Source: Methylacidiphilum kamchatkense Kam1
Lineage (GTDB): Bacteria > Verrucomicrobiota > Verrucomicrobiia > Methylacidiphilales > Methylacidiphilaceae
DNA: 64,000 nt
Assembly (NCBI RefSeq): GCF_007475525.1
Contig: NZ_CP037899.1
Span: 1,922,001 to 1,986,000 of the forward strand
Direction of reading: 5' to 3'
Shown here: positions 1 through 64,000 of the stretch, piece after piece
How positions within the stretch are numbered: position 1 is the first letter of the stretch
Layout: every line of letters begins with the position of its first letter
Translations under genes and position numbers: made by a program
The notes under the pieces: generated by a model
What the model was told of the DNA's origin: nothing
What the model saw: only the letters and a program-made list of their open reading frames with translations
Databases searched by the model: none

Positions 1-3000
1 ATAACCGCTCTACCAAGGGGTGCATTCTGTTCTCCTCCCTCTCCAAGTCCAAGGGACATTGGGAGCATACCAAGAATCATCGCCCCAGCAGTCATAAGAA
101 CCGGCCTGAGCCGAATTCTTCCAGCCATCCAAGCAGCTGTAAGAGCATCGGCTCCATTTCTCATTTCTTCATTGGCAAAAGTAATCAGCAAAATGCTATT
201 GGAAGTGGCGACTCCAACGGTCATAATCATCCCCATAAGAGAGGGGACACTAAAGGTTGTGCCAGTAAGATAAAGCATCCAGATAACACCACAAAATCCT
301 GCCGGCAGCGCCATCAGAATGATGAAAGGATCCACCCATCCTTGGAAATTGACTACTAACAAGAAATAGACCATCAGAATGGCAAAAACAATGCCAAGAC
401 CAAGACGCCCAAAGGCATTCTGCATGCTTTCGGCCTGTCCACGAATATGGATTTCATAGGCTGGAGGCAATTCCTTTTTGATGCTATTGATAACTTTTTG
501 GACGTCGTGGACTACCCCTCCCAGATCTCTTCCTTGCACATTAACAAAAACATTATAAATAGGCTTGACATTATAATGGCTGACAACGGCAGCCTTTTGG
601 GTATGCTCCACCGAAACCACGTTACTCAACAGCTGAGTCTCCTCTCTCGAAGCAAGGAGATCAGAATAATATTCCTTTATCGGGTGAAGATTGATATTGA
701 GCAAAGAGTTGTGACTATCTATCAAGTGTTGGGGAGTTTGAACAACAACCGGATAGTTGATAGTTGTTTTAGGATCGGCCCAATAATTAGGTGCCACCAC
801 ATAGCTTGAACTCAACTGGTTTAAAATGTTGTTAGCAATTTCCCTTTGATTTAACCCAAAATCAAGAGCCCGTATTCGATCTATTTTTAAATGCAGATAG
901 GGCTGTTTTTTCTGATAAATGATAACATCAGCAGCCCCTTTGATCTTTTTTACTTTTTTTTGGATTTCTTTTGCAAACCGAGACGTAATATCCGGGTCCT
1001 TTCCTACCACTTGTATATCAATGGGTGCAGCAGAACCAAAGTTAAGAATCTGATTAACCATATCTGGTGGTTGGAAGAAGAACTCGCATCCAGGGAACCT
1101 TCTTGGCAATTTCTCCCTTATCTTTTTCATGTAAGCAAATGTGGAGTGATGATCCTCTTTCAGCGATACTAAAATCTCTCCGTCAAATGTCCCTTCATTG
1201 ATATAATCACCAAAGGCCATTCCTGCAGGAAACCAAAAAGGAAGCCCTCCTAAGTCCACGATAGAATCGATTTCTTCCTCCGGAACAATTTCCTTTTTTA
1301 TGTATTCTTCAATTTCACTGAAAATTCTGGCTGTTGTTTCCAATCTAGTCCCTGGCGGGGTAAAAACATGAAGCCTAAACTTGCCAGCGTCTACAGGGGG
1401 GAAAAAATTCTCTCCTACAAAAGGCAAAGCCACAAAGGAAGCAACACCCAAGATACCAAAGAGTAAGAACACTGCTCCTTTATGATGCAGGGCCCATTTT
1501 AAAAGCTCTCCATAATTGTCCCGGAACTCTTCAAAGCGTTCCATAAACCAATGATGGAATCGCATAAAACGGGAGAGCGGTTTACCTTCGATTTTCCTTT
1601 TATGCTCGATGATTTCTTCCTGTCGAATAAGCATATTGGCCATCGTAGGAACGAGAGTCCTTGAAAGAAAATAGGAGAACAGCATCGAAAAGACGACCCC
1701 TAAGGCCATGGGAGTAAAAAGATATTTTGGAGGCCCCTCTAAAAAAATTACTGAAGTAAACACGATACAAATAGAAAGCGTTGCAACGAAGGCCGCATTG
1801 GCAATCTGCTGAGCACCATCGAGAATCGCCTGAATGAGAGGTTTCCCCATACCGTGATTTCTATGGATATTTTCCACTTCCACTGTCGCATCATCCACAA
1901 GAATTCCAACAGCCAGAGCAAGCCCTCCGAGAGTCATGATATTTATGGTATTGCCCATGCGGCTAAGAATGAAAAGAGCCACAAGAATACAAAGAGGAAT
2001 GGAAGTTAAAACGATCAAAGTCGATCTCCAGCTTCCTAAAAAGACTAAAATCATAATCCCTGTAAGGCCTGCAGCAATCAACCCTTCCTTAACCACTCCT
2101 TCTACAGAAGCCCTGACAAAGACGGATTGATCCATTAATTCTTTGATTTCTATTCCTTCTGGAGCTGAAGCTTTGGCGACCGGAAGCAGTTTTCTCAGAT
2201 TGGCGACTAACTCCAAAGTCGATGCCATACCGTTTTTCAAAAGAGGCATAATCACAGCAGGAATGCCATTATACCGTGCAAAATTCCATTGGACTGCTCC
2301 TCCATCCCTGACATACCCAAGGTCATGCATATAAACGATTTGTCCATTGACTTTTTTAATCGGAATGTCGTTCATCTCCTGAACATTCGTTGGGACATTG
2401 TTCACAGAGACTAAATAGTCGCGATCTCCTATTTTGATATCTCCGGAAGCATAATCCAAAACTTGGTTATTGATTACTTCCATTAATTCTTGAGCGGTGA
2501 TGCCTCTAGCTAACAGTTGATCTGGATAAGCATCGACACGAATAAATCGCGCTGTCCCCCCCAGGGTGGAGGAAAAGTGGCTCCTCGAATCGTAGCTAAT
2601 TCTCTTCTAAAGATATACCAGGTATAATCGAACAAATCGGCATTTGATTTCGTTTTCCCACTTACAGCCAACTGTATAACAGGGACTTCCGCTGCAGAAT
2701 AGCGCAAAACATAAGGAGGAGTAGTTCCAAGGGGCATTCTTTTTATGACAGTCTGACAGATCGATACTGCTTCCGACACGGCCAGATCGATAGGGACACC
2801 TGGTTGAAAATACATGCGAATAACATTAAGCCCATAATAAGTTCTTGATTCCATTCGGGCTACATTATCTACATACTGGGAAAGATTAAACTCGCTAAAG
2901 GTCGTAATGAAATTGGTCATATCCTCTGGAGTCAGACCCTGATAAAACCAGACAACATTTACAACGGGAATATCGATATCAGGGAAAATATCCGTTGGAG

Positions 3001-3097
3001 TTGTTTCAATAGTCAATAGCCCCATGACAAATATGAGCGCTGCCATAACAGCGACCGTATAGGGCTTTCTAAGAGCAACTTTTACCAGCCAGAGCAT
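1..3097 (-). pseudogene. RND-family efflux permease, left-truncated by the window, one frameshift
   Basis: Inner-membrane proton-driven efflux pump subunit of the AcrB/CusA superfamily. The N-terminus starts at 3097 (MLWLVKVALRKPY) with the first transmembrane helix and the DIFPDIDIPVV motif. The reading frame breaks at a run of seven C (plus strand) at 2556-2562. Adding one base restores an uninterrupted frame, which I followed codon by codon from there to position 1 with no further stop. The continued part carries the TM4 proton-relay motif GILVDDATVEVEN and the second porter half, and ends mid-protein at MSLGLGEGGEQNAP, a motif near TM11. About 1,030 codons are visible, so only the last few percent is missing. 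No membrane-fusion or outer-membrane partner lies upstream; a partner could lie beyond the left edge. The substrate (metal or drug) cannot be told from sequence alone. Confidence 0.9.
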
Positions 3098-3304
3098 ATT
3101 ATTATTTTTCCCTTAAAAAAAAGAACCCCTCAACTAAAAATAAGTTTCTTCTCGACTATAGCAGTTTCAATACCATTATGTTACAAAAATCAATTTTTTT
3201 TCCCCACCATCTCAAAGGGTTTGTGTTAAATACTCAATAAAATCATAAATAGATGAAAAACAATTTTGTAATTTGTTTCTAATTTCTTGCTATAAGAATC
3301 TTCA

Positions 3305-4198
3305 ATGAAAATTGGTTTTATAGGTACTGGAAAGATGGGATATCCAATGGCCCAAAATCTTTTGGCCTCTGGAAAAGAACTCTTTATTTACAACCGTACG
3401 AAAGAAAAAGCTGATCCTTTGGCAGCTTTTGGTGCCAAAATTCTTGGATGTCCTAAAGAAGTGGCAGCAAGCAGCGATGTAGTCATCACGATGCTTGCCA
3501 ATGATGAGGCATTATTAGAAATCACAGCTGGCAGCGAGGGACTTATCCATGGATTACATGAAGAAGGTATTCATCTCTCTATGAGCACGGTTAGTCCTAA
3601 AGTCATTCAAGAAATTCAAAGCATGCATGCAGCCAAAAACCAGATTCTTGTTTCAGCACCCGTATTTGGACGGCCCGATGCGGCAGCAAGAAAAGAATTG
3701 TGGATTATTACTGCTGGACCTCTAGAAGCTGTGAGAAAATGCCATCCCATCTTCCAAGCCTTGGGAAGGGGCTATTCGAATTTTGGAGAAGAACCAGCCA
3801 GAGCGAATATTGTAAAAATCTTGGGCAATTTTTTAATCATGACCGTTATCGAAGCCTTAAGCGAGAGTTTCTCTTTGGCTCAAAGAGCTAAGATCCTCCC
3901 TCAAGATTTTCTTTCCGCTATCAACCAAGCATTGTTTCGTTCACCCCTCTACGAAAATTACGGCCAGCTTATTGTGAAAAAAGCCTTTAGCGAACCAGGC
4001 TTTACATTACAACTCGGATTTAAAGATGCAACAATGGCAAGAGATTTAGTCGAGTCCTATAGGGTGCCAATGCCTTATCTTGACGTGGTGTACTGGCGCT
4101 TTCTCTCTGCACTAAACCATGGGAAAGCAGAACTTGATTTCGCTGCCATCTCTTCAGAAGTCTTCGATTCTTGGGAGGATCACCCCCCCTTGAAGTGA
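3305..4198 (+). CDS. NAD(P)-dependent beta-hydroxyacid dehydrogenase (3-hydroxyisobutyrate / glyoxylate reductase type)
   Basis: Soluble oxidoreductase of 297 residues, a normal length for the family. The N-terminal Rossmann motif GFIGTGKMG (residues 4-12) binds NAD(P). The substrate-binding stretch STVSP lies near residue 95, and the FGRPDAA variant of the glycine-rich loop near residue 121. The catalytic lysine and nearby asparagine are in KILGN (K171, N175). An all-helical C-terminal domain follows. The family interconverts small 3-hydroxy acids and semialdehydes; the APVFGRP form resembles glyoxylate/succinic-semialdehyde reductases, so reduction of a C2-C4 aldehyde acid is a reasonable inference. 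It stands alone, with about 200 bases upstream and no Shine-Dalgarno before the ATG. Confidence 0.85.
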   Translation: MKIGFIGTGKMGYPMAQNLLASGKELFIYNRTKEKADPLAAFGAKILGCPKEVAASSDVVITMLANDEALLEITAGSEGLIHGLHEEGIHLSMSTVSPKVIQEIQSMHAAKNQILVSAPVFGRPDAAARKELWIITAGPLEAVRKCHPIFQALGRGYSNFGEEPARANIVKILGNFLIMTVIEALSESFSLAQRAKILPQDFLSAINQALFRSPLYENYGQLIVKKAFSEPGFTLQLGFKDATMARDLVESYRVPMPYLDVVYWRFLSALNHGKAELDFAAISSEVFDSWEDHPPLK

Positions 4199-4271
4199 TT
4201 AGAAGCTCTTAAATGTTTTTTTAATATTTTCTGCTCTTGAATAATTTCCATTTTTGTTGCATCATTGAAGC

Positions 4272-4598
4272 ATGGAAGAGGCATTAAAAAAGTCTTTAGA
4301 TCATTTGGCTCATTGGAGCAGAAGAATAAGCCTCCTCATAGCAATTGCGACCTTTTTGTATTGGATAATTATAGGCTTTAGCGAGCTGATATTAAGAGCG
4401 AGTGGTAGTGAAACAGAATTTAGCTCTGCACTGATTGGTTTTTTTACTTTTCTGGGCCTTGTCGCTAATTTTTTTGGCATTCTGTTTGGTGGCCTTAGCC
4501 TTTCATTAAAAGAGATGATTCGACCTTCCTGCTTCGTTGGTTTCTTATTAAATGGGCTTTTTTTTGTTGTTGTTCTGGCTTGTATACGATTGTTTTAA
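4272..4598 (+). CDS. small integral membrane protein of unknown function
   Basis: A 108-residue protein with a charged N-terminus and three hydrophobic segments (about residues 18-38, 52-76 and 86-107) separated by short polar loops. I recognise no domain or motif. It follows the dehydrogenase gene by 73 bases and faces the channel gene at 4672 tail to tail. The hydrophobic pattern and in-frame ATG make it a credible gene, but nothing visible suggests a role. Confidence 0.6.
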   Translation: MEEALKKSLDHLAHWSRRISLLIAIATFLYWIIIGFSELILRASGSETEFSSALIGFFTFLGLVANFFGILFGGLSLSLKEMIRPSCFVGFLLNGLFFVVVLACIRLF

Positions 4599-4671
4599 AA
4601 AACCCAAAATAGCTTTTTTCTAGAAAACGACCAGTCACGTCTTAAAAAACGCTTTCCTAGGAAAAATATTT

Positions 4672-5772
4672 CTAATGGTTTTCAGATATTTTCAATTCAT
4701 TGAGATGAGAGATCATCCATGTATCCACTAGCTGAAGGATTTCTTCCCCAGGTCGAAATGCAAAAGCATAATCAATTCTTACAAAAGTTTTTTCAGATAC
4801 TTCTAATTCTCCTCCAAATTCTTTTTGAATTACATACCGTAACTGTTCTAATTCCGAAAGAACAGCATCCACCTTTTTCTCCTTAAGAGCTTCCAGAGCC
4901 TCATTTAAGGAATCAAACAGGATCGCTCGAATTTGCCTTTTTTTTAAATAACTGCTGCCCATTGAATTTTTTACAGTTGCTATGCGAATTTGAGAAAGAT
5001 CTTTAAGTTTGACTATATCCAAACTGACTTTTTCTAAAGCCACTCCTGCTGTAATCCACGCTGTAAAAAAAGACAATAGGACCACTCCAACAAACATCCA
5101 AATCATAGCTACCGTTCTACCACCAACCGTTTTGGGGACTTTATCCCCATAGCCGATAGTCGTCATGGTGACAGCAGCCCACCAAAACGCATTACCTATA
5201 CCATGAATAAAACTGCCTCCAAAATGAGGATTTTTTTTTCTTTCAAAAATCCAAACAAAAAATCCAGCAATTAACGTCAGAAATGTCATTCCACAGACAA
5301 CAGTGGCAAACTCTGGGTTAAACATAAACCGAAATACTGCTTGTAGAGAGCTAATTGGACTTGATCTATAAGCAACTCCCAACCCAGAAGTAAGAAATGG
5401 ATAACTAAAAGCGAGCTTTTTTAAAAGCTCAATATTGATTCCCATCCCTGTTACCACCACATCAACTTTCTTATCCAACAAACCGCGAATAAGGATCTGT
5501 TGGTCAGCGGACATTTCGATAAATTCATAGGGAAGATTGAGATCAGCAGCGATCCTTTTCCATAAGTCAACTGCAATTCCTGTCCATTCTCCATCCACAC
5601 CTCGGAAGGAAAACGGAGGGTCATTTCTGGTTGCAACCCTAATCTTGATATGGGTTTTTATGGGATGAGAGACTTCAGCAGAACAAAAAAATAGGAGATG
5701 AAAAGAAAAAAGGAAGCACAGGAAGGTTAATAAAACCTTTCGCAAGGGAGTTTTTTTATAATGATTTAACAC
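4672..5772 (-). CDS. GluR0-like ligand-gated potassium channel (periplasmic binding domain plus pore)
   Basis: Protein of 366 residues with the architecture of prokaryotic ionotropic glutamate receptors. After a signal sequence (about residues 1-32), the first lobe of an SBP_bac_3-type amino-acid binding domain spans about 42-140. A transmembrane helix (156-176), a re-entrant pore loop with the K+ selectivity filter TTIGYGD (204-210) and a second transmembrane helix (220-243) are inserted before the second binding lobe (about 255-360). This order, S1-M1-P-M2-S2 with no third membrane helix, matches cyanobacterial GluR0. An inner-membrane K+ channel opened by a periplasmic amino acid is the likely role; the ligand is unknown. 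The start is GTG at 5772. No transporter genes adjoin it, which argues against an ordinary ABC uptake system. Confidence 0.88.
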   Translation of the reverse strand: MLNHYKKTPLRKVLLTFLCFLFSFHLLFFCSAEVSHPIKTHIKIRVATRNDPPFSFRGVDGEWTGIAVDLWKRIAADLNLPYEFIEMSADQQILIRGLLDKKVDVVVTGMGINIELLKKLAFSYPFLTSGLGVAYRSSPISSLQAVFRFMFNPEFATVVCGMTFLTLIAGFFVWIFERKKNPHFGGSFIHGIGNAFWWAAVTMTTIGYGDKVPKTVGGRTVAMIWMFVGVVLLSFFTAWITAGVALEKVSLDIVKLKDLSQIRIATVKNSMGSSYLKKRQIRAILFDSLNEALEALKEKKVDAVLSELEQLRYVIQKEFGGELEVSEKTFVRIDYAFAFRPGEEILQLVDTWMISHLNELKISENH

Positions 5773-5848
5773 GTCTGCAAGATCTGGTCACTTTTGACTT
5801 TCTCTTGCAAAGATGTCAACCTTTTTTCTTTGGAATAGGCGGAAAAAA

Positions 5849-6625
5849 TCAACTTAAAGCGTTTTCCACCGCTTTTTTCCAACTCCCAAAAAACCTCTTT
5901 TTACAAGCGGCTGCAAAAAGAGCAGGATCAACCTCTCTAACCTTCGTACTCGTTAACGAAATTCCCTTTTCTTTTAACGACCTTATCCCTTGAATAATCT
6001 GCTCTTTAGACCACCTTTTTCGGTTACGAATCTTATCGTAATCCAAGCCTGCCTGTTCTATTGCCGAAGACCAACTGCCAAACCTCCTTCGAGCAATAGC
6101 AATTAAAGAACTCGCATTCTTTTCCATTTGCTTGGAACTTAAGTCCGCACCCTCCTTATACAATCTTCGAATTTCCTCAAGAATATTTTCGTTTTTCCAA
6201 GATTTATATCTATAAATGTCCTGAGGTGCCAATCCAGCAGCTAGAAGCGCATTTTTCCAACTTCCAAAATAATTGGGCCGGATAGCCGCATACACCATAG
6301 GCGCGTATTCTCCAAGCATCATGGATCGAAAAGAAAGATCCGTACCTTGGCGATGAAGCTGTTGAATCATCTGGATAATCTTTTCCTTCGACCAGGCTTT
6401 GTACCGACGGATTTCATCATAAGATAGACCAGCAGCTTCCACCGCTTTTCCCCAATTTCCAAAATATCGAACGGCAGCAGCAAGAAGTTCCTGATAATGC
6501 TTTCTCATGTAATGGGAAAAAAGAGGCTTACCAGATTCATGCCATTTTTTGATTTCTTCGAGAACCACTGCTTCGGTCCATTCTTTATTTTTCTTTATAG
6601 TTTGGTCTGTTGGTTGGATTTTCAT
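5849..6625 (-). CDS. protein of four tandem homing-endonuclease-associated (HNH_repeat-type) units
   Basis: I place the start at the ATG at 6625, which has AAAGGTG a few bases upstream, rather than a longer reading at 6673; this gives 258 residues. Almost the whole protein is four repeats of about 62-65 residues beginning at W16, W78, W143 and W205. Each has a lysine/glutamate-rich helix, then a second helix ending in FG-x-W (W58, W123, W185, W249), then an AAGL-x-x-x-x-I turn. This resembles the homing-endonuclease-associated repeat (Pfam HNH_repeat), a small helical module often linked to DNA binding. No HNH or other nuclease motif is present, so it appears to be repeats only. It is a likely nucleic-acid-binding protein of unknown function, downstream of the GT9 gene. 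Confidence 0.65.
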   Translation of the reverse strand: MKIQPTDQTIKKNKEWTEAVVLEEIKKWHESGKPLFSHYMRKHYQELLAAAVRYFGNWGKAVEAAGLSYDEIRRYKAWSKEKIIQMIQQLHRQGTDLSFRSMMLGEYAPMVYAAIRPNYFGSWKNALLAAGLAPQDIYRYKSWKNENILEEIRRLYKEGADLSSKQMEKNASSLIAIARRRFGSWSSAIEQAGLDYDKIRNRKRWSKEQIIQGIRSLKEKGISLTSTKVREVDPALFAAACKKRFFGSWKKAVENALS

Positions 6626-6707
6626 AGAATCACCTTTAGGAGATAAATATTTTAAAATTATCGTCTTTGTCAAATAAATTTAATAAATTCATCCTTTCCA
6701 TAAGCTA

Positions 6708-7663
6708 TTAATTTTCCAAAAGAATCATTAATTTTTTTATAACTACTTCCACTGTTATGCCTGACAAACATTGTAAGGGCGACTCTTTGTTTAAGCAAAT
6801 TGCATGCCAACATGGGGAACAAGAAACATCGCTTTGGAGCACAAAAACTTTTTTCCCTATAGGACGAGATTCTGCTGCATCCGTAGGACCAAACATCACA
6901 AGGGTCGGACATCCTAAAGCGGCTGCAAGATGAGCTGGTCCCGAATCCCCACTTATCATCGCTTTGGCATTTCCTAGTAGAGCTATTAGCTTTCCTAAAG
7001 GAAGTTTTCCACGAAGGTCCGTGCAATTAGCTTCATTAATAGGAAACCATGGCCCTATCCCAACAAAAACAAAATGGAATTGAGGTAGCCGTAGAGTTAA
7101 AGCTTGATAGTTTCTCCAAGGCCAAATTTTGGAAGACCACCGGGAGTAAGGATGAATGACTATATAGTCTTTTCTATCTAAAATTGGCGGAAGCAACGGT
7201 AGCTGAAAATCATAAGGATCGGGTTGGATTCCTAAGTATCGCAAAAACTCTAGATATCTTTCTTGAGCTGGAGGAGGAGGAGGCATAATCCGCTCCTTAT
7301 AAAAGAAAAGAGAGCCTTCCCTCCCATTCCATGGTCCAATCTTTCTTTTTGCTCCACTAAACCCACAGATAATACCACTTCGGAAAAGACCCTGGAGATC
7401 AAGAACCATATCATAACATTCTTTTTTAAGAGTCCTAATCAGCTTGAAAATCTGGACCATCGATTCTACCATCCCACAAGAAGAATAATGTGGGATGGTA
7501 AAGACACGAGAAATGGAAGGTTGATAATCGAATAGCTCTCTATAATTATCGTATGTGACCCAATCGATTTTTGCCGAAAGAAACTTTTTACGAGCCCACT
7601 GGCTACTGGAAAACACTGAATAATATCTCCAAAGGAACTTAATTTGATGATTAAAATTTTCAT
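6708..7663 (-). pseudogene. glycosyltransferase family 9 (LPS heptosyltransferase type), one frameshift
   Basis: Probable transfer of a sugar, typically heptose, onto the LPS core at the cytoplasmic face of the inner membrane. The N-terminus (from ATG at 7663) reads MKILIIKLSSFGDIIQ, the classic GT9 start. The frame is lost at a run of five T (plus strand) at 7568-7572. One added base joins it to the remainder, which holds the C-terminal GT9 signature SGDSGPAHLAAALGCP and FGPTD. The repaired protein is 318 residues, a normal family length. The nucleotide-sugar donor and exact waaC/waaF identity cannot be assigned. The intact motifs on both sides suggest the break is recent or an artefact. Confidence 0.82.
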
Positions 7664-7705
7664 TTCTTTGGTCCTAAGAAGATCGCTCAATACCTAAATC
7701 AAATT

Positions 7706-8443
7706 TCAAATACCCCACCGGAGTCTTTCGGCCAATTGGATGGGTAGTTTTGCATTTTTAATTTTTAACGCAGACTTTTCAATATCATAGGCAACTCTGT
7801 AGAGGGATGCCTCATAATTTTCCGTTTCATAAACGACAAAAGCGGCCCTTGGATCCCCATCTCTTGGTTGTCCAACACTTCCAACGTTAAGTAGAAATCG
7901 GAAATTTTCTTTGAGAAATAGCCTTTTGAATCGAAACTGAAAAACAGAATGATCATTTTGTACAAAGAGAGCCACAATATGGGTATGTCCCAAAAATCCT
8001 ATACGGAATGGAGCCGCTCGAAAATTTTCTTCTGCTTCTTCATTGGACAAAACATATTGCCAGCTGGTAGGAGAAAGAAAATTAGAATGGACGGCCATAA
8101 GCTCTTCATTTTGCCAGAGCAAGGGCAGAGAAGCTAAAAATTGCTTTTCTTCTTTAGACAAAATCGACCGGGTAAAATGTATGGCTTCCAGAGCGATAGG
8201 ATTCAGTTGATTTGCAATCCCTTCTGGGATTTGAGGCAAAGAACAGTAATAATCGTGGTTTCCCATGAGAATGATCTCAGCCTGTTCTCTTATCTTTTGT
8301 AAGCATCGAGAAGGTTCGGCCCCATAGCCTACCACATCCCCAAGACATATCATTTTATCTACTTTGATTTTGGCAATTTCCTCCAGAACGGATTCCAAAG
8401 CCTCAAGATTTCCATGAATGTCACTTAAAAAAGCGATTTTCAT
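7706..8443 (-). CDS. metallophosphoesterase (YfcE / MJ0936-like)
   Basis: Calcineurin-like phosphoesterase of 245 residues from the ATG at 8443; a longer reading from a TTG at 8470 adds only a non-conserved nonapeptide. The metal-binding motifs are all present in order: DIHGN near residue 9, GDVVGYG, GNHD, and a late GHTH. The family uses two divalent metals to cleave phosphodiesters or phosphomonoesters; the natural substrate is unknown. It lies about 40 bases upstream of the GT9 gene on the same strand, so the two may be cotranscribed. Confidence 0.82.
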   Translation of the reverse strand: MKIAFLSDIHGNLEALESVLEEIAKIKVDKMICLGDVVGYGAEPSRCLQKIREQAEIILMGNHDYYCSLPQIPEGIANQLNPIALEAIHFTRSILSKEEKQFLASLPLLWQNEELMAVHSNFLSPTSWQYVLSNEEAEENFRAAPFRIGFLGHTHIVALFVQNDHSVFQFRFKRLFLKENFRFLLNVGSVGQPRDGDPRAAFVVYETENYEASLYRVAYDIEKSALKIKNAKLPIQLAERLRWGI

Positions 8444-8513
8444 TTTCCAATCTAATAAATATTCTCGCAATCCGAAACCATTGATAAGTTTTTCTTTTTG
8501 ACTAATATTATTC

Positions 8514-8542
8514 TTGACTATAGATAGTCTATTTTATTACTA
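8514..8542 (+). promoter_or_regulatory. candidate promoter and palindromic operator before cysK
   Basis: A TTGACT hexamer at 8514-8519 could be a -35 element. It overlaps a perfect inverted repeat, GACTAT-AG-ATAGTC (8516-8529). A weak -10-like TTACTA follows at 17-base spacing. The cysK ATG is at 8554, so any leader would be very short. This is only a visible pattern; no regulator is known. Confidence 0.3.
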
Positions 8543-8553
8543 GAGTATATTCT

Positions 8554-9522
8554 ATGCTTATTTTCCCCTCTATCATTCAGACAATAGGAAGGACGCCCTT
8601 GGTTCGGTTAAATAAAATGACCCAAGGATTGGAGGCACAGGTTGCCATAAAATGTGAATTTTTCAACCCTTTGAGCAGTGTCAAAGACCGCATTGGTATC
8701 GCAATGATCGATCAGGCGGAAAGAGAAGGAAAAATAAACTCGAAGACCACGATCATTGAACCGACTTCTGGGAACACTGGGATTGCATTGGCCTTCGTAG
8801 CGGCTGCCAAAGGTTATTCTCTTATTTTAACCATGCCTGAAAGCATGAGTATCGAACGAAGAACTCTTTTAGCCCTCCTTGGTGCTCGTCTGGTACTGAC
8901 TCCGGCTCAACAAGGCATGCGTGGGGCGGTCGAGAAAGCAATGGAAATCGCATCGAAAACAGAAAATAGTTGGATCCCTCAACAATTTGACAATCCCGCT
9001 AACCCTGAAATCCACCGGAGGACTACAGCCGAAGAAATCTGGAAAGATACAGAGGGAAAAGTAGATATTTTTGTTGCTGGTGTGGGAACTGGAGGCACAA
9101 TTACAGGAGTCAGTGAGGTAATAAAGAAAAGAAAATCATCGTTTTATTCTGTTGCTGTCGAACCAGCTGCCTCTCCTGTCATTTCTCAAACCCTAAGAGG
9201 GGAACCTCTAAAGCCTGGCCCCCATAAAATTCAAGGGATAGGAGCAGGTTTTGTCCCCAAAAATCTGAATCTTAAAATAATTGATGAAGTCTTTACAGTA
9301 ACTGATCAAGAGGCAATCACTACGGCTCAACGACTCGCTTCCGAAGAAGGCATTCTAGCAGGCATTTCTTCAGGAGCAACCGTTTTTGCCGCTCTCGAAA
9401 TTGCCAAGCGCAAAGAAAATAAAGGGAAATTGATTGTGGCCATCGCAGCCAGTACGGGAGAAAGATACTTGAGCACAGCCCTTGCCGAGCAAGCTAAAAA
9501 ATTTGCAGGTGGTATGATCTAA
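8554..9522 (+). CDS. cysK: cysteine synthase A (O-acetylserine sulfhydrylase)
   Basis: PLP enzyme of 322 residues joining O-acetylserine and sulfide to give cysteine. The PLP lysine is K44 in SSVKDR. The substrate-binding loop TSGNTG, the phosphate-binding loop GTGGT and the late GISSGA motif are present. Length and order fit CysK rather than cystathionine synthase, which carries an extra regulatory domain. It is divergent from the metallophosphoesterase gene with about 110 bases between. cysJ, another sulfur-assimilation gene, lies about 8.5 kb away on the opposite strand. Confidence 0.92.
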
Positions 9523-9699
9523 ATTTTTTATTTTTTCCCTTGACTTGATATACTTTTACTGTAATTTTGTAGTACAACAAATATTATAAATCTGATTCTT
9601 CTCTTTTCTTAATGTACAAAAATAACGTAAGTTATTTTCAATAATTTCTTATTTACTTTCTCAACTTTTCACTAATTCTAAGCGTATCAATATTAAGCA

Positions 9700-10560
9700 A
9701 TGGACAACAACGATTCTGCTCTCAAACTTTATTTAAGGGAAATAAGCCAAATTCCACTGCTGACAAAAGAAAAAGAAGTGGAATTGGCTAAAAGAATACA
9801 ACAAGGGGATCAAGAGGCAAGACGGCAAATGATTCAGGCCAATCTCCGGTTGGTCGTGAAGATAGCCCATGACTATGCCAATAGTGGGTTGCCTCTACCA
9901 GACCTTATTTCCGAAGGCAACATTGGGCTAATGAAAGCCGTCGATCGCTTCGACCCCTCGAAGGGAGGGAAGCTGAGCACCTATGCTGCATGGTGGATCA
10001 AACAGTCTATCAAACGGGCTCTAGCCAATCAAAGTAAAACAATTCGGCTGCCGGTCCATCTTGTTGATAAAATAGCTAAGATGAGAAGGGTAGCCATGCA
10101 GCTGTCAGAAGTTCTTGGGAGGGATCCAACAGATGAAGAATTAGCTGAGGAACTCGGCATGTCTACGACCAAAGTTGCCGAGTTAAGGACGATTGCCATC
10201 AGACCTGCTTCTCTCGATGCCACGGTAGGAGAAGAAGAGGATGGCACATCCTTGGGAGAACTAGTTAAGGATGAATCAGCCACGAGTCCCGACCAATCTG
10301 TTCTTGACCAAAACCTCAAGAATACTATTCTTGAATTGCTGCCTAAGCTCGATGAAAGGGAAAGAAAAATATTGAGCCTTAGATTTGGGCTAGAAGGCAA
10401 TGAACAAATGACTTTGGAAGAGATCGGAAAAGAATTTCATGTAACTAGGGAAAGAATTCGTCAACTCCAAAATATTGCTTTACGAAAAATTCGAAAAGAG
10501 CTAGAAAAACAAGAAAAAGGGAAAAACCGTCTTACCAATAAACAATCCTTAAAAAAATAG
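9700..10560 (+). CDS. RNA polymerase sigma factor, sigma-70 group 1/2 type
   Basis: A 286-residue sigma factor with region 1.2 at the extreme N-terminus (LKLYLREI), a complete region 2 with core-binding and -10-recognition helices (LISEGNIGLMKAVDRFD, then YAAWWIKQSIKRAL), region 3, and region 4.2 helix-turn-helix (TLEEIGKEF, TRERIRQLQ). There is no region 1.1 and no large non-conserved insert, so it is shorter than a typical RpoD. It may be the housekeeping factor in a compact form or a group 2 (RpoS/SigB-like) paralogue. apt follows 30 bases downstream and may share its transcript. Confidence 0.88.
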   Translation: MDNNDSALKLYLREISQIPLLTKEKEVELAKRIQQGDQEARRQMIQANLRLVVKIAHDYANSGLPLPDLISEGNIGLMKAVDRFDPSKGGKLSTYAAWWIKQSIKRALANQSKTIRLPVHLVDKIAKMRRVAMQLSEVLGRDPTDEELAEELGMSTTKVAELRTIAIRPASLDATVGEEEDGTSLGELVKDESATSPDQSVLDQNLKNTILELLPKLDERERKILSLRFGLEGNEQMTLEEIGKEFHVTRERIRQLQNIALRKIRKELEKQEKGKNRLTNKQSLKK

Positions 10561-10590
10561 TAGAATAAAGGAGAAAAACTTCTTTTTCAC

Positions 10591-11130
10591 ATGACCTATG
10601 TTTTAAGTAGCTCTATCGAAAGGCTTAAGGAGAAGATTCGAAATATCCCAAATTTTCCTCGTCAGGGAGTCCAATTTAAAGATATTACTCCTGCAATCGG
10701 GGAGGGGCAGTTCTTTAGATTGATAATGACGATCTTTATTTCCCGTTATCAAAAGAAAAAGATTGATAAAATTGCTGCGATCGATGCCCGAGGATTTATT
10801 TTTGCAGGAGCTTTGGCTCATTCTCTGGGAGTTGGTATCATTCCCATCCGGAAAAAGGGAAAATTGCCCTATAAAACTTATGAATTGCCTTATAAAAGTG
10901 AATATGGAGAAGAAATTTTAACAATACATCAGGACGCCATCACCAAGGGAGAAAGTATCCTCATTGTAGATGATGTGCTGGCAACTGGCAACACAGCGCT
11001 TACCGCAGCTTTACTCATCGAAAAGTGTGGAGGGAATCTGATGGAGTTAGGATTTCTTGCTGAGCTATGTGATTTAAAAGGCAGAGAAAAACTTTTCCCT
11101 TTTCCCTGTTATTCTATTCTTCAGTTCTAG
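10591..11130 (+). CDS. apt: adenine phosphoribosyltransferase
   Basis: Purine-salvage enzyme converting adenine and PRPP to AMP. It has 179 residues, the normal size. The N-terminal FPRQGVQFKDITP motif is characteristic of Apt, and the PRPP-binding loop reads ILIVDDVLATGNTA. RKKGKLPYKT, another Apt-typical stretch, lies between them. It sits 30 bases after the sigma factor gene on the same strand. Confidence 0.92.
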   Translation: MTYVLSSSIERLKEKIRNIPNFPRQGVQFKDITPAIGEGQFFRLIMTIFISRYQKKKIDKIAAIDARGFIFAGALAHSLGVGIIPIRKKGKLPYKTYELPYKSEYGEEILTIHQDAITKGESILIVDDVLATGNTALTAALLIEKCGGNLMELGFLAELCDLKGREKLFPFPCYSILQF

Positions 11131-11325
11131 TGACACTCCCTATTCCCCTAAAGGGGAGGGGTATTCCCGCTCCATTTTATAAAAAATCGAAATCCATCTC
11201 TCTATGTCTCGCACTCGACACTCTTCGATAAAGAAAAGGCTATCCTCTTTCCAAGGAATCCGTAGTTTTTTTATTAGGTATACTGTAGTTTTTGGGCGCT
11301 TCTTTCTCCCTTTCAGGTGCCATAC

Positions 11326-12165
11326 TTAAAGAATAGGTTCTTTCTGTCCTTTAAAAGGCCAGCTTGCTTTATTCTTCTTGAAAGTCTTCCTTATTTTTTT
11401 CCTAGCCATGCAAATTCCTCTTTTTGTCTTACGAATAAAGTCGACAAGTTTTTGAATTTCGTTACACTGCGAAACTTTTTCAATTTTTTCTAGGGCCTGT
11501 GAAACATTATATCCGCTAAAGTAAAGAATCTTATAGGCCTCTTCGATTTTTCTTCTTATTTCCTCCGTAATCCCTGCCCTTTTCAATCCAACTCTATTGA
11601 TTCCTGAAACCTCGTTCGTATCGACAGCCATAAAATAAGGAGGAAGATCTTTCCCAATCCGGGTCTGACCACGAATCATCGTAAGCTCCCCTATTCTTAC
11701 GTGTTGATGGATAACCGCTGCGCCTCCTAAAAACGCTCTTTTTTCAACATGAACATAGCCAGCAAGGAGAACATTATTAACCAAAACAACCTGATCTTCC
11801 ACCAAACAGTTATGTGCTACATGGCTTCCAGCCATGAGAAAACAACGATTCCCAATTCTTGTAACAGACGATTCGGCCGAACCACGATGGATAGTTACAT
11901 ATTCTCGAATGATATTATCATCCCCAATAATAACCGAAGAAAATCCCCCTTTAAACGCCATGTCCTGAGGTTCAGCCCCAATGATTGCGCCAAAACCAAT
12001 CTGATTTCTTTTCCCAATCTGACTATTTCCAGTTATTACGGCATGGGCCCGAATTTCAGAACCATCACCAATAGAACAGCCGGCTTCCACAATAGCCCAT
12101 GGGCCAATAGAAACATCTTTCCCAATTTCAGCCTTGGAACTAACAATTGCCGTTGGATGTATCAT
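11326..12165 (-). CDS. lpxA: acyl-ACP--UDP-N-acetylglucosamine O-acyltransferase
   Basis: First step of lipid A synthesis: transfer of a 3-hydroxyacyl chain from ACP to UDP-GlcNAc. The N-terminal two thirds is a left-handed beta-helix of hexapeptide repeats starting at IHPTAIV. The catalytic histidine equivalent is in GSHVAHNC (H115, H118), and IHRG is conserved upstream. The helical C-terminal domain is followed by an unusual basic tail rich in lysine (about residues 252-279). lpxD, fabZ and lpxB, often neighbours, are absent here. The gene supports an LPS-containing outer membrane. Confidence 0.92.
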   Translation of the reverse strand: MIHPTAIVSSKAEIGKDVSIGPWAIVEAGCSIGDGSEIRAHAVITGNSQIGKRNQIGFGAIIGAEPQDMAFKGGFSSVIIGDDNIIREYVTIHRGSAESSVTRIGNRCFLMAGSHVAHNCLVEDQVVLVNNVLLAGYVHVEKRAFLGGAAVIHQHVRIGELTMIRGQTRIGKDLPPYFMAVDTNEVSGINRVGLKRAGITEEIRRKIEEAYKILYFSGYNVSQALEKIEKVSQCNEIQKLVDFIRKTKRGICMARKKIRKTFKKNKASWPFKGQKEPIL

Positions 12166-12245
12166 AAAAAAAAATTTCCCCTCCCTGAGCCATCTCTAGG
12201 CAGTTTTAAAAAGAAGAACAAACTATATTAAAAATGAGCCTTTCC

Positions 12246-13604
12246 TCATTGTATCCTTCTCACATTGCCATTTTCATGTCCTTCATGGCCATTAGATAAA
12301 ACATTAAACGGTTCGAAGGAAGAAACAAAAGAAAGGGGAATCCATCCATTAACTAAAATCCCCTCAGGCTGATAATCGGTCTCGACGCCAAAGCCCACCC
12401 GGTGAAATTTAGCAACCATGTCCATCCTATCGACAGGCACCTTTAAAGAGAGATATCGACGCTTCGTTTTTAACCACTGCTCAATTTTAAGTAAAAGCTT
12501 TTCACATCCCACTCCCGTAGCCGCAGAAATGGGTACGCTACCTGGATATTCCTGAATTCTTCTCTTAATAAGTCCATTGGACTTCACTAAATCGATTTTA
12601 TTCCAGACCAGAATCGTTGGTTTGTCTAAGGCTCCGAGCTGTTCTAAAACTTTATTCACTTCTTCAATCTGATTTTCAGATAAAGGATGGGAAATATCTA
12701 CCAGATGAATCAATAAATCGGCCTCTTTGACTTCTTCTAAAGTTGCCTTAAAAGATTCAACTAAATGAAAAGGTAATTTTTGAATAAACCCAACCGTATC
12801 AGACAGGAATATTTTTTGACCGCCTGAAAATTCAAACAGTCTAATGGTCGGATCGAGGGTAGCAAAAAGCTTATTTTCGACAAGGACTTTCGAATTGGTT
12901 AGAAGATTAAAAAGGGTGGATTTCCCTGCATTTGTGTATCCAACAAGACAAGCAGTCGGCCATGGAGACTTTTGTCGGCTACTTCGTTGGATATATCGAG
13001 TTTTCTTTACTTCCTCGAGCTCTTTTTTTAATCTATGAATCTTTTCCTGGATACGCCGGCGATCTACTTCAAGTTGAGTTTCTCCAGGACCCCGCGTCCC
13101 AATTCCTCCAGTCTGCCGAGAGAGGTGTGTCCATAAACGTGTTAACCTAGGAAGCAGATAGAGCAGTTGGGCAAGTTCGATTTGGAGTTTGCCTTCCCTT
13201 GTCTTTGCTCTTTGTGCAAAGATATCTAAAATAAGTTGGGTTCGATCCAGGACCTTACAACCGAAAAGAGAACTCAAATTACGGCATTGAATGGGAGATA
13301 GATCGTCATTAAAAAGGACAAAAGAAACCTTTTTTTCTTTACAAATTTCTGCAATCTCTTTTGCTTTCCCTTTCCCAATATAAAAAGGAGCTGTTGGAGA
13401 AGAGAGCCGCTGGACAATCCTGTCAATAATAAGTCCACCCGCCGAAATGGCTAATTCTTCTAACTCCTCAAAAGCTTCTTCAAAATTCTTCTCTCCTTTA
13501 TCTAATCCGACAAGGATACCCGTTTCTTTTTTCTCCTCCTCGACTAAAGATATCATGCTAGCTAGCTCAATAACTCTCTTTTTTTTCTTCCTCCAACCAA
13601 ACAA
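12246..13604 (-). CDS. hflX: ribosome-associated GTPase HflX
   Basis: Translational GTPase that binds 50S subunits and rescues stalled or heat-damaged ribosomes. It has an N-terminal HflX domain (EELEELAISAGG, then YIGKGKAKEI), the GTRGPGETQLE linker, and a G domain with GYTNAGKST (G1), DTVGF (G3) and NKID (G4). The longest reading starts at TTG 13604 and has AGAGG just upstream; the ATG at 13556 is an alternative. It follows miaA by 17 bases, a pairing also seen in proteobacteria (miaA-hfq-hflX), though hfq is missing here. Confidence 0.93.
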   Translation of the reverse strand: MFGWRKKKKRVIELASMISLVEEEKKETGILVGLDKGEKNFEEAFEELEELAISAGGLIIDRIVQRLSSPTAPFYIGKGKAKEIAEICKEKKVSFVLFNDDLSPIQCRNLSSLFGCKVLDRTQLILDIFAQRAKTREGKLQIELAQLLYLLPRLTRLWTHLSRQTGGIGTRGPGETQLEVDRRRIQEKIHRLKKELEEVKKTRYIQRSSRQKSPWPTACLVGYTNAGKSTLFNLLTNSKVLVENKLFATLDPTIRLFEFSGGQKIFLSDTVGFIQKLPFHLVESFKATLEEVKEADLLIHLVDISHPLSENQIEEVNKVLEQLGALDKPTILVWNKIDLVKSNGLIKRRIQEYPGSVPISAATGVGCEKLLLKIEQWLKTKRRYLSLKVPVDRMDMVAKFHRVGFGVETDYQPEGILVNGWIPLSFVSSFEPFNVLSNGHEGHENGNVRRIQ

Positions 13605-13621
13605 TTAACCTCTTTGTTTAT

Positions 13622-14590
13622 TTATTTACGAACAAAAAAATTTATTTTTTCAATATAACTTTTAATAAATGAACACTCTTCTTGTTCATTTTTCAACAAA
13701 CAGTAACTTAAAGAATTCTCCCTTTTGAACCAAGTTTTTTGTCTTTTCCCATAGGCACAATGCTCTCTAAATATATCTTCCATCAATTTTACTTTATTTT
13801 TTTCTCTTTGCAGCAAATACTGGCCAATTCGCTTATAACCAATGGCCTGACATCTTTCGATTGCCTCAATGCCTCCGTCTTCAAGGAGCATGCATGTTTC
13901 CTTTTCCCATCCGGCTTCAAACATACTCTGGATTCTATTCCTTAAGCGTATTTCTAATTCTGACTTAGGACGATCAATCCAAAAGGCCAATGAAGGAACC
14001 ACCAACGGAAAAGTTGTTTTTTGCTGCCATTCAATAATAGAGATGCCACTACATTTTTTAACTTCTATGGCTCGAATCACTCTCCTTGGATTGGAACAGT
14101 CGATAGAAGATGCGGCTAAAGGATCGATCTGTATTAAAAGCTCTGTTAGTTTTTTCTTATCTAATTTTTCTAATGATTTCCTCAACAGTGCATCCGCTGC
14201 AGGTGCCGCACAAAGTCCCCTAGTCATTGCCCGGAAATAAAGACCACAGCCCCCAACTACTAAAATAGCTCGCTTCTGTTGCAGCTCTTTGAATAAATAC
14301 TCTTTAGCCCATTGGATAAAAAGAAAGACATTAAAAGACTCTTTCCAATCTACTAGATCTATACCCCCATACCTATACCGAATTCTCTCATGTAGAGAAG
14401 GTTTTGCTGTTCCTATATCAAGTTTTTTATAAACTTGCATCGAATCAATCGACAAAAGGGATACCCCCGTTGCTTCAGCAATTCTATGAGCGATTGCTGT
14501 TTTTCCAGTTGATGTCGCACCAACCAAAAAAAATACTGGTGCCTGTTCCAATGCCATAGGAGGGTAGTTTCTTGAAAAATCTAGATTCAT
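13622..14590 (-). CDS. miaA: tRNA dimethylallyltransferase
   Basis: Adds a dimethylallyl group to N6 of A37 in tRNAs reading UNN codons. The P-loop is GATSTGKT, followed by SIDSMQVYKKLDIGTAKP, the MiaA signature for substrate recognition. GGCGLYFRAMTRGL and the C-terminal zinc-finger-like region with RQKTWFKRE are also present. Length 322 is normal. The start is ATG 14590; a second ATG eleven codons in is possible. It forms a two-gene unit with hflX. Confidence 0.93.
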   Translation of the reverse strand: MNLDFSRNYPPMALEQAPVFFLVGATSTGKTAIAHRIAEATGVSLLSIDSMQVYKKLDIGTAKPSLHERIRYRYGGIDLVDWKESFNVFLFIQWAKEYLFKELQQKRAILVVGGCGLYFRAMTRGLCAAPAADALLRKSLEKLDKKKLTELLIQIDPLAASSIDCSNPRRVIRAIEVKKCSGISIIEWQQKTTFPLVVPSLAFWIDRPKSELEIRLRNRIQSMFEAGWEKETCMLLEDGGIEAIERCQAIGYKRIGQYLLQREKNKVKLMEDIFREHCAYGKRQKTWFKRENSLSYCLLKNEQEECSFIKSYIEKINFFVRK

Positions 14591-14651
14591 CAGTACAACT
14601 CAAAGTACAATCAGATCTTGCTCCACTCCTTCGTATCGTCACTAAAAAAAA

Positions 14652-15455
14652 ATGACCCTTTTCAATTTTTCAACCCACATCTTATTCTTAGACGATAAAA
14701 AGGAAAAAAAACCTATGGATTACAAACATTTTTCTGTAAAACTTACCGCCACGGAGAGTGGAAATTACCATCTAAATGCCCAGTTTCATCCCTTTTGGAA
14801 CAACAAAAAAATAATAACTCTAGATCAAGATTTCCTCAATTGGAAAGAAATTATCGCTGGTGCCCGCTCCCTTTATGAAACAGTATCGAATCTTTTTAGT
14901 TGGGCCAAAGAACTCTATAATTCTTTTTATACCAAAGACTTATCCAAAAAAACCGATGCCTGGAATAAAGTGAAAGAAAAATCTCAGCCAACAGATAAAA
15001 ACTTTTCTACTAAAGAGACAGAAGCAACTCCTCTCAAAGATCTTAACCGCTCGCCCAATAAGGCTCCCAAGGAGAGATTTCAAGAGCCGGATTCAAAACA
15101 GAAAATCTCTGCTACTTCAGAAACAGCAAAAAATATGATTCCCGAAGCTAAAAAGAAAGCCCAATCAAAAAAGCAATTGAAAAGCCCTTCATCAAAAGAA
15201 GACTTTGTAAAAACGGCTCTTTGTTCTCCTTTGACAAGACACATTCTGAAGACATGTATGGAACTGGGTCAATCCATCCTTAAAGAAAACAACAGTGTAG
15301 TAAAAACAGAAGGCCAAAAGAACCGATTTGAAAAGAAAGACTCTTCTCTGAAGACCGACAAAGAAAAGGAAAAATGGTCTATTTGGATTGGGTTTTCAAT
15401 GTCTGATACAAAACAAGGTTCTACCCCTAAACGAAGCAAAACCCTCTCTTTCTAA
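14652..15455 (+). CDS. lysine/serine-rich protein of unknown function
   Basis: A 267-residue protein with no recognised domain. Residues 1-100 look ordered, with a hydrophobic start (LFNFSTHILFL) and a predicted helix around the segment WKEIIAGARSLYETV. From about residue 100 on it is dominated by lysine, serine, threonine and glutamate, probably disordered. A second ATG at residue 22 (MDYKHF) could be the true start. There is no clear signal peptide. It is divergent from miaA and converges on the glycine-rich membrane protein with only 27 bases between. Confidence 0.5.
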   Translation: MTLFNFSTHILFLDDKKEKKPMDYKHFSVKLTATESGNYHLNAQFHPFWNNKKIITLDQDFLNWKEIIAGARSLYETVSNLFSWAKELYNSFYTKDLSKKTDAWNKVKEKSQPTDKNFSTKETEATPLKDLNRSPNKAPKERFQEPDSKQKISATSETAKNMIPEAKKKAQSKKQLKSPSSKEDFVKTALCSPLTRHILKTCMELGQSILKENNSVVKTEGQKNRFEKKDSSLKTDKEKEKWSIWIGFSMSDTKQGSTPKRSKTLSF

Positions 15456-15482
15456 AGAGTTCTAAGGAAGCGAATTTTCCCA

Positions 15483-16829
15483 TTATCTATGGAATCCACC
15501 CCCTCCATGGAATCCACCCCCTCCATGGAATCCACCGCCATGGGGGCCAACACCATGGAAGCCTCCAGGAACGCCTCTGGCCCCAGGATACCCATGAAAA
15601 CGTGCGCCTCCATAAAAAGGAGCATGACCATATCCTCTCATAGCAGAAGAAGCCCAATTTCTAGTGGGTAGCCCCTGATGGAACTGAGATCCTCCAAGCC
15701 TAGAGTTAGCCATGGAAGATGGGGATGAATGAATTGCTGGAGAATTAAAAGATGTTCCGCCTCCATGTCCCAGAAAAGATCCTCCAGGGTTCATCGCCCT
15801 TTGAGTCAAAGTATGAGGGGAAGACCCATAAGATTGAGCACCAAAATTTCTTGACCAATTGCTCTGACTTAGAGGGGATTGTCCATTCAATGTATGCGTT
15901 CCCCAAGTTCCAAAATTCCTTGTTGTGTTGAGTGTGTTGAACATATTCCGATTAATAATCGTATTGTTATTAACAATAGTCGTTCTGTTAAACGAACTAA
16001 CCGAATACCAGGGCATTCCCCACCAGGGTCTTCCAAAAAAGAATCCAAGAGAAATTCCAGGGATAAAAGGATAACCTATTCCAATTCCAAGTCCCCAACC
16101 TCCTCCCCAAAATCCTAATCCTATCCCGGCACCCCATCCCCAGCCTACCCATGGATACCAAAGGGGAGCCCACCAATAAGGACCAAAAAACCAAGGAGAA
16201 TAAGCCCAATAAGGAGGATACCAATAAGGATAATAGGGAGGAGGATAATAAGAAGAGCCCACAGCTCCAGTGTACCCTCTGAAAGCTGATGAATTAGAAG
16301 CATTATTATCAGATCTATTGCTTTCTTCCTTATTAGAATTCTCTCCTCTTCTTCCCTGACTAATTGCCTTTTGAACCATTGGAATTTGAGCTTCTACAAA
16401 CTGAGCAAACTGGTCTGCTCCATCAGCACTGCTTGCAAGTTGTTCCAGTTTCAAAGCTTGAGGAACGGTAATCAGATCATCGGGATTGACATGGAAACGA
16501 GAAGCAATTTCATTTTGTTTAGATTTTATTTGCTCAATGGTTCTTCTTACAGATTGAGCATAGTTTCTGGAATTTGTAGCAGCCATTTGCAACTGCATAA
16601 TAGTCGCTTCAGTTGCGTGCGAAGGATCCGCAAGAAGCCCTTGGACTTGACTCATCCTTCCTTGTTGCTCTGAGTCAGGGGGTAAAGTTGATAATCCAGA
16701 AGAAAAAGCAGCACTAAATTCTTTTTTTGCTTTTTGTAATTGGTGCTCATGATAGGCTTGTGAGAAGGAAAAATATGACATCAAAAGAACAACTATTCCC
16801 CCAAGCACACTCCCAATTTTTGTTAACAT
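15483..16829 (-). CDS. membrane-anchored Trp/Tyr/Pro- then Gly/His-rich protein
   Basis: A 448-residue protein of unknown function with an N-terminal hydrophobic segment (residues 5-24). A helical, probably coiled-coil region (about 25-165) comes next. It is followed by a stretch unusually rich in tyrosine, proline and tryptophan (about 190-275), an asparagine/threonine/serine-rich stretch, and a glycine/histidine-rich tail ending in three GGGGFH-type units. The composition suggests a surface or envelope protein; the histidine tail could bind metal, but that is inference. The translation stays open for the full length despite extreme composition, which supports it being real. The start is ATG 16829. 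Confidence 0.65.
   Translation of the reverse strand: MLTKIGSVLGGIVVLLMSYFSFSQAYHEHQLQKAKKEFSAAFSSGLSTLPPDSEQQGRMSQVQGLLADPSHATEATIMQLQMAATNSRNYAQSVRRTIEQIKSKQNEIASRFHVNPDDLITVPQALKLEQLASSADGADQFAQFVEAQIPMVQKAISQGRRGENSNKEESNRSDNNASNSSAFRGYTGAVGSSYYPPPYYPYWYPPYWAYSPWFFGPYWWAPLWYPWVGWGWGAGIGLGFWGGGWGLGIGIGYPFIPGISLGFFFGRPWWGMPWYSVSSFNRTTIVNNNTIINRNMFNTLNTTRNFGTWGTHTLNGQSPLSQSNWSRNFGAQSYGSSPHTLTQRAMNPGGSFLGHGGGTSFNSPAIHSSPSSMANSRLGGSQFHQGLPTRNWASSAMRGYGHAPFYGGARFHGYPGARGVPGGFHGVGPHGGGFHGGGGFHGGGGFHR
15490..15543. repeat. three tandem 18-base units inside the Gly/His-rich gene
   Basis: The unit TGGAATCCACCCCCTCCA occurs at 15490-15507 and 15508-15525. A third copy with a changed end follows at 15526-15543. 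Each unit encodes six residues (GGGGFH type) on the minus strand, so copy-number change would lengthen or shorten the protein without a frameshift. Confidence 0.85.
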
Positions 16830-16939
16830 ATAGACATCCTTATTAAGTATTTATAAAAAAATAAGATTATAAGTACAAAAGGTCAATAGAGAGCATGGTA
16901 TAGCTGGATAGCCAATCTTCCCTCTTCTCAAAAAAAAAG

Positions 16940-17797
16940 TTGAACTACATAGTATCTAAGATGGATGCTCGTCCTAACAAAACCCTTTTCATAGTTCTTT
17001 TTATAGGCCTTTTAGTTGTCCTTTTTTCTCTTTTTCTTTTGTATTTTATAGATAAGATCGAAAGAATGTTTCCCAAAAAATTTCCTAAACAACAAAAAAT
17101 TACTGTTGTCGTTCCTACCCCAACTTCTTGTGAAGGGTATATGAGATTTTTTGAAAGAATCGGAGATGGAGGACAATGGACCTCAGAGTCCGATTTTATT
17201 CCCGTTCTTATCGGCAGAAACGGTTTATCGTGGGGTAGAGGATTGCACGACATACAGGAAGGAGAACAAAAAAAAGAGGGAGATGGAAAGACTCCAGCTG
17301 GTATCTTTAATTTGGGATTAATCATGGGAGTTGCTAAAGAGCTCCCATTAGGAGCTAGCTGGCCTTTATACCATAAAAAAAGCCCTCTGGATGCTTGGAT
17401 CGAAGATCCCACCTTACCCCATTATAATCATCTTGTCACTATTTCTGAAGCTTCTTCTCCTCCAACATGGTTTGAAAAGCAACGCCTTCGTATCGAAGAT
17501 CCGCATTTGGAATGGATGGTCTTCATAGAACATAACTATCCAGATGCTATCCCAGGCATGGGAAGTGCTGTTTTCCTCCATGAAAGATATGGAGAACATA
17601 CCCCTACTTCTGGTTGTGTCGCAATGGAAAAGGAAAGATTAATCGAATTAATTCGATGGATATCTTATGATGCCAAGCCTAAAATTGTGATCCTCTCTAT
17701 TCCTGATTATGCTAGGCTTCAAATCCAGTGGGACCTTCCCCCTTTGCACCAAGCCTATCCAGAGGCTTTTCTAATTGTGAATCAAAACAAACAATAA
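16940..17797 (+). CDS. L,D-transpeptidase (YkuD domain), membrane-anchored
   Basis: Protein of 285 residues with one N-terminal transmembrane helix (about 17-38) and an extracytoplasmic YkuD domain. The substrate/fold motif KKEGDGKTPAGIF (about residues 110-122) and the catalytic HERYGEHTPTSGC motif, with the nucleophilic cysteine at its end, are present. Such enzymes form 3-3 peptidoglycan cross-links or attach proteins to the wall. The hydrophobic residues before the GVAKELPLG segment resemble the YafK/ErfK subgroup. The start may be the first ATG (16940) or the ATG at codon 8. Confidence 0.85.
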   Translation: MNYIVSKMDARPNKTLFIVLFIGLLVVLFSLFLLYFIDKIERMFPKKFPKQQKITVVVPTPTSCEGYMRFFERIGDGGQWTSESDFIPVLIGRNGLSWGRGLHDIQEGEQKKEGDGKTPAGIFNLGLIMGVAKELPLGASWPLYHKKSPLDAWIEDPTLPHYNHLVTISEASSPPTWFEKQRLRIEDPHLEWMVFIEHNYPDAIPGMGSAVFLHERYGEHTPTSGCVAMEKERLIELIRWISYDAKPKIVILSIPDYARLQIQWDLPPLHQAYPEAFLIVNQNKQ

Positions 17798-17921
17798 ACT
17801 GATTGACAAAAGTCGCTACAACAAATACTGTAAGTATTTTGCACCTATTTCCGAAGAAAAGCTCTTAATTGTCCTTACCGATAAAATAGAGTTAAATAGA
17901 AAGTTGACTGATACCCAGGGC

Positions 17922-17953
17922 TTCATGGGTGAGAGGAACTCTGATTTTTTTTA
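17922..17953 (+). terminator. possible rho-independent terminator after the L,D-transpeptidase gene
   Basis: Two short inverted repeats lie together: ACCCA with TGGGT, then AGAG with CTCT around a three-base loop. A run of eight T follows at 17944-17951. The stems are short, so this is a weak call. It lies about 125 bases past the stop of the transpeptidase gene. A separate perfect 7-base hairpin (AAATACT-GTA-AGTATTT, 17823-17839) lies closer to the stop but lacks a T run. Confidence 0.3.
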
Positions 17954-17993
17954 TTGTCTGTCGTGATTCTTCCAGAACGCCATTGGAATATCA

Positions 17994-19811
17994 TCAATAG
18001 ACATCACGCAAGTATCTTTTGGTAGAGCGAAGATTTTGGACATATTCTTGAGCTTTTTCTTTGGAAAGCCCTCCCGCAGTCTCACAAATCCTATGAAGAG
18101 CTGCATCAACATCTTTTGCCATCCTATGGGCATCGCCGCATACATACACGTAGGCCCCCTCCTGCAACCAACTCCAAAAGTCTTGAGCATTCTCCAACAT
18201 CCGATGTTGGACATAAATTTTATAAGACTGATCACGTGAAAAAGCAGTATCGAGTCGAGTCAATACACCCTTCTTTAAAAAATCTTCGAGTTCCTCCTGA
18301 TAAAAGAAATCCGTGGCACGATGCTGCTCTCCAAAGAAAAGCCAATTTTTCCCTTTCGCTCCTATAGCCATCCTCTCCTGAAGAAAAGCCCTAAAAGGAG
18401 CAATCCCCGTTCCAGGTCCTATCATAATCATGGGTGTGTCTGGATCAGAGGGAATACGAAAATTGGGATTAGATCGAATAAAAATAGGAATGGGGACTTT
18501 GGGGGAGGCTTCAGCCAGAAAATTAGAACATATACCCCTTCTCCATCGTCCATGTTGAATATATCTCACAACTACCACCGTAAGGTGAACTTCCATTTCA
18601 TACAGCTTTGGGCTACAGGCAATAGAATAATATCGAGGAGAAAGGGATCTTAAATTTTTAACAAGTTCAAGAGCCCCAATCCCCTTCTTTGGAAAATCGT
18701 CAAGAATAGAGTTGATTTCGTAATGCCGATATAAGGCTTCTCGCAATGGAACATTTTCACCACTTGGTGTGGGAACAATTTCTTCTCCGGTATAACCTAA
18801 TGTTTCAATGATTTCTTGAACAAGCACTGGCCAGTTCGTTGGGAAAACGCCCACGGCATCTCCCGGAAGATAACTCAAATCGGAGCCTTCCAAAGATAAC
18901 TCCAGATGCCGTGTTTCTTTCTCAGAACCCATTAATGTTAATCGCCTGTTTTCTAACACTCTCGAAGGAAAAGGGTTTTGTTTATTAAAAGGGGGTTGTG
19001 GAACTGAAACTTTTTTGGGGGTCAAAGGAACACTTACTTTTTGCCCTTCCCCCTTTGTTTCCACGCTAAGAGCCTGCTCATTCTGATCTGAAATCTGTAA
19101 AGAACGTGGCAAAATTTCCAAAACACTATCTATCCATTTGGAAGCCGATTCTTCATAATCCACATCGCAATCAACCCTTGGATAGATCCTTTTGGCTCCC
19201 AGCTCTTCCAATCTTTTATCCACATTTTTCCCAGCTTGACAAAAATCTGGATAAGCAGAATCGCCCAATGCCAAAAGGGCGTATTGGAGATTTTCTAATC
19301 TAGGAGCCTCTGAAGAAGACAAATACTCCCAAAATTCTCTCGCATTATCTGGAGGTTCCCCTTCCCCAAAAGTACTTATAAAGAAAATAGCATAGGATTC
19401 TTTAGTTAAATCAACACTTTTGAAATCAGCTAGATCGATGACCGATACGGGAAACTTTACAGACTGCAACTTCCTCCCCATTCGCTTCGCTAGCTCTTCG
19501 GCGTTTCCTGTTTGACTCCCAAAAAATATTTTTATGGTTAAATGATTCGTCCTAGAAGACTCTCCTTCCTTTTGTAGTTCGGTCTGAGGGAAAGAGAGTA
19601 AATTAAAGATGAATTCTTCTGCCCATTGACGCGCTACTGGGGAAATTGGTGCCCATTTAGGAATAGAAGGAAAGGGTCTTCCAGCCTCCGCATATTCCAT
19701 TATGCCAGCCAGGAAACCGCTAATCCACGCTTTCTCTACCAAGGATAGCGGAGCTGTCTCAGGAAGCTTTCGTATGTTCTCTTTTGGTACCAATTCTAAG
19801 GAACCCTCCAT
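17994..19811 (-). CDS. cysJ: sulfite reductase [NADPH] flavoprotein, alpha component
   Basis: Diflavin reductase of 605 residues passing electrons from NADPH through FAD and FMN to the sulfite reductase hemoprotein. An N-terminal helical region (1-88) precedes a flavodoxin domain with FMN loop GSQTGNAEELA (98-108). A linker rich in lysine and proline leads to the FAD domain (RYYSIACSP) and an NADPH domain (GPGTGIAPFRAFLQER, then YVCGD). The C-terminus RYLRDVY is typical of CysJ. The hemoprotein partner CysI is not adjacent. It lies downstream of nuoH on the same strand with about 150 bases between, so it may or may not be part of that transcript. Confidence 0.9.
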   Translation of the reverse strand: MEGSLELVPKENIRKLPETAPLSLVEKAWISGFLAGIMEYAEAGRPFPSIPKWAPISPVARQWAEEFIFNLLSFPQTELQKEGESSRTNHLTIKIFFGSQTGNAEELAKRMGRKLQSVKFPVSVIDLADFKSVDLTKESYAIFFISTFGEGEPPDNAREFWEYLSSSEAPRLENLQYALLALGDSAYPDFCQAGKNVDKRLEELGAKRIYPRVDCDVDYEESASKWIDSVLEILPRSLQISDQNEQALSVETKGEGQKVSVPLTPKKVSVPQPPFNKQNPFPSRVLENRRLTLMGSEKETRHLELSLEGSDLSYLPGDAVGVFPTNWPVLVQEIIETLGYTGEEIVPTPSGENVPLREALYRHYEINSILDDFPKKGIGALELVKNLRSLSPRYYSIACSPKLYEMEVHLTVVVVRYIQHGRWRRGICSNFLAEASPKVPIPIFIRSNPNFRIPSDPDTPMIMIGPGTGIAPFRAFLQERMAIGAKGKNWLFFGEQHRATDFFYQEELEDFLKKGVLTRLDTAFSRDQSYKIYVQHRMLENAQDFWSWLQEGAYVYVCGDAHRMAKDVDAALHRICETAGGLSKEKAQEYVQNLRSTKRYLRDVY

Positions 19812-19963
19812 TTATGTTTTTAAACTACTTATTACAAAAAACCGAAAGCAAAAAGTTTCTATATTCCAAGTATAATTCAAGAAAAAAAAAACATTTTTTG
19901 AATTCTTTTTTTAAAATATCACTTTTCGGTTTGGAAGCCTGCGAGGGATAGAGATAAATGGCA

Positions 19964-21089
19964 TCAAAGAGTTTTAAACAGAGCCAAAAGCACAGCAACA
20001 CAGCCAATATTAACCATAGAAAGAGGAAGAAAAATCTTCCATCCCAAATTCATGAGTTGATCATATCGGAAGCGAGGAAGGGTCCATCGAATCCAAATAA
20101 AAAGGAACAAAAATACAAGAATTTTTAACAAAAACACTAACGCCTGGATTAACAACCCACCGATACCAACTCCCTTTGTCAACAACCCAAAAGGCAGACT
20201 CCAGCCACCAAAAAACAGTGTAATAATCAAAGCACTTGCAGCCACCATTGCAGCATATTCCCCTAAAAAGAACATACCGAACTTCATCCCCCATATTCCG
20301 TATTATATCCAGCCACTAGTTCCTGTTCGCTTTCAGGTAAATCAAATGGCGCTCGATTTGTCTCAGCAAACAAAGCTACCAAAAAGATCAGAAAAGAGAT
20401 AAAAAGAAAAGGCCACATCGCAAAAAGTTTCCAATCCAAATGTTGCGCAAAAAAGGAATTACCAACCAACCATGTTCTATCTGAAATTTAACAATATCAG
20501 AAAAATTCAAACTTCCCGTCAAAAGAAATACAGGTATGACCGAAAACCCAAGAGCTACTTCATAAGAAATCATCTGAGCGGTAGACCGTATACCTCCTAG
20601 GAAAGCGTATTTTGAATTGGAAGCCCATCCAGCAAGGACAATCCCATAAACGCTCAAAGAGCTGATAGCAAATGCCCATAAGACGCCAGCTCCTGCATTG
20701 ATAATGACTCCAGGCTGAGGAACAACGATCTTCAAAGAAGAGATCGTCACTGGATCAATGGATGCAAAGGGAACAAGACCAATAATTACTAACGGAGGGA
20801 TAATGACAAAAAAAGGAGCGAGCGTGTAATAAAATTTTTTTACAACTCCAGGAACAAATTGTTCTTTAAGCATGAGTTTAAAGGCATCGGCAATAGGTTG
20901 GCCTAATCCCCAAAAACGTCCTTTAAGAAAAGGAAGTCCCACGCGGTTAGGTCCCACTCTATCCTGAATGGCAGCGCATATTTTCCTTTCGGCCAAAACG
21001 GTATAAGCAACAATGCCTAAAAGAACACCAACAACAACGGCAATCTTAATCACCGTGCTAAGAATAAAAACAGTCAAAGAACCATCCAT
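19964..21089 (-). pseudogene. nuoH: NADH-quinone oxidoreductase subunit H, two frameshifts
   Basis: Membrane subunit of complex I that helps form the quinone-binding pocket. The N-terminal part (from ATG 21089) includes DRVGPNRVG and the conserved E/K-rich loops. The frame breaks at a run of six A at 20449-20454 and again at a run of five C at 20288-20292 (both plus-strand). Adding one base at each site gives a continuous 375-residue NuoH. The middle piece holds the signature [21 protein letters not shown], split here as [10 protein letters not shown] and [15 protein letters not shown], and the last piece holds [11 protein letters not shown]. Both repairs lie in highly conserved sequence, which makes genuine loss of this complex I subunit unlikely. 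Confidence 0.9.
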
Positions 21090-21105
21090 TACTAAACTCT
21101 CTTTC

Positions 21106-22812
21106 TTATAGAATTGATCGGTTTTTTAACTTTTGACTTAGATCTATCCCTAAATCCCCTACTGTATTCCAAGAAAGACTATCAAACAGGTCGATTTCTT
21201 TGGACATGGCATCAAAAACATCACTAATTTTTTCAAAGACCCTCTCCTTCAAACCAACCAAAAGGAGCAGATCTCGTAAAATTCTCCAATCCTCTCTGGC
21301 TCTTCCTGGACAGAGAATAGCTTTATGCAGTTTCTGTAACCTACCGGCAATATTGATCATCGTTCCACTTTTTTCAGCAAAACTCGCTCCTGCCAACAAA
21401 ACATTTGCTTTGTGCACTGCTGGCCCCGGAATCAGCCCTTGCCAAACATAAAAAGAAAGGTAAGAAAGAATATCCTCCTGAATGCCAACTTCTTCAGGAT
21501 TTTCATGAATGGCAAAAAGACAATTGATTTCTTTAGCTCGAATCTTATTTTTTAATTCTTCAATCCTCGTTCCTTCCTTTCCAATGCCAATACTTATAGC
21601 TCCTTTGGTATTAGGATTGAGATCGGCACTTCTAAGGAGTCCATCCGCAACTCCTTTTCTTGGAACAATTTCTGAAAATATTTCTGTCCCTTTTCCTAAA
21701 GTCTCCATGAGCTTTTTTACTAGATAAAGCTCTTCACAAGTAAGCCTTGCAGAAACCAGAAAAGCGATTTCTGAAGGAGGAAATTCCATGAGCCTTTGAG
21801 CAACAGTTCGTAAGGCTTCTGACCATTCAAGAGGAAACAGCGATCCATTCAGATGGGAAGCAGGCTCAGTCACCCTTCTTTTGCTATGAATATAATGGAA
21901 GCCAAGTCTCCCTTGGTCACACATCCAATGAGAATTTACTTCCTCGTTGACCCGTGGGGTTAATCGATAGACTACGTTTTCTCTACTGCCTATGATAATA
22001 TTGCATCCAGTAGCACAATCCGTACAGATACTTTTAGCTTCCCTCAGAAACCAAACTCTCATTTTGAAACGAAAATCCTTGCTCGTCAAAGCACCTACTG
22101 GACATATATCCACCGTATTCAGCGAATAATTACTATCAAAGACCTTCCCTGGATAAACTGTTAATGTAGAATAGCTGCCACGATTCACAAAACCTATCAC
22201 ATCTTGCTTGGCAATCTCTCTGGCAAAACGAATACATCTAGAACACAAAATGCATCTTTCATCATCAAGAATAATCCTCGGCCCAAAATCAACACGCTTG
22301 GGTTTCTTTACTTTTTCTTCTACAAACCGACTCCTTCCTTTACCAAAATCATATGCATATTCCTGCAACCGACATTCTCCTGCTTGATCGCATATGGGAC
22401 AATCCAAGGGATGATTAATAAGAAGAAATTCCATCACTCCCTCTTGGCAATCTTTAACGAGTTTCGAGCTTGTCCTAATAGCCATTCCTTCGGTGGCTTG
22501 AGTGGCGCAGGCAATCTGCGGCCTAGGTAGCCAATTAATTACAGGCATTCCTTCAGCATCCATAATAGGCTTACGATTTGCATCTAGCTTCGGCATGCCC
22601 ATTTCGAAAAGGCACATCCGACAGTTGCCCGCAATGGAAAGTTTAGGATGATAGCAGTAGTGAGGAATAAACTTGCCAAATCGTTTAGCTACTTCAATAA
22701 CATTTAAGCCTTTGGGAACTTTAACCCATTGTCCATCGAGCTGAACATTTACAAGAGGCGTCTCTAAGGGAGGCAAGTCATGATTAAAAGGATTTTTGAT
22801 TAAAGCACTCAT
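21106..22812 (-). CDS. nuoG: NADH-quinone oxidoreductase subunit G
   Basis: Large iron-sulfur subunit of the complex I peripheral arm (568 residues). The N-terminal ferredoxin-like domain carries the [2Fe-2S] cysteines (HYCYHPKLSIAGNCRMC...CATQ), the histidine-ligated cluster motif HPLDCPICDQAGEC, and a double-cubane region (CILCSRCIRF, DICPVGAL). The extra CTDCATGC...C motif for the N7 cluster is also visible. The C-terminal molybdopterin-oxidoreductase-like domain is shorter than in E. coli NuoG (about 900 residues). It begins 33 bases after nuoF and ends 16 bases before nuoH. Confidence 0.92.
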   Translation of the reverse strand: MSALIKNPFNHDLPPLETPLVNVQLDGQWVKVPKGLNVIEVAKRFGKFIPHYCYHPKLSIAGNCRMCLFEMGMPKLDANRKPIMDAEGMPVINWLPRPQIACATQATEGMAIRTSSKLVKDCQEGVMEFLLINHPLDCPICDQAGECRLQEYAYDFGKGRSRFVEEKVKKPKRVDFGPRIILDDERCILCSRCIRFAREIAKQDVIGFVNRGSYSTLTVYPGKVFDSNYSLNTVDICPVGALTSKDFRFKMRVWFLREAKSICTDCATGCNIIIGSRENVVYRLTPRVNEEVNSHWMCDQGRLGFHYIHSKRRVTEPASHLNGSLFPLEWSEALRTVAQRLMEFPPSEIAFLVSARLTCEELYLVKKLMETLGKGTEIFSEIVPRKGVADGLLRSADLNPNTKGAISIGIGKEGTRIEELKNKIRAKEINCLFAIHENPEEVGIQEDILSYLSFYVWQGLIPGPAVHKANVLLAGASFAEKSGTMINIAGRLQKLHKAILCPGRAREDWRILRDLLLLVGLKERVFEKISDVFDAMSKEIDLFDSLSWNTVGDLGIDLSQKLKNRSIL

Positions 22813-22845
22813 CTTCGATACACCGTTGGCTTTGTTATAATCAAT

Positions 22846-24216
22846 TTAAGCAGTCCTAGTTGTAACAGGTTCTAGAATTTCCAAAGAAGACTCTCTTCTT
22901 TGCTTAGCCTCAAACTCTTCTCCAAACATTTCCACAAAACTTTGCACAGGCCAAGCACAAGCCTCTCCAAAGGCACAAATGGTTCTACCCGCAATATGAT
23001 TAGCTACTTCAAGAAGCAATTTACTATCTTCAGGCCTTCCTCCACCGCTACAGATTCTATCAAGCATCTTCTTCATCCACAGAGAGCCTTCCCTACACGG
23101 AGTACATTGTCCACAGGATTCATGGGCGTAAAACTCAGCAATGTTCCGCAAGCATTCAACCATATCCCGTGTATGATCCATTACTATTATTCCCCCTGAT
23201 CCTGACATGGAGCCAGTAGCAGCAACAGTATCAAAATCTAAAGGGATATCCTCTAGCCCCATTTCAATCATTTCTGTCGATCCATCCTCTTTTTTTCTAG
23301 GAATCTTGTATTTTTTATCGGCTCGTAAAACTTTTGCAGACGATCCACCAGGAATTACTGCTTTGAGCTTGTTACCATTTCTAATTCCGCCACAGACCTC
23401 ATAGAGAAGCTCTCCAAAAGTGATGGCTCCACAAGGATATTCATAGTAACCAGGCTTATTGACATCTCCACTTACACACCATATTCGAGTGCCTGTATTA
23501 TTTGGAGTGCCTATCCGGGCATATTCAGCCCCTCCCATCTCCACAATATGCTTTACATGACAGAGTGTCTCCACATTATTGACGATGGTTGGGCACATAT
23601 ATAAGCCTAGTACTGCAGGAAAATAAGGGGGTTTGATTCTTGGATAGGCTCTTTTTCCCTCTAAAGATTCTATCAAACCGGTTTCTTCACCACAAATATA
23701 GGCTCCAGCTCCACGAAAAACATAAATTTCTAGATCATACCCACTGCCCAGAATATTCTTCCCTAAAAAATTTCTCTCTCTTGCTTCTGCCAAAGCCTTT
23801 TCAAGAATCTCAGCACCTTTTGCAAATTCTCCCCTTATATAGATATAAGCTAAATGGGCTCGATTGGCATAGGCACTGATTACCATGCCCTCAATCAGCT
23901 GATGCGGATCTTTATAAATAATCTGTCTATCCTTAAATGTTCCTGGCTCCGATTCATCCGCATTGCAAAGTAAATAGACAGGTTTTGTGTTTTTTTCATG
24001 ATTAATGAAGCCCCATTTAACTCCTGTAGGGAAACCTGCCCCCCCTCTGCCTCGTAAGCCTGATATCTTAACTTCTTGAATGATCTGATCAGGTGCCATG
24101 GCAAGAGCCTTTTTCAAAACTTGATAGCCCCCATGCCTCAGATAGCAATCTATATCGACCGTGTAACCAGGCTCATCGGCATGCTTAAGTATAAGTCTAT
24201 ATTCAGCTTTAGGCAT
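22846..24216 (-). CDS. nuoF: NADH-quinone oxidoreductase subunit F
   Basis: NADH- and FMN-binding subunit where electrons enter complex I (456 residues). The glycine-rich NADH/FMN loop GLRGRGGAGFPTG is near residue 54. The second FMN-contact region YICGEETGLIESLEG and the [4Fe-4S] N3 motif ESCGQCTPCREG with its downstream cysteine (TICAFG) are present. It starts 4 bases after nuoE ends, so the two are probably translationally coupled. Confidence 0.94.
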   Translation of the reverse strand: MPKAEYRLILKHADEPGYTVDIDCYLRHGGYQVLKKALAMAPDQIIQEVKISGLRGRGGAGFPTGVKWGFINHEKNTKPVYLLCNADESEPGTFKDRQIIYKDPHQLIEGMVISAYANRAHLAYIYIRGEFAKGAEILEKALAEARERNFLGKNILGSGYDLEIYVFRGAGAYICGEETGLIESLEGKRAYPRIKPPYFPAVLGLYMCPTIVNNVETLCHVKHIVEMGGAEYARIGTPNNTGTRIWCVSGDVNKPGYYEYPCGAITFGELLYEVCGGIRNGNKLKAVIPGGSSAKVLRADKKYKIPRKKEDGSTEMIEMGLEDIPLDFDTVAATGSMSGSGGIIVMDHTRDMVECLRNIAEFYAHESCGQCTPCREGSLWMKKMLDRICSGGGRPEDSKLLLEVANHIAGRTICAFGEACAWPVQSFVEMFGEEFEAKQRRESSLEILEPVTTRTA

Positions 24217-24220
24217 GCGT

Positions 24221-24781
24221 TTAAAACTCCTCTTTTTTCTTTTCCCTCATTAAATGATTAAGTATCGCATCAATTTTAGTTTGAGTCACATCCATCCATT
24301 CTTCTTCGTTGAGCATCATCACAGGGGCGTTTCCACAGGCAGCAAGACATTCAACAAATTCTACAGAAAACTTTCCATCTTCGCTTACATAAACATGATG
24401 CCCAACTTCATTAACGGTTTTGCAACTTTTTTTGATATATTCAAAAATTTCGTAGCTCCCAGCCAGAGCACAGGAAAGTGTCCTACAAACTTTAAATTGA
24501 TAATGCCCCAGGGGCCTTTGACGAATCATCGGATAAAAAGTTGCAATTTCCTCTACCGCTATTGGTTCTAAATCCAATTTTTCGGCAATCCACTGGACCC
24601 CTTGAGGCGAAACAAATCCAAAATGCTTTTGCCATAAATGCAGTAGCGGCAAGGAAGCACTTCTTTTAGAAACTGGATATTGGCTAATGATCCTTTCAGC
24701 CTCTTCAATAAAACTTTCTTCTAACTGAGGAACATCTTTTTCTGTCGCATTCATTTTTCCATGCCTTACAAATTCAAGCAA
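24221..24781 (-). CDS. nuoE: NADH-quinone oxidoreductase subunit E
   Basis: Thioredoxin-fold [2Fe-2S] subunit (cluster N1a) that pairs with NuoF in the NADH dehydrogenase module. It is 186 residues. The four ligands are visible as C-x4-C in CRTLSC and C-x3-C in CLAAC. The N-terminal helical extension with RSASLPLLHL is typical. It lies between nuoD and nuoF in the usual order. Confidence 0.93.
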   Translation of the reverse strand: MLEFVRHGKMNATEKDVPQLEESFIEEAERIISQYPVSKRSASLPLLHLWQKHFGFVSPQGVQWIAEKLDLEPIAVEEIATFYPMIRQRPLGHYQFKVCRTLSCALAGSYEIFEYIKKSCKTVNEVGHHVYVSEDGKFSVEFVECLAACGNAPVMMLNEEEWMDVTQTKIDAILNHLMREKKKEEF

Positions 24782-24830
24782 TACAAATAAAACATGCCTC
24801 TATTTTTCTGAATAATCGGGCAGGCTCCGT

Positions 24831-26087
24831 TCACCTATCACACTCTCCCATGACAAAATCCAAACTCCCCAAAATAGCTACTACATCGCTTAAAAGATGC
24901 CCTGGAAGAATTTTAGGCAATATACTTAAATTAACAAAGGATGGAGATCGAATTTTTAAACGATAAGGCACCCCTCCGCCTTTACTCACAATATAAAAAC
25001 CTAGTTCTCCCTTTGGATTTTCTCCTCCAAAATATACTTCACCAACAGGTGCATCCACTCCCTGGGTTGCAATAATAAAATGTTGAATCAGCTCCTCCAT
25101 TTTCGTCAAAACATCAGCTTTTTTAGGCAGATACCCCCTAGGTTCATCCACAGCTATCGGCCCCATGGGGATATCCGATAAGGCTTGTTCTAAGATCCTG
25201 CAACTTTGCCTCATTTCTTCAATTCTCACCATATATCTATCAAAACAGTCTCCCACACTCCCCAAAGGCACCTCAAAATCATATTTTTCATATCCAAGAT
25301 AGGGATTTTTTTTCCTTAGATCATGATTGACCCCACTGCCTCTTAAATTCGGGCCAGTCAAGCCATAATCAATAGCGTCTTCTTTGGATATGACACCAAT
25401 GTTTTGAGTCCGATCAACAAAAATTTTGTTCTTAGTTAAAAGGCCTTCTATCTCGTCCACTTTAGGCAAAAACTGTTTGACAAACTCTTTTACTTTTTCA
25501 GGCCATCCCGGAGGCAAATCCCTACTTAACCCACCAATTCTCGTATAGGTTGTTGTAAATCTAGCTCCCGTAAGCTCTTCAATTAAAGTATAGATCTTCT
25601 CTCGTTCTGTAAAAGTATAAAGAAAGACAGAAACAGCTCCACAATCCATCGCATACGCCCCAAGGCCCATTAAATGAGAAGAAATTCTAGCAATTTCGGC
25701 ACAAATCACACGAATCACCTGTGCTCTAGGAGGAACTTCCCAACCTAAAAGTTTTTCAACCGCGCAAGCATAGACCACATTATTGGCTAAAGGAGCAAGA
25801 TAGTCGAGTCTATCAGTATAAGGTATAAATTGATTATAATGCATATTTTCGGCTATCTTTTCATCCCCCCGGTGCAAATAGCCCACTTCAGGAATAGCTT
25901 TGGTAATAACCTCGCCATCTAATTCGAGAATAAGTTGGAACACACCATGGGTACTTGGATGAGAAGGACCCATGTTTAACACCAGTCTTTCTCCTTCAGG
26001 CGCACCGGAAACTTCTTCCGCTCTTCTAAGAAGCTCTCCTATATCGGGAACTTCCATGCGGACTTCTCTAGTTAGATGTTCAGACAT
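24831..26087 (-). CDS. nuoD: NADH-quinone oxidoreductase subunit D
   Basis: The 49-kDa-type subunit of complex I, derived from NiFe-hydrogenase large subunit, forming the quinone site with NuoB and NuoH. It is 418 residues. The N-terminal conserved motif NMGPSHPSTHGV contains the quinone-site histidine. GYLHRGDEKIAE, LTGPNLRGSG and the C-terminal DVVAILGSLDFVMGECDR end are all typical. It begins 15 bases after nuoC. Confidence 0.95.
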   Translation of the reverse strand: MSEHLTREVRMEVPDIGELLRRAEEVSGAPEGERLVLNMGPSHPSTHGVFQLILELDGEVITKAIPEVGYLHRGDEKIAENMHYNQFIPYTDRLDYLAPLANNVVYACAVEKLLGWEVPPRAQVIRVICAEIARISSHLMGLGAYAMDCGAVSVFLYTFTEREKIYTLIEELTGARFTTTYTRIGGLSRDLPPGWPEKVKEFVKQFLPKVDEIEGLLTKNKIFVDRTQNIGVISKEDAIDYGLTGPNLRGSGVNHDLRKKNPYLGYEKYDFEVPLGSVGDCFDRYMVRIEEMRQSCRILEQALSDIPMGPIAVDEPRGYLPKKADVLTKMEELIQHFIIATQGVDAPVGEVYFGGENPKGELGFYIVSKGGGVPYRLKIRSPSFVNLSILPKILPGHLLSDVVAILGSLDFVMGECDR

Positions 26088-26102
26088 ATGGTTCTTTGCT
26101 AA

Positions 26103-26741
26103 TTATTCTTTTTGAAGCAGGGGTAGCTTTTCTGATTCTTTAATCTCTTCCAGTTCCTCAAGATTTTCTTCACTCCACTTAGCTCTTGGTTCTCTTTGAT
26201 CCGACAACGGTGCAGGAGAAGAGACAAAAGGACCTCCATCCAGAGGGGCTGGTCGAGCAAAGGCTATGGGACTCTGGTCTGTTGGTTTTCCTTCCACAGG
26301 AAAATCCTTCCTAAGCGGGAAATAGGGATAACCTTCCCACATCAAAATCCGACGTAAATCAGGATGGCCTTCAAAAATAATGCCAAACATGTCGTAGGCT
26401 TCTCTTTCATGCCAGTTAGCAGTCGGATAAACAAAAGAAAGGGTGGGAACGATCGGATTGGCTTCACTCACTCTTCCTTTGATCCTCAAAGGAACGCCTT
26501 TTTCTAAATTGTAGAAATGGTAAACAACCTCAAATCTAGGCTCCTCTCCTAAATGATCTACCCCTGAAATATCTAGAAGCAAAGAAAATCCTTTTTCTTC
26601 CTTTAAAAACCTGGCAACTTCCTGGATCATAGATAAATCCATTATTAAAGTCCATTCACCACGAAATTCTTTGACTTCCAATAGTTTCGCAGGGAAGAGG
26701 TTCTGAATTTCTTTGGCTAATGGGAAAGATAATACAGACAT
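26103..26741 (-). CDS. nuoC: NADH-quinone oxidoreductase subunit C
   Basis: The 30-kDa-type subunit of complex I (212 residues), a separate protein and not fused to NuoD as it is in E. coli. The family signature ANWHEREAYDMFGI is present, followed by LRRILM and PLRKDFPVEG. The C-terminal 35 residues are an acidic, low-complexity tail beyond the conserved core. It lies 25 bases after nuoB. Confidence 0.94.
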   Translation of the reverse strand: MSVLSFPLAKEIQNLFPAKLLEVKEFRGEWTLIMDLSMIQEVARFLKEEKGFSLLLDISGVDHLGEEPRFEVVYHFYNLEKGVPLRIKGRVSEANPIVPTLSFVYPTANWHEREAYDMFGIIFEGHPDLRRILMWEGYPYFPLRKDFPVEGKPTDQSPIAFARPAPLDGGPFVSSPAPLSDQREPRAKWSEENLEELEEIKESEKLPLLQKE

Positions 26742-26766
26742 AGACTTTACCTGCTTTCTCTTTTTT

Positions 26767-27279
26767 TTAAGCTTCTACTTGTTTCAAGTGACGTAAGGAA
26801 GCTTCCTTATCTATTTTTTGTTGAAGCTTGATCAAGGCATCCAGCAGAGCTTCTGGCCGAGGAGGACACCCAGAAACATACACATCCACAGGGAGTAGCT
26901 GATCAATGCCTTGAAGGACCGAATAGCTCCTATACATTCCTCCACTGGAAGCACAGGCACCCATAGCAATTACCCACTTTGGATCCGGCATTTGTTCATA
27001 AATCCTTTTTACCGAATAAGCCATTTTATATGTCACGGTGCCTGCTACGATCATCACGTCACACTGCCTTGGAGAAAATCGCATCACTTCAGCCCCAAAT
27101 CGAGAAATATCAAATCTAGCACAAGCCGAAGACATCAATTCAATAGCGCAACAGGCAAGTCCCATTGGCATAGGCCATAAAGAATTTTTCCTCATCCAAT
27201 TGATCGCCGCATCAATCCTAGTTACTACTACATCTCCTTCGAGCGGGGAATTAAAAGCTACGGAGGTTGTTTGTGCCAT
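26767..27279 (-). CDS. nuoB: NADH-quinone oxidoreductase subunit B
   Basis: Subunit carrying the terminal [4Fe-4S] cluster N2, which reduces quinone (170 residues). The four ligands are visible: the tandem cysteines in [10 protein letters not shown], the cysteine in GACASSGG, and the one in [11 protein letters not shown]. It is the first gene of the block here; no nuoA is visible upstream, where a divergent phosphatase gene starts at 27421. Confidence 0.95.
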
Positions 27280-27420
27280 ATGTAAGAAAACTAAATTAAA
27301 AAAAATTATTCAATCAAGAAAAAAGAAGAAAAACTTGTAAAAGACAAATTAGGGCGATTTTATTTTTCCAATGCATATATTTCTCTACTAATTATATATT
27401 ATAATCATTTTTAATAATAT

Positions 27421-27915
27421 ATGCAGAAAAAATTTATTTTATTTATATGCACTGGAAATATCTATAGGAGTCGATTCGCTCAAGCAATTTTCAATTTTCA
27501 TGCTTTGCAACACTCTCTCTGTTGGGAGGCTTTTTCAAGAGGAATTGTCGCCTCAAAAACGCCTGGGCTTCTTTCGCCTTTTGTTAAAGAAGCCCTGATT
27601 CAAAAAAATATCCCTTTATCTTTTGCTGGGACAGATCCAGTACAACTTCATATTCGAGATCTTCAAAATGCTACCCTTAGAATTGCTTTGAAGGAAGAGG
27701 AGCATAAGGAGCCTCTTAAAAATCTATTTCCCGGATGGGAAAAAAATTGTCTTTTTTGGCATGTTGGCGATATCAATCTCATTCCTCCAGAAAGAGCTTT
27801 AAGGATGATTGAAAGCGCCACTCTTCAAATTGTCGACACTCTCCTACAGATAGAGAAAGAAAAAAATAACGCATCACTAATTTGTGGTTTTGAAAATATA
27901 ATCCATAAACGATGA
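27421..27915 (+). CDS. low-molecular-weight protein-tyrosine-phosphatase family protein
   Basis: A 164-residue protein with the LMW-PTP / ArsC fold start FILFICTGNIYRS. The catalytic cysteine C10 and arginine R16 of C-x5-R are present, but the second cysteine normal in this loop (CxGNxCRS) is replaced by tyrosine (Y15). A distal aspartate in VGDIN may act as the general acid. It could be a protein phosphatase or an arsenate-reductase-like protein; the missing second cysteine makes redox-protected phosphatase activity less likely. It is divergent from nuoB. Confidence 0.7.
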   Translation: MQKKFILFICTGNIYRSRFAQAIFNFHALQHSLCWEAFSRGIVASKTPGLLSPFVKEALIQKNIPLSFAGTDPVQLHIRDLQNATLRIALKEEEHKEPLKNLFPGWEKNCLFWHVGDINLIPPERALRMIESATLQIVDTLLQIEKEKNNASLICGFENIIHKR

Positions 27916-28039
27916 TTGCTTGAGCATTATCTTTACCCATGCTAAATATGAATTTCTCCAGTTCCTATCAAATGCAGTGGACATTCCGTTCTGACAGCTT
28001 CAAAATGGAAACAAAACAGCATTCAACCCTTCTATAGCA

Positions 28040-29164
28040 ATGACAAATATTATTTCCACACAGATCAATCCAAGCCTGACAAAACTAACTCCTTACGAAC
28101 CAGGGAAACCGATTGAAGAACTCGCTAGAGAATACGGCTTCAGTCCCAATGAAATCATTAAACTGGCCTCGAACGAAAATCCCTTAGGTCCTTCTCCTTT
28201 CGCAGTGGAGGCAATCGCTAAAAATCTCCATAAAATCCATCTTTATCCAGATGGCAATGGATATGCTCTAAAAAAGGCTTTGGCCGCTTCTTTGGACATC
28301 GACACCGAGAACATCGTTTTAGGAAATGGGTCGAACGAAATTATTGAATTGCTCTTTCATCTTTTTGCATCTTCCCCAACAGAAGAAGTCCTTTTTTCTA
28401 AATATGCCTTTGCCGTTTACAAGCTCATGGCTGAACTGTTCGGAGCAAGCTTTAAGGAAGTTGACGACCGTTCCTTTTCTCATGATCTTCAATCAATACT
28501 TCACTCTATAGGACCAAAGACCAAGCTCATTTTTATTGCTAATCCAAACAATCCCACCGGTACTCGAATTCCCAATGAACAACTTTACGAATTTTTGGAC
28601 GCTGTTCCTGAGCGTGTTGTCGTTGCGATCGATGAAGCGTACATCGATTTTGTCCCCGATCCCCCTCAAACTCTTTCTTTTATCAAAAAAAGAGAAAATA
28701 TCGTCATCCTCCGGACTTTTTCAAAGATGCATGGTCTTGCCGGTTTGAGAATCGGCTATGGTATCGCTCCAAAAAGTATCGCCAATTACTTACAAAGAGC
28801 AAGACAGCCTTTTAATACCAATTTTCTGGCGCAAGTGGCTGCGACTGCAAGTCTTGAAGACAAACAACATATCCTCCAGACTCTAAAAATAACTGAAGAA
28901 GGCAAGAAAAGGTTGGAAGATGGATTCAATCGATTAGGTTTGCGTTTTATTCCTTCGAGTGCAAACTTTATTCTCGTTCATGTTGGAGATGGAGATTATG
29001 TTTTTAAATCTTTTTTAAAAAAAGGAATCATCATCAGGCCAATGAAAAGCTATGGATTGGCCGAGTGGGTGAGAATAACTGTGGGCACCCCAGAACAACT
29101 CTCAAAACTGTTGGAAGCATTCCCCTCCATTCTGCTTCCCCTCCGTACTCTTGACAAAAAGTGA
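28040..29164 (+). CDS. hisC: histidinol-phosphate / aromatic aminotransferase
   Basis: Class I/II PLP aminotransferase of 374 residues. The substrate-recognition start NENPLGPSP is HisC-like. [15 protein letters not shown] and the PLP lysine in [14 protein letters not shown] are present. The stop codon TGA overlaps the GTG start of tyrA (GTGA), so translation is probably coupled. That coupling suggests this copy may transaminate prephenate or aromatic keto acids as well as, or instead of, histidinol phosphate. Confidence 0.87.
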
Positions 29165-30018
29165 ACAAAAAGACTTTTCCAATAGATACAATTACTATTA
29201 TTGGACCAGGGCTCATTGGAGGATCTATAGCGAAAGCAGTCAAAGAAAGAGGGCTATGCAAAAAACTAGCGATTGCAGCCAGAGAGGAAGAACTCGATGT
29301 AGTAAAAAGATCTGGCCTTGAAGCTGATCTGTATAGTCAACTTGCTTCTTCCATTGCAGGAGCCGATCTGGTTGTGATCTGTGTCCCTTTTGATGCTCTA
29401 AAAACTATTTTACTTCAGATTAAAGACCATATCGAACCTCAAACCGTTATCACCGATGTCATTAGTGTAAAAAAAGAAGTCATGACTCTGTTTTCTGAAT
29501 TCCTTGGAGAAAAAGTAGAATGGATCGGAAGCCATCCGATGGCAGGCAGTGAAAGATCCGGTTTCGACGCTGCTAACAGCTCCCTTTTCGAAGGATCAAT
29601 AACAATCCTTACGCCTGCCAATCATGTTTCTCCGCTGGCTATCGATTGCTTAAAAACTTTTTGGGAGAAACTTGGCTCCCTACCCATCGCACTGTCAGCA
29701 GAAGAGCACGATGCACTGGTTTCCGAAATAAGCCACCTGCCCCATCTTCTAGCTGCCGTTCTTATTGAATCAGTAAGCAGCGAAAGTCTCCAGCTTGTCG
29801 GCCCAGGATTTAAAGATACAACCCGCATTGCTGCAGGCTGTCCGAGATTGTGGAAATCCATATTAATGGCCAATCGACATTATGTCCAGAAGGTTGGAGA
29901 AAAATTTATTCTACAATTTCAAAACGCTTTGCACATATTGCAGCAAGGAGATGAAAATGCTCTTTTTGAACTATTGAACAAGGCACAGGCTATTAGAAAA
30001 AGACTAGAGAAAAAATAA
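29161..30018 (+). CDS. tyrA: prephenate / arogenate dehydrogenase
   Basis: Oxidative decarboxylation of prephenate or arogenate in tyrosine synthesis (285 residues). The N-terminal NAD(P) motif is [35 protein letters not shown] contains the family's catalytic histidine region, and SHLPHLLA is conserved later. No ACT or chorismate-mutase domain is attached. The start is GTG, overlapping the hisC stop by four bases. Confidence 0.92.
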
Positions 30019-30062
30019 ATCATTCTTATATATTTCATAAAATTCATAAAAAAAATAGCGCT

Positions 30063-31313
30063 ATGCATCTGCCCTTTAGTCTATTTCTAGCCCTTCGCTA
30101 TCTGCGTCCAAGAAGAAGTTTTGTCTCGGTTATCACTCTTTTGTCGGTTCTTGGAGTCAGCTTGGGGGTTGCTGTCCTAGTTATCGTCCTTTCTGTGATG
30201 GCTGGATTCAGTCTTGAACTTGAAAAGAAGATTATCGGATTTAATGCCCACCTAGTGGTATCCAATGGAGAAATTCTCACCCGACCTCAAGCTATCATGG
30301 AACTTGTAGAGAAAGACCCGCTGGTAGTTGGGGCAGCTCCCTTTGTTAGTGGACCGGTAATGGTTGAGTACGCCAGCCGTATCACGACGCCTATTTTACG
30401 CGGAATAAACATTGATCTAGAAGAGAAGGTTATACCAATAAAAAAATTTCTTATTGCCGGAAGTTACGACTTGGAAGGAGAGTCGGTTATCGTTGGGGAA
30501 GAATGGGCCAAGCATAGCGATGCTTACCTTGGAGATAAAGTCCTGATTTATGCCCCTCGGCACTTCCAGGCTTTCAGAGACAATTACCAAAAAGGCAAAC
30601 AAACTACTATCTTGCCTTCAGAATTTACCATTACCGGTATTTTCAGGACTGGCCTTTACGAATACGATGCCAGTTATTTTATAACTTCCTTAGCCAACGC
30701 TCAATATTTGTACAGTCTTGGCAATGGCGTGCATGGGGTTTCTATTCGTATTCAAAATCCTCTAGCTGCGAATAAAGTTAAAGAACGGCTGAATCTCCAA
30801 CTTCAACCCCCTGAAGAAGCTTTGACATGGATAGATCAAAATAAACCTCTTTTTTCGGCGATAGCGATCGAGCGCATCGCCATGACTTTCATTTTGTTTT
30901 TTATAATCATCGTGGCCGCTTTTGGATTGTGCAGTACACTCATTACCATTACTGTCCAAAAAAGCAAAGAAATCGGTCTACTGAAGGCCCTAGGTGCTCG
31001 AGATGATCAAATCCTATCCATTTTCGTTTTGCATGGATTTATTGTGGGTGTTTTCGGTACCCTGCTAGGACTTGTCTTAGCCAGCTTCTCCCTATATTAT
31101 AGAAATAGCTTTAGAGATTTTATTGGAAAGCATTTAGGCATCGACCTTTTTTCGGCTGATGTGTATCATTTTTCAACAATACCGATGGTAATAGATCCTC
31201 TACTGGTTGCCGGAATTAGTTTTGGGGCTATTGTCATCTGCATATTCGCGGCTTGGATCCCTGCAATGAATGCAGCGAAGTTAACTCCAGCAAAAGCGCT
31301 GCGTTATGAATAA
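30063..31313 (+). CDS. lolC: LolC/LolE-family ABC transporter permease
   Basis: Integral membrane permease of the lipoprotein-releasing system (416 residues), which extracts lipoproteins from the inner membrane for delivery to LolA. It starts SLFLALRYLRPRR and has the first membrane helix right after, a large periplasmic domain (about 50-260) with FxxxG repeats, and three C-terminal helices with the FtsX-type motif EIGLLKALGA. It overlaps lolD by eight bases. A single LolC/E gene next to lolD suggests a homodimeric permease (LolF-type), which is inference. Confidence 0.88.
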   Translation: MHLPFSLFLALRYLRPRRSFVSVITLLSVLGVSLGVAVLVIVLSVMAGFSLELEKKIIGFNAHLVVSNGEILTRPQAIMELVEKDPLVVGAAPFVSGPVMVEYASRITTPILRGINIDLEEKVIPIKKFLIAGSYDLEGESVIVGEEWAKHSDAYLGDKVLIYAPRHFQAFRDNYQKGKQTTILPSEFTITGIFRTGLYEYDASYFITSLANAQYLYSLGNGVHGVSIRIQNPLAANKVKERLNLQLQPPEEALTWIDQNKPLFSAIAIERIAMTFILFFIIIVAAFGLCSTLITITVQKSKEIGLLKALGARDDQILSIFVLHGFIVGVFGTLLGLVLASFSLYYRNSFRDFIGKHLGIDLFSADVYHFSTIPMVIDPLLVAGISFGAIVICIFAAWIPAMNAAKLTPAKALRYE

Positions 31314-31995
31314 TTATGTTCTTGAAGCTCGTTCCATCAGCAAATCCTATATACTTGGCTCTGCCTGTATTGAAGTGTTGTCTAAACTCAGTGTTCGATT
31401 TGAAGAAGGCCTTTTTTTTACCATCCAGGGGGCTTCAGGATCAGGCAAAACGACTCTTCTGCAACTCCTTGGAGGATTAGAAAAACCAGATAAAGGCTAT
31501 ATCCTTTACCGAGGAGAGAATATATTGCAACTGTCTGCCAAAGAATTGGCCAAATGGCGGGCAGAAACAATAGGATTTGTTTTTCAATCTTATCATCTCC
31601 TGCCAGAGCTTTCGGCTCTTGAAAATATAGAGCTGCCCGCATTAATCATTGGAAAAGGTAACCAAAAAAAAGCTATGGAACTATTAGAAGCCGTTGGACT
31701 GGAGAAAAGAGCCAACCATCGACCCAATGAGCTTTCGGGAGGCGAACAACAAAGAGTAGCTATTGCTAGAGCTTTAAGGAACGATCCTCCAGTGATTCTA
31801 GCCGACGAACCAACAGGAAACCTGGATGGAGAAACTGGTAAACAGATCATCCATCTACTCTTATCCATTCAAAAAGAAAAAAACAAAACACTCATTCTTG
31901 TAACCCATGAAAGAGAGATTGCAACTTTAGGAGATAAACAACTCTTGCTTAGTCATGGAAAAATAACTGAAATAGAAAGTAAGTTTTCAACTTAA
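31306..31995 (+). CDS. lolD: LolD-type ABC transporter ATP-binding protein
   Basis: ATPase partner of the upstream permease (229 residues). Walker A is [11 protein letters not shown], the Q-loop is [11 protein letters not shown], the ABC signature is [15 protein letters not shown], Walker B is [12 protein letters not shown], and the H-loop histidine lies in [24 protein letters not shown] is the MacB/LolD subfamily pattern. The first codons overlap the end of the permease gene. Confidence 0.91.
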
Positions 31996-32059
31996 ATCTT
32001 AGGGATTCCCTTTATTGTCTACCTTATGATGGATCAAATAAAATGAAGGAAACGGTATT

Positions 32060-32944
32060 ATGAAAATCTACATCAATGGTCTTTTTTATCCAAAAGAAGA
32101 GGCTAAAATTTCGGTATTCGATCATGGACTGCTCTACGGAGATGGGGTCTTTGAAGGAATCAGAGCGTATAACCGGCGTGTATTTCGGTTAGAAAGGCAT
32201 ATTGAAAGACTCTTTTATTCTGCCAAAGCCATCAATCTATCCATTCCTTTATCCCCGGAAGAATTCTCCGAAGCTATTCTAGAAACCTGTAGGCAAAACG
32301 AGATCGAGAATGGTTACATCCGAGCTGTCGTTACCAGAGGGATAGGTGATTTAGGACTCAATCCATTACACTGTCAACAACCTACTATCTTCATTATTGC
32401 TGATAAAATTTTGCTTTATAATCCAAAAATCTATCAAGAAGGCCTTACCGTTCGAACCGTCTCCACACGTATATCGTCTCATAGCTCAATTAGTCCTGCC
32501 ATCAAATCCTTAAACTATCTAAATAAGATATTAGCAAAAATTGAAGCTAATCTTTCAGGAGCCGATGAAGGACTTTTGCTCAACCAACTCGATCATATTG
32601 CCGAATGTACGTCTGAAAACATCTTTTTAGTTAAGAATGGTATCGTGATGACCCCCCCAGTATCCGCAGGCCTCTTACCAGGCATTACAAGAGAAACCAT
32701 TCTTAGCTTGGCAAAAGAGATGGAATTGAAAACGGAAGAAAAAAATCTAGTCCTATATGACATTTGGACAGCAGAAGAAGTTTTTATTACTGGAACTGGA
32801 GCTGAAATTGCTCCTGTCGTCGAAGTGGATGGAAGACCCATAGGCAAAAGAAAGCCCGGCGAGATCACCCTTCTCCTTATGAAAAAATTTAGAGAGTTGA
32901 CACAGCATTCAGGTGTCCATATTTACGCCAAGGAAGACTCTTAA
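32060..32944 (+). CDS. ilvE: branched-chain amino acid aminotransferase
   Basis: Fold-type IV PLP aminotransferase of 294 residues giving leucine, isoleucine and valine. It starts YINGLFYPKEEAKISVFDHGLLYGDGVFEGIR. That stretch is highly typical (about residues 3-34). The PLP lysine is in IKSLNYLNKI and the substrate-carboxylate motif in ECTSENIFLV. TGTGAEIAPVVEVDGR follows near the end. The closely related D-amino-acid transaminase and aminodeoxychorismate lyase are less likely because of the IRAYN and EIAPV motifs. Confidence 0.88.
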   Translation: MKIYINGLFYPKEEAKISVFDHGLLYGDGVFEGIRAYNRRVFRLERHIERLFYSAKAINLSIPLSPEEFSEAILETCRQNEIENGYIRAVVTRGIGDLGLNPLHCQQPTIFIIADKILLYNPKIYQEGLTVRTVSTRISSHSSISPAIKSLNYLNKILAKIEANLSGADEGLLLNQLDHIAECTSENIFLVKNGIVMTPPVSAGLLPGITRETILSLAKEMELKTEEKNLVLYDIWTAEEVFITGTGAEIAPVVEVDGRPIGKRKPGEITLLLMKKFRELTQHSGVHIYAKEDS

Positions 32945-33515
32945 GCGATCAAGTGGGTAAGCTTACTTTGGCTCTTAGGCCCTGTACTATTCTATTTCAC
33001 TGGGAAGTCCTTGGAAGCAGAGAGTTGATGCACCACCTGGAGGAACTGACTCTGCCTATCCGCAGCCGATTTGCCTGCATGCTCTCAGCACATCAACAAG
33101 ATCCTTGCATTTTCCAAAACAGTTAGCAAGACATCAGCAGTACCTACTTTTATGCTTTTTTCAAAGGATACAGGCAGGACACCGCTAGAATGTTCCATTG
33201 CCGCACTCGAAGCCACAACCAGCATAGTCTATGTGGAAACTCGCCTTGCCAATAGAGGCTGGATATGCCTCACTTCCTCTCCTTTTCTCTTTCCATCAAT
33301 TGCTAAACAAGATCCTAACTCCTTATTGTTTAAGTTTACAGGCTAGAAATAAAGTAAATGCCTAGCCATGCTACAAGAGGAAAGTTCAGATTCCCTGCGC
33401 AAACAATCCACTGCATCTTTCTTTTGTCAGTCAAAAGATTTCGGATATGATATAAGTAATTATAAACTACCTTTGTATTTTTTTTTAAATCAAGATATTA
33501 ATAGTATCTAAACTT
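32945..33515. other. 571-base region without a recognised gene
   Basis: I find no convincing gene. An open stretch at 33071-33346 (+, 91 codons) and a short one ending near 33120 in another frame lack ribosome-binding signals, have poor composition for coding, and match no family I recognise. The region may hold a decayed gene or long untranslated sequence; base composition is slightly richer in C than its neighbours. No terminator, riboswitch or repeat was identified with confidence. Confidence 0.45.
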
Positions 33516-34001
33516 ATGAAATGCGCTTTTTGTAATGAAACAGCTACTGTTCATCTCACTCAAATTGTGGGAGAGAAAATGCAGAAAATAGATCTGTGTG
33601 AGAAATGCGCCAAAGAGAAAGGAATCACGGACTCTATGGCCTTTTCTCTAACCGATATGCTTCTTGGAGATGAAACGGCTAAAAATCATATTCATGAAGG
33701 AGAACTGAGTTGTCCTCAGTGTGGATTTACTGAAACCGATTTCAAGAAAACAGGAAGACTCGGTTGTCCCGCCTGCTACGAAACTTTTTCCGAGATTATT
33801 GAAACCATCCTTAAAGACATGCATAAGGGAGTGGTTCATAAAGGAAAGACTCCAAAAAAGTTTGCAAAAACCCAGTTTTACCAAACCAAAATCAAACGCC
33901 TTCAAGAAGATTTAAAGAAAGCTGTAGCTCAAGAAAAATACGAGGAAGCAGCTACGATTAGGGATGAAATAGCGCAGCTAGAAAATCTTATAAAATCCTA
34001 A
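33516..34001 (+). CDS. UvrB/UvrC-motif zinc-finger protein (McsA-like)
   Basis: A 161-residue protein with two pairs of zinc-binding cysteines near the N-terminus (CAFC ... CEKC, about residues 3-33) and two more (CPQC ... CPAC, about 66-89), then a coiled-coil UVR motif at the C-terminus (LKKAVAQEKYEEAATIRDEI). This layout fits McsA, the activator of arginine kinase McsB or a ClpC regulator in Gram-positives. McsB is not adjacent, so its partner here is unknown. Confidence 0.82.
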   Translation: MKCAFCNETATVHLTQIVGEKMQKIDLCEKCAKEKGITDSMAFSLTDMLLGDETAKNHIHEGELSCPQCGFTETDFKKTGRLGCPACYETFSEIIETILKDMHKGVVHKGKTPKKFAKTQFYQTKIKRLQEDLKKAVAQEKYEEAATIRDEIAQLENLIKS

Positions 34002-34210
34002 ATCTGCTGAGATGAATCTCTACGCTCTTCCTCAAAAACCCTACTGTTTTAGGGTCGAAATGCCCAAATAGTTAAAGAGGAAAAAACAGTAAACAGTAGC
34101 CAAAGATAAGTTGTGGTTTTGTCTTCTTCCGCAACAAAGAGGGCAGTTATTTTTTAAAGTTTATAAAAGAAAGAACCAAATATTACATCACTTTTAAAAC
34201 CGAGGTTATC

Positions 34211-35626
34211 ATGGGAAAAAGCTTTATTGGAATCATTGGTCTTGGGGTTATGGGTAGGAATCTTGCCCTCAACATTCTTGATCATGGCTTTACTGTTTCT
34301 GGCTTTGACAAGGATCACTCTAAAGTCATTGCCCTAAAGGAAGAATCCAAGGGGATGGCTTCTTCTTATGATTCAGTGGAGAATTTTATTCATTCACTAG
34401 AAAAACCAAAAAAAATCTTATTTTTTGTTCCTGCAGGTCCTATCGTTGATCAAGTCATTGAAGAGCTGCTCCCTTTTTTGGAAAGTGGCGATATCCTCAT
34501 TGACGGAGGCAATTCCTTCTTCCGTGATACGGAAAGGCGACAAAAGGAGTTAAAAAACAGAAACATCTTTTTCATTGGCATGGGGACATCTGGGGGAGAA
34601 AGCGGTGCCCGTCATGGACCTAGCCTTATGGTTGGAGGAGAGAAGGAGGCCTATGAACATTTGAGAACGTTGCTAGAGGCCATCTCAGCGAAAGTTGAAG
34701 GAGAGCCTTGTGTGGACTACATGGGTAGAGGGGCAGCAGGTCATTATGTAAAGATGGTTCATAACGGAATCGAATATGGAATCATGGAGTTAATTGGAGA
34801 ATGTTACGACTTTGCGCATAGAGTCCTCAAGTTGGATGAAAAGAAAATTTCAGATCTTTTTGAACAGTGGTCTAAGGAAGAACTAGCTAGTTATTTGATG
34901 GAAATAACTGTCCATATTTTACGGAAAAGAGACGATAAGTCCAACGACCTATTGTTACATAAAGTCCTCGATGTTGCTAGACAACTTGGAACAGGCGCCT
35001 GGACTTCTGAAGAAGCTTTTTCGCTCCAAGTTCCTGCCCCAATCATTGATGCAGCTGTTACCATACGCAACCTTTCTTCTCGAGTGGAAGAACGAAAAGC
35101 GTATGGCCAACATTTTAAATCAGGTCTAGTAAGTGAAATTTCGGAAGAAACTTTTTCTTCTCCTTTTTATGAAGAGCTAAAGAAAGCTCTTTTTTTAGGC
35201 ATCATTTGTACGTATGCCCAAGGTTTTTCCTTGCTGAGTGAAGCTTCCAAAAGATACGGTTATGCCATTGACATGGAGAAAGTGGCAAAAGTGTGGAGAG
35301 GAGGATGCATTATCCGTTCGCAGTTTTTAGAAAAAATTCGCGCGGCTTTCCAAGGCAACCCTCAATTGTCCAATCTCTTATTAGATCCTAATATTTTTAG
35401 TGAAATAAAAGAAAAAAATCTCCTTAGTTCTTTGCGAAACTTCTGTTTATACGCAATTAAAGTCGGCCTTCCGGCGTATGCATTTCTTTCTTCACTAAGC
35501 TATATTGATGCTTTCCGAAGTGAAAAATTACCAGCAAATTTAATACAACTCCAACGCGATTATTTTGGTTCCCACACCTACGAAAGAATTGATCTGGAAG
35601 GAACATTTCACACAATTTGGGAATAA
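34211..35626 (+). CDS. gnd: 6-phosphogluconate dehydrogenase, decarboxylating
   Basis: Oxidative pentose-phosphate enzyme giving ribulose 5-phosphate, CO2 and NADPH (471 residues). The NADP-binding motif GLGVMGRNLALNI is near the N-terminus. GGNSFFRDTERR, GTSGGESGARHGPSLM and the catalytic GRGAAGHYVKMVHNGIEYG region are present. The full-length form (not the 300-residue NAD type) is indicated. rpiB follows 38 bases later, placing consecutive pathway steps together. Confidence 0.95.
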   Translation: MGKSFIGIIGLGVMGRNLALNILDHGFTVSGFDKDHSKVIALKEESKGMASSYDSVENFIHSLEKPKKILFFVPAGPIVDQVIEELLPFLESGDILIDGGNSFFRDTERRQKELKNRNIFFIGMGTSGGESGARHGPSLMVGGEKEAYEHLRTLLEAISAKVEGEPCVDYMGRGAAGHYVKMVHNGIEYGIMELIGECYDFAHRVLKLDEKKISDLFEQWSKEELASYLMEITVHILRKRDDKSNDLLLHKVLDVARQLGTGAWTSEEAFSLQVPAPIIDAAVTIRNLSSRVEERKAYGQHFKSGLVSEISEETFSSPFYEELKKALFLGIICTYAQGFSLLSEASKRYGYAIDMEKVAKVWRGGCIIRSQFLEKIRAAFQGNPQLSNLLLDPNIFSEIKEKNLLSSLRNFCLYAIKVGLPAYAFLSSLSYIDAFRSEKLPANLIQLQRDYFGSHTYERIDLEGTFHTIWE

Positions 35627-35664
35627 CTTGACTTCAAATAGGAAATTTTCTCAAGATAGCCTAT

Positions 35665-36108
35665 ATGAAAATCGCTCTAGGATCTGATCATGCAGGATTT
35701 CATTATAAAGAGAAGGTAAAAAAATTCTTAGAAGAGTCATGTCTCGAAGTCATTGATTGCGGAACATTTGCTGCTGATCCTCCAGTAGATTATCCCGATT
35801 ATATTAGGCCAGCTGCTTTATTGGTCGCCCAAGGGAAAGCCGATAGAGCAATCGTTTTTGGAGGTTCGGGCAATGGAGAAGCTATGGTCGCCAATAAAGT
35901 CAAAGGGATACGCTGTGCCTACTGTTTTAATGAGGAATCGGCACGCCTAGGCAGGCTCCATAATGATGCAAATGCTATTTCGATGGGAGAAAGATTAATT
36001 TCTGAAGAAATGGCTTTGAAGATTGTTAAAATTTTTCTAGAAACCCCTTTCGAAGGTGGTCGACATATTCAACGAATCAAAAAAATGATGGAGTACGAAA
36101 ACGCCTAG
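35665..36108 (+). CDS. rpiB: ribose-5-phosphate isomerase B
   Basis: Interconverts ribulose 5-phosphate and ribose 5-phosphate (147 residues). The start KIALGSDHAGFHYKE is typical. The active-site loop reads GSGNGEAMVANKV, with a glutamate where E. coli RpiB has a cysteine-containing loop; that form is known in mycobacterial RpiB, which uses glutamate as the base. It directly follows gnd and acts on its product. Confidence 0.92.
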   Translation: MKIALGSDHAGFHYKEKVKKFLEESCLEVIDCGTFAADPPVDYPDYIRPAALLVAQGKADRAIVFGGSGNGEAMVANKVKGIRCAYCFNEESARLGRLHNDANAISMGERLISEEMALKIVKIFLETPFEGGRHIQRIKKMMEYENA

Positions 36109-36332
36109 AAACTCTCTGCCATCTAGGTGCAAACTTTCTTCTTCCTCAAATCATAGAGGGCTCGTCCTCTGCCAAAAGAGAGCATCCATGGTCTAAAGAG
36201 ATGAGAATAATACCCTCTACCCACTTCTAGAAAAAAATACCTGTCTTTCTTGCGATTAGCCTCTAGCGGGTGGAAGAAGTAGCGCTTCTGAAGGCTCAGT
36301 CATTTGCAGCTTCTTACCAAAGGGATTGTTAT

Positions 36333-36884
36333 TTAGCGCAAAGACCAACCCATCATTTGAAGAAGCTTCTTTAATTGTGGTATTCTTCTTGCCGCTCGTT
36401 CTACTTCCTTAGAGCCGATTCGTCTGCGTAAATCATCCTTTGTTTGGGGTTTTTCATATTCAGGCCATTCCCTTTGTAGCATTGCTTGGACGTTGTTTGC
36501 TGTAAGGGATGGATATTCCTGTTCATTAAGAAGATGCATCAGCAAAAATCCTTCATGATTGGGTTTTTGCCAGATAATAGAAAAGCCGTTTTCTTCGGCT
36601 TTTTCTTCTGCTTTCTGACATTCATCGGGATTGGCGCTACACACGTCATCATCAATGAGAATCACCTTCTCTTTATAGGACTCCTTCCTTGCTTTATTAA
36701 TCGCTTCTTTAACCATTGAACTCGGCCCACCCCCTCCTAAACAAAAAGGTCTAAGAACAACGGATAGGGGTGGATTCTGTTCCTTTGCCAGCTCGTTAAG
36801 AAGAGCCACGTATCCTTGCTCGCTTTTGCCTTCACAAGCAACAAAGATATTTTTTTTCTTAGCCCTGTAAAAAGGGGAACGCAT
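36333..36884 (-). CDS. RloB-family protein (AbiL-type partner)
   Basis: I set the start at ATG 36884, four bases after the stop of the upstream ATPase gene; a longer reading runs back into that gene. The 183-residue protein has KKNIFVACEGKSEQGYVALL, the RloB start with a Toprim-like glutamate, then VILIDDDVC with an acidic cluster, and PNHEGFLLMHLLN, resembling the family's FExWLLLH motif. RloB proteins are thought to be nucleases linked to an AAA+ ATPase in phage-defence pairs (RloAB, AbiL). Function is inferred from family and context. Confidence 0.78.
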   Translation of the reverse strand: MRSPFYRAKKKNIFVACEGKSEQGYVALLNELAKEQNPPLSVVLRPFCLGGGGPSSMVKEAINKARKESYKEKVILIDDDVCSANPDECQKAEEKAEENGFSIIWQKPNHEGFLLMHLLNEQEYPSLTANNVQAMLQREWPEYEKPQTKDDLRRRIGSKEVERAARRIPQLKKLLQMMGWSLR

Positions 36885-36888
36885 TTCT

Positions 36889-38081
36889 TCATCCAATGTT
36901 TGGGAGAGCACCATAGGCACCGTGCCAATAGCCACGAACAAAGTCTTCACTTTTACGAATACCTTTTATGTCAGCTAGCCGGTACATCCTTGTATACCCT
37001 TCTTTTGGGGTTTTCTCGCACAAAAGGATTTCCTCTTTTTGGAGTTCATTTAACAGTAGAACATTGTGGCAGCTAAAGAATAGCTGTGCGTTGTGGCGAT
37101 TCTTTTGGGGATCCCAAAACCAACTGATAATCTCTCGAAGCACTTCTGGGTGAATGGAAGCATCAAGCTCATCAAGAACGGCAATCCCTCCAGTATTCAA
37201 AGCTATCCAAAGACGTGGAAAAGAGCGAATAAATGACTGGGTGCCATTGCTTTCAAAACCCCATGGAATTGGTTCATTTAAGCCCTGATGTTTAAAAATA
37301 AGCTCCCCATTGTCAGAAACCGTTAGTTCAAGAAGTCTTAAATCCAGCCGGCGCAGTTCCCGGTTAGCATCTTTCAAAAGATCTGGATGCTGTCGAAATA
37401 AAAAAATCAGCGACGGAGGAGTCAGATCTGCCTCCCAAAGATTGGATTGAAATCCCTGCAAAGCCTTTTGGAACTCAAGAGCTATCTGATGCCCTAGCTG
37501 CGCATAGGTGGAAATGACGCTTGTGTTTGGACGAACTTTAATAGTGGGAGTGGTTTGGATGATTGGAAATAAATTGCTTCCTTTGACTGTTCCATCACTC
37601 CCCCGCTCAAATACTAGAAAGGGCTTCCGTCTCGTGCTGGGTTGATAAAAAAGAGATTCTTTTGTGACCGAGGAAGGAAACGATCCTTTCTGGCTTTGAA
37701 TTTCAAGCTCATACCGATACACTCCCGGGGATACGTTGCTCCCTCTGTTTCGGGAAATAGCGGTCTTCCTCCAATTTCCACTGCAAGCCGCGTTGGATTT
37801 TTTGCCCAATGTTCGTTTTTAAATGAAAAAGTCGGCAGGGGCTGATTTGGTGGAAATTGGAAGCTGTCTCTAGCAAACAAAGCCAAAAACGCAATCGCCC
37901 GAAGGAACACCGTTTTCCCAGAAGCGTTGGGCCCAAAGACAGCTACTAGTTTAGGCGCTCGCTTCTTAGAATTTGGATAGACCAATGCAAAACGAGGATC
38001 CTCGGGGACTCGTAGGGAAAAATCAATCGCTTGTCGTTCGGCTACGGAGTAAAAATTTTCGATTTCTAGCCTGAAAAGCAT
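36889..38081 (-). pseudogene. AAA family ATPase (RloA/AbiLi-like), one frameshift
   Basis: ABC/SMC-type ATPase of the AAA_15/AAA_21 group. The start is FRLEIENFYSV, then Walker A GPNASGKTVFLRAI. After a break near CCCGGGG at 37724-37730 (plus strand), the second piece carries Walker B IAVLDELDASIHPEVL and the late histidine switch in SCHNVLLLNEL. One added base gives 397 residues. Such ATPases guard or activate a partner effector; the RloB-family gene follows immediately, suggesting a two-gene defence module. The motifs are all intact on either side of the break. Confidence 0.85.
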
Positions 38082-38127
38082 GTTTTGCTTTTTTTTTATT
38101 TTGACAATTTACTTGGTATTTCAAACG

Positions 38128-38289
38128 CTAGAAAGACAGTTTTTTTACTTTTTCTAAGGCTTTGCCTGCCGCTTGCCCTAGCCAAGTCCACAATTCTTCT
38201 TGCAACTGGGCTTTCAAAACGCTAGGAGAGGAAAATTTTTTATGGGAATCCAGTCTCAGCTGAAAGCGATAGACAATGTTCTCACATAC
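38128..38289 (-). pseudogene. possible gene remnant upstream of the ATPase
   Basis: A 54-codon open frame reads as a helical, amphipathic protein tail (for example ELWTWLGQAAGKALEKVKKL) ending in TAG at 38128, with an in-frame TAA just before its first codon and no clear start codon. It looks like the 3' end of a lost gene rather than a small gene, but no parent family is recognised. It lies between the ATPase gene and the tRNA. Confidence 0.35.
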
Positions 38290-38393
38290 TTAAATAGCCA
38301 GACAAGGCAAAGCAAAGACCAATAGGTTGCCAAAGGATCACGCTCTTTTTTCTAAGCATGCCACAATCATGTAGAAAATGAGGAAAAGAGAAG

Positions 38394-38466
38394 CGCACTC
38401 AGAGGGATTCGAACCCCCAACCCTCGGTTCCGAAGACCGATGCTCTAGCCGTTGAGCTATGAGTGC
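38394..38466 (-). tRNA. tRNA-Arg (anticodon UCG)
   Basis: Seventy-three bases fold as a full cloverleaf. The acceptor stem GCACTCA pairs perfectly with TGAGTGC. The D arm contains AACGGCTA, the anticodon stem is TCGGT/ACCGA around loop CTTCGGA, and the T arm has TTCGAAT. The anticodon is at 38431-38433 and reads UCG, decoding CGA and, by wobble, CGG. No CCA is encoded. It is close to the defence-like pair, and such tRNA sites are common insertion points, though no direct repeat was found. Confidence 0.96.
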
Positions 38467-38572
38467 ATGCAACTAAAAATACAATACTAATGCCACAAAA
38501 GAATGAAAAAGGGAATAGGATAGAATCTATTATTTTCTTGTTAACAATTTTTAAACTTAATAAATTTCAAAC

Positions 38573-41422
38573 TTGATAACAAAACGCAATTTTAGTTTTT
38601 CTCTACAATTTTTGGAAGGAATGTCTAATTTTATTTTCTATTTGGTTTTTTTTCTATGTTTTCCTTTGGTCAATTGTCATCTTCAGGCTTCTCAAAATGA
38701 AAAAGGAATAGACCAAGGTTATAGTTCTACGGGTCTTCGGATTAATTATTCAGAAATACCCGGATATCATGTAGAAGATATAGTTGTAGACACAGATTCA
38801 GGTGAACTCCCTGTCTCTGGAGCTACAGCCATAGCCATAAGCCCAATCGAAGATACCCTTCTACTTTTGACAAGCGGCTACAATAAGCACTTTAACCCAA
38901 ATGGACAAGTCATTCCCGAGCAATCTAAAGAATATGTCTTTATTTACGATATCTCACGCGGCTACCCTCAAAAAATGGCTACGGTGAGTATCCCCAACTC
39001 ATTTATGGGGATCGATTGGAATCCAGATGGGAGGGAATTTTACGTATCCGGCGGAATGGACGATGTCATTTATGCTTTTAAAGGTTTTGAACAACATTGG
39101 TCCTTTTCTCGTCCTCCTCTGAGCCTTAATCATTCGAAAGGAAATGGTATTGAGACCAAACCAGTTGTTTCTGGCCTTCGAGTCAGTCCAGATGGAAAAT
39201 TCCTTGCGGTTGCTAATTTTACTAATGATTCCATTAGCATGATCGATTTGGAAAATTGGAAAAAAATTGGAGAACTCGATCTACGTCCTGGGAAAATCGA
39301 TCCTAGATATGTCGGAACTCCAGGTGGGGAATATCCATTAGATATTGCTTGGATAGGCAAAGACAAAATTTATGTTTCAAGCCTTAGAGATAGAGAAATA
39401 GACATCATAAGCTTCGAAAATAACATCATGAAACTTTCCAAAAGACTGTATCTTCAAGGCCAACCAAATCGAATCATTGTCAATAGCACTTTTAATCGAG
39501 CCTATATTACTGAAGATAATGCTGACCGGCTAACTATTATCGATACAAGCATCGACAAAGTCATAGAATCCATCCCAACAATGGGACAACCTTCCGGAAA
39601 ACTGCTCCAAGGAGCTGCTCCCAATAACCTCTCACTCGATCCCAACGGAAAATTCCTTTATGTCACGAATGGCGGGATGAACTGTCTTTCACTTATCAAA
39701 CTAAGCCCTTATGCTCAAGGGATCACAAAAAAGAACAACCCTCAATCGAAAAGTGAGCTCTTATGTCTCATCCCAACAGGCTGGTATCCTTCTGCCGTAG
39801 GCCTACGATCCGATGGAAAATGGATTTATGTCTGTAATTTTAAAAGCCGATTTGGCCCAAACAACGAACAATGGGAAAAACCAATAGCTTTAAATAACGA
39901 ATTTTTTAAAAAGTGGTTATCGAAAAATCAATTTATCCTACAAAAATACTATTCGACTCTTTTGAGTTTTCCTCAACTCAAAGCTAACACTTATAAAACT
40001 CTTACGGAAGCTGTTATTGAAAATAATCATTTAAAAGAAGATTTCAAAGCGCCACTTTCTCTATTTAGCAAGCTCCACACTCTAGTGCATCACGTCCTTT
40101 ATATTATCAAAGAAAATAGAAGTTACGATCAGCTTTTCGGCGATCTGAAATCGGGTAATGGAGATCCAGATCTTGCGATTTTAGCACCCTATGCCCCCAA
40201 TCACAGGAAACTGGCCACTCAATTCGTCCTTTTAGACAACTTCCTTGATAGTGGAGAAGTGAGCGGCAATGGCTGGCTTTGGAGTACTGCAGCGAGGTCC
40301 TTAGACATCACCGAAAAAACTGTTCCACTCCACTATAGTGGTCGTGGCATCAGTTATGATTGGGAAGGAATGAACAGAAATATTAATATTGGGGAATCAT
40401 CTTTTGAATCCAGAAAAAAAGCTGACCCTCTTTTACCCAAAGATCCAGACATTCTCCCAGGAAATAGCGATATTTCTGCGCCCGATGGACCAGAAGGAGA
40501 GTTAGGGCTGGGATATCTATGGGATGAGGCCATGAGAAGAGGAATCTCCATACGAAATTATGGGTTTTTTGGAGATTTGACTCGATATCATTTGCCCAAA
40601 GATCATCCCTCATTTATTCCTTTAGCCAGGAATCCCTACAAAGAAAATATCGTTCAATTTTTCCCAACTAAGGCTTCTCTAGCTAAAGTCAGTGATCTTT
40701 TTTACCGCGGATTCGACATGAAATACCCAGATTTTTGGAGGTTTAAAGAATGGGAAAGGGAATTTGATGATTTCGTAAAAAATCACAATCTTCCCACGCT
40801 GGAACTCATAAGGCTTCCACACGATCATTTTGGATTATTTGGTCAAGGAATAGATAAAATTGATACAGTAGAAACTCAGATGGCAGACAACGATTATGCC
40901 CTTGGACTCATTGTTGAAAAGATCGCCCATAGCCCTTATAAAGATGACACTCTTATTTTCGTGATTGAAGACGATGCGCAAAATGGGGTTGACCATGTGG
41001 ATGCCCATCGAAGCATAGCTCTGATTATTGGACCATATGTTAAACAAGGAATTACTATCTCAACTAGATACACGACAATTAATCTTATCAAGACCATTGA
41101 AAAAATTCTTGGTATAGGTCCATTATCCGTTTACGACCAATTTTCTCAACCTATGAGCAATATCTTTGACCTGAAACAAAAAAACTGGTCTTATACTGCC
41201 ATCGTTCCTGAAATATTGAACACGACCGATCTTCCTCTTCCGAATAAAAAACCAATCCAACATGCAGTACATGACAGCGCGTTCTGGAACGCGTTGATGT
41301 CAGAAGAAGATTTTTCTAAAGAAGATAAATTGGATGTAGATCGCTTTAATAAAGCTTTGTGGATAGGGTTGAAAGGAAACAATCAACCCTATCCTCATTT
41401 AAAGTTAAAAAATAAGAACTAA
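38573..41422 (+). CDS. YncE-like beta-propeller fused to alkaline-phosphatase-like phosphoesterase
   Basis: Secreted or envelope protein of up to 949 residues. An N-terminal signal-like segment (best from the ATG at 38621, MSNFIFYL) is followed by YncE-type blades (about residues 60-440) with repeated SPDGKFLAVAN- or DPNGKFLYVTN-like stretches. The C-terminal half (about 510-930) is a phosphoesterase of the PF04185 type, with KENRSYDQLFG at its start and metal-binding aspartate/histidine in IEDDAQNGVDHVDAHRS. The longest frame starts at TTG 38573. It could release phosphate or lipid headgroups outside the cytoplasm; the substrate is unknown. Confidence 0.85.
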   Translation: MITKRNFSFSLQFLEGMSNFIFYLVFFLCFPLVNCHLQASQNEKGIDQGYSSTGLRINYSEIPGYHVEDIVVDTDSGELPVSGATAIAISPIEDTLLLLTSGYNKHFNPNGQVIPEQSKEYVFIYDISRGYPQKMATVSIPNSFMGIDWNPDGREFYVSGGMDDVIYAFKGFEQHWSFSRPPLSLNHSKGNGIETKPVVSGLRVSPDGKFLAVANFTNDSISMIDLENWKKIGELDLRPGKIDPRYVGTPGGEYPLDIAWIGKDKIYVSSLRDREIDIISFENNIMKLSKRLYLQGQPNRIIVNSTFNRAYITEDNADRLTIIDTSIDKVIESIPTMGQPSGKLLQGAAPNNLSLDPNGKFLYVTNGGMNCLSLIKLSPYAQGITKKNNPQSKSELLCLIPTGWYPSAVGLRSDGKWIYVCNFKSRFGPNNEQWEKPIALNNEFFKKWLSKNQFILQKYYSTLLSFPQLKANTYKTLTEAVIENNHLKEDFKAPLSLFSKLHTLVHHVLYIIKENRSYDQLFGDLKSGNGDPDLAILAPYAPNHRKLATQFVLLDNFLDSGEVSGNGWLWSTAARSLDITEKTVPLHYSGRGISYDWEGMNRNINIGESSFESRKKADPLLPKDPDILPGNSDISAPDGPEGELGLGYLWDEAMRRGISIRNYGFFGDLTRYHLPKDHPSFIPLARNPYKENIVQFFPTKASLAKVSDLFYRGFDMKYPDFWRFKEWEREFDDFVKNHNLPTLELIRLPHDHFGLFGQGIDKIDTVETQMADNDYALGLIVEKIAHSPYKDDTLIFVIEDDAQNGVDHVDAHRSIALIIGPYVKQGITISTRYTTINLIKTIEKILGIGPLSVYDQFSQPMSNIFDLKQKNWSYTAIVPEILNTTDLPLPNKKPIQHAVHDSAFWNALMSEEDFSKEDKLDVDRFNKALWIGLKGNNQPYPHLKLKNKN

Positions 41423-41449
41423 AAATGCTTTCGACAAAGAAATTAGAAA

Positions 41450-41791
41450 TTAAGGAATAATTTCAGCATCTTCAATCAAATGATACCCGTCGGCACTGAC
41501 CAATTTGCCTTTGACCGTGACTTTTTGGTCGGCATACTTTGCGGCTTCTTTTCCTATCGGCTTATGCTCTCCAACAATAATATATAATTTTCCATCTTCT
41601 CCCTTCAACCCAGGGGGCAAACCAGCATTAAGACAAGTACGGCCACATTTCATGTGCTTTTCACCCCGAGCAGCATGATCGATATAACAGACCAAATCGA
41701 CTAGTTCTCCTTTTACAGTTACCTGTTCAGCTGCAAACAACCAAGAGCCCTGAAAAGCAACAAGAACAAGAGCAAAAATAATCTTTTTCAA
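41450..41791 (-). CDS. small secreted Cys/His-containing protein
   Basis: A 113-residue protein with a clear signal peptide (residues 1-20, ending near LFAAEQ). The mature part has VDLVCYIDHAARGEKHMKCG, where cysteines and histidines are spaced like a metal or heme site, plus one more cysteine shortly after. Two similar beta-type segments (VKGELVDL and VKGKLVSA) suggest an OB-like fold. The family is not named with confidence; a periplasmic metal- or redox-related role is inference. It converges on the large phosphoesterase gene, with 27 bases between the stops. Confidence 0.65.
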   Translation of the reverse strand: MKKIIFALVLVAFQGSWLFAAEQVTVKGELVDLVCYIDHAARGEKHMKCGRTCLNAGLPPGLKGEDGKLYIIVGEHKPIGKEAAKYADQKVTVKGKLVSADGYHLIEDAEIIP

Positions 41792-41948
41792 TGCTTACCT
41801 CCTTGAGAATTAGTAATTTATAAATTTTTTCATACCATGGTATTTGCTCAAAATAAACATAATTTTTTTAAAAAATGGACATGAAACCTTATTTCTAAAT
41901 GTTAAACTATTGCAAGCTTATATCAGGCAAGTCGAATCCTTTGCTTGA

Positions 41949-42812
41949 ATGAACCAACAAAAGCAGATTAACCTCTTTGTTAGCTTAAGCATTCTGGTCA
42001 ATTTCCTTTTGGCTGCTGGAAAAATTTCTTTTGGGCTTAGTGGCCATTCCTTTGCTTTAATAGCCGATGGTCTAGAATCTTTGGCTGATATAGGTTCTTC
42101 ATTTCTTGTATGGTTTGGAATAAAAATTTCTCAAATTCCTCCTGACCCTGACCATCCTTTTGGCCATGGGAAAGCTGATCCTATCGCCGCATTCATTGTC
42201 TCCATACTCCTTATGCTTTGCACCCTATTCGTATCCATCGAAGCCATAAAAAACTTATGGGTTCCCACTCCCTTGCCTTCCCTCTATACCCTTCCTGCTA
42301 TTGGCATGATCGTCATTATAAAAGAGATTTTTTATAGAATCTTTAAGAAACTTGGAGAAAATACCGGCAGTCTTGTTTTATGTGCTGATTCCTGGCATCA
42401 TCGCTCCGACGCATTATCTTCTCTGGCCGCCTTTTTGGGAATTCTTCTTGCAGTCGTTACAGAGTTAAAACAGGCGGACAGTATCGCAGCGATCGTATCA
42501 GCTATAATCATTTTTTGGAACAGTATTCATCTTATTAGACCTTCTTTCCTTGAAATGATGGATACGGCTCCCTCAAAGAACATTGAACAGAAAATCCGAA
42601 ATCTCGCAGAAGAAGTTCCAGGAGTCATAAAGATTGAAAAATGTCGGATTCGCAAAAGTGGCCAAGGTCTCCTGATGGATATCCATGTGATGGTACCCGG
42701 CTCGCTAACAGTCAGAGAAGGACATATTATCGGTCATAAGGTTAAAGATAAACTCTGTGCTTCCCCGATGAATATTACCGATGTGGTCGTCCATATCGAA
42801 CCAGTAGAGTAA
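41949..42812 (+). CDS. cation diffusion facilitator transporter
   Basis: Divalent metal exporter of 287 residues driven by proton exchange. Membrane helices fill residues about 8-180. The metal-site motifs are the SLADIGSS region in helix 2 and ADSWHHRSDALSS in helix 5, and HPFGHGKAD marks the loop after helix 2. A cytoplasmic ferredoxin-like C-terminal domain follows (GHIIGHKV). It is probably a Zn, Fe or Mn exporter; the ion cannot be told. It is divergent from the small secreted protein. Confidence 0.87.
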   Translation: MNQQKQINLFVSLSILVNFLLAAGKISFGLSGHSFALIADGLESLADIGSSFLVWFGIKISQIPPDPDHPFGHGKADPIAAFIVSILLMLCTLFVSIEAIKNLWVPTPLPSLYTLPAIGMIVIIKEIFYRIFKKLGENTGSLVLCADSWHHRSDALSSLAAFLGILLAVVTELKQADSIAAIVSAIIIFWNSIHLIRPSFLEMMDTAPSKNIEQKIRNLAEEVPGVIKIEKCRIRKSGQGLLMDIHVMVPGSLTVREGHIIGHKVKDKLCASPMNITDVVVHIEPVE

Positions 42813-42979
42813 TATGCTTCCTGCTCCGTTGATAGGGTCGACTAGGATAGGATTAATTCCACTGGTGCCATTTCTTTATCCCTCCATACGTATCCTAAAG
42901 ATCATAGAGCAACTAAGCTTGGCAAATCCATTTTAAACTTGCCTTCTTGTTTGTATTGGGAACTTTCTGTTCCCCTCTC

Positions 42980-43789
42980 TTAAACATTGACAGCTGTAGA
43001 GAAAGCTCGGCTGTATTTTAGAGAAAGCGGGTGTCTTGGACCAAGATATCGAAATAAGCTACGAACCGCCTTTAAGACTAATCCTTCTCCAATGTTCTTA
43101 TTTATATGCAACAGAGAAATCCAATGAAACAGTCCTTTTTCTATATCCAATTTTTTGATTGCTTCCAGGCCCTCCACAAAACGTTTTTTTTCATCAGTTT
43201 CACCCAATTTTTCTATTTCCTCACCAAGCAACAAAGTTCCAAGACATTTGATTGCCTCATAGGAAAATGGATCTTCCGATTCCATTTCTGGTTGAAGAAC
43301 TGCCAACGCTTTTTGCGGATCGGACAAAAGAAGGAATTTCGCATAGATTAAAAACTCCTGGGGATTCTCTGGCTTTTCCTTTTCTTTTTCAAAAGCCACA
43401 AGCGCCTCATGGAACTTCCCTTGCTCAAATAAATCGAGGGCTGTTTTCCATTTTATCTTCAGCGCCTTTTGATTCAAATTTTTCTCCAGCCAACTTTTAA
43501 TTGCTGCTTTAGGTTGTAACCCAATGAAGCGGTCTTTTTCCTCACCATCAATAAATATCCTCACATCGGGAATTCCACTCACTCCGTACGCTACAGCCAC
43601 TGCTTCTTGTTCATCTACATTCACTTTTGCTAGATCCCATTTTCCTTGCGCTTCGACTGCCAACTCTTCTAGCAGAGGAGACAACATGCGGCATGGACCG
43701 CACCATGCTGCCCAAAAGTCCACAACAACAGGGATAGTTTTGCTTCTATCGATAACCTCTTTTTCAAAGTCGTTTACATCGAAAATCAT
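42980..43789 (-). CDS. thioredoxin-domain co-chaperone (CnoX/YbbN-like)
   Basis: A 269-residue protein with an N-terminal thioredoxin fold (WAAWCGPCRM, active-site CGPC, and a cis-proline region GIPDV) and a C-terminal tetratricopeptide-like helical region. This is the CnoX/YbbN layout. Such proteins hold unfolded substrates and pass them to chaperones. Unlike E. coli CnoX (SXXC), the redox CGPC motif is intact, so disulfide reduction is likely. It starts 10 bases after the methyltransferase gene. Confidence 0.85.
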   Translation of the reverse strand: MIFDVNDFEKEVIDRSKTIPVVVDFWAAWCGPCRMLSPLLEELAVEAQGKWDLAKVNVDEQEAVAVAYGVSGIPDVRIFIDGEEKDRFIGLQPKAAIKSWLEKNLNQKALKIKWKTALDLFEQGKFHEALVAFEKEKEKPENPQEFLIYAKFLLLSDPQKALAVLQPEMESEDPFSYEAIKCLGTLLLGEEIEKLGETDEKKRFVEGLEAIKKLDIEKGLFHWISLLHINKNIGEGLVLKAVRSLFRYLGPRHPLSLKYSRAFSTAVNV

Positions 43790-43799
43790 AAAGTTCCTT

Positions 43800-44456
43800 T
43801 TAGCTTTTCTTTCTAGCGATCACAACTCCATCGGCTATAGGAAGGAGTACCGATTCAATTCTGGTATCGTTGCTTAGTTTGTCGTTGAGCCTATTCAAAA
43901 CAAGGGCATCTTTGTCAGATTTTTCAGAACAAAGCACTCTTCCTCTCCAAAACATATTGTCAAGTAGCCCATTCTGTCGCATTTTAGGCAATAACAATTC
44001 ATAATAATTTTCATAATTTTCTTTATCCGCATCAATAAAAGCGAAATCAAACCGTACCTCCTCTTCCAATTCTTGAATGGTTTTTAATGCAGGACCAAGC
44101 TTCGCTTCTATTTTATGCTCCAACCCAGCTTCTTTCCAACATTTATAAGCCAATGCAATCCACTGAGGATTGATCTCACAACCAACAAGCTTCCCATATT
44201 GGGGGAATGCTCTGGCAATGGCTATGGAACCAATCCCTGTAAAGGTTCCCACTTCTATCGCAGTCTTTGCATTACATGCTGCAACCAGTATCGAGAGGAA
44301 ACTTTCTTCTTCGGGAGGAATAGCCATTTCGGAAATTTCTCCTAATGCCATGGTCTCGCTCCGAAGCTTTTGCATTAAAGGATCGGAAGCATAAGTCCTA
44401 TGACAAACGGCGTAATCGTAAAGTTCTTTGGTTATGGGATAAAAAGTCAAGCTCAT
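43800..44456 (-). CDS. O-methyltransferase (caffeoyl-CoA type, class I SAM)
   Basis: SAM-dependent methyltransferase of 218 residues. EVGTFTGIGSIAIARAFP is the SAM-binding motif I and IDADKENYENYY the metal-binding post-motif typical of catechol/caffeoyl-CoA O-methyltransferases; the latter is also seen in bacterial enzymes of unknown substrate. It is in a tight row of aroK, proC, this gene and the thioredoxin gene. The substrate is unknown. Confidence 0.85.
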   Translation of the reverse strand: MSLTFYPITKELYDYAVCHRTYASDPLMQKLRSETMALGEISEMAIPPEEESFLSILVAACNAKTAIEVGTFTGIGSIAIARAFPQYGKLVGCEINPQWIALAYKCWKEAGLEHKIEAKLGPALKTIQELEEEVRFDFAFIDADKENYENYYELLLPKMRQNGLLDNMFWRGRVLCSEKSDKDALVLNRLNDKLSNDTRIESVLLPIADGVVIARKKS

Positions 44457-44473
44457 TCTCAGATTTTCTTTAT

Positions 44474-45346
44474 TTATTTTAAGCTGACTTCCAATGCTTC
44501 AGCCTTTTTCTTTGCCGCTTCTATCGCTTCCAGTAAAATATCTTCCCACCCCTTTCGAACCATCACTTGAGTCGCTGCTTCTGTAATTCCACGTGGTGTT
44601 TTGACTTCAGAAAGGAGTTTTTCAGGGGATCTCTTTGTTTCCATTAGCAGTGAAAGAGTCCCTAAAACCATCTCATTCATTAATTGAATCGCCTCCAAAT
44701 CTGGAAATCCATAGGCTTTCGCTTGTTCTATTAACCCTATCATAAGCATACAGACATAAGCCGGGCCACACCCAACTAATGCAGTTGCTGCCGCCATAAG
44801 ATCTTCACTAATCAGAATAGGATGGCCTAGTAGGGAAAATAAATAATGGATCAGGCTAACCATCTTCCTATTCTTTGTATCCTCATCCCTATTTAAAGCA
44901 TAAGGGATCACTCCTTTGCCAATTTGACAAGGAAGATTTGGCATTGCTCGAACCACCATGCAATGGGATAAAAGTTGGGTAATGTCTTTTATTGTCAAAC
45001 CAGCGACAACCGAAACGAAAACTTTAGATGCCATTAGGGCACTGATTTCTCGTAAAACCTCTTCTGCTTGGGGTGGTTTCACACATAAAAATACCACATC
45101 GGTATGATTAACTAACTCCCGATTGTCCAGGGTGGTATGGATTTTATGGCCCTCAAATTCTTCTAAAAAGGATTGAATGCTCCCTTTGGAACGCCCAGAA
45201 ACCCATATTGGAGTTTCTAAGCTCATTTTGTTATTCCTTAAAAACCCGTGCACTAGCGCCTTAGCCATTTTTCCAGAACCAACAAAGCCTATACGCGAAT
45301 GGCTTAGCCACTTTTTTTCTCCGTTGCTCTGATCCAATGACTCCAT
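44474..45346 (-). CDS. proC: pyrroline-5-carboxylate reductase
   Basis: Last step of proline synthesis, reducing pyrroline-5-carboxylate with NAD(P)H (290 residues). The dinucleotide motif is [16 protein letters not shown], and [23 protein letters not shown] and TPRGITEAA are family signatures. The longest frame starts at 45346 and overlaps the end of aroK by 43 bases, so the two are likely coupled. No other start is obvious before the Rossmann motif. Confidence 0.92.
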
Positions 45347-45831
45347 AAAAGTTCTCCCAGCTGTTCAATTGATTTTCCATCAACCTCAATTTCCATGTCT
45401 GCTGCCTTATAAAGGGATTCTCTTTCCTTCAATAACTTTTCTAATGTCATTTTTGGATTTTTCCCAAAAAGAAGAGGTCTATCCGTTTTATCTTGTAGCC
45501 TTGACCAAAGCAGTTCCAAAGAGGCTTGAAGATAAAAAAGAAACCCATGCTCTTTTAAAAGAGAGAGGTTAGATGGATTTAGTAAAGTCCCTCCTCCCGT
45601 AGCAATCACTCCGGGAGGAGAGGAAATGACTTGGTAAACCATTTCCATTTCCTTTTTCCTGAAATACTCGCCTCCTTTCGTGGCGAAGATTTCAGCTATT
45701 GTTGCCTTTTCTGCTTCTTCTATCATCCGATCCAAATCATAAAAGGGAATCGCTTTTTCTTGGGAAAGCCAGGATCCAACGCTAGACTTTCCAGCCCCCA
45801 TCATCCCCACAAGTACAATGTGTCTTGGCAT
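45304..45831 (-). CDS. aroK: shikimate kinase
   Basis: Phosphorylates shikimate in the common aromatic pathway (175 residues). The P-loop is [11 protein letters not shown], the shikimate-binding segment includes DLDRMIEEA and GGEYFRKKE, and GGGTLL is the third motif. It heads a four-gene minus-strand unit. aroC lies 255 bases away on the other strand, so two shikimate-pathway genes are divergent neighbours. Confidence 0.94.
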
Positions 45832-46085
45832 ACCCTAAAATCCGTTTTTTAAATTATATCTTTTTTAAAGTAAATAGAAAGAAAGAGACCCTTTACTACC
45901 ATTTATTTTTTTATAAACTCAAGATGCCTATCCTTTATGAGCAACGGTGTTTAAAAAAAATTTTAGCTCAAGATTTTCTGTAGCGATTATTAGAAATTGA
46001 ACCTAGTATGAATAGGAGAATGGGTTTTTAAGCCTTAAAATATCCAAGCCATTTACATTTATTAGGACGATACCATCATATATAT

Positions 46086-47174
46086 ATGCCCAATACCTTC
46101 GGACATTTATTTCGCATAACTACCTGGGGCGAATCTCATGGCAAAGGAGTGGGAGTCGTTGTAGACGGCTGTCCATCAAACATTCCTCTGACTGAATCAG
46201 ACATCCAGAAGGAACTCGATCGCAGAAGACCTGGACAAAGTAAAATCACTACCCAGAGGAAGGAAAAAGATATTGCTGAAATTCTGTCTGGTACCTTTAA
46301 TGGGATGACTTTAGGAACCCCTATCCTAATTTTAGTAAGAAATGAAGATGCCCGTCCAGAAGCCTACGCTGAGATGGAGCATATTTATAGGCCATCGCAT
46401 GCGGATTATACCTATCAAATCAAGTATGGCATTCGTAATTGGCAAGGGGGTGGGAGAGCCTCTGCCAGGGAAACTGTAGGCAGAGTCGCAGGAGGGGCGG
46501 TTGGCGGAAAGCTCCTTGAAGTCCTCTACCCTTCCTTAGAAGTTATTGCATGGGTATCAGAGGTTCATGGAGTCAAATCCTTTTGTGATCCTAATAAAAT
46601 TACCAAAGAAACAATTGAATCGAACATATTACGATGGCCCGATTCAGAAAATTTTGATAATGCCTTAAAAGAAGTGGAAAAAGCACAGAAAGAAGGGGAT
46701 ACGGTCGGGGGAGTGATTGACTGTGTAGTTCGTGGGATGCCTCCTGGCCTAGGGGAACCTGTTTTTGATAAGCTGGAAGCTGACTTAGCAAAAGCAATGC
46801 TTAGCTTACCTGCTTCAAAAGGCTTTGAAATCGGTTCTGGCTTCCAAGCGGCCAGAATGAGAGGCTCTGAGCATAACGATCCTTTTTATATGGAAGGCAA
46901 AAGGGTAAGAACGTATACGAACTGGAGTGGCGGAGTCCAAGGGGGCATAAGTAATGGGGAAAATCTTTTTTTTCGTGTGGCTTTTAAACCGGTGGCCACT
47001 TTAGCCAAAGAGCAAAAGACAGTGACAGTGGATGGAGAAGAAGTTCTTTTACGGGCAAGAGGTAGACACGATCCGTGTGTATTGCCCAGAGCTGTTCCAA
47101 TCGTTGAAGCGATGACTAAGCTGGTTTTGGCTGATCACGCTTTAAGACAAAAAGTACTGGATTGTAGACCATAA
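46086..47174 (+). CDS. aroC: chorismate synthase
   Basis: Makes chorismate from EPSP using reduced FMN (362 residues). The N-terminal [21 protein letters not shown] and the mid-protein [18 protein letters not shown] motif are diagnostic, and [16 protein letters not shown] follows near residue 255. The full normal length is present. Only 66 bases separate it from the frame of plsY. Confidence 0.96.
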
Positions 47175-47255
47175 AGTGTGTAAGAATGCTCTTTTTTAAT
47201 GAACCATTCCCTTTCGATTACGTATGTTCTAGCATTTTAATTGCGTCGGCTCATT

Positions 47256-47894
47256 ATGAGTTCAACAGCTATTTCACCACTTTTGCTTGTTAGTGGCATC
47301 CTCCTTTCTTTTCTTTGCGGCTCCATTCCATTCGGTTTTCTTCTAGGCAAAGCTAAGGGGATTGATATTAGGCTGTTGGGCAGCAAAAACATTGGAGCCA
47401 CTAATGTTGGTAGGATTTTGGGTTGGAAATGGGGCCTTTTAGTTTTTTTGCTCGACTTTTTAAAAGGCTTTCTCCCTGTTTTTCTTATTCGGTTTCATTT
47501 CGATGTTCATCAAACCTCTTCAGATCTTTTTGCTCTGATTTGTGGTCTTGCTTCTATAATTGGTCATAACTTTACCCCTTGGTTAAAGGGCAAGGGAGGC
47601 AAAGGAATAGCAACCTCAGCCGGTGTCCTCTTAGCCCTTATGCCCAAGGTGTTCCTCCTGCTTCTGATTGCTTGGTTCGGTATCTTGTTTTTTACCCGCA
47701 TTGTATCGATCAGCTCGATCTGTGCTGCTTTGTTCTTTCCCTTCTTTACCTTTATCCTCTATCCAAACAATCCTTTATTCTTCTTTTTTTCCATTGTCGC
47801 TTCTTTTCTTGCTATATGGAGACATAGATCAAACATAAAAAGAATTTTCAATGGGACTGAACCAAAACTGAATTTTTCAAAACAAAACAAATGA
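47256..47894 (+). CDS. plsY: glycerol-3-phosphate acyltransferase
   Basis: Integral membrane acyltransferase that transfers acyl from acyl-phosphate to glycerol 3-phosphate, starting phospholipid synthesis. I choose the ATG at 47256 (212 residues) over an upstream TTG. Conserved cytoplasmic loops are GSIPFGFLLGK with GSKNIGATNVGR, HNFTPWLKGKGGKG, and a third near the end. The stop overlaps the gpsA start (ATGA), which fits shared use of glycerol 3-phosphate. Confidence 0.92.
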   Translation: MSSTAISPLLLVSGILLSFLCGSIPFGFLLGKAKGIDIRLLGSKNIGATNVGRILGWKWGLLVFLLDFLKGFLPVFLIRFHFDVHQTSSDLFALICGLASIIGHNFTPWLKGKGGKGIATSAGVLLALMPKVFLLLLIAWFGILFFTRIVSISSICAALFFPFFTFILYPNNPLFFFFSIVASFLAIWRHRSNIKRIFNGTEPKLNFSKQNK

Positions 47895-48778
47895 AGATCG
47901 GTATCCTAGGCCAGGGGAAGTGGGGGAAAACGATAAAAAAACTCCTTGCAGAAAATGGCCATGAACCTTTCGGCTTTCATCATACGGATCATCCGTGGGA
48001 ACAACAACTTGACTGTCTTTGTATTGCTATTCCTGTTCAGCACATTCGACAAACTCTTCTTCGGTTTCCTAATCCAGAGTGTCCAGTCATAAGTCTAAGT
48101 AAAGGATTGGAGATCACCACGGGCAAGAGAGTCACGGAAATCATCAAAGATGTATGGAAAAATGAGAATGTAGGAGCTCTTTCGGGCCCTACCTTTTCAG
48201 AAGAAATCTCTGCTGGACTTCCAGCAGCCGCAGTCGTAGCATCTGAAAAAGAAGCTCTAGGAATATTTTTCCAAAATATTTTTCATTCGAGAACCTTTCG
48301 CGTTTATCGGACCACCGATCTGGTGGGGGTAGAACTAGGAGGCGCGCTTAAAAATGTTTATGCGATTGCTGGAGGCCTTTGCTATGGACTGGCTCTAGGG
48401 GACAATGCTCATGCCTCCCTTTTGACTCGATCCTTAGCAGAAATGACCAGACTAGGAGTGACTGCAGGCGGGAAAGCTGAGACTTTCTTTGGTCTTAGTG
48501 GTGTAGGAGATCTCTTGCTTACGGCTAGCAGCATGAAAAGTAGGAATTTTAGGCTTGGGATGAGAATAGCTTCTGGCATTCCTTTGACTAAGGCTTTGTC
48601 AATGGAATCAACCGTTATAGAAGGATATCCAACGGCTTTTTCCGTTTACAAAAGCGCTCTTTTTTCTAAACAAAAAAAACCAGTCGCCGATGAAGTCTAC
48701 AAGATACTCTACGAGGGCAAGAACATTCAAGCTTCAGTAATGGATCTTTTGAGACGGCAAGTCGGTGAAGAAGACTAG
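47891..48778 (+). CDS. gpsA: glycerol-3-phosphate dehydrogenase [NAD(P)+]
   Basis: Reduces dihydroxyacetone phosphate to glycerol 3-phosphate for phospholipids (295 residues, somewhat short). The N-terminal motif is ILGQGKWGKTI, a slightly unusual version of GxGxWGTA. SLSKGLE, SGPTFSEE, the catalytic lysine in GGALKNVYAIAGG and GVGDLLLTASS are present. It overlaps plsY by four bases, coupling substrate supply to the acyltransferase. Confidence 0.93.
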   Translation: MKIGILGQGKWGKTIKKLLAENGHEPFGFHHTDHPWEQQLDCLCIAIPVQHIRQTLLRFPNPECPVISLSKGLEITTGKRVTEIIKDVWKNENVGALSGPTFSEEISAGLPAAAVVASEKEALGIFFQNIFHSRTFRVYRTTDLVGVELGGALKNVYAIAGGLCYGLALGDNAHASLLTRSLAEMTRLGVTAGGKAETFFGLSGVGDLLLTASSMKSRNFRLGMRIASGIPLTKALSMESTVIEGYPTAFSVYKSALFSKQKKPVADEVYKILYEGKNIQASVMDLLRRQVGEED

Positions 48779-48791
48779 CCGAATCAACGGC

Positions 48792-50642
48792 TTATTCTAC
48801 CGTAACGCTTTTGGCCAAATTTCTAGGTTTATCAACGTCTTTGCCCAAGATAATTGCCAAATGATACGCAAACAATTGCAGCGGGATAACGGTTAATATG
48901 GGACACAAATACTCTTGTGCATTGGGAATATATAAGACCTCATCGGCAATTTTAGAAACCAGATCGTCTTTTTCCGTCGCAATAGCGATAATCGGTCCGC
49001 CTCTTGCCTTTACTTCTTCCATATTACTAATGTTTTTGTCATAAACGCCGTCTTTAGGACAAAGAAAAATGCTCGGAGTGAATTGATCGATTAAAGCTAT
49101 AATCCCATGTTTTAATTCAGCCGAAGGGTTCCCCTCGGCACTACAATAGGAAACTTCCTTTATCTTTAATGCACCTTCCAATGCCACTCCATATTGAAAC
49201 TGGCGTCCAAAGAGCAAAAATCTTTTTGAATGGGCATACTTTTTTGCCAACTCTCGGACTTGTGGATCCAACTTGATGACTTCGGCCACTTGATCCGGAA
49301 GCGCTTCAATAGCTTCTACGATTTCATGGCCTTCTCTGGCAGAGAGAAACCTCAATCTGCCTAATAATAAAGCAAGCAGCGTGAAGATAAGGACTTGGGA
49401 AGTAAACGATTTTGTAGCCGCCACCGCGATTTCAGGGCCTGCATGCATAAAGACTCCCCCTTCTGTTTCTCTGGCTATCGAGCTTCCCACACGGTTACAT
49501 ATCCCAAGGACCTTAAGCCCCTTTCTTTTTGCTTCTTTGACAGCCGCAAGGGTATCAGCAGTTTCTCCAGATTGGCTCACAGCAATAACCACCGTATGCC
49601 TATCAATCGGAGAATTCTTATATCGAAATTCACTTGAAAATTCGACTTCTACCGGAATATGTGCGAGGGATTCAATAAGATATTCCCCCACAATCCCAGC
49701 ATGCCTAGCAGAACCACATCCAATAACTTGGATTCTTTCAATCCTGAGTAGTTCCTGAGGACTCATATTCAGTCCTCCCAGTTTAGCCGTTGCTTCTTCC
49801 TGGATTAATCTACCTCGGAAAGCATTCCTAATCGCTTCGGGCTGATCATAAATTTCTTTTAGCATGTAATGAGGAAAGCCTTTGAGGCTGGCACTCATTT
49901 CAGATTGATCAACGTCCCGGATTTCAAATCCATTATTAGTTTTATTTAAAGACTGGATATCGAAAGTCTCAGGGTTGATTGTTACAAGATCTCCATCATT
50001 TAAATAGACAACTTTATGCGCATAGGGACAAATCGCTGTGACATCACTACTTAAAAAATACTCATCATTTCCAATTCCCAAGACCAAGGGACTACCTCTT
50101 CTAGCCCCTACAAGCAAGTTGGGGACCTCGGAATGGATCAAAGCAATCCCATAAGTGCCACTAATTTCCTTTAGTGAACGCTTGAGTGCTTGGATAAGTC
50201 TGGCAGTGGGATCGTCTTCATTTCCCAGCTCATAGTAATGACCTATAAGATGGGCTAAAACTTCCGTGTCTGTTTCTGATTGAAAGGTATGCCCTAAATG
50301 GATTAATCTTTGCTTTAAAAGTTGGTAATTTTCAATAACTCCATTATGAACCAACGAAAGATGGCGCAACTGGTCGAAGTGTGGATGCGCATTTTCATCG
50401 CTAGGAATACCGTGAGTGGCCCAGCGGGTATGACTGATCCCCAGTCTACCGTCCAACTCCTTTTTCCCAAGAAGATGGATAAGTTCAGAAATTCTTCCCT
50501 TTTTTTTTACCACCTCAATCTTAGTCCCATCGAAAATGGCAATACCACTGGAATCATAGCCCCGATATTCCAACCGCTTGAGCCCATCCAACAGAATAGG
50601 CTGTGCCTTCTTTTTCCCAAGGTAAGCAAAAATTCCACACAT
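48792..50642 (-). CDS. glmS: glutamine--fructose-6-phosphate aminotransferase
   Basis: Makes glucosamine 6-phosphate for peptidoglycan and LPS (616 residues). The N-terminal glutaminase domain starts MCGIFAYLG with the catalytic Cys2, and HTRWATHG, and the two SIS isomerase domains follow (SQSGETADTLAA, then GRQFQYGVALEGALKIKEVSY, ending AKSVTVE). The 5' side has only 43-76 bases before the divergent glgC gene, too little for a glmS ribozyme. Confidence 0.96.
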   Translation of the reverse strand: MCGIFAYLGKKKAQPILLDGLKRLEYRGYDSSGIAIFDGTKIEVVKKKGRISELIHLLGKKELDGRLGISHTRWATHGIPSDENAHPHFDQLRHLSLVHNGVIENYQLLKQRLIHLGHTFQSETDTEVLAHLIGHYYELGNEDDPTARLIQALKRSLKEISGTYGIALIHSEVPNLLVGARRGSPLVLGIGNDEYFLSSDVTAICPYAHKVVYLNDGDLVTINPETFDIQSLNKTNNGFEIRDVDQSEMSASLKGFPHYMLKEIYDQPEAIRNAFRGRLIQEEATAKLGGLNMSPQELLRIERIQVIGCGSARHAGIVGEYLIESLAHIPVEVEFSSEFRYKNSPIDRHTVVIAVSQSGETADTLAAVKEAKRKGLKVLGICNRVGSSIARETEGGVFMHAGPEIAVAATKSFTSQVLIFTLLALLLGRLRFLSAREGHEIVEAIEALPDQVAEVIKLDPQVRELAKKYAHSKRFLLFGRQFQYGVALEGALKIKEVSYCSAEGNPSAELKHGIIALIDQFTPSIFLCPKDGVYDKNISNMEEVKARGGPIIAIATEKDDLVSKIADEVLYIPNAQEYLCPILTVIPLQLFAYHLAIILGKDVDKPRNLAKSVTVE

Positions 50643-50718
50643 GGCGTATCTTTTTTAAATAAAATCAAAATAAATATCAAACATTATGAATAGATCTCAC
50701 CTTTTTTCCTTTTCTCCC

Positions 50719-51993
50719 ATGGATGTCATTACAGTGATTCTGGGAGGAGGTGCAGGCACAAGACTGTTCCCACTAACCAAAGAAAGGGCAAAACCAGCCG
50801 TGCCTATTGCTGGCAAATATCGTCTTGTAGATATCCCCATAAGTTTGTCAATCAATTCTGGGTTAAGAAGAATTTTTATATTAACCCAGTTCAATAGCTC
50901 TTCTCTCCATCGACATATCCAGCAGACCTATCGGTTTGATGACTATTCCCAAGGTTTTGTAGAAATTCTGGCTGCGCAGCAGACTCCCAAAGGTGCTTAC
51001 TGGTATCAGGGTACCGCAGATGCGGTTAGACAAAACCTTATCCATTTTGCCAGTCACCCTCATGATATGGTCTTAATTCTTGCTGGAGACCAACTCTATA
51101 AGATGGATTACCGAGTAATGATCGAACAGCATATTGAAACCTGCGCAGATGTGACGGTCGGAATCACCCCTGTTCCCATGAAACAGGCTTCTGCCTTAGG
51201 AATCTTAAGGGTCAATGAAGAAAAACGAATAGTGGCCTTCGTGGAAAAACCGAAAGAAAAAGAAGTACTGAAAGAATTTGCTATATCCGATCCTTTTTTA
51301 AGTCTTTATCACATACCAAAGGATTCAGCTTACTATTTTGCCTCAATGGGCATTTATGTTTTTAATCGCAAGACCCTTTCCAATGCGCTTGTAGGCGCTG
51401 AGCCAGATTTTGGCAAAGATATTATTCCTTCGTTAATCCGCACGCATCGGGTCTATTCTTATATTTATCCTGGCTATTGGGAAGACATTGGAACAATCTC
51501 AGCTTTCTACCAAGCCAATTTGGACCTATGTCATCTCCATTCCAATTTTGACTTTTACGATAGCCACTTTCCCATATTTACTCGGCCCAGATATCTTCCG
51601 CCCTCCAAAATCCTCGATGCAACAATCGAAAATTCTCTTATTGCGGAAGGCTGTATCATTACGGGAGCGAAAATCACCCATTCTCTCATTGGAATAAGAA
51701 GCATTGTTCAACCAGAAACTTGCCTCAAAGATACCGTGCTTCTTGGGAACGACTATTACGAAACAGAAAGTCAGGCGCTAAGCGCAGAAGGCCACGGTCT
51801 TCCTAGAATAGGGATTGGCAATAACTCTTTCATTGAAAAAACCATCATCGATAAGAATAGTCGGATTGGCAATAATGTGAAAATTTCTCCTGCCGGCAAG
51901 CCTCAGAATTACGATGGTGATTTCTATTATATTCGAGATGGGATCGTTATCATCCCACGAGGCGGAGTCGTTCCTCATGGAACGATTATTTAA
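50719..51993 (+). CDS. glgC: glucose-1-phosphate adenylyltransferase
   Basis: Makes ADP-glucose for glycogen. I favour the ATG at 50719 (MDVITVILGG, 424 residues), which fits the family start, over an upstream ATG at 50686. The nucleotide-binding GGGAGTRLFPLTKERAKPAVPIAG, then GTADAVRQN, GDQLYKMDY and VEKP motifs are present, followed by a C-terminal beta-helix. It is divergent from glmS. Glycogen storage is plausible for a methanotroph with carbon surplus. Confidence 0.93.
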   Translation: MDVITVILGGGAGTRLFPLTKERAKPAVPIAGKYRLVDIPISLSINSGLRRIFILTQFNSSSLHRHIQQTYRFDDYSQGFVEILAAQQTPKGAYWYQGTADAVRQNLIHFASHPHDMVLILAGDQLYKMDYRVMIEQHIETCADVTVGITPVPMKQASALGILRVNEEKRIVAFVEKPKEKEVLKEFAISDPFLSLYHIPKDSAYYFASMGIYVFNRKTLSNALVGAEPDFGKDIIPSLIRTHRVYSYIYPGYWEDIGTISAFYQANLDLCHLHSNFDFYDSHFPIFTRPRYLPPSKILDATIENSLIAEGCIITGAKITHSLIGIRSIVQPETCLKDTVLLGNDYYETESQALSAEGHGLPRIGIGNNSFIEKTIIDKNSRIGNNVKISPAGKPQNYDGDFYYIRDGIVIIPRGGVVPHGTII

Positions 51994-52042
51994 CTGGAGC
52001 TTTACAGTCCTTAATTTTTCATTTTATTGATTTTCGTTGCCT

Positions 52043-53002
52043 ATGAACTTGAAAAACTTAAATAAGCAAAAGAGTGTTGTTCGAGCAAGCTGCCACGGCT
52101 TTTCCTATCCTTCTGATCCCCTAGAATGCCTGACCAAATTCCGTTCTTTTTTTGATCTGCCCGGCGCTTGCGCTTGGCCTGAAAAAAATTCGATCGGGAA
52201 AGAAAAAAAAGAGCGGCTTGCCGTTTTGTCTCCTCATATCGATTTTCAAGTAAGTCCCAAGGCCTATACTCATGCCTTTTCTCACTGGTTTTCTAGGGCA
52301 GAAGCCGATTTTTTCATTATCCTTGGAGTTGGACACCATAGCCGGCTTGAATGGAGTATTGATAGTAGAGATTATATAACTCCTTTAGGAAGAGCCTATA
52401 ACAGAACGGATATTGTGGAGCTCATCGAAAGAAGCGTCAATTTTTCTCTGGCTGATCCCTATGGACATCAAAAAGAGCATTCTATCGAATTTCCTATCGT
52501 TTTTATGCAAGCTTTGCGTTACTGGATGGGCATCCAAAAGCCTTTAGAATTTATCCCTATTCTCTGTGGCGGCTTACACGATCTCATCATTTATGACAAC
52601 GGCAAGGATGCCCTTTCAATGATGCGAATGCTTGCTGCCGCTCTTCGTGAAGTGCTTAACGCTTATGGGGAAAAAGCAGCTCTTATCATTAGCATTGATG
52701 GATGCCATATTGGCCCAAGATTTGGTCATCCTTTGGACTTAACAAAAGTATTGCTCAAAGATACAGAATCGTGGGAAAAAGAACTATGGAAAAAAGTCGA
52801 AGAACAAAATTTAGAAGGTTTTCTTGCGCATCTTCAAAAGGAAAAAAATATTCGTTTTTTTGATGGTGTGGGTGCTATTGCCCTTCTTATGGAAATCTTC
52901 AAAGATAAACCATTTTTCTTTAAAAGAACCTATTATGAACAATGGTTTGAACCTCGAGACAGTTCCGCTGTCACTTTCTCTAGTGGATTCTTGACTTACT
53001 GA
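52043..53002 (+). CDS. MEMO1-family (AmmeMemoRadiSam protein B) protein
   Basis: A 319-residue member of the MEMO1/PF01875 family (structurally related to non-heme iron dioxygenases). The start is taken at ATG 52043, two codons inside a TTG-started frame. Conserved elements are SPHIDF near residue 70, GVGHHS, the EHSIEFPIVFMQAL segment and SIDGCHIGPRFGHP near the end; the histidines probably bind a metal. Elsewhere this protein is found with AMMECR1 and a radical SAM enzyme, neither of which is near it here. Its role is unknown. Confidence 0.85.
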   Translation: MNLKNLNKQKSVVRASCHGFSYPSDPLECLTKFRSFFDLPGACAWPEKNSIGKEKKERLAVLSPHIDFQVSPKAYTHAFSHWFSRAEADFFIILGVGHHSRLEWSIDSRDYITPLGRAYNRTDIVELIERSVNFSLADPYGHQKEHSIEFPIVFMQALRYWMGIQKPLEFIPILCGGLHDLIIYDNGKDALSMMRMLAAALREVLNAYGEKAALIISIDGCHIGPRFGHPLDLTKVLLKDTESWEKELWKKVEEQNLEGFLAHLQKEKNIRFFDGVGAIALLMEIFKDKPFFFKRTYYEQWFEPRDSSAVTFSSGFLTY

Positions 53003-53125
53003 TTCCCACAAAAATACTTCCTTTAACTCTAAAAAGAAAACAGCTGAATATTTATTTTTAAAAAGAGCTTTCCTAGAATAATTTAGACTAGAGCACGAAT
53101 CATTTTTTAACTTATCTTATCTGCC

Positions 53126-54472
53126 ATGACCTCAACCACTCCATCTCATCCACGCGTTCGATTCGCTCCGTCTCCTACCGGCTATCTTCATATAGGCGGA
53201 GCTAGAACTGCTCTATTCAATTGGCTTTATGCCAGGCATACGAACGGAACTTTTATTTTGAGGATCGAAGATACCGATGCAAGCCGAAATACCCCTCAAG
53301 CCTTATCGGTCATTTTTGAGAACCTCCGCTGGTTAGGCCTAGATTGGGACGAAGGTCCTTTACCTGATGGCAGCACCATTGGATCATTTGGTCCTTATTT
53401 TCAAAGCCAGAGAAAAGATATTTACGAAGCTTACTGTAAGAAGCTGATCGATAAAGATATGGCCTATATCAAAGAGGGAGCTGTTCTTTTCCGAATGCCT
53501 CGAAAGCGAATCATTGTGCCAGATATTATCTGTGGCGATATCTATTTTGATTGTACGCTAGAAAAAGATTTTGTGATTCGTAGAAAAGACGGCTCCTTTG
53601 TGTTTCACCTCGTTAATGTTGTAGACGATTGTGAAATGAAGATAACCCATGTGATCCGGGGAGAAGATCATTTATCTAATACCCCTAAACATATTGCCAT
53701 TTTTGAATCTTTGGGGATAAAGTCACCTCTTTATGCTCATATTCCCCTTATCCTCAATCCGGAAGGCTCAAAAATGAGCAAACGAGATAAAGGTTCTTCT
53801 GTCCAGGAGTATATTGATGAAGGGTATTTACCTAAGGCCTTCCGCAATTATTTGTGTTTGCTTGGCTGGTCGATCAAAGAAAATAGAGAGATATTCGACA
53901 TTGAAGAGGCAATTGCAAAGTTCGATCTAACTCAGATTCATCGGAGCAACGCTCGTTTTAATCGTCAAAAGCTGCTGTGGATTAATGGAGAATACATGAG
54001 AGCGATGCCCTTAGAGGAACTACTTCCCCACGCTTTATCCTGGCTTAAGAAGGCAGGTCTTATTGATGACCATTATGATAATATCCCCTTTTTGAAAGGG
54101 GCTGTTGCTATCGTAAGAGAAAAAGTAAAAACGGGCAAAGAACTTGTTGATTGGATGAAACCCCTGCTCAGTGAGCAAATCGAATACGAAGATGCTGTGT
54201 TGCAAAAATACCTAGACAACAAGGGAAAGAATATCCTTAAAGAAGTCTTCCCATATCTTGAAAAGATTTCTCCTTTTCAATCAAAGGAACTTGAAGAAAC
54301 AATTAAGAGCCTAGCGATGAAAAATGGAAGAAAGACTGCCGATTATATTCACAGACTTAGGGTAGCGCTTACGGGAAGAACAGTTGGACCCAGTCTTTAT
54401 CCAATGTTGGAAGTACTAGGAAAAGAGAAGGTTTTGAATAGATTACATAAAGTGCTATTTGAACATGAATGA
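53126..54472 (+). CDS. gltX: glutamyl-tRNA synthetase
   Basis: Charges tRNA-Glu. The class I signature HIGH appears as YLHIGGARTA (near residue 20) and KMSKS as SKMSKRDKG (near 217). The length is 448 residues. EDTDASR is conserved, and C-terminal helices are typical of bacterial GluRS. Only one copy is in the window; the protein could be discriminating or non-discriminating. pgsA follows after six bases. Confidence 0.94.
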   Translation: MTSTTPSHPRVRFAPSPTGYLHIGGARTALFNWLYARHTNGTFILRIEDTDASRNTPQALSVIFENLRWLGLDWDEGPLPDGSTIGSFGPYFQSQRKDIYEAYCKKLIDKDMAYIKEGAVLFRMPRKRIIVPDIICGDIYFDCTLEKDFVIRRKDGSFVFHLVNVVDDCEMKITHVIRGEDHLSNTPKHIAIFESLGIKSPLYAHIPLILNPEGSKMSKRDKGSSVQEYIDEGYLPKAFRNYLCLLGWSIKENREIFDIEEAIAKFDLTQIHRSNARFNRQKLLWINGEYMRAMPLEELLPHALSWLKKAGLIDDHYDNIPFLKGAVAIVREKVKTGKELVDWMKPLLSEQIEYEDAVLQKYLDNKGKNILKEVFPYLEKISPFQSKELEETIKSLAMKNGRKTADYIHRLRVALTGRTVGPSLYPMLEVLGKEKVLNRLHKVLFEHE

Positions 54473-54478
54473 TGATTT

Positions 54479-55087
54479 ATGACGCTGGCCTCATGGATAA
54501 CCTTGTTTAGAATTGTATCCCTTCCTCTTATACTCTTTTTCCTTAATCAATACCAAAAGAGTGATGAAATAAGCCAACCGGATGAAAAACTGCGGGCAGG
54601 TTCCTTGATTTTTTTTCTAGTTGCCGCCTTTTCTGACTGTATCGATGGGTATTTGGCCAGGAACTGTGGACAAAAAAGCAAGCTAGGAGCCATTCTGGAT
54701 CCGATCGCTGACAAATTACTTCTTTTTGTCATGCTGTTTTCCTTAGCGACCATCAACGCTTCAAAAATAGCTAAAATTCCTTTATGGTTACCTCTTCTAA
54801 TAGCTTCCAGAGATCTTTTCCTTCTTTTTGGTTTTCTTTTTTTAAAAGCCCTACACAAAGAAATGGAAGTTCAGCCGCATTGGACTGGCAAATTGGCTAC
54901 ATTCACAAGTTTTAGCCTAGTGGGTTTTTCTCTGCTTGGAATTGCAAAACTAACCAATATTTCGGTCTATTTGTGTGCGCTTTTCCTTATACTTTCTAGT
55001 ATAGTATATTCTATCAGAGCCATAAAAATTCTACTATCTCAACATCATTCTGTTTCTCCAACTGCAAAAAAAGATAATCTTCTATAG
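54479..55087 (+). CDS. pgsA: CDP-diacylglycerol--glycerol-3-phosphate 3-phosphatidyltransferase
   Basis: Membrane enzyme committing CDP-diacylglycerol to phosphatidylglycerol (202 residues). The CDP-alcohol phosphotransferase motif D-G-x2-A-R-x8-G-x3-D-x3-D is visible as DGYLARN ... GAILDPIADKLL (about residues 60-81). Several hydrophobic helices follow. It lies between gltX and der with very short spacing on both sides, so the three genes may form one transcript. Confidence 0.9.
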   Translation: MTLASWITLFRIVSLPLILFFLNQYQKSDEISQPDEKLRAGSLIFFLVAAFSDCIDGYLARNCGQKSKLGAILDPIADKLLLFVMLFSLATINASKIAKIPLWLPLLIASRDLFLLFGFLFLKALHKEMEVQPHWTGKLATFTSFSLVGFSLLGIAKLTNISVYLCALFLILSSIVYSIRAIKILLSQHHSVSPTAKKDNLL

Positions 55088-55089
55088 GG

Positions 55090-56465
55090 ATGAAAGTCGT
55101 TGCCATTATCGGAAGGCCGAACGTTGGAAAGTCTCTTTTGTTCAATAGGATCTGTTGCAAAGAACTATCCCTGGTCCATGATATCCCAGGGGTCACAAGG
55201 GATCGAATCATTTCTTTTATTCACAGGGATGGGCAAAAAGCAATGGTCATAGATACAGGAGGGTTAGACTTTAATCCAAAAACAAATTTAGAAAAGTCCC
55301 TTTTCGAGCAAATTGAGACTTCTTTAACAGAAGCTACCCATATCCTTTTTGTCGTCGATGGCAGAACTGGACTCACTCCTTTAGATCAAGAAATAGGAAA
55401 ATTTTTAAAGAAAAGGCAAAAGCCAGTCTTTGTTGTCGTCAACAAAATAGATGATCCTAAACTGGAAAATAACACTTTGGACTTTGTTGCACTTGGATTC
55501 GATACCATTTTCCCAGTTTCAGCAGCACATAATAGAGGGATAGAAGAGCTTCTTCGTTCCATCTTTGCGACCAATTCCATTGAGACAGAGCAAAAGGATT
55601 TAAAACTGCCCGCTTCTCCTCCTACCCGCATCGCCGTCATAGGCCAACCCAATGCTGGAAAATCAACGTTGATAAACGGGCTTATTGGAGAAAAAAGGCT
55701 TGTGGTGGACGAACATCCGGGAACAACTCATGACGCTGTGGATGTTGATTTTAGTATCGCTGGCGTTCCTTTCACGCTGATCGATACGGCAGGGCTCAGA
55801 AAAAAAATAAACTGCAACCAGGCTTAGAAAGCAAAATCGCTGGTCGGACTGTACATGCTATAAACCGCTCACATATCGTTTTATTTGTCATTGATGCTGA
55901 AAAAGGAATCAGCCTGCAAGACAAAAAAATTGGTGGATTAATACAAAAGGCATTTCGGCCCTGTATCATTGTCCTCAATAAAATTGATTTGTTAGAGAAT
56001 TCCTTCGATCGGAGAAACTGGGGGAAAGAAAGTCGCCTACTGATACAAAGAGAGCTTCCTTTTTTAAGTTATGCGCCTGTAGTGGCACTCAGTGCTGAAA
56101 AAAAATGGAATTATCAAAGCTTATTCACTGCTATTCTTCTTGTCGACCAGGAAAGAAAAAAATGCATTCCTACCCATGAAGTTGCCGAATTTTTCCAAAG
56201 GACCTTGCATCAATTCCCCCCACAGCCCATTCAAGGTAAAAGATTAAAAATTTACTACGCCACACAACTTAAAGATAAAGACAGTTCAAAAGCGCCTCCT
56301 TGTCCAACATTTGTTCTTTTTGTCAATAATCTCACCTTACTCAAAGCAGCCTATAAAAAATTTCTTGAAGGGAAACTGCGCCAAACTTTTTCCTTTACAG
56401 GTTGTCCCATTTTGTGGAAATGGAAAAAGGCCCAGGGGAAAAAACCACTTCTGATCCAAAAATAG
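55090..56465 (+). pseudogene. der: ribosome biogenesis GTPase Der (EngA), one frameshift
   Basis: Essential double-GTPase in 50S assembly. The first G domain has GRPNVGKSLLFN, DTGG and NKID. The second has GQPNAGKSTLIN and DTAGLRKK, where the frame breaks at a run of eight A at 55800-55807. One added base leads straight into KLQPGLESKIAGRTVHAINR, the NKIDLL motif and the C-terminal KH-like domain. The repaired length is 458 residues, normal for Der. An essential gene intact except for one base in a homopolymer is unlikely to be a real null. Confidence 0.93.
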
Positions 56466-56866
56466 TTATTAGCTTCTCCCTGGAACAGGACCCTTGAAAT
56501 CGTTTTCAGGAAAATAGACGGTTTCCTACCCATACCGCAAACATCCGGCAAGCTACTTACTCCTGTAGAAGCGTGGCCATGTTCGGACTTATAGCCAATT
56601 CAAGGCCGCAACTTCAATGTAGCAAGCATTTTAAAAAAATTTGGTCCAGCCCTACACGCCAACCCATTTATGGATGGAGACAATGAATCTGACCCAGGCC
56701 ATAGGACACGTAAGAAAAGCAGCTTTGCTAAAGTAAAGATTCGTTCCTCTTAAGATAGGCATAAAAGGGAATGGATTCCCCTAAAATCCCTTTGTAAAAC
56801 ATCTGACAGACTGAGCCTCGACGACTATATTTTGCCAGTTCGTCTTTTTTATTTATTGTTTTAGCA
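56466..56866. other. 401-base intergenic region
   Basis: No gene, RNA or repeat is recognised here. Frames are short and broken on both strands. Part of the sequence (around 56560-56640) has an irregular, slightly GC-richer composition and could be a decayed fragment, but no family could be named. The last stretch before the GH3 gene (from about 56820) is T-rich and may hold its promoter. Confidence 0.4.
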
Positions 56867-59020
56867 ATGCCCTCATCCTCTTTTAAGCCGATCGCACCAT
56901 CCGATGTCAGAGCTATTCTTTCCAGAATGAACCTAGAAGAAAAGATTGGACAGTTGGTTCAATTAAGTCCCAAGGATGGCATGCTATCTGAAGAGCTAAA
57001 AACTCTTATTCAAAAAGGAAAAGTAGGCTCCTTTTTAAACCTAACAGACCCCTCACAAATTGAAGAAGCTCAGCGGATCGCTTCGCATAAAAGCCGTTTG
57101 CACATTCCTTTACTATTTGCATTCGATGTTCTGCATGGTTTTAAAACCATTTTTCCTATCCCGATTGCTTTGGCATCTAGTATGGATGCAGAACTGATTG
57201 AGCAAGTAGCTCGTGCTTCCGCTAAAGAAGCAAGAGCTTTTGGAATTCATTGGACTTTTGCTCCCATGCTTGATGTTTGTCGAGATCCTAGATGGGGAAG
57301 AGTAGCCGAAAGTCCAGGGGAAGACCCTTTTTTAGCCTCTCTCCTTTCATCAGCATGGATCAAAGGGTTTCAAGGCACGAACCTTTCTTCTTCCAGTCTC
57401 CTTGCTGCATGTCCTAAGCATTTTGTCGGTTATGGAGCTGTCGAAGGTGGGAGAGATTACAATTCAGTAACTATATCTTATAGGCTACTTCAAGAAATCT
57501 ATCTTCCTCCATTCCTCCAAGCCTTTAAACAAGGAGCATTTGCAACGATGGCAGCCTTTGTTGCCATTAATGGCTTACCGCCAGCCGCCAATTCACAGTT
57601 GCTAAAAGACTTATTAAGAAAGGACATTGGATGGGAGGGTCCAGTTATCAGCGATTGGAATGCTGTCAGAGAACTGGTCCATCATGGGATTGCTGAAAAT
57701 GAAAAAGCTGCCGTGGCAATAGCCATAAATTCTGGTATTGACATAGATATGGCTAGTGGTCTTTATTCCCAATATTTAGAAGAACTCCTCAAAGAAGGAA
57801 AGGTCAAAGAAGAAACGATTGATGATGCTGTCCAGAGGGTCCTAACCCTTAAAAATAAGCTCGGACTTTTTACCCAAGAGCCACATCCTCTAAAGATAGA
57901 TCAAAATAGATGGCAGACCATTCTTAAGACCAACAAGCAAATAGCTTTGGAAGCAGCCAAAAAATCCGTGGTGTTATTAAAAAATGAAGATGGACTGCTC
58001 CCCATTGCTCCTTCTATTCGCTCTATTGCTCTAATCGGTCCTTTCAGTGAAGAACGCAAAGAACATTTAGGCCCATGGTCTGCCATTGGAGATGGCAATG
58101 AAGTAATAACCCTTGCTGAAGGCCTAAAAAGATATGCTCCTAGGGGAACAAAAATCAACGTGGTTGAAGGCTGCAATAGGTTTCGCCATGGCACGGTGGA
58201 TTATCAGCAAGCCCTCAAAATCGCTCAAAGTAGTCAACTGATAGTCGCAGCGGTGGGAGAAAAAGCAAATATGTCAGGAGAAGCTGCATCGAGAGCTTTT
58301 TTAGACTTTCCAACACAACAGCAGCAGCTTATTGAAGCCTTATTAGAAACCAAAGTCCCAGTTGTCCTCATAGTCTTTAGCGGCAGGCCGCTGGATCTCT
58401 CAAGAATCATTGCCAAAACAAAAGCAATCCTGCAAGCTTGGTTTTTAGGAACAGAAACCGGAGAAGCCTTAGGACAGATACTTTTTGGGCTCTACAATCC
58501 TTCTGGAAAGTTGCCGATCACTTTCCCAAGATCCGTCGGACAGATCCCTATTTATTACGCTCAACTTCCTACCGGTAGACCAGCCAACCGCTCCTTTCCC
58601 TCCAGCCGCTATATCGACCAAAGCACCACCCCCCTTTTCCCTTTTGGTTATGGATTAAGTTATACTACTTTCCATTACAGCTTCCCTACTCTCAATCGTT
58701 CCAGAATCAATTATCATCAAACATTAGAGATCCAGACAGAAATAGAAAATACAGGCACGGTTCCTGGAGAAGAAATCGTACAGCTTTACATTCGTGATCC
58801 AGTAGCTTCCATTTCAAGACCTTTAAAAGAATTAAAAGGAATACAAAGAGTCTTTCTTAACCCTGGAGAAAAACAAAAAATTAAATTTACTATTTCCTCC
58901 GAGGATTTAGCTTTTATAGATTATGAAGGGAAAAGAAAGATTGAACCTGGCCGGTTTTTTCTCTGGGTTGGACCCAATTCAACAGAAGGGAAAAGAGCAC
59001 AGTTTGATCTTATCCCATAA
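56867..59020 (+). CDS. glycoside hydrolase family 3 beta-glucosidase (BglX-like)
   Basis: A 717-residue GH3 enzyme. The N-terminal (beta/alpha)8 domain has PLLFAFDVLHG near residue 81, CPKHFVGYG near 182, and the nucleophile aspartate D263 in VISDWNAV. A second alpha/beta sandwich domain and a fibronectin-III-like C-terminal domain (FPFGYGLSYTTF, then GTVPGEEIVQLYI) follow. It lacks a signal peptide, so it probably acts in the cytoplasm. It may release glucose or another hexose from beta-linked oligosaccharides. No sugar transporter is nearby. Confidence 0.9.
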   Translation: MPSSSFKPIAPSDVRAILSRMNLEEKIGQLVQLSPKDGMLSEELKTLIQKGKVGSFLNLTDPSQIEEAQRIASHKSRLHIPLLFAFDVLHGFKTIFPIPIALASSMDAELIEQVARASAKEARAFGIHWTFAPMLDVCRDPRWGRVAESPGEDPFLASLLSSAWIKGFQGTNLSSSSLLAACPKHFVGYGAVEGGRDYNSVTISYRLLQEIYLPPFLQAFKQGAFATMAAFVAINGLPPAANSQLLKDLLRKDIGWEGPVISDWNAVRELVHHGIAENEKAAVAIAINSGIDIDMASGLYSQYLEELLKEGKVKEETIDDAVQRVLTLKNKLGLFTQEPHPLKIDQNRWQTILKTNKQIALEAAKKSVVLLKNEDGLLPIAPSIRSIALIGPFSEERKEHLGPWSAIGDGNEVITLAEGLKRYAPRGTKINVVEGCNRFRHGTVDYQQALKIAQSSQLIVAAVGEKANMSGEAASRAFLDFPTQQQQLIEALLETKVPVVLIVFSGRPLDLSRIIAKTKAILQAWFLGTETGEALGQILFGLYNPSGKLPITFPRSVGQIPIYYAQLPTGRPANRSFPSSRYIDQSTTPLFPFGYGLSYTTFHYSFPTLNRSRINYHQTLEIQTEIENTGTVPGEEIVQLYIRDPVASISRPLKELKGIQRVFLNPGEKQKIKFTISSEDLAFIDYEGKRKIEPGRFFLWVGPNSTEGKRAQFDLIP

Positions 59021-59263
59021 TCCTACGCCTGCCGAAAAAAAACATTTACAAATAAACCAAAAGAAACTTTTGTCTCGTATCGCTTTTTCTTTTTTAAGGA
59101 AAAGAAATTCAAAAGGCTGTGGCTACCACCAAGATAACAAAGAACTCAATGCTCTCTCTGTATTGTGACTTAATAATTTGCATGCTACTATTTCCAACAA
59201 AATATTTTCGTATATTACAAAGTATAGTGCTAATCCAATGCCTTTTTCAAACGCTTCGCTGCA

Positions 59264-60205
59264 ATGAGACGCTCTGCTTCCCTAGATAGCCCATATGCAA
59301 TCATCGGTAAGAGCCGTTTGGCAGAGGAACTCCGAAGAATGATAGCAATCGCTGCTCTGACTGATCAACCAGTATTGATTTCTGGAGAAACTGGCAGTGG
59401 CAAAGAAATCGTTGCAAAAGCCATTCACTTTAGCAGTTCAAGAGCAATGCACCCTTTTGTTTCCATCCATTGTGCATCCCTTCCCAAAGAATTAGCTGAG
59501 AATGAAATCTTCGGGGCCCATTTTGCTGGTGTAGAATCTCAGAGGACGGTTATGGGACATAAAGGAAAAAAATTAGAGGCCATTGGGGGCACTCTTTTTC
59601 TTGATGGAGTAGAAGAACTGGAAGCTTCTCTCCAATCAAAACTTCTTCGCCTTTTTGAAGAAGAGAAAATCACCAAAGCTAGATCTATTCGGATAATAGC
59701 TTCTAGCAAAGAGACGATTGAAAAAAATATACAAAGTGGACAATTTCGTAAGGATCTTTTCTACCGGTTAAATGTCATTCGCATCCATACACCTCCCCTT
59801 AGAGAAAGAAAAGAAGATATTCCTGATTTAGTCCAATTTTTTATTGCTAAATATGCAAAGGAAAATCCCAAACGGATATCAAAAAAAGCGCTTTCTTTAC
59901 TCTATAGATATCATTGGCCAGGAAATGTCAGGGAATTAGAAAATCTAATTATTCGACTTTGTCTAACTCAGCCAAAAAAGACCATAGAGCCTATGGATAT
60001 TGATCTGCCTTTTAATAATCCACTTGAAATAAAAGAAATCCAAAATCTTTTCAACTTACCTCTTCCGAAAGCCTTAGAAGAACTTGAACAAATGTTCATC
60101 CATAAAGCTCTTGCCGAATGTCCCACTCGCTCGGCTGCCGCTAAAAAACTTGGAATTGTAAGACCCCTGCTTTACGCTAAGTTACGTAAGTACGATATCC
60201 GTTAA
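59264..60205 (+). CDS. sigma-54-type AAA+ regulator lacking the GAFTGA motif
   Basis: A 313-residue AAA+ domain (about residues 10-245) with a Fis-type helix-turn-helix at the end (about 285-313). Walker A GETGSGKE (41-48) and the sensor/arginine-finger stretch FRKDLFYRLNVIR are intact. The sigma-54 contact loop GAFTGA is replaced by GAHFAGV, and Walker B reads TLFLDGV, with glycine where the catalytic glutamate normally stands. There is no N-terminal receiver or sensor domain. It may bind DNA without activating sigma-54, similar to TyrR-like or degenerate activators. acs follows 67 bases later. Confidence 0.88.
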   Translation: MRRSASLDSPYAIIGKSRLAEELRRMIAIAALTDQPVLISGETGSGKEIVAKAIHFSSSRAMHPFVSIHCASLPKELAENEIFGAHFAGVESQRTVMGHKGKKLEAIGGTLFLDGVEELEASLQSKLLRLFEEEKITKARSIRIIASSKETIEKNIQSGQFRKDLFYRLNVIRIHTPPLRERKEDIPDLVQFFIAKYAKENPKRISKKALSLLYRYHWPGNVRELENLIIRLCLTQPKKTIEPMDIDLPFNNPLEIKEIQNLFNLPLPKALEELEQMFIHKALAECPTRSAAAKKLGIVRPLLYAKLRKYDIR

Positions 60206-60272
60206 TATTTCTTTTTCTTTTCTTGCTTTACAAGGATAGTAAATTTTCTTTTAAAAAAAGAAGGATTTTTCC

Positions 60273-62219
60273 ATGGATTTCATACAAGAAGACAACTCCT
60301 ATTTTCACTCTACTAAAAAAATCTATCCTCCACTTCCATGCTCGCAGAACGATTTAGTCGATTCCATGCAAACGTATTTTACCCTCTACAAAGAATCTAT
60401 TGCTCATCCTGAACTTTTCTGGGAGAAAATAGCCAAAGATATCGACTGGTTCGAACCATGGACTAAAGTTTTCGATGGCCAATTCCCTCATTGTCAGTGG
60501 TTTTGTGGAGGCAAACTTAATGCAGCTTATAATTGTTTAGATAGGCATTTAAGCGGAAATAGAAAACATAAGACTGCCATACTCTGGGAAGGAGAATTTG
60601 GAGAAAGGATTTCTTACACTTATCAAGAGTTAAGTCAAGAAGTGGCTAGATATGCCAATGTCTTAAGAAGGCATGGAGTCAACTGCTCAGATACGGTGAT
60701 CATTTTCATGCCTTTAATCCCCCAAGCGATCATCACTATGCTTGCGTGTGCACGTATTGGCGCTATTCACAGCGTCGTCTTTGCTGGATTTAGTGCAAAG
60801 TCACTCCTTGAACGAATAGTTGATAGTGGAGCCAAGATCATTGTTAGCGCCGATGGTGGCTTTCGGAGAGGCAAAATCATTCCTTTAAAAGAGCGTGTGG
60901 ACGAAGCGCTTAAACACAGCTCACAAGTTCAAAAAGTCCTTCTTTTTAAAAGGACAGGGGCCCCCATTGGGTGGTGCCATGGCAGAGACTATTGGATGGA
61001 AGAAGAAGCTAGTTTGGTTGAAACTACTTGCGAGCCGGTTCCCTTAGACAGTGAGCATCCCCTCTTCATTCTTTATACCAGTGGCACGACCGGAAAACCA
61101 AAAGGGGTTGTCCATTCCACCGGAGGCTATTTGGTTCAAACGGCTTTCAGTTCGAAGATTGTATTTGATCTACAAGAAGAGGATTTATACTGGTGCACGG
61201 CCGATATTGGGTGGATTACTGGCCATAGCTACGTCGTCTATGGTCTGCTAGCTAACGGAGCATCCGTTTTCATTTATGAAGGAGCTCCCGATTTTCCTTC
61301 TTACGACCGATTTTGGCAGCTAATCGAAAAATACAAGATCACTATATTCTATACCTCTCCCACCGCGATCCGATCCTTTATCAAGTGGGGGACCCAATGG
61401 ATAGAAAAACATGATCTCTCTTCCTTAAGAATATTGGGCAGTGTCGGAGAACCTATTAATCCCGATGTATTTTTATGGTTCTACAAAAATATTGGCAAAG
61501 AAAAATGTCCCATCGTAGACACATGGTGGCAAACGGAAACAGGGTCTATTTTGATATCCCCTCTGCCCAAGGTTACCCCAATGAAACCTGGTTCAGCCAC
61601 TTTTCCACTTTTTGGAATAGAACCTGAGGTCGTTGATGAAAAAGGGGAGCCCATGCCTGCTGGGAAAAATGGGTTGTTGGTCATAAAAAAACCATGGCCT
61701 TCGATGTTAAGAGGCATCTATGGGGATGAGGAGAGTTTCAAAAAAATTTACTTCAGTAGAATCCCAGGAGTATACTTTACAGGGGATGGAGCGTATAAAG
61801 ATAAAGAAGGTTATTTCTGGATTATAGGCAGAATCGATGATGTGATCAATGTCTCAGGACATCGCATTGGATCTGCTGAATTAGAAAGCGCACTCATTAG
61901 TCATCCAGCAGTTGCTGAAGCTGCAGTCATTGGAGTCCCTGATCCAGAAAAAGGAGAGGCTCTTATAGCCTACGTAACACTCAAAGAAGGATGGACTTCG
62001 TCATTGGACTTAGAGAATGCTTTAAAGGAACATGTTGTAAAAGAGATAGGCTCTATAGCAAGACCAAAGGAAATTCGATTCATTGATGCATTACCTAAGA
62101 CTCGAAGTGGCAAAATTGTTCGCAGACTTCTAAAAGAAATCAGTCGTGAGGGGCATATTTCAGGAGATATAACCACGCTAGAAGATAGCCAGTGTTTAGA
62201 TAAGCTAATAAAAGGCTAA
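60273..62219 (+). CDS. acs: acetyl-CoA synthetase
   Basis: AMP-forming ligase making acetyl-CoA from acetate (648 residues). The P-loop-like motif YTSGTTGKPKGV, the TWWQTETG motif, the hinge IGRIDDVINVSGHRI and the catalytic lysine in RSGKIVRRLL are present. The lysine near the end is the usual acetylation site. Full length indicates an acetyl-CoA synthetase rather than a shorter acyl-CoA ligase. It directly follows the AAA+ regulator. Confidence 0.95.
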   Translation: MDFIQEDNSYFHSTKKIYPPLPCSQNDLVDSMQTYFTLYKESIAHPELFWEKIAKDIDWFEPWTKVFDGQFPHCQWFCGGKLNAAYNCLDRHLSGNRKHKTAILWEGEFGERISYTYQELSQEVARYANVLRRHGVNCSDTVIIFMPLIPQAIITMLACARIGAIHSVVFAGFSAKSLLERIVDSGAKIIVSADGGFRRGKIIPLKERVDEALKHSSQVQKVLLFKRTGAPIGWCHGRDYWMEEEASLVETTCEPVPLDSEHPLFILYTSGTTGKPKGVVHSTGGYLVQTAFSSKIVFDLQEEDLYWCTADIGWITGHSYVVYGLLANGASVFIYEGAPDFPSYDRFWQLIEKYKITIFYTSPTAIRSFIKWGTQWIEKHDLSSLRILGSVGEPINPDVFLWFYKNIGKEKCPIVDTWWQTETGSILISPLPKVTPMKPGSATFPLFGIEPEVVDEKGEPMPAGKNGLLVIKKPWPSMLRGIYGDEESFKKIYFSRIPGVYFTGDGAYKDKEGYFWIIGRIDDVINVSGHRIGSAELESALISHPAVAEAAVIGVPDPEKGEALIAYVTLKEGWTSSLDLENALKEHVVKEIGSIARPKEIRFIDALPKTRSGKIVRRLLKEISREGHISGDITTLEDSQCLDKLIKG

Positions 62220-62408
62220 AAAATATTCTTGATCGCCAACGAGAAATAGTCTATGGCAAGTTTGTTTTCTATTTTCCTTCCTTGCCTGTAGACAAAAACG
62301 GCTGAGATTAGTTTTTTTAAGAACTTTCTTTTTTGAGTCTTCCTTGGAAAGAAGAGAGTCAGAGAACACGATATGCAGCCTAAAAAAAACCAATATACAG
62401 CTAGACCC

Positions 62409-62735
62409 ATGAAAACGATCTTGCTTTTAATTATTTCCAACATATTCATGACTTTGGCATGGTATCTGCACTTGAAATTCAGACACAAACCTTTACCTAC
62501 AGCTATTATGATGAGTTGGGGACTAGCCTTCTTTGAATATATTTTTCAGGTGCCAGCCAATAGAATTGGATCGTATTCTTTTAGCGTGACTCAACTGAAA
62601 GTGCTTCAAGAATGTATTACTCTGGCAGTCTTTACCCTGCTTGCTTGGATCATTTTCAAAGAGTCCCCTAGCTGGAATCTCTTGATTGCCTATCTATTCA
62701 TCATAGGAGCGGTATTCTTCGCTTTTAAAGGATAA
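62409..62735 (+). CDS. DUF486 family small membrane protein
   Basis: A 108-residue protein with four hydrophobic segments. It starts MKTILLLIISNIFMTLAWYLHLK and has FFEYIFQVPANRIG, the DUF486 signature, then ITLAVFTLLAWIIF. I choose the ATG at 62409, the usual family start, over an ATG twelve codons upstream. The family resembles the drug/metabolite transporter fold. Its function is unknown. It lies tail to tail with pmoA. Confidence 0.82.
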   Translation: MKTILLLIISNIFMTLAWYLHLKFRHKPLPTAIMMSWGLAFFEYIFQVPANRIGSYSFSVTQLKVLQECITLAVFTLLAWIIFKESPSWNLLIAYLFIIGAVFFAFKG

Positions 62736-62816
62736 AAATAGAAAAAAAACTTTGATCTACAATTTAAGATCTCAAGAATGTGAAAACATAGAAGGCCACC
62801 GAAAGTCTTATACTTA

Positions 62817-62836
62817 AAACCGAAAGGTTTACCCTT
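62817..62836. terminator. possible hairpin between DUF486 gene and pmoA
   Basis: AAACC and GGTTT flank a GAAA tetraloop at 62817-62830, followed by ACCCTTTT on the plus strand; on the minus strand the 3' side is weakly U-rich. It lies in the intergenic space of two convergent genes and could serve either. The stem is only five pairs, so this is a weak call. Confidence 0.25.
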
Positions 62837-62858
62837 TTGAATTCTATGTCTGATAGAG

Positions 62859-63605
62859 TTATATCCTCTTACCTTTGAGATAGATCGGCTTTGCGAAAAA
62901 ATAGCCCATATACCACCAGATAAAATACATAATGATAGATATAAACCCAGAAAAGAAAGCGGAGACTCCAAGCACGCCGCCAGCAAAGCTCCTCATTGTT
63001 CCAGTTTCTACCATTCTTAAATATTCAGGTGTTGAGGTTCGAATATACTGGTATTGAATAAGATCAGCCACACTGAGGAGTTGCCCTTCCCACAGGACAG
63101 GCACATGGTATGGCGCAATCATAGGCCAATTTGACGGATAAAAAAGCAGCCCCCATAACTCTCCACCCACTAAGGCAGTCACAACAAAGTTATTTGTAGT
63201 CATTAAGATCCCATCTAAAACAATCGCTTGCGGCAGCAATGTCTCAGGAAAGACCAAATTAATAGGAAACTTAGCCCATGCCCAAAAATTAATAATCCGA
63301 TTCAACCATTGTCCAAGCAAAAGGCCAAAGCATACCATAGTCGCCCCTGCAGGGAATTTCCAATGAGTCCATAAAGCTGCTTGGACGGCAGCAGGAAAAC
63401 AGATAGTCGCAATTGGAACTATGACTGGCCACCACATCCTATCTTTTAAATCGATCCAAAAAGACCAGTCTCCAGCAAAGAGTTGTTGATGAATCCAAGC
63501 AGCTGCTACAGTTGCAAGAAAAATGATCAAAAGGACAGCCAAATCAAAGCGTTTCCTGACAAAATCTGCTTCGATTTCCCTCTGAGTCAAGAGTTGCTCA
63601 TTCAT
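62859..63605 (-). CDS. pmoA: particulate methane monooxygenase subunit A (membrane subunit)
   Basis: PmoA/AmoA-type integral membrane subunit of 248 residues. Membrane helices are evident throughout. Landmarks are the DLKDRMWWPV stretch, the NFWAWAKFPINLVFPE segment, LDGILM and WGLLFYPSNWP, matching the verrucomicrobial type more than proteobacterial PmoA. The start is ATG 63605. It is 53 bases after pmoC on the same strand. A pmoB gene does not follow: the next genes on the left are on the other strand. The complex oxidises methane to methanol in the membrane. Confidence 0.95.
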   Translation of the reverse strand: MNEQLLTQREIEADFVRKRFDLAVLLIIFLATVAAAWIHQQLFAGDWSFWIDLKDRMWWPVIVPIATICFPAAVQAALWTHWKFPAGATMVCFGLLLGQWLNRIINFWAWAKFPINLVFPETLLPQAIVLDGILMTTNNFVVTALVGGELWGLLFYPSNWPMIAPYHVPVLWEGQLLSVADLIQYQYIRTSTPEYLRMVETGTMRSFAGGVLGVSAFFSGFISIIMYFIWWYMGYFFAKPIYLKGKRI

Positions 63606-63658
63606 ATTGGAGATTCCCTCTTCCTTCCTTCCTTCTTAATTGCTATTTTTCACCCTTT

Positions 63659-64000
63659 TTATTTATTCGGAAGAATGTTCTTCTCACAAGAACAGAATAA
63701 GGGATTAATACAAGCCTCAGGATTTTCTATAACAGTCGAGGCGCTAGGTACCTCTGCCCCTAAATAAACTTGATCGATTAGACTATAGACTCTTGGACAT
63801 ACCGTTACTAAGACTCCATATAGAGACAACGCCCCCCAAGCAAAAATTGCAAAACCCCAATGGAGTGGTGCAGAAAAGACCTCTTCCATGAACCAACGCG
63901 TATGACCAAATTCATTAAGACCAACGTTGGGGAATATCATTAAAGGAGAAGCCACTAAAATAACTAATGGAAGGGAGGTAGCTTTTGCAAATTGAGGTAA
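63659..64000 (-). CDS. pmoC: particulate methane monooxygenase subunit C, 3' part
   Basis: C-terminal 113 codons of a PmoC gene that continues beyond the right edge. The frame stays open from 64000 down to the stop at 63659. NEFGHTRWFMEE and APLHWGFAIF are the conserved final membrane region, followed by a C-terminal tail with three cysteines. The catalytic Cu-D ligands (Asp/His/His) lie upstream, outside the window. pmoA follows after 53 bases, the usual pmoC-pmoA order. Confidence 0.93.
   Translation of the reverse strand, partial: LPQFAKATSLPLVILVASPLMIFPNVGLNEFGHTRWFMEEVFSAPLHWGFAIFAWGALSLYGVLVTVCPRVYSLIDQVYLGAEVPSASTVIENPEACINPLFCSCEKNILPNK

Follow-up and report, generated by a model that had tools for sequence, protein, structure and literature searches.

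The window, by which we mean the whole 64,000-nucleotide stretch of DNA analysed here, lies in the genome of Methylacidiphilum kamchatkense Kam1, a single contig of 2,202,032 bp. It carries the gene of a GluR0-type K+ channel at 4672-5772 (-), which has a GTG start and encodes 366 amino acids. A TTG aligned with residue 10 (position 5745) is the sole apparent start in two congeners; it is a plausible alternative start in Kam1, and the true N-terminus may for this reason be 9 residues shorter than that of the GTG-started frame. That the host is a methanotroph, as an earlier note on this DNA had stated, agrees with a PmoA-like open reading frame at 62859-63605, which we recognised by eye.

Architecture and predicted structure

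The Pfam matches of the protein, SBP_bac_3 (1.9e-19), Ion_trans_2 (PF07885, 1.5e-14) and Lig_chan (1e-13), are far beyond chance. The family-3 solute-binding domain is split into two halves, S1 and S2, with the pore loop and both membrane helices lying between them, and the hydropathy profile has its peaks at residues of about 10-35 (signal peptide), 154-177 (M1) and 215-247 (M2). The signal-peptide region covers about residues 10-33 (5674..5745 (-)), given by the hydropathy peak and the N-terminal helix of the model, with the cleavage site judged by eye. It is followed by S1 at residues 44-140 (5353..5643 (-)), delimited by PF00497, the model and the match to GluR0, and by M1 at residues 153-177 (5242..5316 (-)), placed by hydropathy and the model. 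The AlphaFold model then has a pore helix at residues 188-202 (5167..5211 (-)), which leads to the K+ selectivity filter TTIGYGD at residues 204-210 (5143..5163 (-)), a sequence that is identical in 12/12 orthologs. M2 occupies residues 216-247 (5032..5127 (-)), again by hydropathy and the model, and S2 residues 256-364 (4681..5007 (-)), by Pfam, the model and the match to GluR0. The N-terminus is hydrophobic and signal-peptide-like, and extracytoplasmic N and C termini are what is expected of a GluR0-type protein.

An AlphaFold model built with 51 sequences (mean pLDDT 90.1, pTM 0.76) has the two membrane helices, with the pore helix between them, placed between the binding lobes. In a Foldseek search with this predicted model, the LBD-TMD chains of AMPA, NMDA and kainate receptors rank first and are aligned over the entire protein. 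When the same matches are compared by a second aligner, the GluR0 cores come first. The closest solved binding core is that of Nostoc punctiforme GluR0 (PDB 2pyy; Z 26.3, 26% identity, rmsd 2.2 A over 205 residues), and that of Synechocystis GluR0 (Slr1257; PDB 1ii5, 1iit) gives Z 25.5, 21% identity over the core and an rmsd of 2.5 A over 213 residues for 1ii5. With Synechocystis GluR0 the Kam1 protein shares the S1-M1-P-M2-S2 order, the GYG filter, the two membrane helices and the binding-core fold.

These results bear out the description in the earlier note, of a K+ filter between two membrane helices inserted in a binding domain with a signal peptide, in the layout of GluR0: the filter is exact, it lies between the S1 and S2 halves, and the Pfam domains, the predicted pore fold and the top structural matches are all those of a GluR0-type channel. 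The structure prediction against GluR0 that the note had proposed as a check, for which it had named the lack of a pore fold as an adverse outcome, gives both the pore fold and the GluR0 binding-core fold. By comparison with GluR0 and the ionotropic glutamate receptors (iGluRs), the channel would be a tetramer with a K+ pore re-entering the membrane from the cytoplasmic side, and closure of the periplasmic two-lobed binding domain would open this pore.

The ligand pocket

For groups 1 and 2 of the prokaryotic iGluRs, Ger et al. 2010 (PMC2950845) report the total conservation of two residues, an S1 Arg as the binding partner of the alpha-carboxylate and an S2 Asp as that of the alpha-amino group. 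The Kam1 channel has the topology and the K+ filter of Group 1, but it lacks both of these residues. The two GluR0 proteins with solved cores retain them, that of Nostoc having been solved with glutamate bound and that of Synechocystis using the pair to hold glutamate, whereas the Kam1 channel has Leu and Glu at the two positions.

This loss extends to the whole set of orthologs in the Methylacidiphilaceae. The S1 Arg is present in 80/80 fetched relatives and in 0/12 family members, and the S2 Asp in 76/79 and 0/12, respectively. At residue 116 (5425..5427 (-)), where the carboxylate-binding Arg stands in 79/79 of the other aligned proteins, the 12 family proteins have Leu (8, including Kam1), Gln (3) or Tyr (1). 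At residue 307 (4852..4854 (-)), the position of the amino-group-binding Asp, Glu is found in the five proteins of the genus Methylacidiphilum and Arg in the seven of a second genus of the family, g3. No gap interrupts either stretch in the alignment, be it in the 12 family proteins or in 79/79 of the others.

The changes are not confined to the clamp. Residue 51 (5620..5622 (-)) is a gained acidic residue, Asp or Glu in 12/12 family members and Ala, Val, Thr or Ser in most others. Residue 111 (5440..5442 (-)) is Gly or Ala in the family compared to Thr or Ser in 76/79 others, and residue 121 (5410..5412 (-)) is Ala or Ser compared to Asp in 74/79. The columns that are conserved to at least 80% in the others, yet lost in 12/12 family members, include a cluster at 109, 111, 116, 117 and 121 together with 307; the assignment of such residues to the pocket is by alignment to families with known contacts. 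By contrast, the family shows hardly any change in PPF52-54, D104, Y335 or the pore. Residue 118 is basic (Lys or Arg) in 11/12 family members, and also in 25/79 of the relatives that retain Arg116. The sensing of amino acids, which the earlier note had considered, is weakened by the absence of the GluR0 clamp from all 12 orthologs.

A few divergent relatives in the Verrucomicrobiota that have a GYGD filter lack the S1 Arg too, namely L015 (Thr), L043 (Asp), L045 (Leu), L048 (Asp) and L055 (His), and its loss may therefore be recurrent in the phylum.

Inheritance and distribution

Orthologs are present in all four other searched genomes of the genus Methylacidiphilum (74-93% identity) and in all seven genomes of g3 (42-47%), while none was found in the single genome of the same-family genus g2. 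Methylacidithermus and Methylacidimicrobium are our tentative names for g2 and g3. In ten of the ten orthologous regions that we read, the order is a heptosyltransferase-like gene, an HNH-repeat gene, the channel and a 108-aa membrane protein. The g2 genome has the heptosyltransferase-like and HNH-repeat genes, with other genes in the place of the channel. In the tree, the 12 orthologs form one clade on a long stem (SH-aLRT 97, quick search). The orthologs, the gene order and the single clade together indicate vertical inheritance within the Methylacidiphilaceae. The gene is under purifying selection, with no stops and a pairwise dN/dS of 0.06-0.20 over residues 44-354 (mostly <0.1 in the pore and mostly 0.07-0.3 in S1 and S2).

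The HNH-repeat protein directly upstream (5849-6673 (-), conserved there) contains three HNH_repeat units (PF18780); its conservation exceeds that of the channel (65-97% versus 41-92% identity), and it occurs also in the genome without the channel. The gene of the 108-aa membrane protein (4272-4598 (+)) runs towards that of the channel in each of the ten regions, and its product has no Pfam or NCBIfam match. The place of both neighbours is conserved, yet neither gives a hint of the ligand. Elsewhere in the window, a CusA/AcrB-like RND efflux pump gene at 1-3112 (-) changes reading frame at about 2555-2582, the cause being either a genuine frameshift or an error of sequencing; it is open over 1067-1068 aa in three congeners.

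The earlier note had considered such channels to be rarely reported in Verrucomicrobia. Our survey of the phylum, with 387 genomes drawn evenly and a threshold of E<=1e-20, found a relative in 29/387, and 19/25 of the newly fetched verrucomicrobial loci have the GYGD filter. A wider scan with one genome per species gave 577 matches, which may include plain K+ channels and are not a count of GluR0-like channels. The best 80 loci, most of them matched from S1 to S2, were fetched and span over ten phyla; the filter is readable in 79/80 and reads TTVGYGD in 79/79. GluR0-like channels are thus widespread in bacteria and present in other Verrucomicrobia, and their rarity is not borne out. Among the relatives in the order or phylum, L013 and L014 have an altered pore (SGVGYGD), and L017, L019-L021, L047 and L051 have no K+ filter. 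Within the literature library searched, we found no publication in which a ligand-gated channel of Methylacidiphilum is named.

Only one of the two Ion_trans_2 pores in the Kam1 genome has GYGD, and this is the GluR0-type channel. The second (L157, G000:C1:1366702-1366917) is Kch-like and has TVGYKE where the GYGD filter is expected; its homolog in the same-family genome G005 (L158) has SPVGIAVQ in place of the filter. The Kch-like vCh channel of acidophilic Verrucomicrobia, named in a paper on acid resistance (PMC9543262), is like the GluR0-type channel in its K+ channel pore domain, and both are encoded in the Kam1 genome. It is a separate gene, however, with an N-terminal pore, a cytoplasmic KtrA-like domain and, in the Kam1 genome, the TVGYKE filter, and we rejected its identification with the channel studied here.

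Discussion

GluR0-type K+ channels are already known, and what appears from the alignments to be new is the altered ligand pocket in the Methylacidiphilaceae. The clamp residues are gone while the channel appears intact, which is why we regard it as a probable orphan receptor. In our judgement it is probably a functional, vertically inherited GluR0-type channel with a pocket that would have been rebuilt in this family, both alpha-amino-acid clamp residues having gone, and it would be gated by something other than a canonically held alpha-amino acid.

Several other explanations have to be weighed. The one that fares best, although we consider it unlikely, is that the binding domain no longer binds any small molecule and instead has a part in assembly or is sensitive to pH, to ionic strength or to osmotic shifts, in which case the channel would be constitutive or physically gated. 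This would account for the loss of both clamp residues, and it has a precedent in Synechocystis GluR0, which is active only if its soluble domains are present and dimerise, and which acts in vivo in the response to KCl and volume (PMC13099474). However, purifying selection persists on S1 and S2, and the two-lobed fold, Y335 and PPF52-54 have been retained.

Somewhat more doubtful is a channel that is still gated by an amino acid, held in a shifted pose by other residues such as K/R118 and Glu307. In its fold the protein comes nearest to GluR0 cores with bound glutamate, and in Methylacidiphilum Asp is replaced at 307 by Glu, either of which can fill this role in animal receptors (PMC7882480). 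There are also basic residues two to three positions past the lost Arg, and the one at 118 might take over the binding of the carboxylate. A basic residue 118 is nevertheless common in relatives that keep Arg116, Thr111 and Asp121 have been lost too, and the seven g3 orthologs, which combine Arg307 with Leu, Gln or Tyr at 116, have kept neither half of the clamp.

The nearest known parallel to the rebuilt pocket is provided by the insect ionotropic receptors (IRs), which have divergent iGluR-like binding domains. The likeness is one of analogy only, and the IRs differ in being receptors of animals and in having one more membrane helix. To our knowledge, they also lack a GYG filter. In most insect IRs neither the Arg for the carboxylate nor the acidic residue is left, and the Arg is retained in acid-sensing IRs and diverged in amine-sensing ones (PMC7882480). 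The Kam1 channel might, by the same kind of change as in the amine-sensing IRs, be gated by an amine or another non-amino-acid metabolite. The change would consist in the lost Arg and, in Methylacidiphilum, the acidic residues at 51 and 307; we can give the idea only a low probability. Candidate ligands would then be compounds formed by amino-acid decarboxylation, for example agmatine or GABA, which figure in the systems of acid resistance that have been proposed for M. infernorum (PMC2474590).

The proposal of the earlier note, that the sensing of amino acids is linked to membrane potential or pH homeostasis in an acidophile, we regard as very unlikely. It does suit an acidophilic host, since Methylacidiphilum is adapted to pH 1-4 (PMC6549252), and it has been suggested that K+ systems of acidophilic Verrucomicrobia set up a potential that repels protons (PMC9543262). 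The systems named there are other genes, however, the clamp has been lost, and the channel gene is absent from the same-family genome G005. In an acidophile with a reversed, inside-positive potential, moreover, K+ would be inclined to leave through an open channel and the potential would thereby fall, and a simple protective role is for this reason not obvious. A decaying gene without function, which the many binding-site substitutions might suggest, is scarcely credible given the absence of stops, the dN/dS well below 1, the filter identical in 12/12 orthologs and the conserved position.

As to why the clamp might have been lost, an acid periplasm would partly protonate the carboxylate of an amino acid (pKa near 2), and this could have relaxed the selection on the Arg. 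That the acid periplasm alone makes the clamp useless is opposed by a single control: in G005, a free SBP3 protein encoded next to genes of an ABC transporter retains both the Arg and the Asp. Apart from the channel, the only SBP3 match in the Kam1 genome is weak and lies between PQQ-dehydrogenase-like and cytochrome-c-like genes; by this gene context it is probably XoxJ, and Kam1 therefore shows no other SBP3 protein of the amino-acid type.

The orphan receptor favoured above concerns the sole canonical-GYGD channel found in the Kam1 genome. Judged from its residues, this channel probably senses something other than an amino acid, because the two amino-acid-holding residues of nearly all its closest-matching relatives are gone. 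As a small protein with two membrane helices, it makes ligand, pore and gating testable. Prokaryotic iGluRs have so far been described as receptors for glutamate or amino acids with an invariant Arg/Asp clamp, and a whole bacterial family that has the channel but not the clamp suggests that iGluR-like receptors have been retuned to other ligands in bacteria too.

Follow-up and report, generated by a model that had tools for sequence, protein, structure and literature searches.

In AAA+ regulators of the NtrC/PspF type, the loops L1 and L2 touch the -12/-11 promoter DNA as well as sigma-54, and the glutamate of Walker B serves as a glutamate switch (PMC7175178; this and the other papers are cited from excerpts). 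Loss of the GAFTGA motif of L1 is already known from TyrR, HupR, VpsR and the NtrC of Caulobacter. TyrR, DhaR and HupR are described as EBP paralogs without sigma-54 interaction, for which a shift to sigma-70 promoters is documented; the same shift has been argued on sequence for VpsR and YplP, and a count from 2011 gave about 110 deviating homologs (PMC3162934, excerpt). The NtrC proteins of Caulobacter and Rhodobacter capsulatus are likewise GAFTGA-less and are reported to act at sigma-70 promoters. The source for this states that the protein of R. capsulatus needs ATP binding and not hydrolysis, that the one of Caulobacter depends on residues of Walker A as well as of Walker B, and that VpsR regulates sigma-70 promoters without a need for ATP (PMC10274813). 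The protein described here appears to extend this group: we consider it fairly probable, judging from its sequence, that it binds DNA as a local, sigma-54-independent regulator of a sigma-70-type promoter, that its AAA+ core no longer serves as a motor, and that it probably acts on the adjacent acs gene.

The gene lies within a window (the whole stretch of DNA analysed) of 64,000 nucleotides, which covers positions 1922001-1986000 of the 2,202,032-base single-contig genome of Methylacidiphilum kamchatkense Kam1 (G000:C1). Bacteria of the Methylacidiphilum type live on methane and thrive in heat and acid. Pfam identified the sigma-54 interaction AAA+ domain (PF00158) at residues 13-175 (E 3e-41), together with an AAA+ lid (PF25601) and a Fis-type HTH_8 domain (PF02954); Pfam found no domain, and in particular no receiver, ahead of the AAA+ core. 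An AlphaFold2 model computed from a 53-row alignment (mean pLDDT 83.5, pTM 0.69) places the helices and strands of the AAA+ core and of the helix-turn-helix with confidence, while residues 86-99, which correspond to the L1 replacement, have confidence values below 50. The closest solved structures in a fold search are those of NtrX, FleQ, VpsR and NtrC1. The features discussed below are collected in Table 1.

Table 1. Features of the regulator and its conserved neighbours, in window coordinates.
Feature	Position	Strand	Basis
Degenerate NtrC/PspF-type AAA+ regulator, 313 aa, without N-terminal regulatory domain	59264..60205	+	ORF, Pfam, orthologs
Walker A (residues 41-48), GETGSGKE without variation in 5/5 orthologs	59384..59407	+	ortholog comparison
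L1 region, residues 84-103, GAFTGA overwritten, predicted disordered at 86-99	59513..59572	+	alignment, AlphaFold2
Walker B Asp114-Gly115, DG instead of DE	59603..59608	+	sequence, ortholog comparison
L2 / pre-sensor-1 region between residues 130 and 143, shortened to 12 residues (vs 18-19)	59654..59689	+	alignment
Sensor I Ser148-Lys149 replacing Thr-Asn; Lys in 5/5 orthologs	59705..59710	+	alignment
Arginine fingers R162 and R168, retained by 5/5 orthologs	59747..59767	+	ortholog comparison
Region of the Fis-type helix-turn-helix (residues 267-313), the best-conserved part	60062..60202	+	Pfam, ortholog comparison
acs (acetyl-CoA synthetase), conserved neighbour on the downstream side; same strand, gap of 67 bp	60273..62219	+	ORF list, gene order
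GH3 glycosidase; conserved upstream neighbour	56867..59020	+	gene order

All 13 genomes available for the family were searched with a profile built from the five orthologs. The search returned 73 matches, five of them at 618-667 bits and the next best at 253 bits. These five represent one ortholog in each of the five genomes of the genus (one belongs to Methylacidiphilum sp. Yel, L042), with an intact open reading frame in every case; the profile found no ortholog in the eight genomes of the family's other two genera. Four matches passed E 1e-80 in a draw of 387 genomes from the phylum, in which at most five candidates were scored per genome among the genomes listed, and all four are in the genus Methylacidiphilum. 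The fifth genome of the genus is not among these matches and is taken as not drawn.

We compared the five orthologs with 127 other EBP-like proteins from loci L001-L136, mostly the query's own best relatives, which include paralogs and near-duplicates and are not mutually independent, so that the counts given here are descriptive. K47, D114, R162, R168 and the sensor II arginine R223 are retained in all five orthologs. A GAFTGA-like string is absent from L1 in all five; the window protein has EIFGAHFAGVESQRTVMGHKGKK where ELFGHExGAFTGA would be expected. The loop measures 16 residues in every ortholog versus 13-15, mostly 14, in the comparison proteins, 114 of which have GxFTGx and 13 of which have recognisable variants (GAFSGA, GSYTGA, GAFTHA). 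L2 is 12-13 residues long in the orthologs, about six residues short of the 18-19 found in 127/127 others, and the lysine at the sensor I asparagine position recurs in just one of the 127. The Walker B string of the window protein is TLFLDG; its glutamate is replaced by glycine in three of the five orthologs (window, G004 and G001), whereas DE is retained in G002 and G003 and the glutamate is present in all 127 comparison proteins. The aspartate between the arginine fingers (D164) is glutamate in G002 and G003 versus aspartate in 127/127 others. All five orthologs have histidine at the switch-asparagine position, and so do 16 of the 127 relatives, one of them a GAFTGA-carrying protein of the same genome; this residue is therefore not diagnostic.

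Taken together, the motif pattern in the five orthologs indicates that the parts for nucleotide binding and ring assembly are kept, and that the parts leading from hydrolysis to the push on sigma-54 are lost or altered. Among the marks of a working activator, PF00158 is present, and GAFTGA, an L2 of normal length and the Walker B DE are missing (DE is kept in G002 and G003). The protein has the composition of the GAFTGA-less EBP paralogs, namely an EBP core and a Fis-type helix-turn-helix with GAFTGA lost.

An earlier note, made from the letters of the window, had reported that GAFTGA is replaced in L1 and that the Walker B glutamate is glycine. The first observation extends to all five orthologs; the second is correct for the window, G004 and G001 and does not apply genus-wide. 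Sequence errors, which the note had named as a way in which these motifs could prove false, are ruled out, as is chance: DG occurs in three separately assembled genomes and GAFTGA is lost in five orthologs. The shortened L2, the change of the sensor I asparagine to lysine and the restriction of DG to part of the genus go beyond that note. Its suggestion that contact with sigma-54 is unlikely is well supported, with both polymerase-facing loops altered in all five orthologs. It had also proposed ATP binding without hydrolysis, which is plausible within the window's clade because all binding residues checked are kept there and the catalytic glutamate is lost: this protein probably binds ATP and would hardly hydrolyse it. 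The orthologs of G002 and G003, with DE kept, may still hydrolyse ATP, so that an absence of hydrolysis does not characterise the family as a whole.

The same genome encodes rpoN (E 8.6e-59) and six canonical activators with GAFTGA-type loops, so the regulator's losses did not follow from a loss of sigma-54. Genome-wide, sigma-54 sites exceed the control (85 vs 14 for the reversed pattern), and within the window they are at chance level (44 vs 40.0 expected). No -24/-12 site within one mismatch was found near the regulator gene or acs in the genome-wide search; the nearest sites lie around position 54,677 of the window and past its end. These data bear on the idea that the protein still activates the sigma-54 polymerase by means of a re-evolved L1 loop. 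Such a loop would agree with the presence of rpoN and with an L1 that has not been deleted, is longer than usual and is conserved within the clade. However, L1 is nearly unalignable between the two ortholog clades, L2 is short too, the Walker B glutamate is gone in three of the five orthologs, a suitable site is missing nearby, and single changes in GAFTGA mostly abolish activity (PMC3162934, excerpt), and we regard continued activation of this kind as very unlikely.

We also estimated selection on the gene. Within the window's clade, where dN/dS is quoted because dS is saturated across clades, whole-gene values are 0.064 (own-G004), 0.115 (own-G001) and 0.074 (G004-G001), compared with 0.086 for acs (own-G004) and 0.162 for GH3. 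Between the window protein and its G002 ortholog, the helix-turn-helix has 4 nonsynonymous versus 25 synonymous differences over 47 codons, and L1 has 20.3 versus 11.7 over 21 codons. Conservation tests for L1, which rest on small counts in chosen segments that take in a few anchor residues, gave Fisher p 0.0002 for own-G004 (2 nonsynonymous, 7 synonymous differences), p 0.02 for own-G001 and p 0.00003 for G004-G001 within the clade, and p 0.005, 0.08 and 0.14 between clades. The overwritten L1 is thus conserved within the window's clade and is not free-running debris. The stepwise loss of catalytic and loop motifs could also suggest a decaying pseudogene without remaining function, but the frame is open in all five genomes, the helix-turn-helix is near-invariant, gene order is conserved, and dN/dS of 0.06-0.12 shows that the gene is not decaying. 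Selection contradicts this explanation, and we give it hardly any credence.

In a tree of 67 proteins the five orthologs form one clade (SH-aLRT 100), which splits into G002 plus G003 (97) and the window protein plus G004 and G001 (96). The clade is nested (98) in a receiver-containing canonical group that comprises a paralog from the same genome (G000:C1:1132532-1133470), proteins from a different genus within the family and proteins of Nitrosospira. Because this is a quick tree with a long stem (1.33), the exact parent is provisional and the join to this subfamily could be a long-branch artefact. The paralog carries a receiver domain, and both it and one Nitrosospira protein adjoin an ORF that resembles a histidine kinase, the kinase being read by eye. 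Since the loop loss is common to both ortholog clades and DE is kept in one of them, parsimony places the loss of the loops first and that of the glutamate later, in one clade.

Two of the nearest receiver-bearing relatives each belong to a pair of histidine kinase and response regulator, at L137:5112-7486 in this genome and at L043:2184-4951 in Nitrosospira, an ammonia oxidiser.

A canonical activator such as the nearest paralog, the response regulator L137:6152-7486, could in principle take the protein into mixed rings as an inert or modulatory subunit, which would supply arginine fingers in trans and no GAFTGA loop and would damp or retune sigma-54 activation. This would be in keeping with the retention of arginine fingers and Walker A in all five orthologs despite the loss of the Walker B glutamate in three, and with the availability of the six canonical activators and rpoN. 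We nevertheless think it unlikely, given that identity to the nearest-scoring own paralog is only about 41%, that the gene adjoins acs and not a canonical activator, and that its helix-turn-helix is different and is also the most conserved part, which argues for a DNA target of its own.

Turning to the known families, TyrR, DhaR and HupR have different or additional N-terminal domains. The protein scores 196 bits against the NCBIfam model of TyrR (cut-off 576), 192 against that of DhaR (551), and 175 and 137 against those of PspF (443.55 and 529); no model in the comparison listing, which is without a HupR model, reaches its cut-off. The scores are under the curated cut-offs, and the protein is rejected as a TyrR, DhaR or PspF equivalog. 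The earlier note had proposed a comparison with the TyrR family; by anatomy, with no N-terminal domain and no listed model at cut-off, the protein is not of the TyrR type. Like this protein, PspF and other EBPs without an N-terminal domain consist of just an AAA+ core and a helix-turn-helix; PspF is an active sigma-54 ATPase, unlike our reading of this protein. The NtrC proteins of Caulobacter and R. capsulatus are similar in having an NtrC-type AAA+ core and a helix-turn-helix with GAFTGA lost. They keep a receiver, however, and have lost part of L1 (eight residues in Caulobacter). In the present protein the receiver is missing, L1 has been overwritten and is longer by about two residues, L2 is short, and one clade is without the Walker B glutamate. 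GAFTGA is also missing from VpsR of Vibrio cholerae, whose entry 7v2b is among the top fold matches; VpsR binds c-di-GMP, according to the title of that entry, and has a conserved aspartyl phosphorylation site for phosphate sensing (PMC10274813, excerpt), while the regulator has no domain before its AAA+ core. In the parts of the open-licence literature available to us we found no paper on this protein, and in that literature no description of the combination of a missing N-terminal domain, two changed loops and a lost glutamate, nor of a stepwise series of losses within one genus. The protein may be among the homologs counted in 2011.

The order GH3 - regulator - acs is held in all four genomes with contig past the gene (window, G004, G002 and G003). 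The contig of G001, the Yel genome (L122, G001:C41), ends about 0.14 kb past the regulator gene; just 3' of the gene its sequence stops matching the other genomes, perhaps at a repeat or an insertion. The earlier note had pointed to the proximity of both acs and pmoCA. Both are present in the window, and the conserved order backs the link with acs, while the link with pmoCA is local. Other nearby genes on the GH3/acs side are conserved neighbours as well, and pmoCA is not: it adjoins acs in the window (62859-63955, minus strand), and in G004, G002 and G003, the three other genomes with sequence past acs, the fetched stretches show no pmoCA next to the ortholog. The pmo cluster therefore seems variably placed, and we rejected pmoCA as a conserved partner.

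The 67-bp gap on the same strand, with no terminator-like site found on that strand by the scan, makes a transcript shared with acs possible. In the five genomes, the regions ahead of the regulator gene, acs and GH3 were searched for a shared palindrome, which returned only short matches, A/T-rich or in the coding end of GH3. From one clade to the other, intergenic and upstream sequences can be aligned only poorly. Scans for promoter-like and terminator-like sites stayed close to chance (3 vs 2.9 and 2 vs 1.2 expected). The conserved order points to acs as the likeliest target, and such an order could persist without a regulatory link. In M. fumariolicum SolV, acs (Mfumv2_2288) is the proposed entry for acetate from ethane, and the excerpt of the same study reports no upregulation pointing to further oxidation (PMC7768010); this result neither supports nor excludes an action of the regulator on acs.

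Based on these observations, we suggest that a sigma-54-independent local regulator could have arisen as follows. The ancestor would have been a receiver-containing response regulator of the NtrC type that lost its receiver domain. Both sigma-54-pushing loops, L1 with GAFTGA and L2, would likewise have been lost and later, in one clade, the catalytic Walker B glutamate. What remained would be an AAA+ core that binds ATP and has its arginine fingers, serving as a module for assembly or nucleotide sensing and no longer as a motor, together with a Fis-type DNA-binding domain. Its target would probably be the adjacent acs and perhaps its own gene, where it could be a repressor or an activator; a role as repressor or co-regulator, which the earlier note had considered, fits the near-invariant helix-turn-helix. 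Without an N-terminal domain, candidate signals would be the nucleotide state or a partner protein. It is conceivable, if rather unlikely, that the AAA+ motor was rebuilt within this one genus into a DNA-bound nucleotide switch, which would read ATP/ADP via Walker A, the arginine fingers and sensor II, set occupancy at acs directly and use the new L1 as a partner surface. If so, acetate activation, an ATP-spending step, would be tied to the energy state of the cell.

The steps of loss are traceable in a single genus, with both loops changed in all five genomes, the glutamate then lost in one clade and the DNA-binding part nearly unchanged. This is a natural series for asking what an AAA+ regulator does once sigma-54 is no longer driven. 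For acetyl-CoA synthetase of verrucomicrobial methanotrophs, the protein is a candidate regulator, and labelling its gene automatically as a sigma-54 dependent regulator would be wrong.

Elsewhere in the window, a housekeeping GTPase gene, which we take to be der (engA), is split by a frameshift into 55090-55827 and 55989-56465, while G001 and G004 carry it as one intact 458-aa ORF. The frameshift is likely an assembly error; a suspected assembly error in hyhL is reported in the Kam1 paper (PMC6688271, excerpt).
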